Positions 1 through 64,000 of a stretch of 64,000 nt of DNA are shown one piece after another (positions within the stretch are counted from its first letter, which is position 1; every line of letters starts with the position of its first letter). The notes beneath the pieces were generated by a model. It ran no database searches, was not told the DNA's origin, and saw nothing but the letters and a program-made list of their open reading frames with translations. Position numbers and translations under genes: made by a program. The stretch lies in NCBI RefSeq assembly GCF_031432975.1, contig NZ_CP133838.1:4092001-4156000 (forward strand), written 5' to 3'. This stretch comes from Buttiauxella selenatireducens (GTDB lineage Bacteria > Pseudomonadota > Gammaproteobacteria > Enterobacterales > Enterobacteriaceae).

Positions 1-254
1 CGGAAGGAGGATTATCCTGGTGGATTGAACTGCCAAAACCACTGGCAACCGTCTTTGCCGCCAGCGCGGAATCCATCGGTATTCGCATTGGCGCAGGCCC
101 ACGTTTTGGAGCCGAAGGAGCATTTGAACGGTATTTGAGATTGCCATTTACGCTTGAACCCACGCAAATGCGCGCAGCACTGGAGCGATTAAAGCCAATT
201 TGGGATAACCTGGCACAAACTCGGGATGAATATTTAAGGAGAACAGTGGTTTAG
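1..254 (+). CDS. C-terminal end of a MocR/PdxR-type GntR-aminotransferase regulator (partial)
   Basis: The window opens inside an open frame that runs from base 3 to a TAG at 252-254, giving 84 residues. The translation contains SWWIELP, then GIRIGAGPRFG and FERYLRLPFT. This is the usual ending of the class-I aminotransferase-like domain in MocR-family regulators, which join a GntR winged helix to a PLP-binding fold. The start and DNA-binding domain lie outside the window, so its target and subfamily cannot be told. It converges with the IprA-like gene. A weak GGGTGCG/CGCACCC hairpin at 269-296 lies between them, without a T tract. Confidence 0.7.
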   Translation, partial: EGGLSWWIELPKPLATVFAASAESIGIRIGAGPRFGAEGAFERYLRLPFTLEPTQMRAALERLKPIWDNLAQTRDEYLRRTVV

Positions 255-318
255 CGGGAGGCGAAATTGGGTGCGATGAGTATTAAACCCGCACCCGGTT
301 AAGATAAATTGCCACTTT

Positions 319-957
319 TTAATAATCTTCAGGTAATACTTTATTAATCGAAATCAATTTGCCACTTTTCACTGAAATATATCCCCCTTCCTTTAAATCC
401 GCCAGCACACGAAACACATGCGTACGCGATAATTTGGTACGTCGAATAATAAAATTCGCCAGACCTTCGCTTTCGTTGGGGAATGTCTTCGATCTGTATA
501 GATAACGATATAACATCGGTTTAATCGTTTGGTAACTTGTCAGCTGTTTCCTCTCAGAATGAAGCTCCAAAGAGAATATGGTCATAAAAATCAAAATTTT
601 TGATAACACCTGCATATATTCAGCATTTTGAAAAAAGATCCCATCAAAATCCTGCCAGGAGATTTTAATCAATTCAACAGGTGTCATGCATTTATATTCA
701 AAGTTGAGTTGCGGGCAATACCTTTCCATTAGGCCAATTGGCATAAGTTCAATGACATTGCCAATAGTGAGTTCACTTTCCGCATGGGATATGGCGACTG
801 AACCCTCCAGGGGAAAGTAAATAAAACCAGATATTGGCTCTATTTTTTCTTTATCTGAAAAGATGAGTTTCTCGCCTTTTTCACTAACGTCAACAATAAA
901 GCCTCTCAGATCAAGTGATTGATAACAGAAGTGAATGTTTTCAAAATCAGCTTTCAT
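319..957 (-). CDS. IprA-family winged-helix transcriptional regulator
   Basis: The protein has 212 residues from the ATG at 957. A TTG 14 codons upstream (999) is also in frame, but only the ATG has a GGGGAG just before it. The N-terminal two thirds looks like a cyclic-nucleotide-binding-type beta fold without a clear ligand motif. The C-terminus (FIIRRTKLSRTHVFRVLADLKEGGYI, then SGKLISINK) is a winged helix very like the end of E. coli IprA (YaiV), a regulator affecting hydrogen peroxide resistance. It is diverged enough to be a paralogue rather than IprA itself. It faces away from the alkyl sulfatase gene across 280 bases that contain a dyad operator candidate, so local control of that gene is a reasonable inference. 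Confidence 0.65.
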   Translation of the reverse strand: MKADFENIHFCYQSLDLRGFIVDVSEKGEKLIFSDKEKIEPISGFIYFPLEGSVAISHAESELTIGNVIELMPIGLMERYCPQLNFEYKCMTPVELIKISWQDFDGIFFQNAEYMQVLSKILIFMTIFSLELHSERKQLTSYQTIKPMLYRYLYRSKTFPNESEGLANFIIRRTKLSRTHVFRVLADLKEGGYISVKSGKLISINKVLPEDY

Positions 958-1055
958 AGGCTCCCCAAATATACCATCAGTTGTTGCAGTATAGTGCAAC
1001 CGAAGGTGGGATGTCTGTACTGACTAAAGTTTCTATTTCGTCCCCTATTAATAAC

Positions 1056-1082
1056 GCACAGTCCCATTTGGGACTATTGTGC
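1056..1082. promoter_or_regulatory. Dyad operator candidate between the IprA-like gene and the alkyl sulfatase gene
   Basis: The core AGTCCCATTTGGGACT (1060-1075) is a 6-bp inverted repeat around ATTT. It is flanked by GCACA on the left and TGTGC on the right, extending the symmetry with a three-base bulge. It lies in the divergent intergenic region, with no coding overlap. Binding by the neighbouring regulator is inference. Confidence 0.4.
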
Positions 1083-1237
1083 TTTAAAACAATCCACTAA
1101 AATTGACGAAATAGTGAATAGATTTTTTAACCTACATCAATCGTCAATATTAGATTGTGCTTAAAAAATATATTTACTCTCGCCATGGCGACTCTGATTC
1201 GTCAAATACATAACATTGCCACTTAGAGGTTGAATTA

Positions 1238-3214
1238 ATGAGATTGAATCTGATAGCCAGTAGTCTGGCTGTCGCGGGTTTACTGGTCACCATGTCAGTA
1301 ACAGCGGCAACTCCTGCGCCGACAAAAGAAGCAACGGCAGCAACCAAACGCGCCAATGAAGCCATTTACAACCAACTTCCCTTCGCGGATAAAACCGATT
1401 TTGCCAATGCGCATAAAGGTTTTATTGCCGCACTTCCACAAAGTATTATTAAAGGTGAGAAAGGAAATGTTGTCTGGAATCCTCAACAATATGCTTTCAT
1501 TAAAGAAGGCGATAAAGCACCAGATACAGTAAACCCAAGCCTTTGGCGTCAGTCTCAACTCATCAACATTAGCGGTCTGTTTGAAGTCACTGACGGTGTT
1601 TACCAGATCCGTAACCTTGATTTGTCCAATATGACGATTATCGAGGGTAAAAAAGGCATTACCGTCATTGACCCGCTCGTTTCCGCAGAAACAGCTAAAG
1701 TCGGCATGGATCTTTATTACAAAAGTCGCGGTAAAAAACCGGTAGTTGCCGTTATTTATACCCATAGCCACGTTGACCATTACGGCGGCGTTCGTGGTGT
1801 TGTTGATGAAGCCGATGTAAAGGCGGGGAAAGTTAAAATCTATGGCCCGCAGGGGTTCATGGAAGCCTCTGTTGACGAAAATATCATGGCGGGTAACGCC
1901 ATGAGTCGTCGCGCAAGCTATATGTACGGCAATCTTTTACCTGCTAATTCAAAAGGCCAGGTGGGTGCGGGATTGGGGACGACCACTTCTGCAGGTACCG
2001 TGACCTTATTGGCGCCAACAAATTACATAACACACACGGGGCAGGAAGAAGTTATCGATGGACTGACCTATGACTTTATGATGGCGCCAGGTTCTGAAGC
2101 CCCATCTGAAATGCTGTGGTATGTCAAAGAGAAGAAAATGATCGAAGCGGCGGAGGATGTTACTCACACTCTGCACAACACTTATTCTCTGCGTGGGGCA
2201 AAAATCCGCGATCCGCTGGCCTGGTCCAAATATATCAACGCCGCAATTGATCGCTGGGGTAACGATGCCGAAATTATTATCGCCCAACACCACTGGCCAA
2301 CCTGGGGTAAAGATAATGTCGTGAACCTGATGAAAGGCCAGCGCGATATGTATCGTTATATCAATGACCAGACGCTGCGCATGGCGAACCAGGGCCTGAC
2401 ACGCGACGAAATTGCAGCAAAAATTAAATTGCCGCCAAACTTAGCCAAAACTTGGGCAAGCCGTGGTTATTACGGTTCTGTCAGCCACGACGTAAAAGCC
2501 ACCTATGTGTTTTATCTCGGTTGGTTCAATGGCAACCCGGCAACGTTAGACGAGCTGCCACCAGAAGATTCTGCAAAGAAATTCGTCGAATACATGGGAG
2601 GTGCTGATGCTGTCCTTCAGAAAGCCAAAACTGACTTTGAACAGGGCAATTACCGCTGGGTCGCTCAGGTTGTGAGCAAAGTCGTGTTCGCCGATCCGAG
2701 CAACAAAACTGCACGAAACCTTGAAGCCGATGCACTGGAGCAAATGGGCTATCAGGCTGAATCTGGCCCATGGCGCAACTTCTACCTGACTGGTGCTCAA
2801 GAACTACGAAATGGCGTGGGGATTGGCCCAACGCCAAATACTGCCAGCCCTGATACCGTTAAGGCAATGACGCCAGAAATGTTCTTCGATTATTTGGCGG
2901 TACATATCAATGGCGAGAAGGCGGGTGATACCAAAGCGGTGTTTAACATCGACTTGGGTAGCGATGGCGGCAAATACAAGCTGGAGTTGGAAAATGGGGT
3001 GTTAAACCATACCGCTAACACCGAAGCAAAAGATGCCGATGCCACATTCTCCTTGAACAGAGATACGCTTAACAGAATCATCCTTAAAGAAGAAACGCTT
3101 AAACAGGCGGTGGATAAAGGTGAAGTTAAGGTGACAGGCAACAGTGAGAAGATGAACGAGATGCTAGGTTTTATGGATAACTTTGAATTCTGGTTCAATA
3201 TCGTTACCCCATAA
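1238..3214 (+). CDS. Periplasmic alkyl sulfatase, metallo-beta-lactamase fold (YjcS/SdsA1 family)
   Basis: A 658-residue protein with an export signal (residues 1 to about 24, ending VTAA). The metallo-beta-lactamase motif THSHVDH at residues 175-181 gives the zinc ligands H176, H178, D180 and H181. TLHNTYSLRGAKIRD and SRGYYGSVSHDVKATY are typical of class III alkyl sulfatases. A helical dimerisation region and an SCP2-like C-terminal domain (about 530-658) complete the usual layout. Length is close to E. coli YjcS (661). Such enzymes hydrolyse primary alkyl sulfates such as SDS to the alcohol and sulfate. RBS AGAGG precedes the ATG. It is monocistronic, followed at once by a terminator, and divergent from the IprA-like regulator. 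Confidence 0.88.
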   Translation: MRLNLIASSLAVAGLLVTMSVTAATPAPTKEATAATKRANEAIYNQLPFADKTDFANAHKGFIAALPQSIIKGEKGNVVWNPQQYAFIKEGDKAPDTVNPSLWRQSQLINISGLFEVTDGVYQIRNLDLSNMTIIEGKKGITVIDPLVSAETAKVGMDLYYKSRGKKPVVAVIYTHSHVDHYGGVRGVVDEADVKAGKVKIYGPQGFMEASVDENIMAGNAMSRRASYMYGNLLPANSKGQVGAGLGTTTSAGTVTLLAPTNYITHTGQEEVIDGLTYDFMMAPGSEAPSEMLWYVKEKKMIEAAEDVTHTLHNTYSLRGAKIRDPLAWSKYINAAIDRWGNDAEIIIAQHHWPTWGKDNVVNLMKGQRDMYRYINDQTLRMANQGLTRDEIAAKIKLPPNLAKTWASRGYYGSVSHDVKATYVFYLGWFNGNPATLDELPPEDSAKKFVEYMGGADAVLQKAKTDFEQGNYRWVAQVVSKVVFADPSNKTARNLEADALEQMGYQAESGPWRNFYLTGAQELRNGVGIGPTPNTASPDTVKAMTPEMFFDYLAVHINGEKAGDTKAVFNIDLGSDGGKYKLELENGVLNHTANTEAKDADATFSLNRDTLNRIILKEETLKQAVDKGEVKVTGNSEKMNEMLGFMDNFEFWFNIVTP

Positions 3215-3221
3215 TGCAAAA

Positions 3222-3253
3222 GCCCTGTGGCGTATGTCGCAGGGCATTTTTTT
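3222..3253 (+). terminator. Intrinsic terminator of the alkyl sulfatase gene
   Basis: GCCCTG...CAGGGC hairpin (3222-3245) followed by seven T residues (3247-3253), 7 bases past the stop codon. Confidence 0.85.
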
Positions 3254-3450
3254 GCAGTTCTTTATCATTATCTACAACGCCTCAAAGCAACAATTCCTCT
3301 CTCTACCCGCTCATTTCCAGCAATACCCTTCCCTCAAACGATGTCGATAAAAGACAGGCGTTCACATAGCTTTAAAATGAGAAAATCAACGTTGTCCCGA
3401 AAAGAAACCTAAGCAGAAGAATGGAATGGAAATGTCAGGGAGGCAGAATT

Positions 3451-3564
3451 GGGTGGGGGCCCTGCCAGCTACATCCCGGCACACACGTCATCTGCTGCGG
3501 CTGCTTCCTTCCGGACCTGACCGAATTCACAAATTAGTGTTGCGGGAGAACCAACAGGGCCCCC
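3451..3564 (-). ncRNA. ffs: 4.5S RNA, RNA component of the signal recognition particle
   Basis: The 114-base segment read on the minus strand begins GGGGGCCCTGTTGG and ends GGGCCCCCACCC, giving the long closing helix. It keeps the SRP core: GTCCGGAAGGAAGCAGC on the minus strand, with the GGAA tetraloop region and internal loops that bind Ffh. Length equals E. coli ffs (114 nt). The apical segment differs from E. coli in a few bases. 4.5S RNA with Ffh targets nascent inner-membrane proteins to FtsY and SecYEG. The gene lies upstream of atl as in E. coli. Confidence 0.95.
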
Positions 3565-3597
3565 ATTGAGAGCGCTAGTTACCTAACGCGCTGGCGC

Positions 3598-3626
3598 ATT
3601 ATCCATGTTGCCCCAGGCAATTGCAA
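3598..3626 (-). promoter_or_regulatory. ffs promoter
   Basis: On the minus strand TTGCAA (3621-3626) is followed after 17 bases by GATAAT (3598-3603), then a GC-rich discriminator. A start near 3590 would leave a 5' leader of about 25 bases. That fits the known RNase P processing of pre-4.5S RNA. Confidence 0.7.
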
Positions 3627-3758
3627 GCAAGGAGCGGTCAGGTGTTGCTTTCTTGCGCAGCCCCTGTTTTTCTTTCTAGTTTAGCGCACGACGATTATCC
3701 TTACCCTCTGGCTGTTATACCCAGGTGACTTCAAAGCACAGGGTAAATGGAGTTAGCT

Positions 3759-4070
3759 ATGGAAAATAACGATTCATTCCCGCAGCGCGTTTATCAGATT
3801 ATCGCTGCTATCCCGGAAGGTCACGTCACGACCTATGGCGATGTGGCTCGGCTGGCAGGTTCCCCCCGCGCCGCGCGGCAAGTAGGCGGTGTTCTCAAGC
3901 GCCTACCTGAAGGCAGCAAATTACCCTGGCATCGCGTGGTGAACCGTCATGGCACGATTTCGCTGACCGGCCCGGATTTACAACGTCAGCGGCAAGCGTT
4001 GCTTTCAGAGGGAATTATGGTGTCTGGCAACGGGAAAATTGATATGCAGCGTTATCGCTGGAATTACTAA
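3759..4070 (+). CDS. atl: Alkyltransferase-like protein Atl (O6-alkylguanine lesion binder)
   Basis: About 103 residues from the ATG at 3759, which has GGAG six bases upstream; another ATG at 3747 is possible. The fold is the DNA-binding C-terminal domain of O6-alkylguanine-DNA alkyltransferase. The active-site PCHR is PWHR here (LPWHRVVN), so the acceptor cysteine is replaced by tryptophan, the mark of the ATL family. Such proteins flip and bind O6-alkylguanine and flag it for nucleotide excision repair. The helix GSPRAARQVGGVL and the end YRWNY match E. coli YbaZ. The gene lies just downstream of ffs, in the opposite orientation. Confidence 0.93.
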   Translation: MENNDSFPQRVYQIIAAIPEGHVTTYGDVARLAGSPRAARQVGGVLKRLPEGSKLPWHRVVNRHGTISLTGPDLQRQRQALLSEGIMVSGNGKIDMQRYRWNY

Positions 4071-4093
4071 AAAGCGCCTCGAAGGAGGCGCTT
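4069..4093 (-). terminator. Terminator for ybaY, overlapping the end of atl
   Basis: AAGCGCCTC/GAGGCGCTT, a perfect 9-bp stem with a GAAG loop (4072-4093). On the minus strand it runs into five T residues that overlap the atl stop codon. It probably also stops atl transcription less efficiently. Confidence 0.75.
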
Positions 4094-4144
4094 AAGTGAG
4101 TTGTCGTGGATTGAAAACCACACTTTACTCGGCAACGCTTAGCA

Positions 4145-4723
4145 TCATAACTGCGTTGGAGCCGGTACCGCTGACGAAGGGTTAACCTGAGTCGGGGATG
4201 TCAACGGAACGGTCGTTGCTGCGCCACCGTTGTCCTGCACAGGAACTGCCGTCTGCTGAACAGGTACCAATGTCAGATCCGCTTTAACTCCCCCATTGTT
4301 TATGACCGGCTGAATGGTATCGGTGATAAACATTAGCTGATTATTCACGGTGATTGCCGCACTCAGAATGATGCGCGCGTTAGGTTGAATATCCGCTGGG
4401 TTATACGGCAACACAAAGCTGAACGGCGATTGTTTCCCTTCCGTACGGACAGCTCGCTGCGACAGCACTCTTGACGGCGCATCCGCCAAAGATGCATCAG
4501 ATAATGTCACCGTGAGCACAGCATCTGGCGGCAACGCGATACGTTGACGAATCCAGACCGTACCCGAAACATTTGGCTGTTGAATATCAGACTGCGCTAA
4601 AGATGCTGCTGATGAAGTCGTCGCAGCAGGGGCTGGTGTCGGGATGTCAGCACTTTTATTATGCGCGCATCCCACCATCGCAACAGCAATGGCTAAACCA
4701 CTTAACGTGTGCACAAGTTTCAT
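4145..4723 (-). CDS. ybaY: YbaY family lipoprotein
   Basis: 192 residues. A lipoprotein signal ends in MVGC (C19), after which comes a Thr/Ala/Pro-rich linker. The YbaY domain follows (about 50-155), with VSGTVWIRQRIALPPDAVLTVTLSDAS as its first strands, then a Pro/Thr/Gln-rich tail. The family is usually predicted to be an outer-membrane lipoprotein of unknown job. AAGGAG stands before the ATG. It is divergent from tesB and convergent with atl, as in E. coli. Confidence 0.92.
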   Translation of the reverse strand: MKLVHTLSGLAIAVAMVGCAHNKSADIPTPAPAATTSSAASLAQSDIQQPNVSGTVWIRQRIALPPDAVLTVTLSDASLADAPSRVLSQRAVRTEGKQSPFSFVLPYNPADIQPNARIILSAAITVNNQLMFITDTIQPVINNGGVKADLTLVPVQQTAVPVQDNGGAATTVPLTSPTQVNPSSAVPAPTQL

Positions 4724-4886
4724 TGATTTGTTCTCCTTATCATCAATGCACCAGCAGGCTGTTGGCCCACAAGTAATGAGTGGTTAAACATACTTATCAC
4801 GCTAAGTGTGGCACATATCACTGATTTTTGCCTAAAACCGTAACACAAGATCAGGTCGGGCCACTGGGTGGCGATTGTTGGAAACC

Positions 4887-4895
4887 TGTTATAAT
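4887..4895 (+). promoter_or_regulatory. Extended -10 promoter candidate for tesB
   Basis: TGTTATAAT, an extended -10 element with a perfect TATAAT (4890-4895). No good -35 lies upstream. It sits 44 bases before the tesB start. Confidence 0.55.
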
Positions 4896-4938
4896 CAGGC
4901 CAATTGCGCGATTTTTATTATTTCATTGAGGACCTTTT

Positions 4939-5799
4939 ATGAGTCAGGCGCTCAGCAATTTGTTGGCATTACTCAATCTGGAAAAGATTGAAGAAGGTAT
5001 TTTTCGTGGCCAGAGCGAGGACTTAGGTTTACGTCAGGTTTTCGGTGGACAAGTCGTTGGCCAGGCGCTGTATGCCGCCAAAGAAACCGTGCCAACAGAA
5101 CGCCTGGTGCACTCTTTCCACAGTTATTTTCTGCGCCCAGGGGACAGCTCAAAGCCTATTGTTTATGACGTAGAAACTCTGCGTGATGGCAATAGTTTCA
5201 GCGCACGACGCGTTGCGGCGATCCAAAATGGCAAGCCTATTTTCTATATGACCGCCTCTTTCCAGGCGCCAGAGTCTGGCTTTGAACATCAAAAAGCCAT
5301 GCCAGGGGCTCCTGCCCCGGAAAATCTGAAGTCAGAAACAGAAATCGCCATGGCGTTTGAAAAGTTGCTGCCACAGAGCCTGAAAGAGAAGTTTCTCTGT
5401 GAAAAGCCACTCGAGATCCGCCCGGTTGTATTCCACAACCCTATGCAAGGGCATGTCGATGAGCCGGTACGTCAGGTGTGGATGCGAGCCAACGGTAAAA
5501 TGCCAACGGAATTACACGTACATCAGTATCTGCTGGGTTATGCCTCTGATTTTAACTTCCTTCCCGTCGCGCTTCAGCCACATGGCGTTGGTTTCCTTGA
5601 GCCGGGTATGCAAGTGGCGACTATCGATCACTCAATGTGGTTCCACCGCCCGTTTGATATGAATGACTGGTTGTTGTATAGCGTGGAAAGTACGTCGGCT
5701 TCCAGTGCGCGTGGCTTTGTTCGCGGGGAGTTTTATTCACGCGATGGCGTGTTGGTGGCGTCAACGGTGCAGGAAGGTGTGATGCGTAAGCGAGGTTAG
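4939..5799 (+). CDS. tesB: Acyl-CoA thioesterase II
   Basis: 286 residues, the same length as E. coli TesB, with two hotdog domains in tandem. The conserved GGQVVGQAL near residue 36 and the C-terminal [10 protein letters not shown] (aspartate of the Asp/Thr/Gln catalytic set) are present. The end [14 protein letters not shown] carries the conserved glutamine. TesB hydrolyses medium- and long-chain acyl-CoA to free fatty acid and CoA in the cytoplasm. GAGGACC precedes the ATG. It is monocistronic. Its 3' side is a tandem palindromic repeat instead of an ordinary terminator. Confidence 0.95.
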
Positions 5800-5809
5800 G
5801 GTCAGGACG

Positions 5810-6059
5810 CCCTCACCCCAGCCCTCTCCCCCAGGAGAGGGAGGAAACTTCACAATCCCCTCTCCCTCGTGAAGAAGTGAACCGACCATTCCCCTCTCCC
5901 TCGTGAAGATGAGAACCGGCCATTCCCCTCTCCCTCGTGAAGATGAGAACCGGCCAATCCCCTCTCCCTCGTGCAGATGAGAACGGCCATTCCCATCTCC
6001 CTCGTGCAGATGAGAACGGCCATTCCCCTCTCCCTTTGGGAGAGGGTTAGGGTGAGGGG
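5810..6059. repeat. CCCTCACC/GGTGAGGG palindromic element with expanded internal tandem repeat
   Basis: The outer ends are inverted: CCCTCACCCCAGCCCTCTCC at the left and GGGAGAGGGTTAGGGTGAGG at the right. Between them, from 5857 to 6024, lie five tandem units of 34, 34, 34, 33 and 33 bases. Each has the form C4TCTCCCTCGTG-A/C-AGATGAGAAC-GGCCATT with a few changes. It fills the gap between convergent tesB and amtB. Three related copies occur in this window. Open frames across it are low-complexity artefacts. Confidence 0.9.
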
Positions 6060-6065
6060 AAACAA

Positions 6066-7352
6066 TTATGCGTTGTAAGCATTTTCGCCATGGCTGTTCA
6101 CATCCAGACCTTCGCGCTCTTGCTCTTCTGGTACACGCAGACCCACAGTCAGGTCAGCAACCTTGAAGCCAATGAACGCAACAACTGCGGACCAGACAAT
6201 CGTCACACCGATACTTTCCAACTGCACCAGTACCTGATGGCCCAGCGTCACGCCTTCTGCGTAGCCCACACCACCCAGAGAGGTTGATGCAAAGATACCG
6301 GTCATGATGCAACCTACGATACCGCACACGCCGTGGACGCCAAACACATCGCAAGGGTCATCCACACGCAGCCATTTTTTCAGCAGGGTTACGCCCCACA
6401 AGCCTGCCAGACCTGCCACGATACCGATAATCAGTGCACCGCCGACGCCGACATAGCCACACGCTGGAGTGATACCAACCAGACCGGCGATAGCACCAGA
6501 ACACGCGCCCAGCAAAGAAGGCTTGCCACGCAATGCCCACTCACCAAATACCCAACCAAGGACTGCCGCTGCTGTTGCGACAACAGTGTTCACAAAGGCC
6601 AAGGCTGCGATTTCGTTTGCCGCACTCGCAGAGCCTGCGTTGAAGCCAAACCAGCCGAAGTACAGGATGGCAGTACCGGTAAACACCATTGGCAGGTTAT
6701 GCGGTTTGAACGCTTCTTTACCGTAACCCACACGTTTACCAATCAGGTAAGCCCCCACCAGCCCCGCCACCGCGGCGTTGATGTGTACGACTGTACCGCC
6801 CGCGAAGTCCATTGCGCCATGCGTTGCCAGCAAACCGCCTCCCCACACCATATGCGCAATCGGCACATAAGAGAGCGTCAGCCAAATCACAACGAAGATC
6901 AGCACCGCAGAGAAGCGAATACGTTCAGCTAACGCGCCAACAATAAGCCCCACGGTGATACACGCGAAGGAACCCTGGAACGCAACATGAATATATTGGT
7001 AGAAAGACCCCATCAGCGCGGTGAGTTGAATATTTTTCAGTAACAGCCAGTCGAAGTTACCAAAGAAGTTGCCACCGGTGCCAAAGGCCAATGAATAGCC
7101 GTAAACCACCCACAGCACGCAAACCAGTGCAAATGTGACCGTTATCTGCGTCAACATCGACAGCACGTTTTTAGAGCGAATCAAGCCGCCGTAAAACAGT
7201 GCCAGCCCAGGTATTGTCATAAACAGCACCAATGCAGTGCTAATCATCATAAAGGCGTTGTCTGCTTTATCGGCCACAGCCGGTGCCGCCAGAGCAATTG
7301 ACGGCGCAAGTGCCAGGGCTACAACGCCTAAGATAGAGGCTAATTTGTTCAT
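6066..7352 (-). CDS. amtB: Ammonium channel AmtB
   Basis: 428 residues from the ATG at 7352, chosen because it gives the E. coli length and is preceded by AAGGGATGG. A cleaved signal peptide (to about ALAAPAV) comes before 11 membrane helices. The twin histidines of the pore are visible in GGTVVHINAA and DVFGVHGVCGIVG, and the periplasmic aspartate in HGAMDFAGG. The C-terminal tail (VGLRVPEEQEREGLDVNSHGENAYNA) is the GlnK-interacting region and is nearly identical to E. coli. The trimer conducts ammonium or ammonia across the inner membrane. It is transcribed with glnK, 32 bases downstream. Confidence 0.97.
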   Translation of the reverse strand: MNKLASILGVVALALAPSIALAAPAVADKADNAFMMISTALVLFMTIPGLALFYGGLIRSKNVLSMLTQITVTFALVCVLWVVYGYSLAFGTGGNFFGNFDWLLLKNIQLTALMGSFYQYIHVAFQGSFACITVGLIVGALAERIRFSAVLIFVVIWLTLSYVPIAHMVWGGGLLATHGAMDFAGGTVVHINAAVAGLVGAYLIGKRVGYGKEAFKPHNLPMVFTGTAILYFGWFGFNAGSASAANEIAALAFVNTVVATAAAVLGWVFGEWALRGKPSLLGACSGAIAGLVGITPACGYVGVGGALIIGIVAGLAGLWGVTLLKKWLRVDDPCDVFGVHGVCGIVGCIMTGIFASTSLGGVGYAEGVTLGHQVLVQLESIGVTIVWSAVVAFIGFKVADLTVGLRVPEEQEREGLDVNSHGENAYNA

Positions 7353-7384
7353 TTTTTCCATCCCTTTCACGAGTGGCAAGACGA

Positions 7385-7723
7385 TTACAGTGCGGCTTCG
7401 TCGGCTTCGCCGGTACGAATGCGGATGACACGTTGCAGTTCAGCAACGAAAATTTTGCCATCACCAATCTTGCCGGTATAGGCAGCTTTGCTAATGACAT
7501 CAATCACTTCGTCGAGTTGATCATCGGCAATTGCCACATCAATTTTCACTTTTGGGAGAAAATTGACGCTGTACTCAGCACCGCGGTACAACTCTGCATG
7601 ACCTTTCTGACGGCCAAAGCCTTTAACTTCGGTCACAGTCAGCCCTTGAATACCGATTGCAGACAGCGCCTCGCGTACGTCTTCGAGTTTGAACGGTTTG
7701 ATAACCACGGTAACCAGCTTCAT
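7385..7723 (-). CDS. glnK: PII nitrogen signalling protein GlnK
   Basis: 112 residues. The T-loop tyrosine uridylylated by GlnD is Y51 in RGAEYSVNF. The ATP site (TGKIGDGKIF) and the ending GEADEAAL are conserved. Under nitrogen plenty, unmodified GlnK plugs AmtB; the paired gene order glnK-amtB is the usual one. Upstream are a sigma-54 promoter and NtrC dyads, so expression under nitrogen limitation is expected. Confidence 0.97.
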   Translation of the reverse strand: MKLVTVVIKPFKLEDVREALSAIGIQGLTVTEVKGFGRQKGHAELYRGAEYSVNFLPKVKIDVAIADDQLDEVIDVISKAAYTGKIGDGKIFVAELQRVIRIRTGEADEAAL

Positions 7724-7776
7724 AGATCCCCTCCAGTCAGAATTGGGTAATTGCCTCTAGAACACGATTTAGATAA

Positions 7777-7792
7777 AGCAAAGGCCATGCCA
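7777..7792 (-). promoter_or_regulatory. Sigma-54 promoter of glnK-amtB
   Basis: On the minus strand TGGCATGGCCTTTGCT has the -24 GG and -12 GC ten bases apart, as in the consensus TGGCACG-N4-TTGCW. It puts the start about 40 bases before glnK. Confidence 0.85.
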
Positions 7793-7892
7793 AAAATGAA
7801 AAACAGGCATTTTCAGCGCGTTAAACCGCGCCGTATAAGGATTCAATGGCTGGAAATTACGATGACTGGGATTAAGAAATTTCTTAGATAAT

Positions 7893-7924
7893 AAAAACGC
7901 ACCATTTAAGTGCATGGTGCGTTT
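7893..7924 (-). terminator. Terminator of mdlAB
   Basis: Perfect 11-bp inverted repeat AAACGCACCAT/ATGGTGCGTTT around an 8-base loop. On the minus strand it runs into five T residues, 53 bases past the mdlB stop. The same bases include an NtrC-type dyad (separate entry). Confidence 0.8.
7898..7914 (-). promoter_or_regulatory. NtrC binding site candidate upstream of glnK
   Basis: On the minus strand TGCACT-TAAAT-GGTGCG matches the NtrC form TGCACY-N5-GGTGCA with one end mismatch. Its centre is about 140 bases upstream of the predicted sigma-54 start. A weaker second copy, TGCACC-AACGG-GGATGC on the plus strand, lies at 7931-7947. The two centres are about 33 bases apart, three helical turns, as expected for cooperative NtrC enhancers. 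Confidence 0.6.
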
Positions 7925-7976
7925 CTTTTCTGCACCAACGGGGATGCCCATTGGGTTTATGCGTGTTTTTGGTGCG

Positions 7977-9755
7977 TCAGGCCGTCGCAGTCTCTTCACG
8001 AGTGGCCGCCGCTAATTCTTCACCCGCCAGTTGCAGTTGATACATCTGCCAGTAGCGGCCTTGTTGCGCCAGCAGTTCACTGTGCGTCCCGCGTTCAACG
8101 GCTTGCCCACGGTGCAACACCAGAATGGTGTCAGCATCAGTAATCGTTGACAGACGGTGAGCAATCACCACAAGCGTTGTGTGCTCGCGTACCGCGGCCA
8201 GCGCATGCTGAATGGCCTGCTCGGTGCCGGAGTCGATATTTGCTGTCGCTTCATCGAGGATTAAAATCTGCGGGGCATCGACCAGCACACGTGCCAGTGC
8301 CAGCAGTTGCTTCTGGCCGACAGACAAATTATTACCCTGCTCACCCAACCGCGTATAAATCCCCTCACTCATGGTGCGCGCCAGTTCTGCGAGTTGCACC
8401 GTTTCCAGCGCCTGCCAGACTGCCGCTTCGCTGATGTCGCGTCCAAGCGTAACATTGGCAAAGAAGGAGTCAGCCAGCACCACCGGATCTTGTTGCACCA
8501 TCGCAACGCCCTGACGCAACACGCTGTGGCTCAGCGTGTCCAGCGGGCGACCATCAAGACGAATCTCACCGCTGGTGAGTGGGTAATAGCCCATCAGCAA
8601 GTTAGCCAGAGTACTTTTCCCACTGCCGGTATGCCCCACCAGCGCGACGAAACTGCGCGCGGGAACATCAAGGTTGATGTCTTGCAACACCAAGCGATCG
8701 CCACGATACGCAAAGGAAACGTTGTCGACTTGAATATGGCCGCTTTCCAACGGGCGATTATCGTTACCGTAATCCTGACGTTTACCATCCATCAACTCAA
8801 AGACACGTTCACCCGCAACCACCGCTTGTTGCAGCATCGATTGTTGTGTGGTGAGTTCGATTAAAGGCTCATTCAAACGCCCTAAATAGTTGATAAATGC
8901 GTATAACACGCCAACTTCGATAGTCCCGACCGAGGTAAAACCAAACAGCATCAACAAGCCGCACAGCACCATCGCCGAAAACAGGCTCAGCAACGGACGT
9001 AGTAAAAAACCATCAAGACGCAGGGTTTGCATCCGCGCCAGATAGTGCGAGCGACTCGCCGCGCCCATGCGCTCGCCAAAACGCGCTTGTTGGCGGAACT
9101 GCTGGATAACGCTCATCCCGTTGATGACTTCGTTAAAGCCATCGTTGATATCAGCCAGATAGCTGCGTACCCGGCGAACAATCGGCGTGCTGTAACGTTG
9201 GTAGATGAACATCACGATAATGACGGCGGGGAAGATGCAAATCGCCACCGACGCCATGCGCCAGTCGAGGCTAAACATCGCCACCAGCATCGCGCCAATC
9301 AAAGCAGCACTTCGCAATACGGTCGCAACCACCGTCACGTAGAGATCACGAATCACTTCTGTGTCGTTGGTGACTCGGGAAATTAATTGCCCAACAGGCT
9401 GCGTATCAAAGGTGCTGAGCGGCTGGCGCAATGCGGCATCCATCACGTCAGTTCGCAGTTTTTGCACCACGCCAACGGCAGCCTGGTTAAACAATAACGC
9501 TTGCCAGTAATGCAACCCCGCAGCCGAGATAGACAGCAGCAGATAGGCTGTCGCCAGCCCCGCTACCGCCGCGACAGGCAGACGATGCTCAGAGACCATA
9601 TTATCGATGAAGTAGCTCACGATAATCGGGCCACTGACTTCGGCGGCAGCAGCAATCCACAGCATGACCACCGCGCCCGCGAGCGGTTTACGCCACGGTG
9701 AGCCATAAGCCAGCAGGCGTTTTATGGTTGGCCATTGCTGTATTGATTTACGCAT
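7977..9755 (-). CDS. mdlB: ABC transporter half, permease plus ATPase (MdlB)
   Basis: 592 residues from the ATG at 9755; longer frames upstream overlap mdlA and are not used. Six membrane helices in the first 310 residues come before an ABC ATPase with Walker [10 protein letters not shown], signature LSVGQKQ and Walker B ILILDEAT, then the switch histidine in VIAHRLST. It pairs with MdlA as a heterodimeric exporter; the substrate is unproven. The ATG overlaps the 3' end of mdlA by 8 bases, so the two are translationally coupled. Confidence 0.94.
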
Positions 9756-11526
9756 TGGCGGGTTCCTCGTCTGCTGTCGTTTCTGGCGCATCATCCAACG
9801 CCGCTTCCAATTGTTGATAACGATACATGTCGCGATACCAACCCGGCATTCCCACCAACACATCGTGATTGCCTCGTTGGGCAACATGCCCGTGCTGCAT
9901 GACCAGGATTTCACTGGCTTCGGTCAATGCCGACAGACGGTGCGCACTAATAATTACCGTGCGGTTTTCGCCCCACTGACGCAGGTTATGCAGGATTTGG
10001 TGTTCGGTTCGTCCATCGACGGCTGAAAGGGCATCATCGAGGATCAAGATTTCCGCATCGAGTAATAACGCACGGGCGATAGAAATACGCTGCTTCTGAC
10101 CGCCAGAAAGCATCACACCACGCTCGCCAACTTCGGTTTCGTAACCTTGTGGCAAACGCAGAATATCGTCGTGAACGCTGGCAAGCCGGGCAACATGTTC
10201 AATTTCTTGCTGCGTTGCGCCCGGTTTACCCAGCGCGATGTTGCTGGCCACCGTATCCGAGAACAGGAATGGCGTCTGGTTTACCACCGCCAGACGGCTG
10301 CGCCAGGAGTCGAGCTGCATCTGTACGAGTGGGATCCCATGGAAACAAATCTCGCCCTGGTCAATGTCAAAATGGCGCTGGATAAGAGACAGAATCGTAC
10401 TTTTCCCGGCTCCCGTTGGCCCACATAGCCCCAACATTTCGCCCGGTTTTAAGGTAAAGGAGACATTTTCAAGCGTTGGCCGTACCGTTTGTGGGTAGTG
10501 GAACGCCTGAATATTAACCTCCACGGTGCCGCGACCGGCTGGCGCTTCTTTGTCGCCATCACGGACGGACGGCGCTTCGGATAACATGCTGCGAATGCGG
10601 CTGTACGCCGCACTGCCACGTTCAACAATATTGAACATCCACGCCAGCGCCAGCATCGGCCAAATCATCAGGCCGAGGTACATCACGAAACTGGTCAGTT
10701 GACCAAGCGTCAGCGAGCCCTGAATTACCATCCAACTGCCCCCACCAATCGCGAGCAGGTTTGCCGTACCAATGGTGATATAAATCGTCGGGTCAAAGCG
10801 CGCATCGACCCGTGCCACTCTCATGTTTTTCTGCCCGGCATCTTTGGCTTCGGCGGCAAACAGTGCGGATTGTCGGTCTTCAAGACCAAATGCTTTGATC
10901 ATGCGGATGCTGGATAAACTTTCCTGCGTCCTGTCGTTAAGCGTTGAGAATGCCGCCTGGGCAAGCTTGAAACGTTGGTGTAATTGGTCGCCATAGCGTT
11001 TGATCACCAGCGCCATAATGGGCATTGGCAGTAATGCGAGTAACGTGAGTTCCCAGCTGATTTGCGTCGACATCACGATAAGCACCGCACATCCCATCAC
11101 CAGCGAATCAACGAGAGTGAGCACCCCCTCGCCTGCGGCAAAAACCACACGGTCGACATCGTTGGTTGCACGGGCCATCAAATCACCAGTGCGGTGACGC
11201 AGATAGAATTCAGGGTGCTGGCGGCTTAGCTGGCGGTAATAATCTTCACGCAATTCAACAGCAAGCTGGTAAGACGCACCAAATAACAACACACGCCAGA
11301 CGTAACGGAGTATGTAGACGATCACCGCAATGATGAGTATCACGCCTATCCACATCAGCACGTCGCTTCCGGAAAGGCGCTGTTGGGTGACACCATCGAC
11401 AATCACGCCCACCAGTTTTGGTGGCACCAATTGCAGGATTGCAATGATAATAAGCAAGGCGACAGCCCCGAGATAGCGTCGCCATTCGCGGGTGAAGTAC
11501 CAGCTTAATTGAGCAAATAATCGCAC
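9748..11526 (-). CDS. mdlA: ABC transporter half, permease plus ATPase (MdlA)
   Basis: 592 residues. The N-terminal six-helix exporter domain ([20 protein letters not shown]) is followed by an ATPase with Walker [10 protein letters not shown], signature LSGGQKQ, Walker [13 protein letters not shown] and the switch region [10 protein letters not shown]. The catalytic Walker B carboxylate is D ([10 protein letters not shown]) where MdlB has E ([10 protein letters not shown]). That is the typical asymmetry of heterodimeric ABC exporters, with one degenerate site. It is the first gene of mdlAB, downstream of decR in the same direction. Confidence 0.94.
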
Positions 11527-11600
11527 GCAGTCAGATTCCTGAAGTACTGTCTGCCGATGTCAGGCAGAGAAATAAATTCTATTGAGGCCGGGAACGTGAA

Positions 11601-11632
11601 TACCCTAAATAATTGAAGTATGACGGGTATAA
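11601..11632. repeat. Remnant of a TACCC...GGGTA terminal-inverted repeat
   Basis: TACCCTAAATAATT is joined directly to GAAGTATGACGGGTATAA. In enterobacteria these two ends usually flank a longer palindromic element, so the copy seems to have lost its centre. A similar remnant lies at 13256-13297. Confidence 0.5.
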
Positions 11633-11633
11633 T

Positions 11634-12095
11634 TCAGCGCTCTAATGGCAAAGCCGTCGTGTATTTTATCTGTTCCATGGCAAAACTCGAAGTCACATCG
11701 CTTAAACCAGGAATGCCGTTCACCAGCCGTTTGTAAAAATCGTCATACCGTTTCATGTCTTCTACCTGCACACGCATCAGGTAGTCGTACTCTCCTGCCA
11801 TCCGCCAGAAACCAAGCACTTCTGGCATCTGCGCGACGACCGCGACAAATTTGCAGTACCACTCACTGCTGTGATGCTGGGTTTTTATCAGCACAAATGC
11901 GGTCAGACCAAGGCCAAGTTTTTCCGGGTCTAAAAGCGCGACCTTTGCCCGAATAATGCCGTCATCTTCAAGCCGTTTCAGGCGTTTCCAGCAGGGAGTG
12001 GTAGTCAGATTAACGGCATCAGCGAGTGCCTGCAAAGAGAGGGTGCAGTCGTTTTGCAGCAAGGATAGCAGCTTGCGGTCAATTTTATCTAACAT
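11634..12095 (-). CDS. decR: Lrp/AsnC-family cysteine-responsive activator DecR
   Basis: 153 residues from the ATG at 12095 ([10 protein letters not shown]), which matches the E. coli start; an upstream frame to 12125 is ignored. The N-terminal helix-turn-helix ([30 protein letters not shown]) is followed by an AsnC effector domain (about 65-150). DecR (YbaO, CyuR) activates a cysteine-desulfidase operon in E. coli when cysteine is high. In Salmonella the equivalent sits next to cdsH. Here it is divergent from a cdsH-like gene with 114 bases between them, which supports that role. Confidence 0.93.
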
Positions 12096-12209
12096 GACGT
12101 ATTCCAGGAGAAATTTTTTCTCCATTGAACGCCTCTGAAAGGCTAAAAGGCAACTTTTTTATCTTCTTTTTGCATTACTCTAGGCACAAATAAACAAACG
12201 GGCAACATC

Positions 12210-13262
12210 ATGACCAGCACCTGGGTAAACCACGCCATAAGCGAAATTAACGCCGATTACCAACGCTCCGCGGATACACATTTGATCCGTCTTGCGCTAC
12301 CTGGATTTCCCGGTATTCAGCTCTACCTGAAAGATGAAAGTACTCATCCTACTGGCAGTCTTAAACATCGTCTTGCCCGTTCACTATTTTTATATGGTTT
12401 ATGTAACGGTTGGATTAAAGAAGGAACGACCATCATTGAGGCGTCCTCAGGTTCAACCGCCGTTTCAGAGGCCTATTTTGCCCGTTTGTTAGGGTTGCCG
12501 TTTATCGCCGTCATGCCCTCTTACACGGCTAAACGTAAAGTGGAACAAATTGAGTTTTACGGTGGACGCTGCCATTTCGTGGAAAGCGCGTGTGAAATCT
12601 ACGCGGCATCAGAAATGCTGGAACGTGAGCTAAACGGCCACTATATGGATCAGTTCACCTACGCTGAACGTGCGACCGACTGGAGAGGCAATAACAATAT
12701 TGCCGACAGTATTTTCCGTCAGATGGAACATGAACCACATCCGGTGCCCGATTATATCGTGATGAGTGCAGGCACAGGCGGCACGTCAGCGACCATTGGC
12801 CGTTATTTGCGCTACCTGGGATACCCAACACAACTGGCCGTAGTCGACCCGCAAAATTCAGTGTTCATGGATTACTGGCAGAAACGTGATTGCAGCTTGC
12901 GCAGCGCAGTGGGCAGTAAAATTGAAGGGATTGGTCGCCCACGCTGCGAGCCGTCGTTCATTCCGGATGTCATCGACGAAATGATGCGTGTTCCTGATGC
13001 GGCGAGCATTGCCACGATGCAATGGCTGGAAACCGTGCTGGGTCGCAAAGTTGGCGCATCCACCGGGACCAATATGTGGGGAGTGTTGCAGCTAGCCGCG
13101 CGTATGCGTGCTGAAGGACGCACCGGTTCCATTGTGACGCTACTTTGCGACAGCGGTGAACGTTATCTGGAATCCTACTACAACGCGGAATGGGTGAAGG
13201 AAAATATCGGTGATGTGTTGCCGTGGCAACGTGAAATAAACCAATTGCTGTCAATCCCCTAA
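12210..13262 (+). CDS. cdsH: PLP-dependent L-cysteine desulfhydrase (CdsH-like, cysteine synthase fold)
   Basis: 350 residues of the cysteine synthase/cystathionine beta-synthase fold type II. The PLP lysine is K52 in [11 protein letters not shown]. The substrate loop [10 protein letters not shown] and the phosphate cradle [16 protein letters not shown] are present. It lacks E. coli CysK motifs such as the CysE-binding region. Its position divergent from decR is that of Salmonella cdsH, which degrades cysteine to pyruvate, sulfide and ammonia. Function is inferred from family plus context. Its 3' end overlaps the extended cof frame by 4 bases. Confidence 0.8.
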
Positions 13263-13297
13263 ATAATTCGATTCCCTGAAGTATGGCGGGGATAAAA
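13256..13297. repeat. Second remnant of the TACCC...GGGTA repeat
   Basis: CCCCTAAATAATTCG followed by GAAGTATGGCGGGGATAA resembles the remnant at 11601-11632 with a few more inner bases. It covers the cdsH stop codon and abuts the cof terminator. Confidence 0.4.
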
Positions 13298-14155
13298 AAA
13301 TGCCGGGCAAAAGCCCGGCTGGCTTAATGCCTTATCATTCGGGGAATAAGTGAGGTTTGGTGTATCCAGCCAATGCGTCAAATAATGAGAAACAGCCTGT
13401 TTATTGCAGTGACCAATAACAGGTAAATGCGGTAAATCTGCTTTCAGTTGCGCCATCGCGTTACCCATGATCAAACCATGACCCACGCTTGAGAGCATTT
13501 CGCGGTCGTTCATCGCATCGCCAAACGCCATACAATCTTTCATCGTCAGGCCCAGGTGCTGGCTTAATACCTTAAGTGCCGATCCTTTGTTGCAGCCAAC
13601 CGGTAAAACTTCCAGGCAGTCCACCGCAGAGAAACAGAGAAACGCGCGCTCGCCCAGAGCCTCTTCCAACTGAACTTTCAGACGCAGAAGATCGTCGTGA
13701 GGACCACAGAAACAAATCTTGGTCACTTCATCAGACGGTATGCGCTTAACATCGACAATTTTCGGGCTGAAGCCGCTGTAAACGTGGGCATTGAGCATTT
13801 CCCCAACTTCATATTGGGTTAACCAGCCGGTGTCATTAAATACATGCAGGCTTGCCTGAGTATCCCACGCCCCATGGATCACTGTTTCTGCCGCTTCCGC
13901 AGAGAGATCCTGCCGATGCAGTAACTCCCCTTCCATTGAGTGAACTCGCGTCCCGTTGCCGGTTATCAAAAAGGCTTCCAGCGACAGAGAGCCCAGAATA
14001 TGGCGCATTTCCAAAACATGGCGACCAGTGGCAAACGCAAGAGTCATCTGGCGTTCTTCACGCAGACGGTTCAGGGTACGAAGCGTTTCATCACCCAAAT
14101 GGTGATTGGGCATTAACAACGTACCATCCATATCAAATGCAGCCAGACGAGCCAT
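13259..14155 (-). CDS. cof: HMP-PP phosphatase Cof (HAD family) with an extended C-terminus
   Basis: 298 residues from the ATG at 14155 ([16 protein letters not shown]), with GGAG upstream. HAD motif I is DMDGT, and motif IV is [10 protein letters not shown]. Cof hydrolyses the thiamine intermediate HMP-PP and other phosphosugars. E. coli Cof has 272 residues ending SPE. Here the sequence reaches [12 protein letters not shown] and then runs on for about 28 residues through the terminator into the end of cdsH. One inserted base after CCG would restore SPE and a TGA. This looks like a recent one-base loss that removed the stop. Core motifs are intact, so activity is probably kept. Confidence 0.9.
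13294..13319 (-). terminator. Terminator of cof, now inside the extended reading frame
   Basis: GCCGGGC/GCCCGGC with an AAAA loop (13302-13319). On the minus strand it is followed by seven T residues (13294-13300 as A on the plus strand). The present cof frame reads through it. Confidence 0.8.
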
Positions 14156-14258
14156 GTTCACTCCAGTTTGTGACGACTAAAACACAGTTGGCAGTATCAC
14201 CTGGCATATACGGAACTAATAGTGAATACTTTCTGAAAATTGTTCCGGGTTTATACCG

Positions 14259-15962
14259 TTGAGACTATTAAATCGACTAAACCAATTTCAGCGTTTATGG
14301 CAGCCTTCCGCGGGTGAAGACCAACTCGTGACTGTCGCAGAGCTGGCTGGCCGTTGTTTTTGCAGTGAGCGGCATGTGCGAACGTTACTCAATCAGTTAC
14401 AAGACGCGGGTTGGTTAACCTGGCAGGCGCAATCAGGACGTGGGAAACGAGGAACACTCACCTTTCTGGTGACGCCGGAGAGCGTTCGTTCAGGAATGAT
14501 GGAGCAGGTGTTGCACAAAGGGCAGCACCAGAATGCTCTTGAACTGGCGCAAATCGCGCCGGAACAATTGCGCCAGTTGCTGCAACCGTTTCTCGGTGGG
14601 CAATGGCAAAATGATACGCCAACGCTGCGTATTCCTTATTATCGCCCGCTGGAACCTCTGCAACCGGGGTTTCTGCCGGGCCGTGCTGAACAGCATTTGG
14701 CTGGGCAAGTTTTTGCTGGTCTCACCCGTTTCACCTCCTCTAACGCCCTTCCACAACCTGATCTGGCTCATCACTGGGAAGTCTCTGAAGACGGTCTGAA
14801 CTGGTATTTTTTTATTCGCTCCACGCTTCACTGGCACAATGGCGAACCAGTAGAAACCACGCAGCTACAACAACGTTTGATGATGCTATTGGCACTCCCG
14901 GCAATGCGGCGGCTGTTCGTCAGCGTAAAAAGCATTGAGCTTGCCCATACGCAGTGCATCCGTTTTGTGTTGCATAGCCCCGATTACTGGCTGGCTCATC
15001 GGCTGGCAAGTTATTGCAGCCGCCTGGCGCATCCGGAAGATACGCAAATTGGCTGTGGGCCATTTCGCATCAACAGCTTTAAAGAGAATCTGGTGCGTAT
15101 CGAGAGTTTTGAGTCTTACCATCTCAGCCATGCGCTACTCAAAGCGGTGGAATACTGGATAACCCCGCAGCTGTTCGATACCGAATTGGGCACCAGCTGC
15201 CGTCATCCGGTGCAAATTGCCATTGGCCAACAGGATGAACTGGTGCATCTGCGCCCCGTCAGCAATAGCATCAGCCTCGGTTTTTGTTATCTGGCGGTAA
15301 AGCAGAACGGTAATCTGTCACCAGAGCAGGCGCGCTTTCTGATGCAGATCATCCACCAGCAAGAGCTTATCGCCAGTCTGCCCGTCGATGAATCGCTGAT
15401 CATGCCAAGCCACGAGATGATCCCAGGCTGGAAAATCCCGGAATGGACAAAGCGCAACGCGGTGACACTCCCGTCACGCTTGACGTTGCTTTATCATTTG
15501 CCAGTTGAATTGCACGTGATGGCACAACAGCTTAAAACTTATCTTGCTGCTTTAGGTTGCGAATTAACGCTAATTTTCCACGACGCAAAAAACTGGACCG
15601 ACTGTGAAGCATTAGCAGACGCGGATTTAATGATGGGCGACCGATTGATTGGTGAAGCGCCGGTTTACACGCTGGAGCAGTGGCTGCGCAGTGATGTCCT
15701 GTGGCCTGCGGTTCTCACGGAAAGCCAGTACACACATTTGCAGGCTACGCTCGACACCGTACAAATCCACCCGGACGAAAATGCCCGCAGCACGGGTTTG
15801 CAAGACGTGTTCAGCGGATTAATGCGCGACGCCATCGTATCGCCACTGTTTAATTACCGTTACCAGATCAGTGCGCCACCCGGCGTGAATGGCATTGAAC
15901 TCAACGCATGGGGATGGTTCGATTTTACCCGTGCGTGGTTACCTCCTCCCACTATGGTGTGA
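14259..15962 (+). CDS. ybaE: SgrR-like regulator with solute-binding domain (YbaE)
   Basis: 567 residues. An N-terminal SgrR-type winged helix (about 1-115, RHVRTLLNQLQDAGWLTWQAQSGRGKRG) is fused to a family-5 extracellular-solute-binding domain (about 160-560, PDLAHHWEVSEDGLNWYFFIR). It has no signal peptide, so it is cytoplasmic like SgrR. Length and position between cof and queC match E. coli YbaE, whose ligand and targets are not established. It is divergent from cof by about 100 bases. Confidence 0.9.
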   Translation: MRLLNRLNQFQRLWQPSAGEDQLVTVAELAGRCFCSERHVRTLLNQLQDAGWLTWQAQSGRGKRGTLTFLVTPESVRSGMMEQVLHKGQHQNALELAQIAPEQLRQLLQPFLGGQWQNDTPTLRIPYYRPLEPLQPGFLPGRAEQHLAGQVFAGLTRFTSSNALPQPDLAHHWEVSEDGLNWYFFIRSTLHWHNGEPVETTQLQQRLMMLLALPAMRRLFVSVKSIELAHTQCIRFVLHSPDYWLAHRLASYCSRLAHPEDTQIGCGPFRINSFKENLVRIESFESYHLSHALLKAVEYWITPQLFDTELGTSCRHPVQIAIGQQDELVHLRPVSNSISLGFCYLAVKQNGNLSPEQARFLMQIIHQQELIASLPVDESLIMPSHEMIPGWKIPEWTKRNAVTLPSRLTLLYHLPVELHVMAQQLKTYLAALGCELTLIFHDAKNWTDCEALADADLMMGDRLIGEAPVYTLEQWLRSDVLWPAVLTESQYTHLQATLDTVQIHPDENARSTGLQDVFSGLMRDAIVSPLFNYRYQISAPPGVNGIELNAWGWFDFTRAWLPPPTMV

Positions 15963-16057
15963 AGAAGCTGGGCAGCCACGTACTCTGGCGTTAACATATA
16001 TTTTTATGCATTTAGACCCGAGCGACTTCAAGACGCGGGGATATAACAGGAATACAC

Positions 16058-16753
16058 ATGAAACGTGCAGTTGTCGTCTTTAGTGGTGGTCAGGACTCCA
16101 CAACCTGCCTGATTCAGGCTTTAAAACAGTATGATGAAGTCCACTGTGTGACGTTTGATTATGGCCAGCGCCACCGTGCTGAGATTGACGTTGCCCGTGA
16201 ACTTGCGCTGAAACTGGGTGCTCGTGCCCATAAAGTCCTGGATGTCACCTTACTGAATGAATTAGCGGTCAGTAGCCTGACGCGCGACAACATTCCCGTA
16301 CCTGATTACGACCCAAACGAAAGTGGCGTGCCAAGCACCTTCGTACCGGGTCGCAATATCCTGTTCCTGACGCTCACGGCTATTTATGCTTATCAGGTTG
16401 AGGCCGAAGCGGTCATCACTGGCGTTTGTGAAACAGACTTCTCAGGCTACCCGGATTGCCGCGATGAATTCGTGAAAGCTTTGAATCACGCCGTAAGCCT
16501 CGGCATGGGTCGTGATGTTCGTTTTGAAACCCCACTGATGTGGCTGGATAAAGCAGAAACCTGGGCGCTGGCAGATTATTGGCAGCAACTGAATCTGGTA
16601 CGCAACGATACCCTGACCTGTTACAACGGCATTCAGGGCGATGGCTGTGGTGAGTGTGCTGCCTGCAACCTTCGTTCTAACGGGCTAAACCATTATCTGG
16701 CGGATAAACCAGCGGTGATGGCAGCCATGAAGAAAAAAACGGGTCTGAAGTAA
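16058..16753 (+). CDS. queC: 7-cyano-7-deazaguanine synthase QueC
   Basis: 231 residues. The PP-loop SGGQDSTT (residues 9-16) binds ATP. The zinc site near the C-terminus is [19 protein letters not shown]. QueC converts CDG to preQ0 in queuosine synthesis; later steps QueA and Tgt are encoded at 55-57 kb of this window. Ends [12 protein letters not shown] as in E. coli. It is followed by a perfect 9-bp hairpin shared with convergent fadM. Confidence 0.96.
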
Positions 16754-16759
16754 TTCAGT

Positions 16760-16780
16760 GGGCGTGGCCTCGCCACGCCC
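16760..16780. terminator. Hairpin between convergent queC and fadM
   Basis: GGGCGTGGC/GCCACGCCC, perfect 9-bp stem with a CTC loop. There is no T tract on either side, so termination strength is uncertain. Confidence 0.55.
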
Positions 16781-16786
16781 AACCGC

Positions 16787-17185
16787 TTATTCCATCATTT
16801 GTACTAACTTCTCGCGCAGTTCCCCTTCCAGCGGAACCGACTTCTGCGTTTTCAAATCGATACACACGAATGTCAACAGCGCGTCAGCCACAATCTCACC
16901 TTCAGGTTCAAGTTTAACAACCTGACTTAAAACGCCGCTTTTAGCATTGAGTTGCTGCAAGGCGCTTTCAATGCGTAACACATCGCCAAGCACTGCCGGA
17001 CGACGATAGTTAATATTGATGTTTACCACGATGAACGCGATGTTGTGGTCCGTCATCCACTGGAAGCCAGCCGCGTTTTCCAACCCTTCCCAACGGGCTT
17101 CTTCGAGGAACTCAAGGTAGCGGGCATTGTTAACATGCTGATAGAAATCAAGATGGTAACCCCGAACTTTGATTTGTGTTTGCAT
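16787..17185 (-). CDS. fadM: Long-chain acyl-CoA thioesterase FadM
   Basis: 132 residues, single hotdog domain of the 4-hydroxybenzoyl-CoA thioesterase type. The catalytic region YHLDFYQHVNNARYLEFLEEARWEGLE contains the active-site aspartate near residue 13. FadM (YbaW) cleaves 3,5-tetradecadienoyl-CoA and other long-chain acyl-CoA esters during oleate breakdown. It is monocistronic, between queC and ybaV as in E. coli. Confidence 0.94.
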   Translation of the reverse strand: MQTQIKVRGYHLDFYQHVNNARYLEFLEEARWEGLENAAGFQWMTDHNIAFIVVNININYRRPAVLGDVLRIESALQQLNAKSGVLSQVVKLEPEGEIVADALLTFVCIDLKTQKSVPLEGELREKLVQMME

Positions 17186-17308
17186 AGCGCTAAAACCCTA
17201 TCTTTAGTTTTAATTAACAGGCGAGGTAAACAGGCCACACCAAACTGGTATGACCTGTGATTTAGCATAGCAAACTTTTTAGACAGCGCGAGCTGCGCGC
17301 ACTAAGCG

Positions 17309-17686
17309 TTAAAGCTTAATGTGAGACAGATTGCGTTCTACCAACGCACTGCCAATCCCTGGCACCTCCTGTAATTGCTCAAGCGCTTTGAATGGGCCGT
17401 ACTCTTCACGGTAGCTCACGATCGATTGCGCCTTTTTCAGGCCCACACCATTCATCGCCTGCGCAAGAGCTTCTGCACTAGCGGTGTTAATACTCACAAC
17501 GCCATCGTCAGCATCGCCTGGTTTTGCCGTGGTGATGGGGGTGGTCGGTGTTTTTTCAACGTGCTGTTGAGCAGTCTCATTCCTGGCAGCCGTTGGGGCA
17601 GCGATTGCCTGTGAACACGCGCTGGCACCGATAAGTGCGACAGCGATACAAACTGTTTTTATTCCACTTTTGATTCCTGGTTTCAT
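17309..17686 (-). CDS. ybaV: Exported helix-hairpin-helix protein YbaV (ComEA-like)
   Basis: 125 residues from the ATG at 17686, which has a strong AAGGAGG; frames starting further upstream are rejected. A signal peptide (to about QAIAA) and a polar Thr/Ala linker come before a ComEA-type double HhH domain (VSINTASAEALAQAMNGVGLKKAQSIVSYREEYGPF, then VPGIGSALVERN). The family binds DNA without sequence preference; a role in DNA uptake is possible. It lies downstream of ppiD with a terminator between. Confidence 0.9.
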   Translation of the reverse strand: MKPGIKSGIKTVCIAVALIGASACSQAIAAPTAARNETAQQHVEKTPTTPITTAKPGDADDGVVSINTASAEALAQAMNGVGLKKAQSIVSYREEYGPFKALEQLQEVPGIGSALVERNLSHIKL

Positions 17687-17766
17687 GCTGTTCCTCCTTG
17701 TGTGTTGACAGCAAAGCCACCTTAACGGGAGAAAAAACAGGGACAAATGGCAATATTTAAATGTGG

Positions 17767-17789
17767 AAAAGGCCGCGAAAGCGGCCTTT
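17767..17789 (-). terminator. Terminator of ppiD
   Basis: AAAGGCCGC/GCGGCCTTT, 9-bp stem with GAAA loop, running into T residues on the minus strand. Confidence 0.8.
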
Positions 17790-17836
17790 GAATGTTGCAG
17801 AGCGTTGCAGTGGAGTGCGAGCAACGCCGAAGAACG

Positions 17837-19708
17837 TTACTGCTGTTCGATGCTGTCACCCATCTTAATTTTCGCTTCTTTGCGCAGATTACTCATCAAC
17901 GCTTCGAAAGCAATTTGGGCATTGTTCTGGGTGATACCTTGAACCATTGCTTTCTTCTGGTCTGCTGGCATATCGCCAGGTTTAACCTCATCCACCGCTA
18001 ACAGAACAACGTTACCTTGCATATCGTTAGCGACGCCGAAGGAAGGCTTGTCTTTAGCCGGCAATGGCACCATGAAAGCAGCCTGGCTGATTGGGTCCTG
18101 GCCAGTACGAGTCAGCGTTTTTGCAGCACCGAAGCTTAAACCTGCGGCTTTCATCGCTTCGTCGCCTTTGCCAAGTTTCAGCGCGTTCAGAAGTTTGTCT
18201 GCATCCTGCTTCGCTTGTTGCTCAGCTTTCTGATGTTTAACCTGCGCGATAACCTGCTCGCGAACTTCAGCTAACGGCTTAATTGCTTCAGCTTTATGTT
18301 CTGTGACACGCACAACGAAAGCACGGTCGCCATCAACAGTGATGATGTCGGAGTTGCTACCTGGTGTGCCGTTAGCGCCAACCAGACCACCATTGAAAAT
18401 AACGTCAGAAACGGGTTTGAAGTCAAGTTCAGCAGGCAAGTTGTCGTGACCGAACCAACCTGTCTCAACAGCTTTAACACCCGCTACTTTTTCAGCGCTT
18501 GCCAGAGATTCGTTGTCGTTACTTGCCGCGTCACTCACTTTCTGTTGCAGAGCATAGTAAGCATCAACGGCTTTCTCTTGTTTCACTTTCGCAGCAATCG
18601 CATCTTTAACGTCAGACAACGGTTTGGTTTGCGCAGGCACGACATCGTCCAGACGTACGACCAGGAAACCGACAGACGATTTAATCACGCCAGAAAGTTG
18701 ACCTTTCTCTTTCAGACCTGCGTTTTTCAGCTCGTCCGGCGTAGTGCCTGATTCCAGCCAACCCATGTCACCACCTTTGCGAGCAGAGATGATGTCAGCG
18801 GATTTTTCTTTAGCCAGTGCAGCAAAATCAGCACCTTTGTTCAGCTCATCAAGAATCGCTTTAGCTTCGGCTTCAGTTTTGGTTTGAATCACACTGTAGC
18901 GGTTACGCTGAGGCTGAGTGAACTCATCCTGATGTTGGTCGTAGTAAGACTGGATGTCAGCATCAGCCACTTCAACTTTCTGAGAAGCCGCATCAAGCAT
19001 GATGTAGCTGACCCGGAATTGCTCAGGGGCGATGTAGTTGTTTTTGTTTTGCTCGTAGCTGGCGTTAATTTCCTGCTCGGAAGCCTCTTGCTTAGCAGCC
19101 AGTGCATTCACATCGATTGTGGCTTCACGAACCACACGCTGCTGTGACACAAGAGCCGCCAACTCATCAGTTTCACCCGTCAGCATGAAGTCAGTGCCGA
19201 CGATGGCATTGATCAGTTGCTGAGTGGTCAGCTGATTGCGCAGTGCTTGCGCGTATTGATCGGGCGTCATCCCCATATTGTTGAGGATGGAGGTATAACG
19301 CGCGTTATCAAACTTGCCGTTGTTCTGGAATGCAGGTTCTTTAAAGATGGCTTGTTTGATTTGTTCGTCGCTGATACTCAGGCCAAGGTGTTTGGCATAC
19401 TGATCCATCAACGCTTCATCAACCATGCGCGACAGCACTTGCTGGCGCATCTGCTTCATGTAGCCTTCGTTGCCTGCCAGTACAGAGAACTGTTCGCCCA
19501 GTTGCTGCTGTTGGCGGTTACGTTCGCTCGCAACGGCGTTTTCAAACTGGCCACGGCTAATTTCTTGACCATTCACTTTTGCGGCGTAGTTGGCGCCACC
19601 ACCGATCAGGTAGCCACTCACGCCAGTCAAAATGAATGACACGATAATGATGCCGAAAATTATCTTGATTACGAGGCTGTTTGCCGCCGTACGTAAATTG
19701 TCCATCAT
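17837..19708 (-). CDS. ppiD: Periplasmic chaperone PpiD, SecYEG-associated
   Basis: 623 residues from the first ATG of MMDNLRTAANS (19708), equal to E. coli. One N-terminal membrane helix (about 16-35, KIIFGIIIVSFILTGVSGYL) anchors it to the inner membrane. A SurA-like chaperone region, the degenerate parvulin domain (about 265-355, NRYSVIQTKTEAEAKAILDEL) and a C-terminal region follow. PpiD binds clients leaving the Sec translocon; its parvulin domain is inactive as an isomerase. Monocistronic, downstream of hupB. Confidence 0.96.
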   Translation of the reverse strand: MMDNLRTAANSLVIKIIFGIIIVSFILTGVSGYLIGGGANYAAKVNGQEISRGQFENAVASERNRQQQQLGEQFSVLAGNEGYMKQMRQQVLSRMVDEALMDQYAKHLGLSISDEQIKQAIFKEPAFQNNGKFDNARYTSILNNMGMTPDQYAQALRNQLTTQQLINAIVGTDFMLTGETDELAALVSQQRVVREATIDVNALAAKQEASEQEINASYEQNKNNYIAPEQFRVSYIMLDAASQKVEVADADIQSYYDQHQDEFTQPQRNRYSVIQTKTEAEAKAILDELNKGADFAALAKEKSADIISARKGGDMGWLESGTTPDELKNAGLKEKGQLSGVIKSSVGFLVVRLDDVVPAQTKPLSDVKDAIAAKVKQEKAVDAYYALQQKVSDAASNDNESLASAEKVAGVKAVETGWFGHDNLPAELDFKPVSDVIFNGGLVGANGTPGSNSDIITVDGDRAFVVRVTEHKAEAIKPLAEVREQVIAQVKHQKAEQQAKQDADKLLNALKLGKGDEAMKAAGLSFGAAKTLTRTGQDPISQAAFMVPLPAKDKPSFGVANDMQGNVVLLAVDEVKPGDMPADQKKAMVQGITQNNAQIAFEALMSNLRKEAKIKMGDSIEQQ

Positions 19709-19870
19709 GGTGTAACAACACTCCACTGTAGTGTGAATGGTAAACCCAGCGCAGTCGCTAAATGGGCATCCCTGAATATGCGTACTGCTGTGCCGCTGCG
19801 TGCTAGCGGGTATTGTGACAAGAAAATGGGTTCAAATCATCAAACATGCACAAAATTAGTCATCAGGCAT

Positions 19871-19897
19871 AAAAAAAGGCACATCTAATGATGCGCC
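19871..19897 (-). terminator. Terminator of hupB
   Basis: GGCGCATC/GATGTGCC stem (one G-T pair) with ATTA loop, followed by seven T residues on the minus strand. Confidence 0.85.
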
Positions 19898-19942
19898 CTG
19901 ACCTAACTTTGACTAGCGTTGCCCTAAATATCGGACGATAAA

Positions 19943-20215
19943 TCAGTTCACAGCTTCTTTCAGCGCTTTACCAGCACGGAAACCTGGTACTTTGGCAGCA
20001 GCGATGGTGATTTCTTTGCCTGTTTGTGGGTTACGGCCGGTACGGGCAGCACGTTCACGAACAGCAAAAGTTCCAAAGCCAACCAGTGCCACGTCTTCCC
20101 CAGATTGCAGAGATTCAGTAACAGAAGCAATCACAGCGTCTAATGCACGTCCAGCCGCGGCTTTAGAAATATCAGCACCTGCGGCAATTTTGTCTATCAG
20201 TTGAGATTTATTCAC
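19943..20215 (-). CDS. hupB: DNA-binding protein HU-beta
   Basis: 90 residues from a GTG start at 20215 ([15 protein letters not shown]), as in E. coli; longer frames are not used. AGAGGAAGAG lies just upstream. The DNA-bending arm with [12 protein letters not shown] is present. HU dimers wrap and bend DNA without sequence preference and organise the nucleoid. Located between lon and ppiD, each with its own terminator. Confidence 0.97.
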
Positions 20216-20357
20216 TCTTCTCTTCCTCTCTTTATAATTTATATCGCACCAGATATCCTTCAAAGTGCGACCGCGCAGCAGTTATATCAGGCCTGTCATG
20301 CCCTTACAACACCCGTTGTTGATGACATGCATCCCCAGCGATCTAAAGTAGCGACAC

Positions 20358-20394
20358 AAAAAAAAGCTGGCAAGTGACAATTCACCCGCCAGCT
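20358..20394 (-). terminator. Terminator of lon
   Basis: AGCTGGC/GCCAGCT outer stem with inner GTGA/TCAC pairing, followed by a run of eight T residues on the minus strand. Confidence 0.85.
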
Positions 20395-20426
20395 CTGATT
20401 TTATTGACCGAATATGCGTCAGGTCA

Positions 20427-22781
20427 CTATTTTGAGGTTACAACCTGCATTCCGTAGGGTTCGTTCTGCAATGCAAGAGCCAAAACTTCCTCGATGCGCT
20501 TCACCGGATGGATATCCAGGTCGGCGATAACATTGTCAGGAATCTCTTCCAGATCACGTTTATTTTCATCCGGAATCAGAACAGTCTTGATACCTCCACG
20601 GTGTGCTGCCAGCAGTTTTTCTTTCAAACCACCGATTGGCAACACCTGACCACGCAACGTGATTTCACCGGTCATCGCCACATCTGCACGAACAGGGTTA
20701 CCTGTCAGGCAAGATACCAACGCGGTACACATCGCAATACCCGCGCTTGGGCCGTCTTTCGGTGTTGCACCTTCTGGTACGTGAACGTGGATGTCACGTT
20801 TTTCGTAGAAATCAGCATTGATGCCCAATTTCTCTGCACGCGCGCGCACCACGGTCAACGCTGCCTGGATAGATTCCTGCATAACTTCACCCAGAGAACC
20901 GGTGTAAGTCAGCTTGCCTTTGCCCGGCACACAAGCGGTTTCGATGGTCAGTAAATCACCACCGACTTCAGTCCACGCAAGGCCTGTGACTTGACCTACA
21001 CGGTTTTCGCTGTCTGCACGGCCATAATCAAAGCGCTGCACGCCAAGGAAATCTTTCAGGTTATCGCCGTCGATTTCGATATGCTTCAGCGTTTTGTCCA
21101 GCAGCAGTTGTTTAACGGCTTTACGGCACAGTTTGGAGATTTCACGTTCCAGACTACGGACACCCGCTTCGCGAGTGTAGTAACGAATGATGCCAGTAAT
21201 GGCACTATCGTGAACCGTAATTTCGCCTTTCTTCAATGCGTTACGTTCAATTTGCTTCGTCAGCAGGTGCTGTTTAGCAATGTTCAGCTTTTCGTCTTCG
21301 GTGTAACCGGACAAACGAATCACTTCCATACGATCCAACAGCGGAGCTGGAATGTTCATGGAGTTAGACGTTGCGACGAACATGACGTCGCTCAGATCGT
21401 AATCCACTTCCAGATAGTGGTCGTTGAACGCCACGTTCTGTTCTGGATCAAGAACTTCCAGAAGGGCTGATGCCGGATCGCCACGCATGTCTGAGGACAT
21501 TTTATCGATTTCATCCAACAGGAATAATGGGTTTTTAACGCCCACTTTCGCCATCTTCTGAATCAATTTGCCCGGCATGGAACCGATATAAGTACGACGG
21601 TGGCCACGAATTTCCGCTTCGTCACGCACGCCGCCCAGCGCCATACGCACGTATTTACGCCCTGTCGCTTTAGCGATGGACTGGCCCAGTGAGGTTTTAC
21701 CCACACCCGGAGGCCCAACCAGGCACAAAATTGGCCCTTTGAGCTTGTTTACACGGCTCTGGACTGCGAGATATTCCAGGATACGATCTTTCACGCGCTC
21801 AAGGCCGTAATGATCGGTATCGAGGACTTCCTGCGCCTGACGCAGATCTTTTTTCACTTTGCTGCGCGCATTCCACGGCACCTGCACCATCCAATCGATG
21901 TAACCACGAACCACGGTGGCTTCCGCAGACATTGGAGACATCATTTTCAGTTTTTGCAGTTCCGCTTCGGTTTTTTCACGCGCTTCTTTCGGCATTTTAG
22001 CCGCGTCGATTTTGCGTTTTAGCGCTTCGTTTTCGTCTGGAGCGTCGTCCATTTCGCCGAGTTCTTTCTGAATCGCTTTCATTTGCTCATTCAGATAGTA
22101 CTCACGCTGGCTTTTTTCCATCTGCTTTTTGACGCGGTTGCGAATACGTTTCTCAACCTGCAGCAGATCGATTTCTGACTCCATCATTGCCATCAGATAT
22201 TCAAGACGTTCGTTAATGTCGGACATCTCGAGAACGGACTGTTTGTCAGTCAGTTTCAATGGCATATGTGCAGCGATGGTGTCTGCCAGACGAGCGGGAT
22301 CGTCAATGCTGTTCAGCGATGTCAGCACCTCTGGCGGGATTTTTTTGTTCAGTTTAATATAGCCTTCAAACTGATTAATCGCGGTGCGCACCAGCACTTC
22401 CTGTTCGCGCTCTTCGATAGCTGGCGAATTCAGGTACTCAGCCTGAGCTGAGAAATGGTCACCGTTGTCAGAAAGCGTGGTAATACGCGCACGCTGTAAC
22501 CCTTCAACCAGCACTTTAACGGTGCCGTCTGGCAGTTTCAGCATCTGCAGGATGGATGCGACGGTACCCACTGAGAACAGGTCATTTACACCTGGCTCAT
22601 CTGTCGAGGCTTCTTTCTGCGCCACCAGCATGATTTTTTTATCATGATCCATGGCCGCTTCCAGGCAACGAATGGATTTTTCTCGCCCGACAAACAGTGG
22701 AATTACCATGTGCGGATAAACCACCACATCGCGCAACGGCAATACGGGGATTTCAATGCGTTCAGAACGCTCAGGATTCAT
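20427..22781 (-). CDS. lon: ATP-dependent protease La
   Basis: 784 residues, exactly E. coli length. LAN substrate-binding domain (about 8-200), coiled coil, AAA+ module with Walker [10 protein letters not shown] and Walker B LFLLDEID, and a C-terminal Ser-Lys protease domain. The catalytic serine lies in [10 protein letters not shown] and the lysine in [14 protein letters not shown]. Lon degrades misfolded proteins and regulators such as SulA and RcsA. A sigma-32 promoter lies upstream. Confidence 0.98.
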
Positions 22782-22874
22782 AGAGCTCTCTCTTAGTTAA
22801 GGTCCGCCTGGTGATGGGGGATGCTCTCTGCTTAATACCTCACGGGTATCTGGCATCACCAACAAGTAAGTCAG

Positions 22875-22904
22875 TATATGGGGATGTTTCCAGAGCATTC
22901 AATG
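22875..22904 (-). promoter_or_regulatory. Sigma-32 heat-shock promoter of lon
   Basis: On the minus strand CATTGAA (22898-22904) and CCCCATATA (22875-22883) with 14 bases between TTGAA and CCCCAT. The CATCCCCATATACTGAC stretch is shared with the E. coli lon promoter. Confidence 0.8.
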
Positions 22905-22923
22905 CCAGGAATGAAGGAAAAAC

Positions 22924-22949
22924 AAAAGGGGGATATAAATCCCCCTTTT
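22924..22949 (-). terminator. Terminator of clpX
   Basis: AAAAGGGGGAT/ATCCCCCTTTT stem with four-base loop; the minus strand continues TTTTGTTTTT. Confidence 0.85.
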
Positions 22950-22978
22950 TATACTAACTGACTGGTTATTTTGGCGAA

Positions 22979-24253
22979 TTATTCACCGGATGCTTGTTGC
23001 GCTTCCGGTTTACCATAAATTAGTAATGGTTTGCTCTGACCATCGATGACGGATTCGTCAATCACCACTTTCTCGACGTCTTCCATTGATGGAAGATCGT
23101 ACATGGTGTCCAGCAAAGCGCCTTCAACGATGGAACGCAAACCACGAGCACCGGTTTTACGTGCCATTGCTTTCTTAGCAATCGCGTCCAGTGCTTCGTC
23201 ACGGAATTCCAGATCCACACCTTCCAGATTGAACAACGCCTGATATTGCTTGGTCAGGGCGTTTTTCGGCTCTTTCAGGATTTGAATCAGCGCTTCTTCG
23301 CTCAGTTCAGTCAACGTAGCAACGACTGGCAGACGACCGATGAACTCAGGGATCAGACCAAATTTGATCAAATCTTCTGGCTCAACCTGGCCTAATAACT
23401 GCCCTTCGGTGGCTTTCTGAGATTTGCCTTTTACTGTCGCACCAAAGCCGATACCCGAACCGGTTTCAACTCGGTTTGCGATAACTTTATCGAGGCCTGC
23501 AAATGCGCCGCCACAGATAAACAGAATCTTAGAGGTATCAACCTGCAAGAACTCTTGCTGTGGATGCTTACGACCACCCTGAGGTGGAACCGCCGCAACA
23601 GTACCTTCGATAAGTTTCAGCAACGCCTGCTGCACACCTTCACCAGACACATCACGGGTGATGGACGGGTTATCAGATTTGCGGGAGATTTTGTCGATCT
23701 CATCGATGTACACGATACCGCGCTGTGCTTTCTGCACATCGTAATCACATTTTTGCAGCAGTTTCTGGATGATGTTTTCTACGTCTTCACCCACGTAACC
23801 CGCTTCGGTTAACGTTGTCGCATCTGCCATGGTGAATGGAACATCCAGCAAACGTGCCAAGGTTTCAGCCAGCAGGGTTTTCCCGCTACCCGTCGGCCCG
23901 ATGAGCAGAATGTTACTTTTGCCCAGTTCGATTCCGTTGGTGCTGTCGCCGTTACGCAGACGTTTGTAGTGGTTGTAAACCGCAACCGCCAGGACTTTCT
24001 TAGCCTGTTCCTGACCGATGACGTAATCATCGAGATGGTGACGGATTTCATGCGGAGTCGGCAGCGCGCTGCGTTCGCGATGCGGCGCGACTTCTTTGAT
24101 CTCTTCGCGAATAATGTCGTTACATAAATCGACACACTCATCGCAGATATACACTGACGGCCCGGCAATCAGTTTACGCACTTCATGCTGGCTTTTGCCG
24201 CAAAAAGAGCAGTACAGTAATTTGCCTGAACCGTCTTTGCGCTTATCTGTCAT
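22979..24253 (-). CDS. clpX: ATP-binding unfoldase subunit ClpX
   Basis: 424 residues from the ATG at 24253. N-terminal zinc-binding domain with CSFCGKS and [12 protein letters not shown]+ domain with Walker A GPTGSGKT and Walker [10 protein letters not shown]; sensor 2 lies in KTGARGLRS. ClpX unfolds ssrA-tagged and other substrates and feeds them to ClpP, binding it through the IGF-type loop (seen as [10 protein letters not shown]). Downstream of clpP, 131 bases apart with no clear terminator between, so cotranscription is likely. Confidence 0.98.
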
Positions 24254-24384
24254 CGGTAAAACCTCTTTTCTGTTTCTTTGCACCGTACAAGTCCGGCACA
24301 AGTGCCATTCTACGGCGCAGCCAATCGTAAGCGCGCCAGGAGCCGCTACTTCAACTATAGTATACGGCTCACTGTTTTCGGGCG

Positions 24385-25008
24385 TTAGCTACGGTGAGTC
24401 AGGATTGAGTCAACTAATCCGTACTCTACCGCCTCGCTTGCAGCGAGGAAACGGTCACGCTCGGTGTCTCTTTCGATTTCTTCCAGAGACTTACCAGTAT
24501 GTTGCGCCATGAGTTCGTTCATACGAGCTTTCACTTTCAGAATTTCGCGCGCATGGATTTCGATATCCGTTGCTTGTCCCTGATAGCCACCCAGCGGCTG
24601 GTGAATCATCACGCGTGAGTTCGGCAAGCAGAAACGCTTACCTTTAGCCCCAGCGGTCAGCAGGAAAGCGCCCATAGAACAGGCTTGTCCCATACAGATA
24701 GTGCTGACATCTGGTTTAATAAATTGCATCGTATCGTAGATAGACATACCGGCAGTAATCACGCCGCCTGGTGAGTTGATGTAGAGATAGATGTCTTTTT
24801 CTGGGTTTTCTGCTTCCAGAAACAGCATCTGCGCCACAATCAGGTTAGCCATATGGTCTTCGACCTGGCCTGTCATAAAGATGACACGTTCCTTGAGCAG
24901 ACGGGAATAGATATCGTATGAACGCTCGCCACGCGATGTCTGTTCAACAACCATCGGCACCAGGGCCATATGGGGTGCAAATTGATCTCTTTCGCCACTG
25001 TATGACAT
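24385..25008 (-). CDS. clpP: ATP-dependent Clp protease proteolytic subunit
   Basis: 207 residues including the short propeptide removed in E. coli (before ALVPMV). Catalytic triad S111 (QACSMGAFL), H136 (MIHQPLGG) and D185 (DTERDRF). The residue before the nucleophile is cysteine where E. coli has alanine. Fourteen subunits form the proteolytic chamber used by ClpX and ClpA. A sigma-32 promoter lies in the tig-clpP gap. Confidence 0.98.
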
Positions 25009-25155
25009 TTCCGTCTCCTGGAATAATTAAGCCTTCGATACCTGATGCACTGATTCTACTTGAGACGCAAAAAGAAGACTACGCTCCTTGCGCGCCTCGC
25101 AACCTTAATTGGACGGATTATCAGTCAGGGATCCTCATTTCTAGCCATACCCGTA

Positions 25156-25186
25156 TTTATGGGGATGAGCTTACCCTGTTTCAAGC
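25156..25186 (-). promoter_or_regulatory. Sigma-32 heat-shock promoter of clpP
   Basis: On the minus strand GCTTGAA (25180-25186), 15 bases, then CCCCATAAA (25156-25164). The remaining 320-base tig-clpP gap holds this promoter and the tig terminator; no other gene is seen. Confidence 0.8.
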
Positions 25187-25257
25187 ATAACAACCTTTTC
25201 TTGTTACGCTAACCCTGAAACTGCGTTTTATTGATGGGTTTTCAGGGAGTCACTGAT

Positions 25258-25290
25258 AAAAAAAGCCCGCCACCTGTGGGTGACGGGCTT
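25258..25290 (-). terminator. Terminator of tig
   Basis: AAGCCCGCCACC/GGTGACGGGCTT stem with one mismatch, TGTG loop, then seven T residues on the minus strand. Confidence 0.85.
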
Positions 25291-25329
25291 GATGCAGCAA
25301 TATTTTGGCGATGATGCCAAAAATTATGC

Positions 25330-26628
25330 TTACGCTTGTTGGTTCATCAGTTCGCTAAAGGTAGTCGCTTTTTCAGACACTTTCGCTTTAGACAGTACTG
25401 CTTCAACAGCTTGTTCTTCCAGAGCAACATTACGCATGTTGTCCATCAGTTCTTTGTTTTTGCCGTAGAACTCAACAACTTCAGTCGGATCTTCGTAGGC
25501 AGAAGCCATTTCTTCGATCAGACCTTTAACGCGTTCTTCGTCAGCTTTCAGCTCGTGGGTACGAATCACTTCACCCAACAGCAGGCCAACAACAACACGA
25601 CGCTTAGCTTGTTCTTCGAACAACTCACGTGGCAGTTCCAACGCTTGTTTCTCGTTGCCACCGAAACGCTGTGCAGCCTGGCGACGCAGAACGTCGATTT
25701 CGCCGTCGATCAGTGCAGCTGGTACGTCGATGTTGTTCGCATTAACCAGACCGTCGATTGCTTGAGACTTGATGCGGTTACGCACAGCGCCTTTCAGCTC
25801 ACGATCCATGTTTTTACGCACTTCGGTACGCAGACCTGCAACAGAACCATCAGCAACGCCGAAACGTTTGATGAATTCTTCAGTAAATTCTGGCAGTTCA
25901 CGCTCTTCAACTTTCTTCAGAACGATGTCGAACTTAGCCGCTTTACCTTTCAGGTTTTCAGCGTGGTAATCTTCTGGGAAAGTCACTTCGATAGTGAATT
26001 CTTCGCCAGCTTTATGACCAACCAGACCGTCTTCGAAGCCTGGGATCATACGACCCTGGCCCATTGCCAGTACGAAGTCAGACGCTTTGCCGCCTTCGAA
26101 TACTTCGCCGTCTACAGAACCAGTGAAGTCGATGGTTACGCGGTCTTCTGCAGTTGCAGCAGCTTCTGATTCTTTCCAGGTCGCCTGCTGCTTACGCAGG
26201 GTGTCCAGCATTGCATCAACGTCTTCGTCAGTCACTTCAACAACCGGTTTTTCTACTTCGATTGCTTCCAGACCTTGCAGCTCAACTTCTGGGTACACTT
26301 CAAACTCAACCGCATAGGTGAAGTCTTCGCCCAGTTTGTATTCGCCTGGAACGTAGTTCGGTGCGCCAGCTGGATTGATTTTTTCTTTGATGATCGCGTC
26401 AACGAAGTTACGGCTCATCAGTTCGCCCAACACGTCCTGGCGAACAGAAGCGCCATAGCGTTGTGCGATAACGGTCATCGGCACTTTTCCTTTACGGAAA
26501 CCGTCGATACGGGCTTTCTTTGCCACGTTGACCAGCTCGCTTTTTACAGCGGTTTCGATGCTGTCTGCAGCGATAGTAATCGTGAGACGGCGGCCAAGGC
26601 CCTGAGTGGTTTCAACTGAAACTTGCAT
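25330..26628 (-). CDS. tig: Trigger factor, ribosome-associated chaperone and prolyl isomerase
   Basis: 432 residues, E. coli length. The ribosome-docking signature is GFRKGKVPM near residue 44. The FKBP-type PPIase domain (about 150-245) contains [25 protein letters not shown] long helical chaperone arm follows and the protein ends FSELMNQQA. It binds L23 at the tunnel exit and shields nascent chains. The 356 bases upstream to bolA hold a TATAAT on the minus strand at 26773-26778, a likely tig -10, and the bolA terminator. Confidence 0.98.
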
Positions 26629-26894
26629 CTTGTTACCTCAAAAAATCACAGTGCTCGGTCAACTCTGGAAGCGCTGATTTGTGCTCCACAGAACCGGGAT
26701 GCCTTCTGAATCAGAATCACATTCCCTGTCGTCAGAATCGTCCCGAAGACATTCCGAAAAATAAGACGCAGCATTATAGCGGCATCACCAAGGTGAGTCG
26801 AGAACGGCAACACAGTGTTGCTGCGGCCCTTTTCACAGTTCTTTTGGATTTATTGCCCAAACCCTGGAACAACAAGGGCGATTTAAGACAAAAC

Positions 26895-26915
26895 AAAACG
26901 GCCCGCAGGCCGTTT
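26895..26915 (-). terminator. Terminator of bolA
   Basis: AAACGGCC/GGCCGTTT with CGCA loop (26896-26915); the minus strand continues TTTTGTTTTG. Confidence 0.75.
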
Positions 26916-26984
26916 AATAAAACACGATTCATATACCGCAACATAAAGGAAAAGTTCCCTAAGTTGCAAGCCTGAAGGTTAACT

Positions 26985-27302
26985 TCAGGCGATTGATCCT
27001 GCTCCACGGCAAGGTGGAGAGGCTAAAACAGTATCATGCAAACCTTCCCATTCTTTAATTGTGTAGGTGTGCAGGGCTAATGCATGAACGGTGGTAGAAA
27101 GTTCGGCACTTAATGTTCCGTAAATCATTCGATGGCGATTTAAGAAACGCTCACCAGCGAAACGGTCACTGACCAAAACCACTTTGAAATGGCTCTCTGA
27201 ACCCGCCGGGACATTGTGACGATAGCTTTCATCCACGACTTCCAGGAACACGGGTTCAAACGCTGCCCTTAATTTTGATTCTATTTGCTCGCGCATCATC
27301 AT
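26985..27302 (-). CDS. bolA: Stationary-phase morphogene BolA
   Basis: 105 residues, nearly identical to E. coli BolA. The class II KH-like fold carries the conserved helix [13 protein letters not shown] and the histidine-containing region [17 protein letters not shown]; the end is [11 protein letters not shown]. BolA affects cell shape and biofilm genes as a DNA-binding regulator and can pair with a monothiol glutaredoxin. The first of three ATGs is used; GGAG lies 7 bases upstream. Expression on entry to stationary phase is expected from the promoter. Confidence 0.96.
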
Positions 27303-27352
27303 GAACTTTCTCCTCGACTGCGTAGAGTAGAGATGCCACTCATCCCTTTAAA

Positions 27353-27361
27353 TGTTAGCCG
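27353..27361 (-). promoter_or_regulatory. Gearbox-like -10 of bolA
   Basis: CGGCTAACA on the minus strand resembles the E. coli bolA gearbox -10 CGGCTAGTA, about 50 bases before the start codon. The 310-base bolA-yajG gap otherwise holds divergent upstream sequence with no further gene. Confidence 0.5.
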
Positions 27362-27612
27362 CTTTTAGCCGTTTTAATAACGGAATTTCAACAATTATTT
27401 AGCTTTCGTCCGATTTCCTTCCCCAAGCCCCTGTAGCTTAATGTGATTACGGCACTAATCATGGGCAAAATGGTCAGATAGCTTTGCAACCGCTCAGAAA
27501 AAGCGCAACGCGATGAAATTACGTGCGTTAACTGCTTCCACTGGGCACATGCAGTGTTATGATGGCGTGATTTTTTATCTGCCTGCCCCTTGAGTACATT
27601 GAGATAGCGAAC

Positions 27613-28191
27613 ATGTTAAAAAAATTATTATTCCCGTTGGTTGCCATTTTTATGCTGGCCAGCTGTGCAACACCTCCAACCACTATTGATGTTTCACCAA
27701 CTATCAGCCTGCCACAGCAAGATCCAAGCCTGATGGGCGTAACTGTAAGCATCAACGGTGCGGACCAACGCAAAGACCAGGCTCTGGCAAAAGTCACTCG
27801 TGATAACCAACTGGTTACACTGACCCCATCTCGTGATCTGCGTTTCCTGCTGCAAGAAGTTCTGGAAAAACAGATGACTGCCCGTGGTTATATGATTGGG
27901 CCTAACAGCCCGGTAGACTTACAAATCATCGTAAACCAGTTGTATGCTGACGTCTCTCAGGGCAGCGTGCGATACAACATCGCCACTAAAGCCGATATCG
28001 TGATTATTGCGACGGCCAAAAATGGCACAAAGATGACCAAAAACTACCGATCTAACTACAACGTAGAAGGTGCGTTCCAGGCTACCAACAAGAATATCGC
28101 CAATGCAGTAAACTCTGTATTGACTGATACCATTGCTGATATGGCCCAGGACACCAGCGTTCATGATTTTATTAAGCAGAACGCTCGTTAA
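27613..28191 (+). CDS. yajG: YajG family lipoprotein
   Basis: 192 residues. The lipoprotein signal ends LASC (C19), then TPPTTIDVSPTISLPQQDPSLMG, as in E. coli YajG. One globular domain follows, with SRDLRFLLQEVLEKQMTARGYM. The function is unknown. It precedes ampG with a hairpin between, and the same pairing in E. coli hints at a cell-wall link. It is divergent from bolA. Confidence 0.94.
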   Translation: MLKKLLFPLVAIFMLASCATPPTTIDVSPTISLPQQDPSLMGVTVSINGADQRKDQALAKVTRDNQLVTLTPSRDLRFLLQEVLEKQMTARGYMIGPNSPVDLQIIVNQLYADVSQGSVRYNIATKADIVIIATAKNGTKMTKNYRSNYNVEGAFQATNKNIANAVNSVLTDTIADMAQDTSVHDFIKQNAR

Positions 28192-28202
28192 TTAATACCT
28201 CA

Positions 28203-28229
28203 CCAGCCCGCATCATGCGGGCTGGTTTT
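28203..28229 (+). terminator. Terminator or attenuator between yajG and ampG
   Basis: CCAGCCCGCA/TGCGGGCTGG, perfect 10-bp stem with TCA loop, then four T residues, ending 10 bases before the ampG start. Readthrough probably supplies some ampG transcription. Confidence 0.75.
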
Positions 28230-28239
28230 AGAGCAAAGT

Positions 28240-29715
28240 ATGCCCAACCATTATCTTCGTCTTTTTCAGCAGCCAAAATCAGCCATCCTTTTGATTTTAG
28301 GCTTTGCTTCTGGCCTCCCTCTCGCCCTCACATCCGGCACACTTCAGGCATGGATGACGGTTGAGAATATCGATCTTAAAACCATTGGTTTCTTCTCGCT
28401 CGTCGGGCAAGCCTATGTGTTTAAGTTCCTGTGGTCGCCAGTGATGGACAGATATACGCCGCCGTTGCTGGGCCGGCGTCGTGGTTGGTTGCTTATTACG
28501 CAGGTTCTGCTGCTGATTGCGATTGCCGGAATGGGGTTCCTGGAACCGGGTTCGCAGTTGCGTTGGATGGCGGCGCTGGCGGTCATTATTGCTTTCTGCT
28601 CTGCCTCGCAAGATATCGTTTTCGATGCCTGGAAAACGGATGTTCTCCCAGCCGAAGAACGTGGCACGGGTGCTGCAATCAGCGTGTTGGGTTATCGTCT
28701 GGCGATGTTGGTTTCTGGCGGTTTAGCACTTTGGCTTGCGGACAGATACCTTGGCTGGCAAGGCATGTACTGGCTGATGGCGGCACTGATGCTGCCTTGT
28801 ATTATCGCCACTTTACTCGCCCCGGAACCAACAGACGCGATCCCCGTCCCCCGAAGTCTGGAACAAGCAGTGGTCGCCCCGTTGCGCGATTTCTTTGGCC
28901 GCAACAATGCATGGCTGATTCTGCTGCTGATTGTGATGTATAAGCTCGGCGATGCGTTCGCCATGAGTTTAACGACGACATTTTTGATTCGCGGTGTGGG
29001 TTTTGACGCCGGTGAAGTCGGCATGGTGAATAAAACGCTGGGTCTGATTGCCACAATTATCGGTGCCCTCTATGGCGGTATTTTGATGCAGCGCCTGTCG
29101 CTGTTTCGCGCCTTACTGATATTTGGCATTTTGCAGGGGGTATCCAATGCCGGTTACTGGATCCTCTCAATTACCGATAAACATATGATCAGCATGGCAA
29201 CGGCGGTTTTCTTTGAGAATCTCTGTGGCGGTATGGGCACGGCAGCATTTGTCGCACTTCTGATGACGCTGTGTAATAAATCATTTTCTGCGACTCAATT
29301 TGCATTGCTTTCTGCCCTGTCAGCGGTAGGGCGTGTTTATGTGGGGCCGATAGCCGGTTGGTTTGTCGAAGCGCAGGGTTGGCCGACATTTTACCTGTTC
29401 TCCGTTTTCGCTGCGGTTCCGGGCATCTTGTTATTACTGGTTTGTAAAACGACCCTCGAATACACCCAGAATAACGATAGCTTCATCCCAAGAAGCGAGT
29501 TTTCTTCAGCCTATCGCATCGCTCTACGTGCCTTAACGCTGGGCTGTGCACTTCTGGCGGTCTGGTTAGTGGTGCTGATTACCAATGCGACAGGTCTGAC
29601 AAACTGGGCGTTCAACATCCAGTTCCTGGAATGGGGAGCGTTGTTCGCTATCGGAGGCATTGTGTTTGGCGGGGTGCTTGATTATCTGGCATTACGTAAA
29701 ACAGCTTTAATGTAA
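28240..29715 (+). CDS. ampG: Muropeptide permease AmpG
   Basis: 491 residues, E. coli length; major facilitator superfamily with 14 predicted membrane segments. The start MPNHYLRLFQQPKSAILLILGFASGLPLALTSGTLQAWM and the loop VMDRYTPPLLGRRRGW are family marks. It imports GlcNAc-anhydroMurNAc peptides for cell-wall recycling, which also generates the AmpC beta-lactamase inducing signal. Confidence 0.96.
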   Translation: MPNHYLRLFQQPKSAILLILGFASGLPLALTSGTLQAWMTVENIDLKTIGFFSLVGQAYVFKFLWSPVMDRYTPPLLGRRRGWLLITQVLLLIAIAGMGFLEPGSQLRWMAALAVIIAFCSASQDIVFDAWKTDVLPAEERGTGAAISVLGYRLAMLVSGGLALWLADRYLGWQGMYWLMAALMLPCIIATLLAPEPTDAIPVPRSLEQAVVAPLRDFFGRNNAWLILLLIVMYKLGDAFAMSLTTTFLIRGVGFDAGEVGMVNKTLGLIATIIGALYGGILMQRLSLFRALLIFGILQGVSNAGYWILSITDKHMISMATAVFFENLCGGMGTAAFVALLMTLCNKSFSATQFALLSALSAVGRVYVGPIAGWFVEAQGWPTFYLFSVFAAVPGILLLLVCKTTLEYTQNNDSFIPRSEFSSAYRIALRALTLGCALLAVWLVVLITNATGLTNWAFNIQFLEWGALFAIGGIVFGGVLDYLALRKTALM

Positions 29716-30189
29716 ACGCTCTGATTTATTCCAGAAATAATAAGTTGCGCAGCGTGACTATATTGATTAATTAATAAACACTCTTTTCCGTGCTGAATTA
29801 TTTATCGAAAGCAAGACTCTTTTTTTAGATTATTAGCAGGAAAATTATTTTCACCCTGCATTTAACCGATTCAGCTTTTGCCTAAATTATTCTGTAGATC
29901 ATTTCGTTTATCAATTGATGCTAATTTGTTAAAATTATGTTTATTAAAATGATTGGTTATACCAATTAACCTGTACTATTTACGTCAAGGCGGGTTTTCG
30001 TTATAACCCAGACAGCATGCGGGCTATCTCGATATTTTACAGTTTGTTGCATTCTATGTGACATTGTCGGCAGAACCTGGTAACACCACACTGACACCAT
30101 GCCATTCATGTTTACAGTAATGTAACCTTCCCGTAAAATGCCTTCACACTTTAAACGACAATAGAGCTCCCTGGAATTGAGGTCGTTAA
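29716..30189. other. AT-rich ampG-cyoA intergenic region
   Basis: 474 bases without a gene. The first 300 are strongly AT-rich. No strong terminator for ampG is seen; a weak GCAGG...CCTGC hairpin lies near 29836-29860. The right part holds the cyo promoter. AT-rich palindromes such as ATCAATTGAT (near 29911) could bind redox regulators, but I cannot call an ArcA or FNR site with confidence. Confidence 0.6.
30111..30139 (+). promoter_or_regulatory. Promoter of cyoABCDE
   Basis: TTTACA (30111-30116), 17 bases, TAAAAT (30134-30139), about 50 bases before cyoA. Confidence 0.65.
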
Positions 30190-33752
<3,563 letters not shown>

Positions 33753-33753
<1 letters not shown>

Positions 33754-34082
33754 TGAGTCATTCAACTGAACACGCAGGCGCCCACCACGGTAGCGTTAAA
33801 ACGTATATGACCGGTTTTATCCTGTCGATTATCCTGACGGCAATCCCGTTCTGGATGGTAATGACAGGTACTGCCTCCCACGCCATGATTCTCGGCGTGG
33901 TACTGGTAAGTGCAGTGGTACAGATTCTGGTTCACCTGGTGTGCTTCCTGCACATGAACACCTCTTCTGAAGAGCGTTGGAACCTGGTGGCCTTTGTCTT
34001 TACCGCGCTGATAATCGCCATTCTGGTGGTCGGCTCTATCTGGATTATGTGGAACCTCAACCAGAACATGATGGTTCATTAA
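33753..34082 (+). CDS. cyoD: Cytochrome bo3 ubiquinol oxidase subunit IV
   Basis: 109 residues from the ATG at 33753 ([18 protein letters not shown]), with three membrane helices and the end [14 protein letters not shown]. Start chosen by E. coli length and the TAATG overlap with cyoC. Needed for assembly of the CuB centre. Confidence 0.97.
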
Positions 34083-34093
34083 GAGCGGTTTAT

Positions 34094-34981
34094 ATGATAA
34101 AGCGATACCTGCAAGTAACCAAACCAGGAATTATTTTCGGCAACTTGATCTCTGTCATTGGGGGATTTTTACTGGCCTCAAAGGGCAGCATTGATTATTC
34201 CCTGTTTTTCGCCACTCTCGTCGGGGTGTCGTTGGTCGTGGCGTCGGGTTGTGTCTACAACAACTTCATTGACCGCGACATCGACCGTAAGATGGAGCGA
34301 ACCAAGAACAGGGTTATGGTCAAGGGTCTGATTGCGCCGAAAACCTCGCTGGTATACGCCACCTTGTTGGGTATTGCTGGCTTCATGCTGCTGTGGTTTG
34401 GTGCTAATCCGCTCGCCATGTGGTTAGGCGTGATGGGCTTTGTGGTGTATGTCGGCGTATACAGCCTGTACATGAAACGCAAATCTGTCTACGGCACCCT
34501 GATTGGCAGCCTTTCGGGCGCAGCACCACCAGTGATTGGTTACTGTGCTGTGACCGGCGAGTTTGATACCGGTGCTTTGATCCTGCTGGCCATCTTTAGC
34601 CTGTGGCAGATGCCGCATTCCTATGCGATTGCCATCTTCCGCTTTAAAGATTACCAGGCAGCGAACATCCCGGTACTGCCCGTAGTTAAAGGCATTTCGG
34701 TCGCGAAGAACCATATCACGCTGTATATCATTGCGTTTGCTGTCGCAACGCTGATGCTGTCTCTTGGCGGTTACGCTGGATATAAATATCTGGTGGTGGC
34801 TGCTGCGGTAAGCGTCTGGTGGTTGGGCATGGCACTACGGGGATATAAAGTGGAAGACGACAAAGTCTGGGCGCGCAAATTGTTCGTCTTTTCTATTGTC
34901 GCGATCACATCACTCAGCGTGATGATGTCGGTCGATTTCATGGTGCCAGATTCACATAATCTGCTGACTTACGTCTGGTAA
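34094..34981 (+). CDS. cyoE: Protoheme IX farnesyltransferase (heme O synthase)
   Basis: 295 residues from the ATG at 34094, 11 bases after cyoD. UbiA-type prenyltransferase with the aspartate motif [18 protein letters not shown] and the second region [12 protein letters not shown]. Converts heme B to heme O for subunit I. Last gene of the operon, followed by a strong terminator. Confidence 0.97.
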
Positions 34982-34996
34982 GTCGTGAACCTCTTG

Positions 34997-35021
34997 AAAG
35001 GGCACTTCGGTGCCCTTTTTT
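34997..35021 (+). terminator. Terminator of the cyo operon
   Basis: AAAGGGCAC-TTCG-GTGCCCTTT, a 9-bp stem with a UUCG tetraloop followed by more T residues. Confidence 0.9.
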
Positions 35022-35128
35022 ATTAGTTTCATCAATCATTCCCTCATGTAATATCTTTTCAATAACTAGACATTTACCCTCCCCTGCCCACGCACTACAC
35101 TAAGACCTGCTTTTTATCTGAGGTGGTA

Positions 35129-36499
35129 ATGAACGATTACAAAATGACGCCCGTCGAATTACGTGCGACGTGGGGTTTAGGCTCAGTATTTTCACTGCGC
35201 ATGCTCGGCATGTTTATGGTACTGCCGGTTCTTACCACTTACGGCATGGCGTTGCAGGGCGCGAGCGAAGCGCTGATTGGCCTCGCCATCGGAATTTATG
35301 GACTGGCGCAGGCTATCTTCCAGATCCCCTTTGGCCTGCTTTCCGACCGTATTGGCCGCAAACCGCTTATTGTGGGTGGCTTACTGATCTTTGTCCTCGG
35401 CAGCGTGATTGCGGCACTTTCTACGTCGATTTGGGGCGTGATTCTTGGCCGTGCCTTACAAGGTTCCGGTGCGATTGCCGCCGCCGTAATGGCGCTGCTT
35501 TCTGATTTAACGCGCGAGCAGAATCGTACCAAAGCCATGGCATTTATCGGCGTCAGTTTTGGTGTCACCTTTGCCATCGCCATGGTGCTTGGGCCAATCA
35601 TTACGCACAGCCTGGGTTTAAATGCGCTGTTCTGGATGATTGCGATTCTGGCAAGCTGCGGCATTTTGATCACCCTGTGGGTGGTTCCGAACACCAAAAG
35701 CCATGTGTTAAACCGCGAGTCCGGCATGGTGAAAGGCTGCTTTAGCAAAGTGCTGGCAGAACCTAAATTACTGAAGCTGAACTTCGGCATTATGTGCCTG
35801 CACATCATGCTGATGTCGACATTTGTTGCCCTCCCCGGTCAGCTTGAGCAAGCAGGTTTCCCGGCTTCGGAGCACTGGAAAGTTTATCTTTGTACCATGC
35901 TCATTTCGTTCGTCTCCGTGGTGCCATTTATCATTTATGCCGAAGTAAAACGCCGCATGAAGCGCGTGTTTGTGGGCTGCGTTGCGCTACTGCTGATTGC
36001 TGAAATTGTGCTGTGGGGTTCCGGCCCGCACTTCTGGGAACTGGTGTTAGGTGTGCAGTTGTTCTTCCTCGCCTTTAACCTGATGGAAGCCATTTTACCG
36101 TCGCTTATCAGCAAAGAATCACCTGCGGGTTACAAAGGCACGGCGATGGGGATTTATTCCACCAGCCAGTTTTTGGGCGTGGCGATTGGCGGTTCATTCG
36201 GTGGATGGATTGATGGATTATTTGATTCGCAAACCGTGTTCCTGGCCGGTGCGTTGTTGGCGATGGTGTGGTTACTGGTGAGCAGCACCATGACCGAACC
36301 GCCTTACGTGGCAAGTCTACGGATTGAATTACCTGAAGATGTGGCCGACGACGAAACGCTGAAGCAGCGTCTGCTGACTCAGGCAGGTGTGAGTGAAGTG
36401 AATATTTTTACTCAGGAACGCAGCGCTTACGTGAAGATAGACAGCAAGCTGACGAACCGGTTTGAGATTGAACAGTTGGTGAAACAACCCTCACCCTAG
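35129..36499 (+). CDS. yajR: Major facilitator transporter YajR
   Basis: 456 residues from the ATG at 35129 (MNDYKMTP), preceded by GAGG. Twelve membrane helices with the MFS motif A GLLSDRIGRKP, then a C-terminal soluble ferredoxin-like YAM domain (about 390-450). The substrate is unknown. E. coli YajR ends EQAIRQA; here it ends EQLVKQPSP, and the last three codons plus the TAG lie inside a palindromic repeat that begins at 36488. Confidence 0.93.
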   Translation: MNDYKMTPVELRATWGLGSVFSLRMLGMFMVLPVLTTYGMALQGASEALIGLAIGIYGLAQAIFQIPFGLLSDRIGRKPLIVGGLLIFVLGSVIAALSTSIWGVILGRALQGSGAIAAAVMALLSDLTREQNRTKAMAFIGVSFGVTFAIAMVLGPIITHSLGLNALFWMIAILASCGILITLWVVPNTKSHVLNRESGMVKGCFSKVLAEPKLLKLNFGIMCLHIMLMSTFVALPGQLEQAGFPASEHWKVYLCTMLISFVSVVPFIIYAEVKRRMKRVFVGCVALLLIAEIVLWGSGPHFWELVLGVQLFFLAFNLMEAILPSLISKESPAGYKGTAMGIYSTSQFLGVAIGGSFGGWIDGLFDSQTVFLAGALLAMVWLLVSSTMTEPPYVASLRIELPEDVADDETLKQRLLTQAGVSEVNIFTQERSAYVKIDSKLTNRFEIEQLVKQPSP

Positions 36500-36639
36500 C
36501 CCTCTCCCTGAGGGAGAGGGGACAGTCCGGTTTTCCCCCTCTCCTGAGAGAGAGGGAACAGTCCGGTTTTCCCCTCTCCTGAGAGAGAGGGAACAGTCCG
36601 GTTTTCCCCCTCTCCTGGGGGAGAGGGTCGGGGTGAGGG
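36488..36639. repeat. CCCTCACC/GGTGAGGG palindromic element with tandem units
   Basis: Left end CCCTCACCCTAGCCCTCTCC and right end GGAGAGGGTCGGGGTGAGGG are inverted copies. Inside are three units of 35-36 bases containing GAACAGTCCGGTTTTCCCC and CTCTCCTGAGAG. Same family as 5810-6059, but with a different internal spacer. It lies between convergent yajR and yajQ and supplies the yajR stop codon. Confidence 0.9.
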
Positions 36640-36649
36640 CGTACCAGAA

Positions 36650-37141
36650 TCAGTCGCGGAAGTTTTTAAACTGGAACGGTTGTCCCAAATCCCCACCACG
36701 AACCAACGCCATTGCGGCCTGTAAATCGTCACGGGATTTACCCGTTACGCGCAGTTCTTCGCCCTGAATCTGCACCTGAACTTTGGTCTTGCTGTCTTTA
36801 ATCAGCTTCACAATTTTCTTGGCGATAGTCGATTCAATGCCCTGCTTGAGCTTAGCTTCAACGCTCCAGGTTTTACCGCTGTGCACAAACTCTTCTGGCA
36901 CATCAATTGAAGCCCCTTCGATACCACGCTTAAGTAGCTTGGCACGAAGAATATCCAACAGTTGGTTGACCTGGAAATCAGACTCGCTGGCAACTTTAAT
37001 GGACTGATTTTTCTCATTCAGTTCAAATGTCGCTGGCACATTACGGAAGTCAAAACGAGTTGCAACCTCACGTTCCGCGTTTTCAATCGCGTTACGCACT
37101 TCCTGGATATCAATTTCAGACACGATGTCAAAAGATGGCAT
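36650..37141 (-). CDS. yajQ: Nucleotide-binding protein YajQ
   Basis: 163 residues from the ATG at 37141 ([18 protein letters not shown]), E. coli length. Two tandem RNA-binding-like domains; ends [13 protein letters not shown]. Members of this family bind nucleotides, and some bind cyclic di-GMP (known from Xanthomonas). Whether this one does is unknown. Convergent with yajR, divergent from panE. Confidence 0.94.
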
Positions 37142-37280
37142 GCTTTCTTCTCCCTCTCTTTTTGTTGCGTTGCATAATACCTGCTGGGCCGAGCAAAACA
37201 ACCCGTTAAAGCAGGAGAGAGCCCTGTATAATATAGATTAAGCAAAAACATCTGCGGCTTTGTGCAGATGGGGAGGCAAA

Positions 37281-38195
37281 ATGAAAATCACCGTGCTAGG
37301 TTGCGGTGCGCTCGGTCAACTTTGGCTGGCATCGCTTTATAAGCAAGGACATGAAGTTCAAGGATGGTTGCGAGTCCCGCAGCCCTTTTGTCATGTCAAC
37401 GTGGTCGAAACTGACGGTAGCGTGTTCAATCAAACGCTCACCGCCAACGATCCTGACTTTCTCGCCAGCAGCGATTTATTGCTGGTGACACTAAAAGCCT
37501 GGCAGGTTTCCGGCTCAGTGAAAGCACTGGCCACCAAACTTCCGTCCCATTGCCCTATTCTGCTACTGCATAATGGGATGGGAACCATTGAAGAGTTGCA
37601 GTCGTTGCGCCAGCCACTTTTAACCGGCGTCACAACCCATGCGGCGCGTCGCGATGGCAATATTATTATTCACGTCGCCAATGGCACTACGCACATTGGC
37701 CCTGGTAATGTAGCAGGCCGGGATTTTAGCTACCTCGCCGATATTCTGCATCGCACGCTACCGGATATGGCCTGGCACAACAATATCCTTGCGGCGAGCT
37801 GGAAGAAACTCGCGGTGAATTGTGTGATTAACCCCCTCACTGCGCTCTACAATTGCCCGAATGGTGAATTGCGCCATCATCAGGATGAAGTGAGCGATAT
37901 ATGCAACGAAGTCGCCATAGTGATGGAGCGCGAAGGGCATCACACCTCTGCCGAAGCACTGCTTTTTTATGTTGGCGAAGTTATCGAAAGCACTGGTGAG
38001 AACATCTCGTCGATGCTGCAAGACGTGCGGGTTCAACGCCACACTGAGATTGATTACATCACTGGTTATTTACTGCAACGCGCGCGCGTTCATGGCCTTT
38101 GCGTGCCGGTGAACAACCGCTTGTATGAGCTGATAAAGCGTAAGGAGAATGAGTATGAGCGCTCGAGCACTGGTTTGCCTGGCTCCTGGAACTGA
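37281..38195 (+). CDS. panE: 2-dehydropantoate 2-reductase
   Basis: 304 residues from the ATG at 37281, after GGGGAGGC. NADP-binding [13 protein letters not shown] at the start. The catalytic lysine is in [16 protein letters not shown] and the glutamate in [19 protein letters not shown]. Reduces ketopantoate to pantoate in CoA synthesis. Its 3' end overlaps yajL by 41 bases. Confidence 0.96.
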
Positions 38196-38748
38196 AGAAA
38201 CAGAAGCTGTTACGACCATTGATCTTCTGGTGCGAGGCGGAATTAGCGTCACGACTGCGAGCGTTGCCAGTGACGGTAATCTGACCATTACCTGCTCGCG
38301 TGGGGTAAAACTGCTGGCGGATGCGCCATTAGTTGAAGTAGCTGACGGTGAGTTCGATATCATCGTGCTTCCCGGCGGTTTAAAAGGTGCGGAATGTTTC
38401 CGCGATAGCCCGCTATTGGTTGAAACCGTACGCCAGTTTCACTTATCAGGACGCATTGTCGCCGCCATTTGTGCCGCAGCCGGAACGGTATTAGTTCCGC
38501 ATGAGCTGTTCCCGGTAGCAAACATGACCGGATTTCCTGGCTTGAAAGAGACGATTCCAGAATCCCAATGGCAAGATAAACGCATTGTCTGGGATCCACG
38601 CGTCAACCTGCTGACCAGCCAGGGGCCAGGCACGGCAATAGATTTTGCACTGAAGATTATCGATTTACTGGTGAGCCGTGAAAAAGCCCATGAGGTTTCA
38701 CAACAACTGGTGATGGCGGCGGGAATTTACAGCTATCGGGATTACTAA
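38155..38748 (+). CDS. yajL: DJ-1/PfpI family protein YajL
   Basis: 197 residues from the second ATG (38155), which is 8 bases after GGAG; an ATG at 38149 is too close to it. The reactive cysteine is C106 in [11 protein letters not shown], supported by the glutamate in PGTEETEA. YajL is reported as an oxidative-stress chaperone and covalent thiol protein; proposed deglycase activity is debated. The usual CAAP after the cysteine is CAAA here. Overlaps panE. Confidence 0.93.
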
Positions 38749-38753
38749 AACTG

Positions 38754-38830
38754 CCCTCACCCTGACCCTCTCCCTGATGGAGAGGGAAGTGCACTTCTCC
38801 TTCTCCTGGGGGAGAAGGTCGGGATGAGGG
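38754..38830. repeat. CCCTCACC/GGTGAGGG-type palindromic element, short copy
   Basis: CCCTCACCCTGACCCTCTCC at the left and GGGGGAGAAGGTCGGGATGAGGG at the right form the inverted ends. The centre has GATGGAGAGGGAAGTGCACTTCTCC, itself partly palindromic. No tandem expansion. Lies between convergent yajL and thiI. Confidence 0.85.
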
Positions 38831-38839
38831 CGTAGAAAA

Positions 38840-40291
38840 TTACGCGCGGTAAACCTTCACGTTCTCAAAGCCTTGCTCACGCAGATACAGCGCCTGCAAA
38901 CGGCTCATCACACCACGATCGCACCACAGCAAATAGGTTTTGCTCTGGTCCAAATCGCCAAACTTGGTGCTCAACTTATAGAACGGCAGTGAAGCTACTT
39001 CTACGCCTTCTGGCTTAAATGGCTTCTCGTCTTGTTCGTCGATAGAACGAATATCCAGCAGCACATCATTTGGGCCAAATGCGTCAACGGTTTCAACTTC
39101 CGTCACCACTTCTTTGGTCTGGTTGGCGATTTCGCGGATGTCGATATTGGTCGCTTCTTCAATCACGCGATCCAGAATAGAGAAGTCAAAGTTGGCTTCT
39201 TCCGCTTCAATCTTCGCCTTCACCGCTTTCACTGTTGGGCTTTTAGAGATAACACCGCAGTATTCCGGCATGGTACGCGCAAAATCAGCAGTACCAATTT
39301 CACGCGCCAGATCGATGATGTGCTCTTTATCGTGAGAGATCAGCGGACGCAGAATCAGCGTATCGGAAACGTTGTCGATTAAACGCAGGTTGGTCAGTGT
39401 CTGGCTGGAAACCTGACCCAGCGCTTCACCCGTCACCAGCGCCTGTACGCCGTAGCGTTCAGCAACACGGGAAGCGGCACGCACGAACATACGCTTCAGC
39501 ACCACGCCCATCTGGCCGTCTTCAACTTTCTCGAGGATTTCACCCACAACCGGTTCGAAGTTAATCGCCACGAAACGCACGCGGTGGGAGCTACCAAAGC
39601 GATTCCACAGATAATGCGCAACTTGTTTAACGCCGATTTCGTGCGCAGCACCGCCGAGGTTAAAGAAGCAATAATGCACACGACAGCCACGACGCATCAG
39701 CATATAGCTGGAAACGCCGGAGTCGAAACCACCGGAAATCAGCGACAGCACATCTTCTTGTGTGCCAATCGGGAAGCCGCCAATACCTTCATAACGGCCT
39801 TTTACCAGCAGCAGACGGTCGTTTTCGATTTCCAGATTAACCGTGACATCCGGTTTAGTCAGTTTTACGCGAGCTGATTCAATGTGTTGATTCAGACCGC
39901 CACCAACATAACGCTCAACTTCGATAGAGCTGAACTCATGCTTACCACGACGTTTCACACGCACGCAGAAGGTTTTGCCTTCGAGTTGCTCGCGATAAAG
40001 CTCCAGCGCCTGTTCAAAGATATTGTGCAAATCGGTAAACGGCACATCTTCCACTTCCAGAATATGGTGAATACCTGGAATACGGGTCAGCGCTTCACGA
40101 ATGGCGATACGCTGGTTTTCATCTTTGGCGCGAACTTCGATGTTGTCCCAGTGGCGGAGAACCGCCAGACCTTCTTCATCGTAGTGTTTTAAAACGTTAC
40201 GAATGTTCCCGGTGAGCATCTTAATAAAGCGTATGCGCACAGATTGACTCTTGATTGTGATTTCCGGGAACAATTTAATGATAAACTTCAT
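38840..40291 (-). CDS. thiI: tRNA 4-thiouridine synthase and thiazole sulfurtransferase
   Basis: 483 residues from the ATG at 40291 ([15 protein letters not shown]). Ferredoxin-like and THUMP domains (about 1-165), a PP-loop domain with SGGFDSG, and a C-terminal rhodanese domain whose persulfide cysteine is in [12 protein letters not shown]. The partner cysteine is in [12 protein letters not shown]. It makes s4U8 in tRNA and passes sulfur for thiamine. Divergent from xseB; thiamine genes dxs and thiL are nearby. Confidence 0.96.
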
Positions 40292-40482
40292 GGCGCTCAT
40301 GATTTGTTTGTGAGCCATACATAATGAAATATGCGGGCTGAAGGACTTAAAGAATTGCAGCGGCGAGTGTGCCGTTACATCCGAGGCGCAAAAGTATATC
40401 ACTAACAGTCAGCCATAGCGTTACACAAATGACTCCGCTACCATGGCAGAGTCGCAAAAATTATTAGAGTCAGACATTCACT

Positions 40483-40725
40483 ATGCCGAAAAAAACCGAA
40501 GTCACGGCCAGCTTTGAAACTGCGCTTGTGGAGCTTGAGCAGATAGTTACTCGTCTTGAGAGCGGCGATTTAGCACTCGAAGAGGCGTTAAATGAATTTG
40601 AACGTGGTGTGCAACTTGCGCGCCAGGGTCAGGTGAAACTGCAACAAGCGGAACAACGCGTGCAAATCCTGCTAAACGATAGCGAAGACGCCCCACTCAA
40701 GCCCTTTACCGCGGAAAACGAGTAA
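40483..40725 (+). CDS. xseB: Exodeoxyribonuclease VII small subunit
   Basis: 80 residues, two-helix protein with [37 protein letters not shown]. Forms the multi-subunit exonuclease VII with XseA. Its TAA is directly followed by the ispA ATG. Confidence 0.96.
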
Positions 40726-41625
40726 ATGGATTTTAACCATCAGTTGCAGGCCCAAGCCCAGCGGGCCAACGATGCGCTGCTGCGTTTTTTAGCGCCGCTG
40801 CCGTTTCAGAACACTCCTCTGGTTGAGGCAATGCACTATGGCGCACTATTTGGCGGCAAGAGACTTCGCCCGTTCCTGGTCTACGCGACCGGGGAAATGT
40901 TTGGCATAGCGCAAGAAACCCTGGATGCTCCAGCTGCGGCAATTGAGTGCATCCACGCTTATTCATTGATCCATGACGATTTACCAGCCATGGATGACGA
41001 CGATTTACGCCGCGGGCAACCGACTTGCCACATTAAATTCGGTGAAGCGAGCGCCATTTTAGCCGGTGACGCCCTACAAACGTTGGCGTTTTCTATACTA
41101 AGTGATGCCCCAATGCCTGGAGTGGCGATTGCGGACAGACTCGCGATGGTAAAAGAACTGGCAACGGCCAGTGGTGTTGCCGGAATGTGCGGTGGCCAGG
41201 CGTTGGATTTGGAAGCCGAAGGTAAGCATGTAGACCTGCAAAGCCTTGAGCGTATTCATCGTCATAAAACAGGTGCGTTAATTCGTGCTGCTGTCCGTAT
41301 GGGCGCATTGAGCGCAGGTGATGCAGGCCGTAACGCACTGCCTTTGCTTGATCATTATGCCGAAAGTATCGGCCTGGCATTCCAGGTACAGGACGACATT
41401 CTCGATGTCATCGGTGATACCGCAACACTGGGTAAACGCCAGGGAGCCGATCAGCAACTCGGTAAAAGTACCTACCCTGCACTGCTTGGGCTGGAAAATG
41501 CCAAAACCAAAGCATGGGATCTCTATCAGGAATCTCTCCGGGCGCTGGAAGGACTTGCTCGCCAGTCGTTAGACACTACCGCATTGGAAGCGTTAGCGAG
41601 CTATATAATCCAACGTGATAAATAA
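40726..41625 (+). CDS. ispA: Farnesyl diphosphate synthase
   Basis: 299 residues. First aspartate-rich motif DDLPAMDDDDLRRG and second motif QDDILDVIGD. Condenses IPP with DMAPP and GPP to FPP. In the xseB-ispA-dxs operon, upstream of dxs. Confidence 0.96.
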   Translation: MDFNHQLQAQAQRANDALLRFLAPLPFQNTPLVEAMHYGALFGGKRLRPFLVYATGEMFGIAQETLDAPAAAIECIHAYSLIHDDLPAMDDDDLRRGQPTCHIKFGEASAILAGDALQTLAFSILSDAPMPGVAIADRLAMVKELATASGVAGMCGGQALDLEAEGKHVDLQSLERIHRHKTGALIRAAVRMGALSAGDAGRNALPLLDHYAESIGLAFQVQDDILDVIGDTATLGKRQGADQQLGKSTYPALLGLENAKTKAWDLYQESLRALEGLARQSLDTTALEALASYIIQRDK

Positions 41626-41696
41626 TTATTAACTTACCCTTTGGCATTCAGGCAGAGGCTTGAAGGATGAAGGGTAAACACCACGATGAGTTTCTA

Positions 41697-43559
41697 ATGA
41701 GTTTTGATATTGCCAAATACCCGACCCTCGCACTGGTGGAATCTGCTCCAGAGTTACGCCTGTTGCCAAAAGAGAGCTTACCGAAACTGTGTGACGAGCT
41801 GCGTCGCTACCTGCTCGATAGCGTAAGCCGTTCCAGCGGGCACTTTGCCTCAGGTCTTGGCACGGTAGAAATGACCGTAGCGCTTCACTATGTGTATAAC
41901 ACACCGTTCGACCAGTTAATCTGGGATGTCGGCCATCAGGCTTATCCGCATAAAATCATTACTGGCCGTCGTGACAAAATTGGCACTATCCGCCAGAAAG
42001 GCGGGTTGCATCCCTTCCCATGGCGCGCCGAGAGCGAATATGACGTGTTGAGCGTGGGCCACTCTTCCACCTCAATTAGCGCGGGCATTGGTATCGCGGT
42101 TGCAGCCGGAAAAGAAGGGAAAAACCGTCGCACCGTTTGTGTGATTGGTGATGGCGCAATCACCGCTGGTATGGCGTTTGAAGCGATGAACCATGCCGGT
42201 GATATTCGCCCGAACATGCTGGTGATTCTCAACGACAATGAAATGTCGATTTCCGAGAACGTCGGCGCGCTAAACAACCATCTCGCACAGCTGCTTTCCG
42301 GCAAACTTTATTCTTCGCTGCGCGAAGGTGGGAAGAAAGTCTTCTCCGGTGTGCCGCCGATTAAAGAACTGTTGAAACGCACTGAAGAACACCTGAAAGG
42401 CATGGTGGTGCCGGGTACGTTGTTTGAAGAATTGGGCTTTAACTACATTGGCCCGGTTGATGGCCATGATGTTATCGGCCTGGTGAATACGCTCAAAAAT
42501 ATGCGTGACCTGAATGGCCCGCAATTCCTGCACATCATGACCAAGAAAGGTCGTGGTTATGCTCCTGCGGAAAAAGATCCGATCAGCTTCCATGCAGTGC
42601 CTAAATTTGATCCGCAAAGTGGCACGCTGCCAAAAGCTGCCGGTGGCCTGCCAAGCTATTCGAAAATCTTCGGCAACTGGTTATGTGAAACCGCAGCAAA
42701 AGACGACAAGCTGATGGCGGTGACGCCTGCAATGCGCGAAGGCTCGGGCATGGTAGAGTTTTCACGCCAGTATCCGTCGCAATATTTTGATGTCGCGATT
42801 GCAGAGCAGCACGCCGTGACTTTTGCGGCAGGTCTTGCGATTGGCGGTTACAAACCGGTAGTCGCGATCTACTCGACCTTCCTCCAGCGCGCTTACGATC
42901 AGGTGATTCACGACGTCGCCATCCAGAAGCTACCGGTGTTATTTGCCATTGACCGCGCGGGGATAGTCGGTGCTGACGGGCAAACCCACCAGGGCGCGTT
43001 CGACATCTCCTTCCTGCGCTGCATTCCAGAAATGGTCATCATGACGCCAAGCGATGAAAACGAATGCCGCCAGATGCTGCACACCGGTTATCACTACAAT
43101 GACGGCCCATCAGCTGTGCGTTACCCGCGCGGTAATGGCACGGGTGCAGAGTTGCAGCCGCTGGAATCGCTGCCGATCGGCAAAGGGTTGAAGAAACGCG
43201 AAGGTGAAAAAATCGCCCTGCTGAACTTCGGCACCTTGCTGCCCGAAGCCGAAGCCGTTGCACAATCACTCAATGCGACGCTGGTCGATATGCGTTTTGT
43301 GAAGCCGCTTGATGAAGCTCTGATTCTTGAACTGGCAGCCAGCCACGAATCACTGGTCACCATCGAAGAAAATGCCGTCATCGGTGGCGCGGGTAGCGGT
43401 GTAAATGAAGTTCTGATGGCGAACCGTAAAATGGTTCCCGTGCTGAATATCGGTTTACCTGATTTCTTTATCCCGCAAGGCACACAGGATGAGGCCCGCG
43501 CGGCTATCGGCCTTAATGCTGAAGGTATGGAATCAAGGATCCGCGCCTGGCTTAAATAA
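41697..43559 (+). CDS. dxs: 1-deoxy-D-xylulose-5-phosphate synthase
   Basis: 620 residues from the ATG at 41697 ([16 protein letters not shown]), the E. coli length. A further ATG at 41667 is in frame but its GAAGG lies only one base away. TPP-binding [18 protein letters not shown]...LNDNEMSIS and the transketolase glutamate in [15 protein letters not shown] are present. Makes DXP from pyruvate and glyceraldehyde 3-phosphate for isoprenoids, thiamine and pyridoxal. Confidence 0.97.
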
Positions 43560-43614
43560 TCCCCTCCTCCACTCCTGCTATGCTTAAAGTATCCTGCATA
43601 ACTGGAGTGGAACC

Positions 43615-44589
43615 ATGCAATACAACACGTTAGGAAAAACTGACCTCAAGGTTTCCCGTCTTTGCCTGGGTTGTATGACCTATGGTGAGCCAGACCGTGG
43701 CAATCACGCCTGGACGCTTCCCGAAGAGAGCAGCCGCCTTATCATCAAACACGCCATCGATAACGGCATTAATTTCTTTGATACCGCCAATAGCTATTCC
43801 GACGGTAGCAGCGAAGAGATTGTCGGGCGAGCCCTGAAAGATTTCATGCGTCGTGAAGATGCGGTCCTCGCCACCAAAGTCTACTTTCAGGTCGGCGATT
43901 TACCCGAAGGTCTTTCACGTGCGCAGATTTTACGTTCGATAGATGACAGCCTGCGGCGTCTGGGAACTGATTACGTCGATCTGTTGCAAATTCACCGCTG
44001 GGATTACAACACGCCAATTGAAGAGACTCTCGAGGCGCTTAATGATGTGGTGAAAGCGGGTAAAGCACGGTATATCGGTGCTTCATCGATGCACAGTTCA
44101 CAGCTGGCTCAGGCGCTGGCTTTGCAGGATCAACATGGCTGGGCGCGTTTTGTCACCATGCAGGATCACTACAATTTGATCTATCGTGAAGAAGAACTCG
44201 ATATGCTGCCGCTGTGCTACGAACAAGGGATTGCGGTGATCCCGTGGAGCCCATTGGCCCGAGGAAAACTGACTCGCCCGTGGGGTGATACCACCGCACG
44301 CTCAGTCTCGGATGAAGTCGGTAAAAATCTGTACGATGGAAGCCAGGATAACGATGCGTTGATTGCAGAGCGACTGGCGAATGTGGCGGCAGATAAAGGC
44401 GTTACGCGTGCGCAAGTGGCGCTGGCATGGTTACTCAGTAAACCGGGGATTGCTGCGCCAATTATTGGCGTTTCTCGCGAACATCAACTGGATGATTTAT
44501 TGGCAGCCGTGGATTTAACGCTGAAACCTGAAGAGATTGTCGAGCTGGAATCTGTTTATCGCCCACACGAAAAGGTCGGTTTTAAGTAA
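43615..44589 (+). CDS. yajO: Aldo-keto reductase YajO
   Basis: 324 residues, E. coli length. AKR fold with the aspartate and tyrosine in FFDTANSYSDGSSEEIVG, the lysine in VLATKVY and histidine in LLQIHRWDYNTP. YajO has been linked to DXP formation and thiamine supply in E. coli, consistent with its place after dxs. Own RBS (TGGAGTGGAACC) and a 55-base gap from dxs. Confidence 0.93.
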   Translation: MQYNTLGKTDLKVSRLCLGCMTYGEPDRGNHAWTLPEESSRLIIKHAIDNGINFFDTANSYSDGSSEEIVGRALKDFMRREDAVLATKVYFQVGDLPEGLSRAQILRSIDDSLRRLGTDYVDLLQIHRWDYNTPIEETLEALNDVVKAGKARYIGASSMHSSQLAQALALQDQHGWARFVTMQDHYNLIYREEELDMLPLCYEQGIAVIPWSPLARGKLTRPWGDTTARSVSDEVGKNLYDGSQDNDALIAERLANVAADKGVTRAQVALAWLLSKPGIAAPIIGVSREHQLDDLLAAVDLTLKPEEIVELESVYRPHEKVGFK

Positions 44590-44599
44590 CAATTCAATG

Positions 44600-44637
44600 C
44601 CCTCACCCTTGCCCTCAAGAAGAGGGCTGGGGTGAGG
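44600..44637. repeat. CCCTCACC/GGTGAGG palindromic element, minimal copy
   Basis: CCCTCACCCTTGCCCTC-AAGA-AGAGGGCTGGGGTGAGG folds as a single hairpin. It is the shortest of four copies and lies between convergent yajO and pgpA. Confidence 0.85.
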
Positions 44638-44647
44638 ATTGTATTAC

Positions 44648-45154
44648 TTAGAACAATCCAATCGGCCAGTGATGGCCTATCAGATAAATGACACCTGCAG
44701 AAATAACCCCCGCGACGATATCATCCACCATGATCCCCATACCGCCGTGAATGTTGCGGTCAAACCAGCGGATTGGCCACGGCTTCCATATATCGAAGAT
44801 ACGGAAAATCACAAAGCCCGCAGCAACCCAGCGCCAGTCATTGATTGGCAGCGCCATCAGGGTTATCCACATGCCGATAAACTCATCCCACACAATACTG
44901 CCGTGGTCATGGACGCCCATATCGCGCGCGGTCTGGTGGCAGAGGTAAACCCCGATACAAATGCCGAGCATAATAACCATGGAGTAGAGTTGCCACGGCA
45001 GCAGGGTCATCAAATACCAGAATGGGATCGCTGCGAGCGACCCGGCAGTGCCCGGCATAATCGGGCTTAACCCGCTACCAAAACCGGTTGCGAGCAAATG
45101 CCAGGGATTGCTGAGCTTTAGACGGCTTTTAGCCACATCTTTAGTGCGAGGCAA
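44648..45154 (-). CDS. pgpA: Phosphatidylglycerophosphatase A
   Basis: 168 residues if started at the TTG at 45154. Membrane phosphatase with [18 protein letters not shown] and [19 protein letters not shown]. It dephosphorylates phosphatidylglycerophosphate. Codon by codon, the E. coli start ATG (MTILPR) corresponds to ACG here (DTTLPR), so initiation must use the TTG or another rare codon. AGGA lies 11 bases before the TTG. It overlaps the end of thiL by 14 bases, so coupling to thiL translation may help. Confidence 0.92.
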
Positions 45155-46118
45155 AGTGGTCGTATCCTTTTAAATCCAGTGTTACCGGTTTGCCATCTTG
45201 CAAGAACTGTAGCCCTTCAGACGCAGGGCCTACCTGACCAATGCAGGTAAACGGAATGCCAAGATTGCCGATTGCCACGTCCAGCGCACCACGGTTAATT
45301 TCTGGCACGGTAAAGCACAATTCGTAATCTTCGCCACCAGAAAGCGCCCATTGCAGAGCAAGCTCAGCACTGACATTCGCTTTCACGGCGTCAGAATATG
45401 GCAGTGCGTCAAGATCCACGCGCGCGCCACATTCACTCGCTTTAAGGATATGACCCAAATCCGAAATTAGCCCGTCAGAAAGATCGATTGCGCTGCTCGC
45501 CAGATCGCGCAGCGCCTGGCCATGCAAAATCCGAGCGGTTGGGCGCAAATGGCGTTGCTTAAGATAGTCCGCTTGCACGGGATCTTTGACGGTTAAACGG
45601 TCTTGTAAGAGTGCCAAACCCGCGGCGCTATCGCCAGGCGTCCCCGTGACGTAAATCCAGTCACCAATACGTGCACCGCTGCGTTTAAGCGCGCGACCAA
45701 CCGGCACCAGCCCATGAATACCAAGCGTCATGGAAAGTGGGCCACGCGTAGTGTCGCCGCCAATCAGCTGCATATCGTAGTAGTCGAGTTGTTCAAACAG
45801 GCTGTCGCTGAAGGCTTCAAGCCAGCTTTCATCGACTTCAGGAAGGGTAATGGCCAGCGTCAACCAGGCCGGGTCTGCGCCCATCGCGGCTAAATCGCTT
45901 AAATTCACCGCCAGAGCTTTATAGCCCAGATCGCGAGGGTCAATATCCGGCAGGAAGTGGATGCCCGAAACCAGTGTATCGGTACTTATCGCAAGAGTTT
46001 GCTTCTCGGCGACCGTTAGCAATGCACAATCATCGCCAATTCCGGTTTCCACATCGCGGCGGGAACTGCTTACGCGATCAAAATAACGGGCAATTAAGGA
46101 AAACTCACCACATGCCAT
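45141..46118 (-). CDS. thiL: Thiamine-monophosphate kinase
   Basis: 325 residues, E. coli length. PurM/AIR-synthase-like fold with [22 protein letters not shown] and [15 protein letters not shown]; second domain with [15 protein letters not shown] and [12 protein letters not shown]. Phosphorylates thiamine monophosphate to thiamine pyrophosphate. Downstream of nusB with a hairpin and a repeat remnant between. Confidence 0.96.
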
Positions 46119-46134
46119 GCGTTATGCCTCTGAA

Positions 46135-46194
46135 TATATCCGTCATCCTGCAAGCTGCGGGGTGTTGGCTGCAACTCGAATGCTAACGGATATA
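46135..46194. repeat. Short palindromic repeat with TATATCCGT/ACGGATATA ends
   Basis: TATATCCGTCATCCTGCAAG at the left pairs imperfectly with GCAACTCGAATGCTAACGGATATA at the right. The arrangement resembles the enterobacterial intergenic palindrome whose ends are remnants at 11601 and 13256. It lies between thiL and nusB, both minus strand. Confidence 0.55.
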
Positions 46195-46204
46195 GAATAA
46201 AGAA

Positions 46205-46224
46205 AGGCCGGAATTAACCGGCCT
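46205..46224 (-). terminator. Terminator or attenuator after nusB
   Basis: AGGCCGG/CCGGCCT with AATTAA loop; the minus strand continues TTCTTT. It probably lowers but does not stop transcription into thiL-pgpA. Confidence 0.7.
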
Positions 46225-46229
46225 GGAGA

Positions 46230-46649
46230 TTACTTTTTGCGGGGACGAATTTGCGGAGCAGCTTTATCAAGTACACCATTCACGAACTTGTGACTGTCTT
46301 CGGCACCGAAGGTTTTCGCAAGATCGATAGCTTCGTTAATGGCCACTTTGTATGGCACATCATCACGTTTGGACAGTTCAAACAGTGCGATACGCAGAAC
46401 CGCTTTTTCTACCTGACCTAACTCTTCGAGTTGGCGAGACAGATAAGGCTTCATCAGCCCATCCAGATACGCGCTGTTAGTAGCCACCCCGACCAACAGT
46501 TCGCGGAAGTAGTTAACGTCAACGTCTTTGACGTCCTGTTCCGCCAGGAACTGGTATTCGACATCAGCGATGTCATTTCGAGATAACTGCCAGGAGTAAA
46601 GCGCCTGAACGGCACACTCACGGGCACGGCGACGAGCAGCAGGTTTCAC
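46230..46649 (-). CDS. nusB: Transcription antitermination factor NusB
   Basis: 139 residues, all-helical, beginning [23 protein letters not shown] and containing [17 protein letters not shown] and the C-terminal FVNGVLDK. With NusE it binds boxA in rRNA leaders. 20 bases after ribE. Confidence 0.97.
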
Positions 46650-46669
46650 AGATTTCCCCTTACAAAAAA

Positions 46670-47140
46670 TCAGGCCTTGATGGCTTTCAATACATTAATC
46701 ATTTCAAGCGCGGTCAGTGCAGCTTCTGCACCTTTGTTACCGGCTTTTGTGCCAGCGCGTTCGATGGCTTGTTCAATACTTTCAGTGGTCAGCACGCCAA
46801 AGGCGACTGGAATACCACTTTCCTGAGCAACATGTGCCAGGCCATTGCTGGCACCGCCAGCAACATATTCAAAGTGAGCTGTGCCGCCACGAATGACGGT
46901 ACCCAGCGCAATCACTGCGTCGTAACGTTTGGTTTTCGCCAAAGCGTCGGCCGCCAGCGGCAGCTCATAAGCACCCGGAACCCAGACCACAGTGATATTT
47001 TCATCTTTAACCTGGCCGATACGTTTCAGGGCGTCAATCGCACCGTCAAGCAGGCTGTCATTGATGAAGTTGTTAAAACGCGCGATGGTGATGGCGACGC
47101 GAGCGTCTGGAGTAGCAACGGCTGCTTCAATAATGTTCAT
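46670..47140 (-). CDS. ribE: 6,7-dimethyl-8-ribityllumazine synthase
   Basis: 156 residues. Substrate-binding [27 protein letters not shown] and the catalytic histidine in [14 protein letters not shown]. Makes the riboflavin precursor from the ribD-derived pyrimidine; symbol ribH in some organisms. 85 bases after ribD. Confidence 0.97.
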
Positions 47141-47225
47141 AATCTTCCTTTACGGGTTCTGTTTAGCCCCGCAGGGGGGCGGATTTTATCATAATCTTTT
47201 GGCGTCTGCTTACGTTTTGACGGCC

Positions 47226-48335
47226 CTAATATCGCGGTGTCAAATGGAGGCATAAATCCCGGCCAACATGACGGACTTCGCTAAAACTAAACTCGGGCGC
47301 ATCAGCTAATTTTTCAAGCCCTGGCAGGTTACAAAGGCCACGCGCATCGTTGCCCAGTAATTTTGGCGCAACGTAGACAATCAGTTCATCAACCAGGCCT
47401 GCCTGAAGTAACGCGCCGCCAAGTGTTGGGCCCGCTTCCACCCAAATAGAGTTTATCTGACGTTTGCCCAACAACATCATCATCACCACCAGATCAAGAT
47501 GGCCGTTATGTTCTGGCACGATAAACTGCTCAACACCATCCGGCCAATTTTGCTCATCTGCTTTACACCGTGCAAGCCAGGTTTCCCCTGATTGAGCAAT
47601 AATTTTGTGCTGCGGCGTGACGCGATTTTCGCGGTCGAGAATAATGCGCGTGGGTTGGCGTAAATTTTCTTCGGCGTACGCTAACTGAGTCGCGCTATCT
47701 AACTCACTCCAACGCACGGTCAAAGAAGGATTGTCTGCCAGAACCGTGGCACTGCTGCTTAAAATTGCTGAACTTTGCGCGCGCAGGCGCTGCACATCAC
47801 GGCGTGATTCAGGCGAAGTAATCCACTGGCTTTCGCCGCTCGCCATGGCGGTACGCCCGTCAAGCGAAGCCCCCAGTTTAAGTTGAATAAACGGGAAACC
47901 GGTACGCATACGTTTCAGAAAACCGCGGTTTATCGCCTCAGCATCGTTCATCATCAAACCGTGGCTGACTTCGATGCCTGCCTGTTGCAGCGCATATAAC
48001 CCACGGCCAGCAACTTGCGGATTCGGATCCTGCATCGCGGTAACAACACGCGAAACGCCAGCGGCAATTAACGCTTCACAACATGGCGGCGTGCGCCCGT
48101 GGTGGCTACAGGGTTCTAACGTGACATACGCCGTGGCACCGCGTGCTTTTTCGCCCGCCATGCGTAAAGCATGGACTTCTGCATGAGGTTCACCCGCGCG
48201 AAAATGAAAACCCTCACCAACAATTTCACCGTCTTTGACGATGACACAGCCCACATTCGGGTTAGGCGTCGTGGTAAAACGGCCACGACGCGCCAATTGC
48301 ATCGCGCGAGCCATAAATTTTTCATCAAACGACAT
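47226..48335 (-). CDS. ribD: Bifunctional riboflavin deaminase/reductase
   Basis: 369 residues from the ATG at 48335; an ATG at 48341 overlaps the nrdR stop (TAATG) and is an equal alternative. Deaminase zinc site HAEVHAL and PCSHHGRTPPC (about 50-85); reductase domain from about 145 with KLGASLDGRTAMASGESQWI. Carries out the second and third steps of riboflavin synthesis. Confidence 0.95.
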   Translation of the reverse strand: MSFDEKFMARAMQLARRGRFTTTPNPNVGCVIVKDGEIVGEGFHFRAGEPHAEVHALRMAGEKARGATAYVTLEPCSHHGRTPPCCEALIAAGVSRVVTAMQDPNPQVAGRGLYALQQAGIEVSHGLMMNDAEAINRGFLKRMRTGFPFIQLKLGASLDGRTAMASGESQWITSPESRRDVQRLRAQSSAILSSSATVLADNPSLTVRWSELDSATQLAYAEENLRQPTRIILDRENRVTPQHKIIAQSGETWLARCKADEQNWPDGVEQFIVPEHNGHLDLVVMMMLLGKRQINSIWVEAGPTLGGALLQAGLVDELIVYVAPKLLGNDARGLCNLPGLEKLADAPEFSFSEVRHVGRDLCLHLTPRY

Positions 48336-48340
48336 CAGCA

Positions 48341-48826
<486 letters not shown>

Positions 48827-48940
48827 TTACCGCGAAGTGGCTGGAGTACAAAGGCATGCCACGTCATCCCTGGAAATATGACTTTTCGTTGCTGACCAGC
48901 TACGCTTAAATCAGGAAGAAACTTTAAGGAAAAATTAGTG

Positions 48941-49501
48941 ATGACAAAGAGTTACCTAAGAATTATCCTGGTTACCAGTCTGGTCAGTCTTAGCGCGTGT
49001 GCCCAACAAACTGAAGTGCGCCAGATGAAGAACGAAGTGGGTTCTTTAAATAAAGAAATGACGCAGCTCACTGACCAAACTGTCAAGCTGACTCAGCAAA
49101 ATGCGCTGAATGCCAAATCAACAACCGGTGTGTATTTGTTACCCGGCTCGAAAACTCCGGCGCGTCTGAACAGCCAGTTAGGCAATTTGCAAATGTCCCT
49201 GAGCGGCGTTACCGCGCAAGACAACGGCAGCCGGGCGATGCTGATGATTAAGGGTGAATCGAACGATCCGCTTCCCGCATTCACGGGCAAAGTGGAATGG
49301 GGCCAAATTCAGGGCACCACCGATAACTATCAGGAAGTGAATGTTCAGTCGCAGCAATTCAATGCACCCGCGAGTGTTCTCGCACCGAGCGATGTCAGCA
49401 TTCCCTTAGTGCTTTCTGGTTTTTCACCTGAACAGTTGGGTTTTGTGCGCATTCACGACATCCAGCCGATTGATCCTTCCCAGGCGTTACCCGCCCAATA
49501 A
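48941..49501 (+). CDS. yajI: DUF3251 lipoprotein YajI
   Basis: 186 residues from the ATG at 48941 (a GTG one codon earlier is possible; AAGGA lies 7-10 bases upstream). Lipoprotein signal ending LSAC, a short coiled coil (QMKNEVGSLNKEMTQLTDQTVKLTQQN) and a beta-rich DUF3251 domain. The same domain occurs in SadB, a lipoprotein that assists the trimeric autotransporter SadA in Salmonella. A YadA-type adhesin is present at the right end of this window. Divergent from nrdR. Confidence 0.88.
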   Translation: MTKSYLRIILVTSLVSLSACAQQTEVRQMKNEVGSLNKEMTQLTDQTVKLTQQNALNAKSTTGVYLLPGSKTPARLNSQLGNLQMSLSGVTAQDNGSRAMLMIKGESNDPLPAFTGKVEWGQIQGTTDNYQEVNVQSQQFNAPASVLAPSDVSIPLVLSGFSPEQLGFVRIHDIQPIDPSQALPAQ

Positions 49502-49883
49502 CAGGCAATCCCCTGCACTGCGGGGGTTAACCCTCAGTAACATTTACATTTTTATGTTACATCTCCCCGAGTGACATTCGATAAACCCCCATTAAGACAT
49601 CACAAAAGTGAGTGAACTGAGTCACATAAATTTGTAACTTCAGGTCATCCATTTGCTTAAATTCACGAACCAGGTAAAATCTCGCCCGTTTTGAATGTGC
49701 GCAAACGTGAACGCAATCGATTACGCATGTGGCGATAATGTGAAATGAAACATATTTTTGTGAGCAGGGATTTCTATAATAGGCGCGTCAATAAGAAACC
49801 AGCTGAATGGTTAATGACCAAGGGTGATCACTCGCCTCCTGCCCTCACGGGAATCATGTATAAAAAACAGTGGCATAAATATT
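49502..49883 (+). promoter_or_regulatory. tsx control region with candidate PurR and CRP sites
   Basis: 382 bases without a gene. A TATAAT at 49775-49780 is the likely -10; the -35 is poor. TGTGA-AATGAA-ACATA (49739-49754) is centred about 41 bases upstream of the expected start, a class II CRP position, with one strong half-site. ACGCAATCGATTACGC (49711-49726) matches the PurR operator ACGCAAACGTTTNCNT closely; a CytR or other LacI-type site is an alternative. No terminator for yajI was found. Confidence 0.5.
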
Positions 49884-50777
49884 ATGAAAAAAATTATTTT
49901 GGCGGCTAGTACCGCTCTGGCGCTTTCAAGCTCTTTCACGGCTCACGCCGAAGATACAAAAAACGACGAATATCTCTCTGATTGGTGGCATCAAAGCGTC
50001 AACGTTGTGGGGAGTTACCACACCCGCTTTGGCCCACAGATCACTAACGACGTTTACATGGAATATGAAGCGTTTGCCAAAAAAGATTGGTTAGACTTTT
50101 ATGGCTATATCGATATCCCAAAAACCTTCGGCTGGGGTAACGGCAATGACAAGGGTGTCTGGGACGACGGTTCACGTATGTTCATGGAAATCGAACCACG
50201 TTTCTCTATTGATAAGCTGACCGGCACCAGCCTGGCATTTGGCCCATTCAAAGAGTGGTACGTTGCCAACAACTATATTTATGATATGGGTGCGCACGGC
50301 AACGAAGCCAGCAAACAAAGCACCTGGTACATGGGTCTGGGAACCGACATCGAAACCGGTTTGCCGATGAGCTTATCCCTGAACGTGTATGCAAAATACC
50401 AGTGGCAGAACTATGGTGCATCCAACGAAAACGAATGGGATGGCTACCGTTTCAAAGTTAAATACTTTGTGCCAATTACCAGCCTGTGGGGCGGTAACCT
50501 GAGCTATATCGGTTTCACCAACTTCGACTGGGGTTCAGATCTGGGCGATGACAATTTCATCGACAATAACGGCAAGCATGCTCGTACCAGCAACTCTATC
50601 GCTTCCAGCCATATCCTTGCTCTAAATTACGATCACTGGCACTACTCAGTTGTTGCGCGTTACTGGCACAACGGTGGTCAATGGGCGGATAATGCCAGCC
50701 TGAACTTCGGTGAGGGTGATTTCAACGTACGCTCTACCGGTTGGGGTGGTTACTTAGTCGTTGGCTACAACTTCTGA
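49884..50777 (+). CDS. tsx: Nucleoside-specific outer membrane channel Tsx
   Basis: 297 residues from the ATG at 49884 ([22 protein letters not shown] signal peptide). Twelve-strand beta-barrel with the aromatic-rich mature start [20 protein letters not shown] and terminal phenylalanine in [10 protein letters not shown], the outer-membrane assembly signal. Admits nucleosides and is a phage and colicin receptor in E. coli. Confidence 0.95.
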
Positions 50778-50794
50778 TAACCGTCTGAATATTT

Positions 50795-50830
50795 AAAAAA
50801 ACCGATCCGCACTTAGCCGATCGGTTTTTT
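50795..50830. terminator. Bidirectional terminator between tsx and the WYL regulator
   Basis: AAACCGATC/GATCGGTTT with an 11-base loop, A tract on the left and T tract on the right, so it works on both strands. The stop codon of the WYL regulator (50813-50815) lies in its loop. Confidence 0.85.
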
Positions 50831-51529
50831 TGTCTCTGGCAAACAGCCTTCGTTTTGCTGCAACTGGATAAAATGGGCCAAAGAACGATCTGGCCGTTCA
50901 GAAAAATAGTGCCCTGTAGGATCGACTGACAAACAACGATCCAGCCGAAAACTGCGGTAATCCTCACGCGTTTCACACCAGGCTACCAACAACCATACTT
51001 CCCCCCAAAATGTCAGCCCAAGCGGATGAACATTCCTGCTCGATGCTCTCCCCTTTTCATCTTCATAACGGATATGAAGCACCTGCAATTCCCCGATTGC
51101 ACGATGAAAAACGTCAAACCAGGTTTTAACCTGCGGGTATTTATTAAAATCGGGGGAGATAATGCGGCAGCGCTCTGCAACAACGCGTCGCTGTGGTGTC
51201 AATACGCCAAGCAGTTTTTCCTCGGCAGTGCCCGCCGCCTGTGCAAGTGTTTCGCCACTCCACGTTTGCACCAAACGTATCGCCGCAACCAGCGCTTCGA
51301 CTTCTGTAGGGGTAAACATCAAAGGGGGTAAATCATAGCCCGCAAGCAGGCGGTATCCGCATCCCGCTTCCCCTTCGATGGGGACACCGGAAAGGGATAA
51401 ATCACGAATATCACGATAGATAGTACGCTCTGAGACTTCGAGGCGATCGGCAAGCAGCGCCGCGGTAGACAGCCGACGCCCACGCAGAATTTGTACTATT
51501 TGAAAAAGGCGGTCCGCTCTTCGGCTCAT
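50813..51529 (-). CDS. HTH-WYL transcriptional regulator (YafY family)
   Basis: 238 residues from MSRRADRLFQIVQILRGRR (51529); an ATG at 51538 would add three residues. N-terminal winged helix (HTH_11, about 5-60, LSTAALLADRLEVSERTIYRDIRDL). The C-terminal WYL domain keeps HPLGLTFWGEVWLLVAWCETREDYRSFRLDR. Such regulators usually sense small ligands. It stands where E. coli has yajD, upstream of nothing on its own strand but next to a VOC protein gene, 71 bases away in the same direction. Confidence 0.88.
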   Translation of the reverse strand: MSRRADRLFQIVQILRGRRLSTAALLADRLEVSERTIYRDIRDLSLSGVPIEGEAGCGYRLLAGYDLPPLMFTPTEVEALVAAIRLVQTWSGETLAQAAGTAEEKLLGVLTPQRRVVAERCRIISPDFNKYPQVKTWFDVFHRAIGELQVLHIRYEDEKGRASSRNVHPLGLTFWGEVWLLVAWCETREDYRSFRLDRCLSVDPTGHYFSERPDRSLAHFIQLQQNEGCLPETKKPIG

Positions 51530-51600
51530 AGGCTTCATCTGTGAAGATATCGTGCCTGCCAGCATAGCCAGCAGGCGTTTGTGGTTCAGTATATCCGCAC

Positions 51601-51966
51601 TCAGGCCGGTTGATGTAACCCGACTCGATTCCCTTCAGTGTCGACAATAAGCGCAATCGTGCCAATATTATCTGGCAAAACCTGCGGACCAAAGACGCAT
51701 TCCCCGCCCGCTTTAGAAACTCGTGTAAGCATCGCCGTTAAATCAGGGGCATGGAGATAAACCACGGTTCCCTGCGCTGAAGGCTTAAACGCCTCGCCTT
51801 TAAGCAGTGCGCCACCAGGATGCGGATCTTCATACGGGAAGACGGCCATCTCCATTCCAGACATTGATTCACGTTTAAATTCAGCGGCAAAAACAGCCTC
51901 ATAAAAAGCGGTTGCCCGTTCCAGATCCGCGACCGGGATTTCAAACCAATTGATGATAGTGCTCAT
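51601..51966 (-). CDS. VOC (glyoxalase/bleomycin-resistance fold) protein
   Basis: 121 residues from the ATG at 51966, after TTGAGGAG. Tandem beta-alpha-beta-beta-beta units; WFEIPVADLERATAFYEAVF is the usual opening and VDTEGNRVGLHQPA the ending. Possible metal ligands are E10-equivalent and the last histidine, but substrate cannot be predicted. Likely cotranscribed with and perhaps controlled by the downstream WYL regulator. Confidence 0.85.
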   Translation of the reverse strand: MSTIINWFEIPVADLERATAFYEAVFAAEFKRESMSGMEMAVFPYEDPHPGGALLKGEAFKPSAQGTVVYLHAPDLTAMLTRVSKAGGECVFGPQVLPDNIGTIALIVDTEGNRVGLHQPA

Positions 51967-52051
51967 GTTTAACTCCTCAATGGTGATGTTCAACATTGAG
52001 TCTAACTAACCCCTACTGACAGCATACTGTCAGGAGACTTTTGCTCAGACG

Positions 52052-52083
52052 AAAAAAAACCGCAGCACCATGGCTGCGGTTTT
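52052..52083 (-). terminator. Terminator of secF
   Basis: CCGCAGC/GCTGCGG stem extended by A/T pairs, eight T residues on the minus strand and five on the plus strand. Confidence 0.85.
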
Positions 52084-52107
52084 TATTATCAGTGAACAAC
52101 CTGATGA

Positions 52108-53079
52108 TTAAGGCAGAATCGACGGCTGATCCGCACCTTCTTTTTCCACTTTCTGCTGCAACATGTGCTCACGCTTCATGCCCAGTTTCAACGCCAATGC
52201 AGACGCCACGTAGATAGAAGAAGCAGTACCGATAGAAACACCGATAAGCATTGTCAACGAGAAACCTTTCAGCAGCGCACCACCGAACAGATACAGCATC
52301 AGGATCACGACCAAAGTCGTACCGGATGTGATCAACGTACGATGCAAAGTCTGCGTCAACGACACGTTGAAGATCTCGTAAGGCGTACCGCGACGAATCT
52401 TGCGGAAGTTCTCACGAATACGATCCGATACCACGATGCTGTCGTTAAGCGAGTAACCGATAACCGACATCAGCGATGCAACGATGGTTAAGTCGATCTC
52501 GATCTGGAACAGTGACAACACGCCCATGGTGATGATCACGTCGTGCGCAAGCGAGATAACCACACCGGCAGCCAGACGCCATTCAAAACGGAACCCGACG
52601 TAAATCAAAATGCTGATCAGCGCGACCAACAGTGCCATTGCGCCATGCTGCGCCAGATCGGCACCCACGCTTGGGCCAACAAACTCAATGCGTTTAACTG
52701 CGGCATCTTGTTGAGTGGCCTGGTTGATTACGCTAACCACTTTGCTGCCCAGCACCTGCCCACCGGTTTCCCCATGAGCGGGTGGCATGCGCACCATAAT
52801 GTCACGGCTGCTACCGAAGTTCTGAACCAGCGGCTCAGCAAAGCCCGCTGCTTTCAACGCTTCGCGCATTTGCTCTAAATCTGCTGGTTTTTCCAGCGAG
52901 ATTTCGATAACCGTACCACCGGTGAAATCCAGACCCCAGTTGAAACCTTTCACGCCGATAATGACAACGGAAAGGATCAGCAGGAGTCCGGAGATGCCGA
53001 ATGCCCAGTAATCCCAGCGCATAAAGTCATGGACTTTACGGCCGTAGTTTAATTGTTCAACAGTATATTCCTGTGCCAC
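52108..53079 (-). CDS. secF: Protein translocase subunit SecF
   Basis: 323 residues from a GTG start (53079), as in E. coli. Six membrane helices with a periplasmic domain; [12 protein letters not shown] and [18 protein letters not shown] are family motifs. With SecD it uses the proton gradient to finish export. 10 bases after secD. Confidence 0.97.
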
Positions 53080-53089
53080 AACGCACTCC

Positions 53090-54937
53090 TCAGATAGACA
53101 GCTTGTTGATGCGTTTGCCGCCGTACAACAGGTTTACGATGGCACGGGTACCGACGATTGCGGTAAACATGGACGTCGCCACACCAATACCGGTCGTGAT
53201 CGCAAAGCCTTTGATTGCCCCGGTGCCTACGGCATACAGGATGATGACCTTGATAAGCGTCGTAATGTTGGCATCGAAAATAGAGCTAAATGCGCCCTGG
53301 TAACCTTCATGGATTGCCTGCTGCACCGAACGCCCGTTACTAAGCTCTTCCTTAATACGTTCGTTTATCAGTACGTTGGCATCGACGGCTACCGCAAGGG
53401 TTAACACGATCCCCGCAATCCCTGGCATAGTCAGTGTAGCCCCTGGCAGCAAGGACATTATCCCCACGATCATCACCAGGTTAACCAACAATGCGCCAGT
53501 CGCAATCAGGCCAAACTTCTTATAGAAGAACAGCATAAACAGGATTGAAACCAACAGACCTGCCAGACATGCTTCCAGACCTTGCTTGATGTTTTCCATA
53601 CCCAGGGTTGGACCGATGGTACGTTCTTCAACAATCTGGATTGGAGCGATCAAGGCACCTGCACGAAGCAGCAGAGAAAGCTGACGTGCTTCAGTCGGGT
53701 TGCTGATACCGGTAATTCGGAAACTGTTACCCAAGCGTGACTGAATGTTTGCCACGTTGATAACTTCTTCTTCTTTCATCAGTACCGCACGACCGGTAGC
53801 GTCTTTCTTACCGCTGTCTTTGTACTCCACAAACAGGGTCGCCATCGGCTTACCGATGTTGTCCTTGGTGAAGTTAGACATGATGTTACCGCCTGCGCTG
53901 TCGAGTGAAATGTTCACTTGCGCCTGGTTGTATTCATCGGTACTGGAAGTGGAGTCAGTGATATGGTCACCGGTCAGAATCACACGCTTGTACAGGACAA
54001 CCGGTTGACCTTCACGGGTCTGTTTCACTTCGGAGTCACCTGGCACACGGCCAGACGTTGCCGCAGACTGATCAACGTTAGTGTTAACCAGACGGAACTC
54101 AAGTGTTGCTGTCGCGCCGAGAATCTCTTTCGCACGCGCAGTATCCTGAATACCTGGCAATTCAACCACGATACGGTCAGCACCCTGACGTTGTACCAGA
54201 GGTTCAGCCACACCCAGTTGGTTGACACGGTTACGCAGGATATTAATGTTCTGCTGAACAGCATATTCACGCGCTTCGCTCAGACGAGCGTCCGTCATTA
54301 CAGCACGCAATGCGTTGCTGCCCTGAGCGGAAATCACCAGATCACGATGGCGTGGAGATAAATAAGATAGAGCGTCATCACGCGTTTTACTGTCACGGAA
54401 GATAACGTCAGCACCATAGTTATCGGCTTTACGCACGTTGGTGTAAACGATGCTCTTTTCACGCAAGTCAGTGCGCAGGTTATCTATGGTTTGTTCCTGC
54501 AACTTGCTCAGAGCGGTATCCATGTCAACTTCCATCAGGAAGTGCACGCCACCACGCAGATCAAGACCGAGTTTCATCGGTTCTGCGGAGATAGCTCTTA
54601 ACCAAAGAGGTGTAGCAGGAGCAAGGTTAAGTGCTACGACATATTTGTCACCAAGGACGCCCATCAGCGCTTCACGGGCGCGCAGTTGCGTATCTGAGCC
54701 ATCAAAGCGGGCAAGAATTGCACCCTCTTCCAGGGCCACAGATTTTGCGGTGATTTTTTCTGCGTTTAAGGTGTTCTGGACCTGGATCAGCGTTTGCTCA
54801 CTGGCGGCGACGCCGCGCGCGCCAGTGATCTGAACTGCCGGATCCTCACCATATAGGTTGGGAAGTGCGTATAGCAGACCGACGATAAACACGACGATCA
54901 GCATGATGTACTTCCACAAAGGATAGCGGTTTAGCAC
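53090..54937 (-). CDS. secD: Protein translocase subunit SecD
   Basis: 615 residues from a GTG start. One N-terminal helix, the large periplasmic P1 domain ([15 protein letters not shown]), then five helices with [15 protein letters not shown]. Part of queA-tgt-yajC-secD-secF. Confidence 0.97.
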
Positions 54938-54964
54938 GGTAGTTCCCTTAGGGAAAAACGAATA

Positions 54965-55297
54965 TTACAGCGCCTTCATAGTGCCTTTCGGCAGAACGGC
55001 AGCTACGAAATCACGCTTGATAACCACTTCAGTGGTATCGTTTAACGCGATTGAGATATAGCCAGTTTCAGCTACTTTCACTACGCGACCAACCAGACCA
55101 CCCGTCGTCAGCACTTCATCCCCTTTAGAGATAGAGTCCATCAGCTTTTTATGCTCTTTGGTGCGTTTTTGCTGTGGGCGCAGGATCATGAAATAGAAGA
55201 TCAGACCAAATACCACCAGCATAAGAATCAAAGAATACGGGCTACCTTGCGCCGGAGCACCTGTTGCAGCTACCGCATCAGAAATGATAAAGCTCAT
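54965..55297 (-). CDS. yajC: Sec translocon accessory subunit YajC
   Basis: 110 residues, one membrane helix (LILMLVVFGLIFYFMILRPQQKRTKEHKKLMDSI, membrane part first) and a small cytoplasmic domain. Associates with SecDF-YidC. Between tgt and secD. Confidence 0.96.
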   Translation of the reverse strand: MSFIISDAVAATGAPAQGSPYSLILMLVVFGLIFYFMILRPQQKRTKEHKKLMDSISKGDEVLTTGGLVGRVVKVAETGYISIALNDTTEVVIKRDFVAAVLPKGTMKAL

Positions 55298-55318
55298 TAA
55301 AAATCCCTCATTATTAAA

Positions 55319-56479
<1,161 letters not shown>

Positions 56480-56527
56480 TTAAGACAAAAACGTCGACGG
56501 TTTGACCGGCGACGTCGAATTCAGTGT

Positions 56528-57598
56528 TTAGGCGCCTGGGCGCTCATTTATCGCCTGCGGATTGTACGTGATGTACATGGCATCCCCGTAACTAAAAAAT
56601 CGATATTCGGAGTTAACAGCTTCTTTATAAGCATTCATGGTGTTTTTATAACCAGCGAACGCAGAAACCAGCATGATCAGAGTCGATTCCGGCAGGTGGA
56701 AGTTGGTCACCAGCGCATCTATCACTTTGTATTGATAACCTGGATAGATAAAGATTTGCGTATCACCAAAGAACGGTTCAATCAGGTCATTTTGTGCAGC
56801 CTGAGCCGCACTTTCCAGCGAACGAACGGATGTGGTACCTACAGCGATAACGCGATTTCCACGCGCTTTGCAGGCCAGCACCGCGTCAACCACGTCCTGC
56901 GGAACTTCCGCATACTCGGAGTGCATGATGTGGTCTTCAATGCTGTCTACGCGCACTGGCTGGAATGTCCCCGCCCCCACGTGCAGCGTGACAAACGCCT
57001 GTTCAATCCCTTTCTTGCGCAGCGCTTCAAGCAACGGTTCATCAAAGTGCAGACCCGCAGTTGGGGCGGCAACAGCGCCGGGCTTCTGGCTATAAACGGT
57101 TTGATACAGCTCGCGGTCTGATTCTTCGTCAGGCCGGTCGATGTACGGCGGCAGCGGCATATGGCCGATGCTGTTGAGAATATCGAGTACGTTACGCTCG
57201 TCTTCAAACTGCACTTCAAACAACGCATCGTGGCGCGCAACCATCGTGGCATGTACGCTTTCATCATCGCCCAACAGCAATTCTGCACCCGGTTTCGGTG
57301 CTTTAGAGGCGCGAATATGCGCGAGAATGCGTTTGTCATCGAGCATACGCTCAACCAGGACTTCAATCTTACCGCCGCTGGCTTTACGGCCAAACAGGCG
57401 AGCCGGGATGACGCGGGTATTGTTAAAGACCAGCAAATCTCCAGGGTTGAGCTTATCGAGCAGATCGGTGAAAGTGCCATGCGTTAAATTACCCGTCGGC
57501 CCTTCCAGTGACAGCAAACGGCACCCACTGCGCTGTGCTTGTGGATAGTGGGCAATCAAGGATTCAGGTAATTCAAAGGAAAAATCAGCAACACGCAT
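56528..57598 (-). CDS. queA: S-adenosylmethionine:tRNA ribosyltransferase-isomerase
   Basis: 356 residues, E. coli length. [20 protein letters not shown] start, [30 protein letters not shown] and the ending INERPGA. Adds the epoxycyclopentane ring from SAM to preQ1-tRNA. First gene of the operon; divergent from acpH. Confidence 0.97.
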
Positions 57599-57716
57599 GG
57601 TAAAGAACTCAAGACTTAAAAAGTGGCGCTACAGTCTAGTGCCGGGGGACACTCCCTGCAAGGAATAAGAACCTCCTCTATAAGCCATACTCAAGCCATT
57701 TACGAATAAGGTTACT

Positions 57717-58298
57717 ATGAATTTTCTCGCCCATTTACATCTCGCAAGCCTTGCTGATAGCTCACTTCTGGGAAATTTGCTCGCCGATTTTGTCCGTGGC
57801 AACCCGAATGAAAGTTATTCGAATGATGTGGTGGCGGGTATCCATATGCACCGTCGTGTGGATGTGTTGACTGATGGTTTGCCGGAAGTCAGCGCCGCTA
57901 AACTTTGGTTTCGCCCTGAAACTCGCCGCGTTGCACCAATCACGCTCGACGTCATGTGGGACCATTTTGTCTCACGTCACTGGCACACTCTGAACCCAAA
58001 CATGTCACTGCCTGAGTTTGTTGCACACGCGCGAGCCAATATCGAACCCTTCTTAATTGATACCCCAGAACGCTTCATCAATCTTAATCAATACCTGTGG
58101 AATGAGCGCTGGCTTGAACGTTATAGCGATATGGCGTTTATTGCTAATGTTCTCAATGGCATGGCGAGCCGTAGACCAAAACTCGATGCTTTGCGAGCTT
58201 CCTGGCAAGATCTTGATACCCATTACGACGCGCTCGAAGAGTTGTTCTGGCAGTTCTACCCACGCATGATGGTGTTGGCAGAACAAAAAAGTTTGTAA
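57717..58298 (+). CDS. acpH: Acyl carrier protein phosphodiesterase
   Basis: 193 residues, E. coli length. HD-like family start [28 protein letters not shown] with the metal-binding histidines and aspartate, and [12 protein letters not shown]. Removes 4'-phosphopantetheine from holo-ACP. Divergent from queA. Confidence 0.95.
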
Positions 58299-58326
58299 CC
58301 GATCCCACACTGGTTATTAACTTCTT

Positions 58327-58352
58327 GCCCTTTTGTAAAAAAGGGCTATTTT
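58327..58352 (+). terminator. Terminator of acpH
   Basis: GCCCTTTT/AAAAGGGC with GTAA loop, followed by TATTTT. Confidence 0.8.
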
Positions 58353-58383
58353 GGATCTCCGCTGTACAAATATCGATTTTTTG

Positions 58384-58398
58384 ATAGGTGATTCCTAT
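58384..58398 (+). promoter_or_regulatory. OxyR site candidate upstream of the peroxiredoxin gene
   Basis: ATAGGTGATTCCTAT matches ATAG-N-T-NNN-A-N-CTAT at 9 of 10 fixed positions. The next 22-bp-spaced unit (58406-58420) is weak. It ends 22 bases before the -35 element. Confidence 0.6.
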
Positions 58399-58420
58399 CT
58401 GATTAATCGGCACAGTATGC

Positions 58421-58450
58421 TTGAGTTAGTGGGATTGCAGCCCCTATACT
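58421..58450 (+). promoter_or_regulatory. Promoter of the peroxiredoxin gene
   Basis: TTGAGT (58421-58426), 18 bases, TATACT (58445-58450), about 50 bases before the start codon. Confidence 0.65.
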
Positions 58451-58499
58451 CCCCCCCGTTGCGTTAACACTCACTTTAACAAAATTAACAGGAGTACAT

Positions 58500-59102
58500 A
58501 TGGTCCTGGTTACTCGTCCAGCCCCTGACTTTACTGCTGCAGCCGTACTCGGCAGTGGCGAAATCGTTGAAAACTTCAACTTCAAAGCACACACCAATGG
58601 TAAAACCACCGTTGTGTTCTTCTGGCCAATGGACTTCACTTTCGTCTGCCCGTCTGAACTGATTGCGTTCGACAAGCGTTACGAAGAATTCCAGAAACGT
58701 GGCGTAGAAGTCGTTGGTGTATCTTTTGACTCTGAATTCGTTCACAACGCATGGCGTAAAACCCCTGTAGATAAAGGCGGCATCGGTGAAGTGAAATACG
58801 CGATGGTTGCTGACATTAAGCGTGAAATTCAAAAAGCTTATGGCATCGAACATCCAGACGCAGGCGTTGCTCTGCGTGGTTCTTTCCTGATCGACAAAGC
58901 CGGTATCGTGCGTCACCAGGTTGTTAACGACCTGCCGCTGGGCCGTAACGTCGATGAAATGCTGCGTATGGTTGATGCGCTGCAATTCCACGAAGAGCAC
59001 GGCGAAGTGTGCCCAGCTCAGTGGGAAAAAGGGAAAGAAGGCATGAACGCGTCTCCAGACGGCGTTGCTAAGTACCTGAGCGAAAACGTTTCTAGCCTGT
59101 AA
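58500..59102 (+). CDS. tsaA: Typical 2-Cys peroxiredoxin (TsaA/AhpC family)
   Basis: 200 residues. Peroxidatic cysteine C50 in FTFVCPSEL, resolving cysteine C171 in EVCPAQW. GGIGE is present, but no C-terminal YF, so it should resist over-oxidation less than it would be if fully sensitive eukaryotic type; reduction by thioredoxin is likely because no ahpF is adjacent. Reduces hydrogen and alkyl peroxides. Salmonella has tsaA at the same place beside acpH; E. coli K-12 does not. RBS AGGAG. An OxyR-type site lies upstream. Confidence 0.92.
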   Translation: MVLVTRPAPDFTAAAVLGSGEIVENFNFKAHTNGKTTVVFFWPMDFTFVCPSELIAFDKRYEEFQKRGVEVVGVSFDSEFVHNAWRKTPVDKGGIGEVKYAMVADIKREIQKAYGIEHPDAGVALRGSFLIDKAGIVRHQVVNDLPLGRNVDEMLRMVDALQFHEEHGEVCPAQWEKGKEGMNASPDGVAKYLSENVSSL

Positions 59103-59122
59103 TTGCTAAACGTTTTTGAAAA

Positions 59123-59146
59123 AAAGGCCGCGCAAGCGGCCTTTTC
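59123..59146 (+). terminator. Terminator of the peroxiredoxin gene
   Basis: AAAGGCCGC-GCAA-GCGGCCTTT followed by T residues; the A tract on the left would also let it act on the minus strand for the crotonase gene. Confidence 0.85.
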
Positions 59147-59182
59147 TGTTTTTGTCATCAGGCTAAAATGCAAAGCCATCGA

Positions 59183-60064
59183 TTACTCTGCGTTTACGAT
59201 ATTTCTACGCAGTGAGTTTATTACGTGCCTGTTCTGAAGCAATACCAGACGTTCCATGTAGTTGATATCTTTAGGCAACAAACTAAATGCGCTTTCCACC
59301 CAATCTTCTGTAATATCCATTAATTCGGCCCGAGTTAATGTTAACACCCGCTGACGTGCACGTAGCATGGCCCTGATACCATTTAGTTTTGGCCTCATGG
59401 TATCAATAAATGTGCGAGTTGAAATTAATCCGAGCCCTGGTTCGAATACATGGTCAACTAACCCCTGATTCTTATGCCATGTAGCATCATGAGATTCTCC
59501 CTTAGCAATCAATTCCTCTGCAAGTCTCATTCCTGCTCGTCGTGCGACCAAAGAATATCCTCCCATACCCGGAAATAAATTAAATGAAATTTCAGGGAAC
59601 CCTAATTTGGCATCACGTTGTGCGAGGATGAAATGATGGGATAAGGCCGCCTCAAAACCCCCTCCAAGAGCGGTTCCTTCGACCAGAGCTATACTCACCG
59701 CGCCAGTATCAAAACCACTAGCCGCAGCGTGAACGCAGTCTACACAGGACCTGGCGTAGGCCCGAAGTATTTCCCTGCGTCCATTTTTAATGCATTCGAC
59801 AAAGAAATTAAGATCTCCTCCGGCATTATACATATCCTTAACCAACGAACCGGTTACCCAAAATTCTGTTTGGAAATTATTTTTTTTGACGAGATGACTG
59901 AGTTCAAGTATTTCCTCCATTAATTGATGATTAAATGAAGGCCGAGGATGTGCATTCAGCATCATCCAAACTATTTTCCTCTCTTCTTCATAATACCCAG
60001 CAAGCTGTGTGTATTTATTATCGTCTGTGAATTTTAATGTGTTCTGAAATTTAATAACTGTCAT
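59183..60064 (-). CDS. rpfF: RpfF-like DSF synthase (crotonase family)
   Basis: 293 residues from the ATG at 60064, after AAGGAAAG. Crotonase fold with SIALVEGTALGGGFEAALSHH and GFPEISFNLFPGMGGYSLVARR. These are hallmarks of RpfF, the synthase of cis-2-unsaturated fatty-acid signals (DSF), rather than of ordinary enoyl-CoA hydratases. The two catalytic glutamates known in Xanthomonas RpfF correspond to E138 and E158 (20 apart, same spacing). AGGDLNFF before them also fits. No receptor gene (rpfR or rpfC/G) is in the window. The gene is AT-rich against its core neighbours, suggesting acquisition. A different crotonase activity cannot be excluded. Confidence 0.8.
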   Translation of the reverse strand: MTVIKFQNTLKFTDDNKYTQLAGYYEEERKIVWMMLNAHPRPSFNHQLMEEILELSHLVKKNNFQTEFWVTGSLVKDMYNAGGDLNFFVECIKNGRREILRAYARSCVDCVHAAASGFDTGAVSIALVEGTALGGGFEAALSHHFILAQRDAKLGFPEISFNLFPGMGGYSLVARRAGMRLAEELIAKGESHDATWHKNQGLVDHVFEPGLGLISTRTFIDTMRPKLNGIRAMLRARQRVLTLTRAELMDITEDWVESAFSLLPKDINYMERLVLLQNRHVINSLRRNIVNAE

Positions 60065-60210
60065 ATTTTCTTTCCTTTTTATGGTTACGCGAATTATTCG
60101 CAAGGAAAGATTACTGCACAGGGAAGAAGTTTATATATCCAGAACACTGTATGTTATTTGTATTTAGTGCAATTAAGAATTACACACACTTTATTTAAGC
60201 ATCGAAAAGC

Positions 60211-60780
60211 TCAATAGCCCTGACACAAGTAACTAATGTAATTACCAGGAAGCCTAAATATATCATGAATTTTTCTAATGCCTATTTTTTTGAAAGCATT
60301 ACGCTGATGTGAGTAAGCGGTCTTTGTTGAAATATTTAACCTTGAACTAATATAGTCAATATCTATCCCTTTAAATGTTAACAGCAGAACTCTTTTCTCT
60401 GATATGGTTATTTTGGGTAATTTTATTTTTTTACTTCTCACTGGTTGTATCAGATGAATATTCTGTAGTAAGTCACTTAGATAAAACCTCCTCATAATGG
60501 TGGCAAACCTGAAGATAGAGCTAATATTCCACTCTGCATTATCGGTGGCTATGATGACTGAAGCGTCTGTTTCATTTAATTTCATCAACAATGAGAAATC
60601 CATGTTATGGAAATCATTCGCAATAATAAAAACATCTCTTCTCTGAATGAGATGCAAATGTTTCGATGCATCATACTCCGCAGGATTTAAGTGTATACAC
60701 TGACAATTGACATGTTCTGAAAGTGATTGTTCTATCCCGTAAAATAAATAATTATTCTCAGTTAAAATGTAAATATTCAT
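60211..60780 (-). CDS. LuxR/FixJ-type HTH regulator, orphan
   Basis: 189 residues. The N-terminal 110 residues look like a degenerate receiver (MNIYILTENNYLFYGIEQSLSEHV...DVFIIANDFHNMDFSLLMKL). The LuxR-type HTH covers about 122-172 (ISEKRVLLLTFKGIDIDYISSRLNIS, then KTAYSHQRNAFKKIGI). The layout recalls RcsB-partner or fimbrial regulators of enterobacteria (BglJ, YjjQ, FimZ types). No partner kinase is nearby. It is AT-rich with many AAA and AUA codons. It lies between the adhesin operon and the DSF-synthase-like gene, same strand, so it could control either. Confidence 0.82.
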   Translation of the reverse strand: MNIYILTENNYLFYGIEQSLSEHVNCQCIHLNPAEYDASKHLHLIQRRDVFIIANDFHNMDFSLLMKLNETDASVIIATDNAEWNISSIFRFATIMRRFYLSDLLQNIHLIQPVRSKKIKLPKITISEKRVLLLTFKGIDIDYISSRLNISTKTAYSHQRNAFKKIGIRKIHDIFRLPGNYISYLCQGY

Positions 60781-60826
60781 AATATCCCTATCAACATGTA
60801 TTGTTAACGATGAAAACCGAACTGAA

Positions 60827-60863
60827 GCCAGTTAATCACATGCTGTATACGTGATTAACTGGC
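60827..60863. repeat. 13-bp perfect inverted repeat
   Basis: GCCAGTTAATCAC and its exact complement flank an 11-base centre (60840-60850, containing GTATAC). It lies 14 bases past the stop of the unknown secreted protein and 46 bases before the LuxR-type start. No T tract on either strand, so it may be an operator or a Rho-independent-like hairpin of weak type. Confidence 0.65.
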
Positions 60864-60877
60864 ATTCAATTTCAGAT

Positions 60878-61765
60878 TTATTTTATTTTCTTACCCTCTG
60901 TTTTCTTTTCTTGATCGATCACTTTTTTTACACTTTCGGTAACCACTGGCTTAGCTGAGGCGATAATCGTAACCGGTGAGAAGTATTCTTTACCGAGAAT
61001 TTTTCCATTACCTAACCAGACCACACCGCGAGAAATAAGCACCTGTCCTTTTGGCGTTATTTGCAATTCCCTTCCCTGATTATCTGCTGCGCTCAGCGTT
61101 GATTTTGTGATCGTGCCCGGTGAGTATTTTGCGGTATCTGAGGTATACAGAACTTTCATCAGTCGCAGGTACTCTGGAGCGTAGTTATAGACAGTTCTTG
61201 CTATGCTTCTCTGGTAATCATCCCAGGTCAGATTACCGCTCGTCGGTAGGTTACTTGCGATGACAGCAAATAATTGCGCATTTGCTTGAGCCATGGACAT
61301 TTTAATACGCATTTCGCTGGCAAACTTAGCTGAGTTAAGCTTAGTGTCTACATTTCCTTTTTTATCTTTAGTTTTATCATAAAGTGATGCGTTATCGGTT
61401 AGTTGAGAAAGCGTTGTAGCAACATACGTTGCACATGTATACGCTTGTGCCGCTCTGTCCCCATTCACCATCAATGAGGATAATGCCCCCTGAGCCGGAA
61501 TAGTGTTAGGATCAATATTATTTTTCGCCAATACATCCTGGACATCCTGTTGAGATTTATCACCACGCGCTAAATCACAGATTTGCTGCATAACAAAATC
61601 ATTACGATTGCCGTTGGCCGCATTCATATTATTCAGTGCGTCAACAATAAGATTATATGAAGGAACGTTAATTGATTTAACATTCAGATCTGACGCAGCA
61701 GAAAATGCGTGGCAACTGGTCAGGAATAAAAGACCGCCGACAGCGGTCTTGATTAAGTTTTTCAC
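60878..61765 (-). CDS. Secreted protein of unknown family in the adhesin operon
   Basis: 295 residues; I do not recognise the family. A signal peptide covers about 1-23 (MKNLIKTAVGGLLFLTSCHAFSA). The LTSC inside it could instead be read as a lipobox, giving a lipoprotein with C18. The mature part is mainly helical at first (about 30-215, Asn- and Ala-rich). A short beta segment follows (GRELQITPKGQVLISRGVVWLGNGKILGKEYFSPVTI). It ends in a Lys-rich tail. C63 and C111 are the only mature cysteines apart from C18 and could form a disulfide. It starts 9 bases after the TpgA-like gene, so it is the third gene of the adhesin operon and probably acts in the envelope with the adhesin. Confidence 0.85.
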   Translation of the reverse strand: MKNLIKTAVGGLLFLTSCHAFSAASDLNVKSINVPSYNLIVDALNNMNAANGNRNDFVMQQICDLARGDKSQQDVQDVLAKNNIDPNTIPAQGALSSLMVNGDRAAQAYTCATYVATTLSQLTDNASLYDKTKDKKGNVDTKLNSAKFASEMRIKMSMAQANAQLFAVIASNLPTSGNLTWDDYQRSIARTVYNYAPEYLRLMKVLYTSDTAKYSPGTITKSTLSAADNQGRELQITPKGQVLISRGVVWLGNGKILGKEYFSPVTIIASAKPVVTESVKKVIDQEKKTEGKKIK

Positions 61766-61774
61766 GAAATTACC

Positions 61775-62569
61775 TTATTTAATATCTACAACATCAACAG
61801 TCATGCGGCGATTTGGTGCAAGGCATTCAATGACAGCCGGAGATTTTGCACCCGGACAAACAACGCGAGGAGCAGAATCACCCAGACCACGTGTTTCAAT
61901 AATGGACGCTGGAATACCATGTTCAGTCAGCATTTGTTTTACAGACTCAGCACGGGCTAAAGACAGCTGCATATTTTTCACGGAATTACCGATACGGTCG
62001 GTATAACCGGAAACTACAACATGCTTACCGTTTAAATCTTCAGCCTTGAGATCTGCCGCCAGGTAATTCACCTGAGAAACACCTGAAGCGCTGATAACAG
62101 AACTGTTAAACGCAAACAGACCTTCTGCATTCAATTCCTTATGCATTGATTTTGCTTTAGCCGGAGCCTTTAATTTGGATAAGCAATCATCCGGTGCAAA
62201 GAAGAAGCTCTGCGCTTTCATATCTGAATCAAAGAGTACTTTATACTGGCATGTCAGCACGGAATTATCAGGCTGTGTGAAGTGGAAGATATAATCCCAC
62301 TCTTTTACACGGAATACACCTTCATCAAAATGTGGTGTGCCAATTAATTCATACACTTCAGCTTTAGTCATGCCTGGACGCATTTGTTTTAAGTTGTCCA
62401 GATTAACGAAACTGCCTTCATCGCGTACTGCGTGAGACGCTTCTGGGAATACTGGGCTGTCCGTTTTACCCTGTGAATCAACATTACTGACTGAACGAGT
62501 ACAAGCTGATAGTAATAACAGGCCGCCTACAACCATAACAAGGCGAGCAGGTTTTAATTTAATAATCAT
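61775..62569 (-). CDS. TpgA-like lipoprotein with BamE-like and OmpA-like domains
   Basis: 264 residues. Lipoprotein signal with LSAC (C23). A BamE/SmpA-like region (about 57-115, NLKQMRPGMTKAEVYELIGTPHFDEGVFRVKEWDYIFHF). A C-terminal OmpA-like peptidoglycan-binding domain (about 150-264) with VVSGYTDRIGNSVKNMQLSLARAESV and APNRRMTVDV. This domain pair is that of TpgA, encoded with the adhesin Ata in Acinetobacter, which helps the trimeric autotransporter reach or hold its place in the outer membrane. It follows the adhesin gene by 91 bases, across a hairpin. Confidence 0.85.
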   Translation of the reverse strand: MIIKLKPARLVMVVGGLLLLSACTRSVSNVDSQGKTDSPVFPEASHAVRDEGSFVNLDNLKQMRPGMTKAEVYELIGTPHFDEGVFRVKEWDYIFHFTQPDNSVLTCQYKVLFDSDMKAQSFFFAPDDCLSKLKAPAKAKSMHKELNAEGLFAFNSSVISASGVSQVNYLAADLKAEDLNGKHVVVSGYTDRIGNSVKNMQLSLARAESVKQMLTEHGIPASIIETRGLGDSAPRVVCPGAKSPAVIECLAPNRRMTVDVVDIK

Positions 62570-62600
62570 TGTATTTATCTCTTAAAAATTGGGTTAACAG

Positions 62601-62621
62601 GCCTCCGGAATCCCCGGAGGC
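62601..62621 (-). terminator. Hairpin between the adhesin and the TpgA-like gene
   Basis: GCCTCCGG/CCGGAGGC, perfect 8-bp stem with AATCC loop, no T tract. More likely an attenuator or 3'-end stabiliser than a full terminator. Confidence 0.5.
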
Positions 62622-62660
62622 ATATTTAATATTTAAACTAAATCAGGTTTAACTAAGCGG

Positions 62661-64000
62661 TTACCACTGGTAGCCAACACCGACTGCTCCACCCAGGTCA
62701 CCCTGTGTGTTCGTGGAGCCAGAAAGTTTCGTTACCCATTTCCCGTTATCGGAAATGACAGATACGCCCAATGCGACGGCAGACTGATCCTGGTAGGTGG
62801 AACCCGCCATTGCGACCATGCTTGCACCTGGCTGGTAAGCCTGCGGCAGACCGGCCATCGCCATCGCCCCTGCAATACCCGCGCTCAGTTTGTCATCCTG
62901 ATCGTCAACCATATTTTTCAGAGAGTTAAACTTGTTGTCGGTGTACTGGTTCGCGCTGCTGATACCACTCTTCAGCTGATTCACGTTCACAGCATCAGTA
63001 CCTTGAGTACCGGCCGCGACGTTAGTCACCTGACGTTCCCCACCGGCATAACCCATAGAGACGCTGTTATCGCGGTCGGTTACAGAGTTATTACCCAGTG
63101 CAACAGAATTATTATGTTTTGCACGAGAGTTAGCCCCGATAGCGGTGCTGTTATCACCACTAGCAACGGCGCCCGCACCACCCGCAGTTGAATCCTTACC
63201 GGTTGGTTTTGGTTTCGGATTATTGCTGGTGTTGTTCACCTGGAACATACCGTCCGTACCGTTGGCAATATTGGTTACATTGTTTTCAACGTTTTTCAGC
63301 TGCGAGTAGTTAACCGCATCAGAATCTTCAACCCCATCAGCCAGATTGGAAATGGTGGTTGGGCCTCCAGCCAGCGTAATGTGATTATGATTAACCGTAC
63401 CATCCGAATTGCGGTCATATTTCACCGCCCCTTCATCAATGGTTTCGATTGTAGTATTGATATTTTCAATAGCCGTATTAGTTGCATACAGTTGGGAACC
63501 GTTGACTGCATCGGTGCTGCTTGCCGTCACTCTGCCTGCAGCCACATTAGTGATGGTGCGCTCCTGACCGACATCACCCACACTCACGGTACCTACAGGT
63601 GCTTTACCCGCTACAGCATAAGTTTTGCCATCGATCGTCATACTGGTGGTTGCCACAGTAGCGGATGTTTTAGATCCATTACCCAAAGCAACGCTGTTAG
63701 CGTCAGATGCAACGGCATCTTTACCAATCGCGATTGCATTTGTTGCGCTTGCCAGAGAATTCTGACCTACCGCAATACTGCCTGCACCTGTAGAAGTTGC
63801 CTTATAACCCACGGCCGTACTTCCCTGACCCTGAGCATAAGCATCAGCCTCACCAAGCACACCTTCGTTGGTACGAACATAACGAATACCTGCACCATTA
63901 ATGGTGGTGTAATTGTTAGTCGTATCACCCGCAATTTTAAACAACTGGCTTCCGTTGATAGCATCCGTACTGCTCGCATTCACCGCTCCCTGAGCCAGGT
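62661..64000 (-). CDS. YadA-type trimeric autotransporter adhesin, C-terminal part (cut by window end)
   Basis: At least 446 residues; the frame stays open to base 64000, so the start and signal lie outside. Head repeats of the YadA type (AVGYKATSTGAGSIAVGQNS, AIAIGKDAVASDANSVALGN) are followed by a neck (NVAAGRVTASSTDAVNGSQLY). A stalk comes next (VKYDRNSDGTVNHNHITLAGG). A second head block (STAIGANSRAKHNNSVALGNNS) and neck (NVAAGTQGTDAVNVNQL) lead to a coiled coil. The beta-barrel anchor is last (AGAMAMAGLPQAYQPGASMVAMAG to VGVGYQW). The anchor trimerises to form the outer-membrane pore. Ligand unknown. Confidence 0.93.
   Translation of the reverse strand, partial: LAQGAVNASSTDAINGSQLFKIAGDTTNNYTTINGAGIRYVRTNEGVLGEADAYAQGQGSTAVGYKATSTGAGSIAVGQNSLASATNAIAIGKDAVASDANSVALGNGSKTSATVATTSMTIDGKTYAVAGKAPVGTVSVGDVGQERTITNVAAGRVTASSTDAVNGSQLYATNTAIENINTTIETIDEGAVKYDRNSDGTVNHNHITLAGGPTTISNLADGVEDSDAVNYSQLKNVENNVTNIANGTDGMFQVNNTSNNPKPKPTGKDSTAGGAGAVASGDNSTAIGANSRAKHNNSVALGNNSVTDRDNSVSMGYAGGERQVTNVAAGTQGTDAVNVNQLKSGISSANQYTDNKFNSLKNMVDDQDDKLSAGIAGAMAMAGLPQAYQPGASMVAMAGSTYQDQSAVALGVSVISDNGKWVTKLSGSTNTQGDLGGAVGVGYQW

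Follow-up and report, generated by a model that had tools for sequence, protein, structure and literature searches.

In Buttiauxella selenatireducens, a gene for an exported protein of an undescribed family, here called X, follows the genes for a YadA-type trimeric autotransporter adhesin (TAA) and a TpgA-like lipoprotein, and every intact exported copy of X found across Enterobacteriaceae genomes adjoins a YadA-type gene. X is probably a dedicated periplasmic export or assembly factor for TAAs, analogous to the Salmonella lipoprotein SadB and unrelated to it in sequence. Autotransporters were named for their apparent self-sufficiency. The X family makes it testable how a trimeric adhesin keeps its three long chains aligned while they are exported.

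The window analysed here is a stretch of 64,000 nucleotides, in which the first-pass annotation had placed the three genes on the minus strand (Table 1). These positions were reproduced, with X starting 9 bp past the stop codon of the TpgA-like gene. The window cuts the locus, as the full-length adhesin has 1704 aa and its whole gene spans 62661-67775 on the window scale. Beyond the window, 36 bp upstream of the adhesin gene, lies an unplaced gene of 265 aa with an N-terminal hydrophobic segment. Thus, the cluster described as a three-gene operon has at least four genes.

Table 1. Features of the X locus in the Buttiauxella selenatireducens window.
Feature	Position	Strand	Remarks
LuxR/GerE-type regulator	60211..60780	-	next after X; Pfam
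Perfect 13-bp inverted repeat	60827..60863	.	directly 3' of X stop codon; by eye, hairpin scan silent
X	60878..61765	-	295 aa, GTG start; exported protein of undescribed family
TpgA-like lipoprotein, BamE + OmpA domains	61775..62569	-	264 aa; lipobox LSAC-T, outer-membrane type by +2 rule
G+C-rich hairpin	62601..62621 (L016 8602-8622)	.	between YadA and TpgA genes; without U-run on transcript strand
YadA-type trimeric autotransporter adhesin, C-terminal part	62661..64000	-	ORF 62661-63998, runs past window end

The adhesin gene encodes the anchor, stalk and head repeats of a YadA-type trimeric autotransporter, with Pfam matches to YadA_anchor (PF03895, 8.9e-18), the stalk (PF05662, 9.2e-36) and the head repeats (PF05658, 2.4e-23). 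The second gene has the architecture of TpgA, a BamE domain (PF04355, 1.4e-17) followed by an OmpA-like peptidoglycan-binding domain (PF00691, 5.6e-18) in a lipoprotein. Its best NCBIfam model is TpgA (NF047726, 5.9e-39), and since the score of 133.9 bits falls below the equivalog cut-off of 350, the protein is a TpgA-like relative and a different equivalog. A profile of TpgA-like proteins also finds 9vnj_B, a TpgA chain of known structure, at 2.1e-19. The identities first assigned to both genes were thus upheld by Pfam and NCBIfam. From the spacing, we infer that the YadA, TpgA-like and X genes are co-transcribed, with the hairpin between the first two intervening; this hairpin could serve in message damping or processing, and the inverted repeat behind X is a possible transcript end. 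The LuxR/GerE-type gene also adjoins X in two further Buttiauxella loci, and whether it forms part of the adhesin unit is uncertain.

X was originally described as belonging to no recognisable family, and database searches agree. Window X has no Pfam match up to E=1 and no NCBIfam match, and the 22 members of alignment A4 gave only single-member matches in these two collections, the best at 0.011. PHROGs returned nothing for window X and one relative at 0.023, and among PDB sequences the best match to a 22-row X profile was no lower than E 0.83. A phage origin was considered and rejected, as window X had no match in 50,697 phage records, nor did two queries of IMG/VR. In the open-licence full-text literature, judged by title and the start of the abstract, no paper was found to describe a further gene joined to the TAA-TpgA pair in an operon.

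The signal peptide of X covers approximately residues 1-24, as read from the sequence by eye rather than with a signal-peptide predictor. The structure model is confident (pLDDT 89), with a helical domain at about residues 36-209 and a beta domain at about 214-266, in keeping with the helical N-terminal part and small beta segment anticipated from the sequence; the PDB matches listed for it include no clear fold match. The two mature cysteines that had also been pointed out are Cys63 and Cys111, both of which are present in each of the 34 exported sequences of A5, an alignment of 43 rows, and in 5 of its 8 leaderless rows.

A search of 60 genomes found X in seven, the window's own included, with the nearest relative 77% identical, and X is a real, conserved gene. 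Across 392 Enterobacteriaceae genomes it occurs in 44 places, comprising 32 intact exported copies, 10 leaderless paralogues and 2 remnants. In 31 of these places the same-strand neighbour is a YadA-anchor gene. In the 32nd, on a short contig of G1091, X is identical to that of G970, and the 1001 bp behind it match the start of the G970 adhesin at 99.9% identity. One remnant, in G1028, consists of the C-terminal part of X behind what appears by eye to be a YadA-type start. All 32 intact exported copies are therefore linked to TAA genes on the same strand, the recurrent linkage that the first-pass annotation had said would support its idea, and the homologues do not lie mostly away from autotransporters: 32 of the 44 places adjoin YadA, and the 10 leaderless paralogues lie elsewhere in the flanks fetched. 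YadA anchors themselves were found in just 120 of the 392 genomes. In 90 of these 120 no X lies beside YadA, so X is dispensable for TAAs in general. Distances between X proteins track those between YadA anchors (Mantel r 0.73, n=40; none of 2000 permutations reached this value), a correlation in which species phylogeny is uncontrolled. In two samples of the class, one of 369 genomes and one of 224, a single genome had X, in both cases the window's own. Within the reach of these searches, X is probably the first member to be described of a family of TAA partners in Enterobacterales that are dedicated and presumably periplasmic.

X loci are found on plasmids as well as on chromosomes, and their distribution is patchy: among 12 genomes of the genus, 9 are without X, including a second genome of the window's species. 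This pattern would suit an independent second surface or secreted factor carried as cargo on the same mobile islands or plasmids as the adhesin. Such an origin of the linkage is very improbable, however, as chromosomal loci also show tight same-strand adjacency, three different gene orders (YadA-TpgA-X, YadA-X and X-YadA) preserve it, no intact exported copy stands alone, and a surface location would be unexpected for those X proteins that are Asp+2 lipoproteins.

The proposal that X simply adds a third gene to the YadA-TpgA pair held in part. Among the 120 YadA-positive genomes, to which this search was confined, all 18 full-length TpgA-like genes (E<1e-100) are followed by X, and no X accompanies the TpgA-like genes of G798, G1062 and G826, which are divergent or partial. 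On the other side, of the 31 loci whose YadA anchor was available, 13 lack TpgA, in either gene order, so that X does not depend on TpgA. In all 13, X carries a lipobox, with Asp+2 in 11 and Lys+2 in 2 (the boxes of L090 and L091 were identified by eye). An exception to the pattern is L033 (G061), a YadA-X locus with no adjacent TpgA gene and an ordinary-looking X signal peptide. The lipid anchoring suggested for X is accordingly predicted for its relatives and ambiguous for window X, in which the signal is lipobox-like (LTSC-H) and lacks Asp+2; a cysteine in the signal region is also seen in other TpgA-type members. In the X tree, from which six rows repeating another row and the partial row L105 were left out, the lipoprotein/TpgA pattern amounts to approximately one evolutionary change, and with two independent pairs a sign test is unable to reach significance. 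With about one change in the tree, no general law trading a lipid anchor for TpgA is claimed.

The constancy with which X follows full-length TpgA-like genes also bears on whether X stays in the mounted adhesin as a permanent structural component. It might, for instance, plug, encircle or tether the base of the barrel from the periplasm, and would then act with TpgA in mechanical anchoring rather than help in export. TpgA of Acinetobacter sp. Tol 5 is the partner of the adhesin AtaA. Modelling presents this TpgA as a mechanical anchor for AtaA (PMC13082670), and in the 22 TpgA-type loci the X-TpgA distance correlation (r 0.82) is the best of the pairs tested (X-anchor 0.53, TpgA-anchor 0.51), both of which favour a structural role. 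It is nevertheless rather unlikely, given the 13 loci in which X accompanies YadA without TpgA and the inner-membrane location, away from the barrel, expected of an Asp+2 lipoprotein. In addition, median identity across the 22 TpgA-type loci is 35% for X versus 80% for the YadA anchor, a far faster divergence than would suit a barrel-binding part.

Regulatory genes recur at these loci, with a wHTH gene upstream in 10 of the 15 TpgA-type loci that have upstream DNA in hand and LuxR-type genes in 7 of the 40 X loci. X might then be a quality-control or sensing protein without an assembly role, for example one reporting unassembled adhesin to LuxR or wHTH regulators. This function is improbable, as the regulators are inconstant whereas X is constant, a wHTH gene directly upstream of YadA is absent from all 12 lipoprotein-type loci for which upstream DNA was available, and no signalling domain was recognised in window X or the A4 members with Pfam and NCBIfam.

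An export or assembly role finds its closest analogy in SadB, which is described as an inner-membrane trimeric lipoprotein of Salmonella sadBA operons (PDB 4C47), seen only in enterobacteria and giving a precedent for dedicated TAA assembly help (PMC3953254). Like SadB, X is a protein of the envelope whose gene neighbours that of a TAA, has an Asp+2 inner-membrane lipoprotein signal in most TpgA-less loci, and was seen only in enterobacteria in the samples searched. It differs in its two domains, the N-terminal one helical and the C-terminal one beta, and window X in having no Asp+2 lipobox. Homology was rejected, since hhalign of A5 against the SadB alignment A7 gave a probability of 8% over 17 columns, limited to the signal peptide. 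Among the matches listed for the X model, a capped list, 4C47 does not appear. Of 20 YadA loci without X that were chosen by hand, 5 have a SadB-type gene, and none was found in the DNA in hand from X loci, 12 of 40 of which lack upstream DNA. Also encoded next to a TAA is the Tol 5 TpgA; unlike it, X has neither a BamE nor an OmpA domain and also accompanies TpgA-less YadA genes. For Acinetobacter ata loci, the search for X consisted of the class-wide samples. In Brucella, the gene of the TAA BatA is adjoined by one for an IalB-type periplasmic or membrane protein, and the authors doubt an operon (PMC7688925). This too is an envelope protein gene beside a TAA gene, and is taken here as a different gene from X.

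Based on its location, the lipoprotein signals and the analogy with SadB and TpgA, we infer a role of X in assembly, anchoring or tuning. As an assembly factor, X would encounter the adhesin chains in the periplasm while they are unfolded, and would help to keep the three of them together and aligned and to pass them on for assembly into the outer membrane by its machinery, a role also suggested for SadB. Where X has a lipoprotein signal, Asp+2 would tether it to the inner membrane, close to where chains leave Sec. For the branch that includes window X this tether would be absent or doubtful, with the operon carrying TpgA instead; TpgA would be expected to clamp the barrel to the peptidoglycan, and X to act as a soluble factor between them. 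Cys63 and Cys111 would be expected to form a structural disulphide. More tentatively, X may represent a class of dedicated TAA biogenesis factors that evolved independently of the two known ones, SadB and TpgA, its fold not clearly among solved structures, in which an ancestral inner-membrane lipoprotein lost its lipid as the operon gained TpgA and a leaderless offshoot took a cytosolic role; this wider scenario is somewhat doubtful.

The leaderless paralogues form a clade, are predicted to be cytosolic and lie outside adhesin loci in the flanks fetched, indicating that no adhesin is needed for the X domain to be of use. One of them, in Limnobaculum, lies next to deaD. The family has one branch that is predicted to be lipid-anchored and another that is apparently soluble; it offers tens of loci for comparison, and an X alignment is now available. 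On the plasmid records seen, X is annotated merely as a hypothetical protein.

Together with the YadA-type adhesin and the BamE+OmpA lipoprotein, the gene for X, a 295-residue exported protein starting nine bases past the lipoprotein gene, forms a cluster that the first-pass annotation described correctly, as gene positions and Pfam matches confirm. The cluster is larger than the three genes then assigned to it, as a gene for a 265-residue protein lies 36 bp upstream of the adhesin. Followed through the complete genome sequence, the adhesin gene is one uninterrupted frame of 1704 amino acids, and no YadA anchor other than its own was found in that genome (E 0.001). The top NCBIfam model for the lipoprotein is TpgA, but the score of 133.9 bits falls short of that model's cut-off (350), and the protein is therefore named TpgA-like. 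No Pfam family was found for X of the window.

Features of the adhesin cluster and its neighbors (L016 is the locus of the window on its own scale)
Feature	Position	Strand	Length	Basis and remarks
RpfF/crotonase-like gene (PRK08788), behind the cluster	window 59183-60103	minus		NCBIfam
X, exported protein	window 60878-61765	minus	295 aa	GTG start
TpgA-like lipoprotein	window 61775-62569	minus	264 aa	Pfam: BamE, OmpA
YadA-type adhesin	window 62661 to window end	minus	C-terminal 445 residues	Pfam: YadA head, stalk, anchor
Gene preceding the adhesin, beyond the window	L016 13813-14610 (window scale about 67812-68609)	minus	265 aa	
Winged-helix protein, upstream of the cluster	L016 14868-15296		142 aa	Pfam: Trans_reg_C

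The recurrent linkage to YadA-like adhesins to which the first-pass annotation had pointed is strong. Among the 44 places at which a profile search of 392 Enterobacteriaceae genomes matched X, 31 have a YadA-anchor gene beside it on the same strand. A 32nd place (G1091) is close to a contig end; its X is identical to that of genome G970, and the 1001 bp that come next match, at 99.9% identity, the adhesin start following X in G970. Ten of the other places are leaderless paralogues, with fetched flanks that contain no YadA anchor, and two are remnants, one of 33 residues (G912) and one in G1028. In the latter (L105 1-800), what by eye resembles the signal start of a YadA-type protein is directly followed by the C-terminal part of X, a layout that a deletion of the adhesin and the front of X would leave. 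By genome, the YadA-anchor search tallied 120 positives among the 392, with X beside the adhesin in 30 and none beside it in 90. Within these 120 genomes, to which the TpgA search was confined, 18 contain a TpgA-like gene of full length (E < 1e-100), and X follows it in all 18, while the weaker or partial TpgA-like genes of three more (G798, G1062 and G826) occur without X.

The gene order is YadA, TpgA, X in 18 of the 31 loci; the remaining 13 have no TpgA, and X comes after YadA in 11 of them and before it in two (G970 and G1063). These forms are also seen on plasmids: the E. coli pKTa005_5 carries YadA, an OmpA-family gene and X in that order, and X precedes YadA on those of Serratia, Hafnia, Enterobacter and Arsenophonus. 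In two loci (L005 and L044), other frames, including at least one YadA-like frame in L005, separate X from an anchor some 5 kb away. On the Serratia, Hafnia and Enterobacter plasmids (L004, L005 and L043), YadA is followed in the annotation by a hypothetical gene and one with an EAL domain, hinting at control of the adhesin by c-di-GMP.

A protein search found X in seven of 60 genomes, including that of the window. Profile searches found it in at least 6 of 394 genomes from a sample of the order, at least 36 of 392 from within the family, and, across the class, at least one of 369 and at least one of 224, each time in the window's own genome alone; these counts are lower bounds because only the first few candidates per genome were scored. 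Four plasmid records match X of the window, and one further record matches a relative. Holders include Buttiauxella noackiae, Limnobaculum allomyrinae, Atlantibacter subterranea, Enterobacter cloacae DSM 26481 and Klebsiella indica. Even within Buttiauxella, X is scattered, occurring in 3 of 12 genomes; a second genome of the same species as the window lacks it.

As judged from sequence (by eye for L090 and L091), X carries a lipobox in all 13 TpgA-less loci, the +2 residue being Asp in 11 and Lys in two. In the 18 TpgA loci, none has Cys-Asp within the first 60 residues of X, and eight have some cysteine there. In X of the window, His comes after LTSC, which leaves the lipidation signal ambiguous, and X of locus L020 has no cysteine in this stretch. 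In a tree of 50 rows, the TpgA-type X and that of the TpgA-less L033 form one clade (97/99), the leaderless forms another (100/99), and the lipoprotein forms flank the remainder on two sides. On this tree, the exchange between TpgA and lipid anchor amounts to about one event and no repeated pattern, and L033 is an exception to it. The leaderless paralogues (L023, L095-L102 and L104) have about 252 residues (e.g., L096 9118-9876), and in seven of the ten loci follow a DeaD-type helicase gene after a gap of 220-365 bp, in what, judging from the gene sequences, resembles the core pnp-nlpI-deaD region. For these forms, a cytosolic role of the same domain is possible.

X is well supported as a new partner of trimeric autotransporters and adds a new family to a system of a known kind. 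This much of the earlier proposal of a new co-encoded factor stands with the linkage; any function that we infer, including the proposed assembly, anchoring or tuning, goes beyond adjacency, export signals and conservation. In published reports, the Salmonella partner SadB is a trimeric lipoprotein of the inner membrane, without which there is less SadA at the surface (PMC3953254), and TpgA binds AtaA and peptidoglycan (PMC8151025), with a mechanical role that has been modelled (PMC13082670). X resembles SadB in its gene position beside the adhesin and, in one branch, in its lipoprotein signal, but the two have no sequence kinship. Among 20 X-less YadA loci, hand-picked from better-scoring anchors and not random, five have an upstream SadB-type lipoprotein and one a divergent TpgA; in one (L115), the anchor was not recovered by the frame search. 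A profile built from these five lipoproteins matches the SadB structure 4C47 at 1.6e-108. SadB was not found in 40 X loci, 28 of which have the DNA upstream of the adhesin covered. Furthermore, genome G980 carries a SadB-type and an X-type operon in separate places, as expected if each partner is dedicated to its own adhesin. At a YadA locus with a divergent TpgA and no X (L124), the position of X is taken by a 162-residue protein (3354-3842) that begins with a lipobox-like sequence and matches no Pfam family.

Taken with these systems, X is probably an export or assembly factor, which would act on the passenger chains of the adhesin. Over 22 loci, X has a median identity of 35%, TpgA of 54% and the anchor of 80%. 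Such fast divergence of X fits a partner that itself varies, for instance the passenger; weak constraint, however, would explain it equally well.

The 265-residue protein upstream of the adhesin has a hydrophobic segment at its N-terminus and looks helical and TPR-like in our own reading; its best Pfam match has an E of 0.14, and none was found in NCBIfam or PHROGs. Of the 15 TpgA-type loci in which upstream DNA is covered, 11 have a relative immediately before YadA, and none of 17 lipoprotein-type loci (12 with such coverage) has one. This gene is a candidate second unplaced partner. The 11 include L018 (10810-13226), where the relative is part of a longer frame before YadA that also matches the adhesin; YadA there is a short frame of 343 residues, and X alongside is intact. 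Further upstream, a winged-helix gene is present in 10 of the 15 TpgA-type loci; the protein of the window's locus, in which Pfam detects no receiver domain, is likely a regulator. At the other end of the cluster, the RpfF/crotonase-like gene has a copy of 70-71% identity in 10 of the 11 other Buttiauxella genomes searched, so that the window's gene is either an extra copy or a divergent one.
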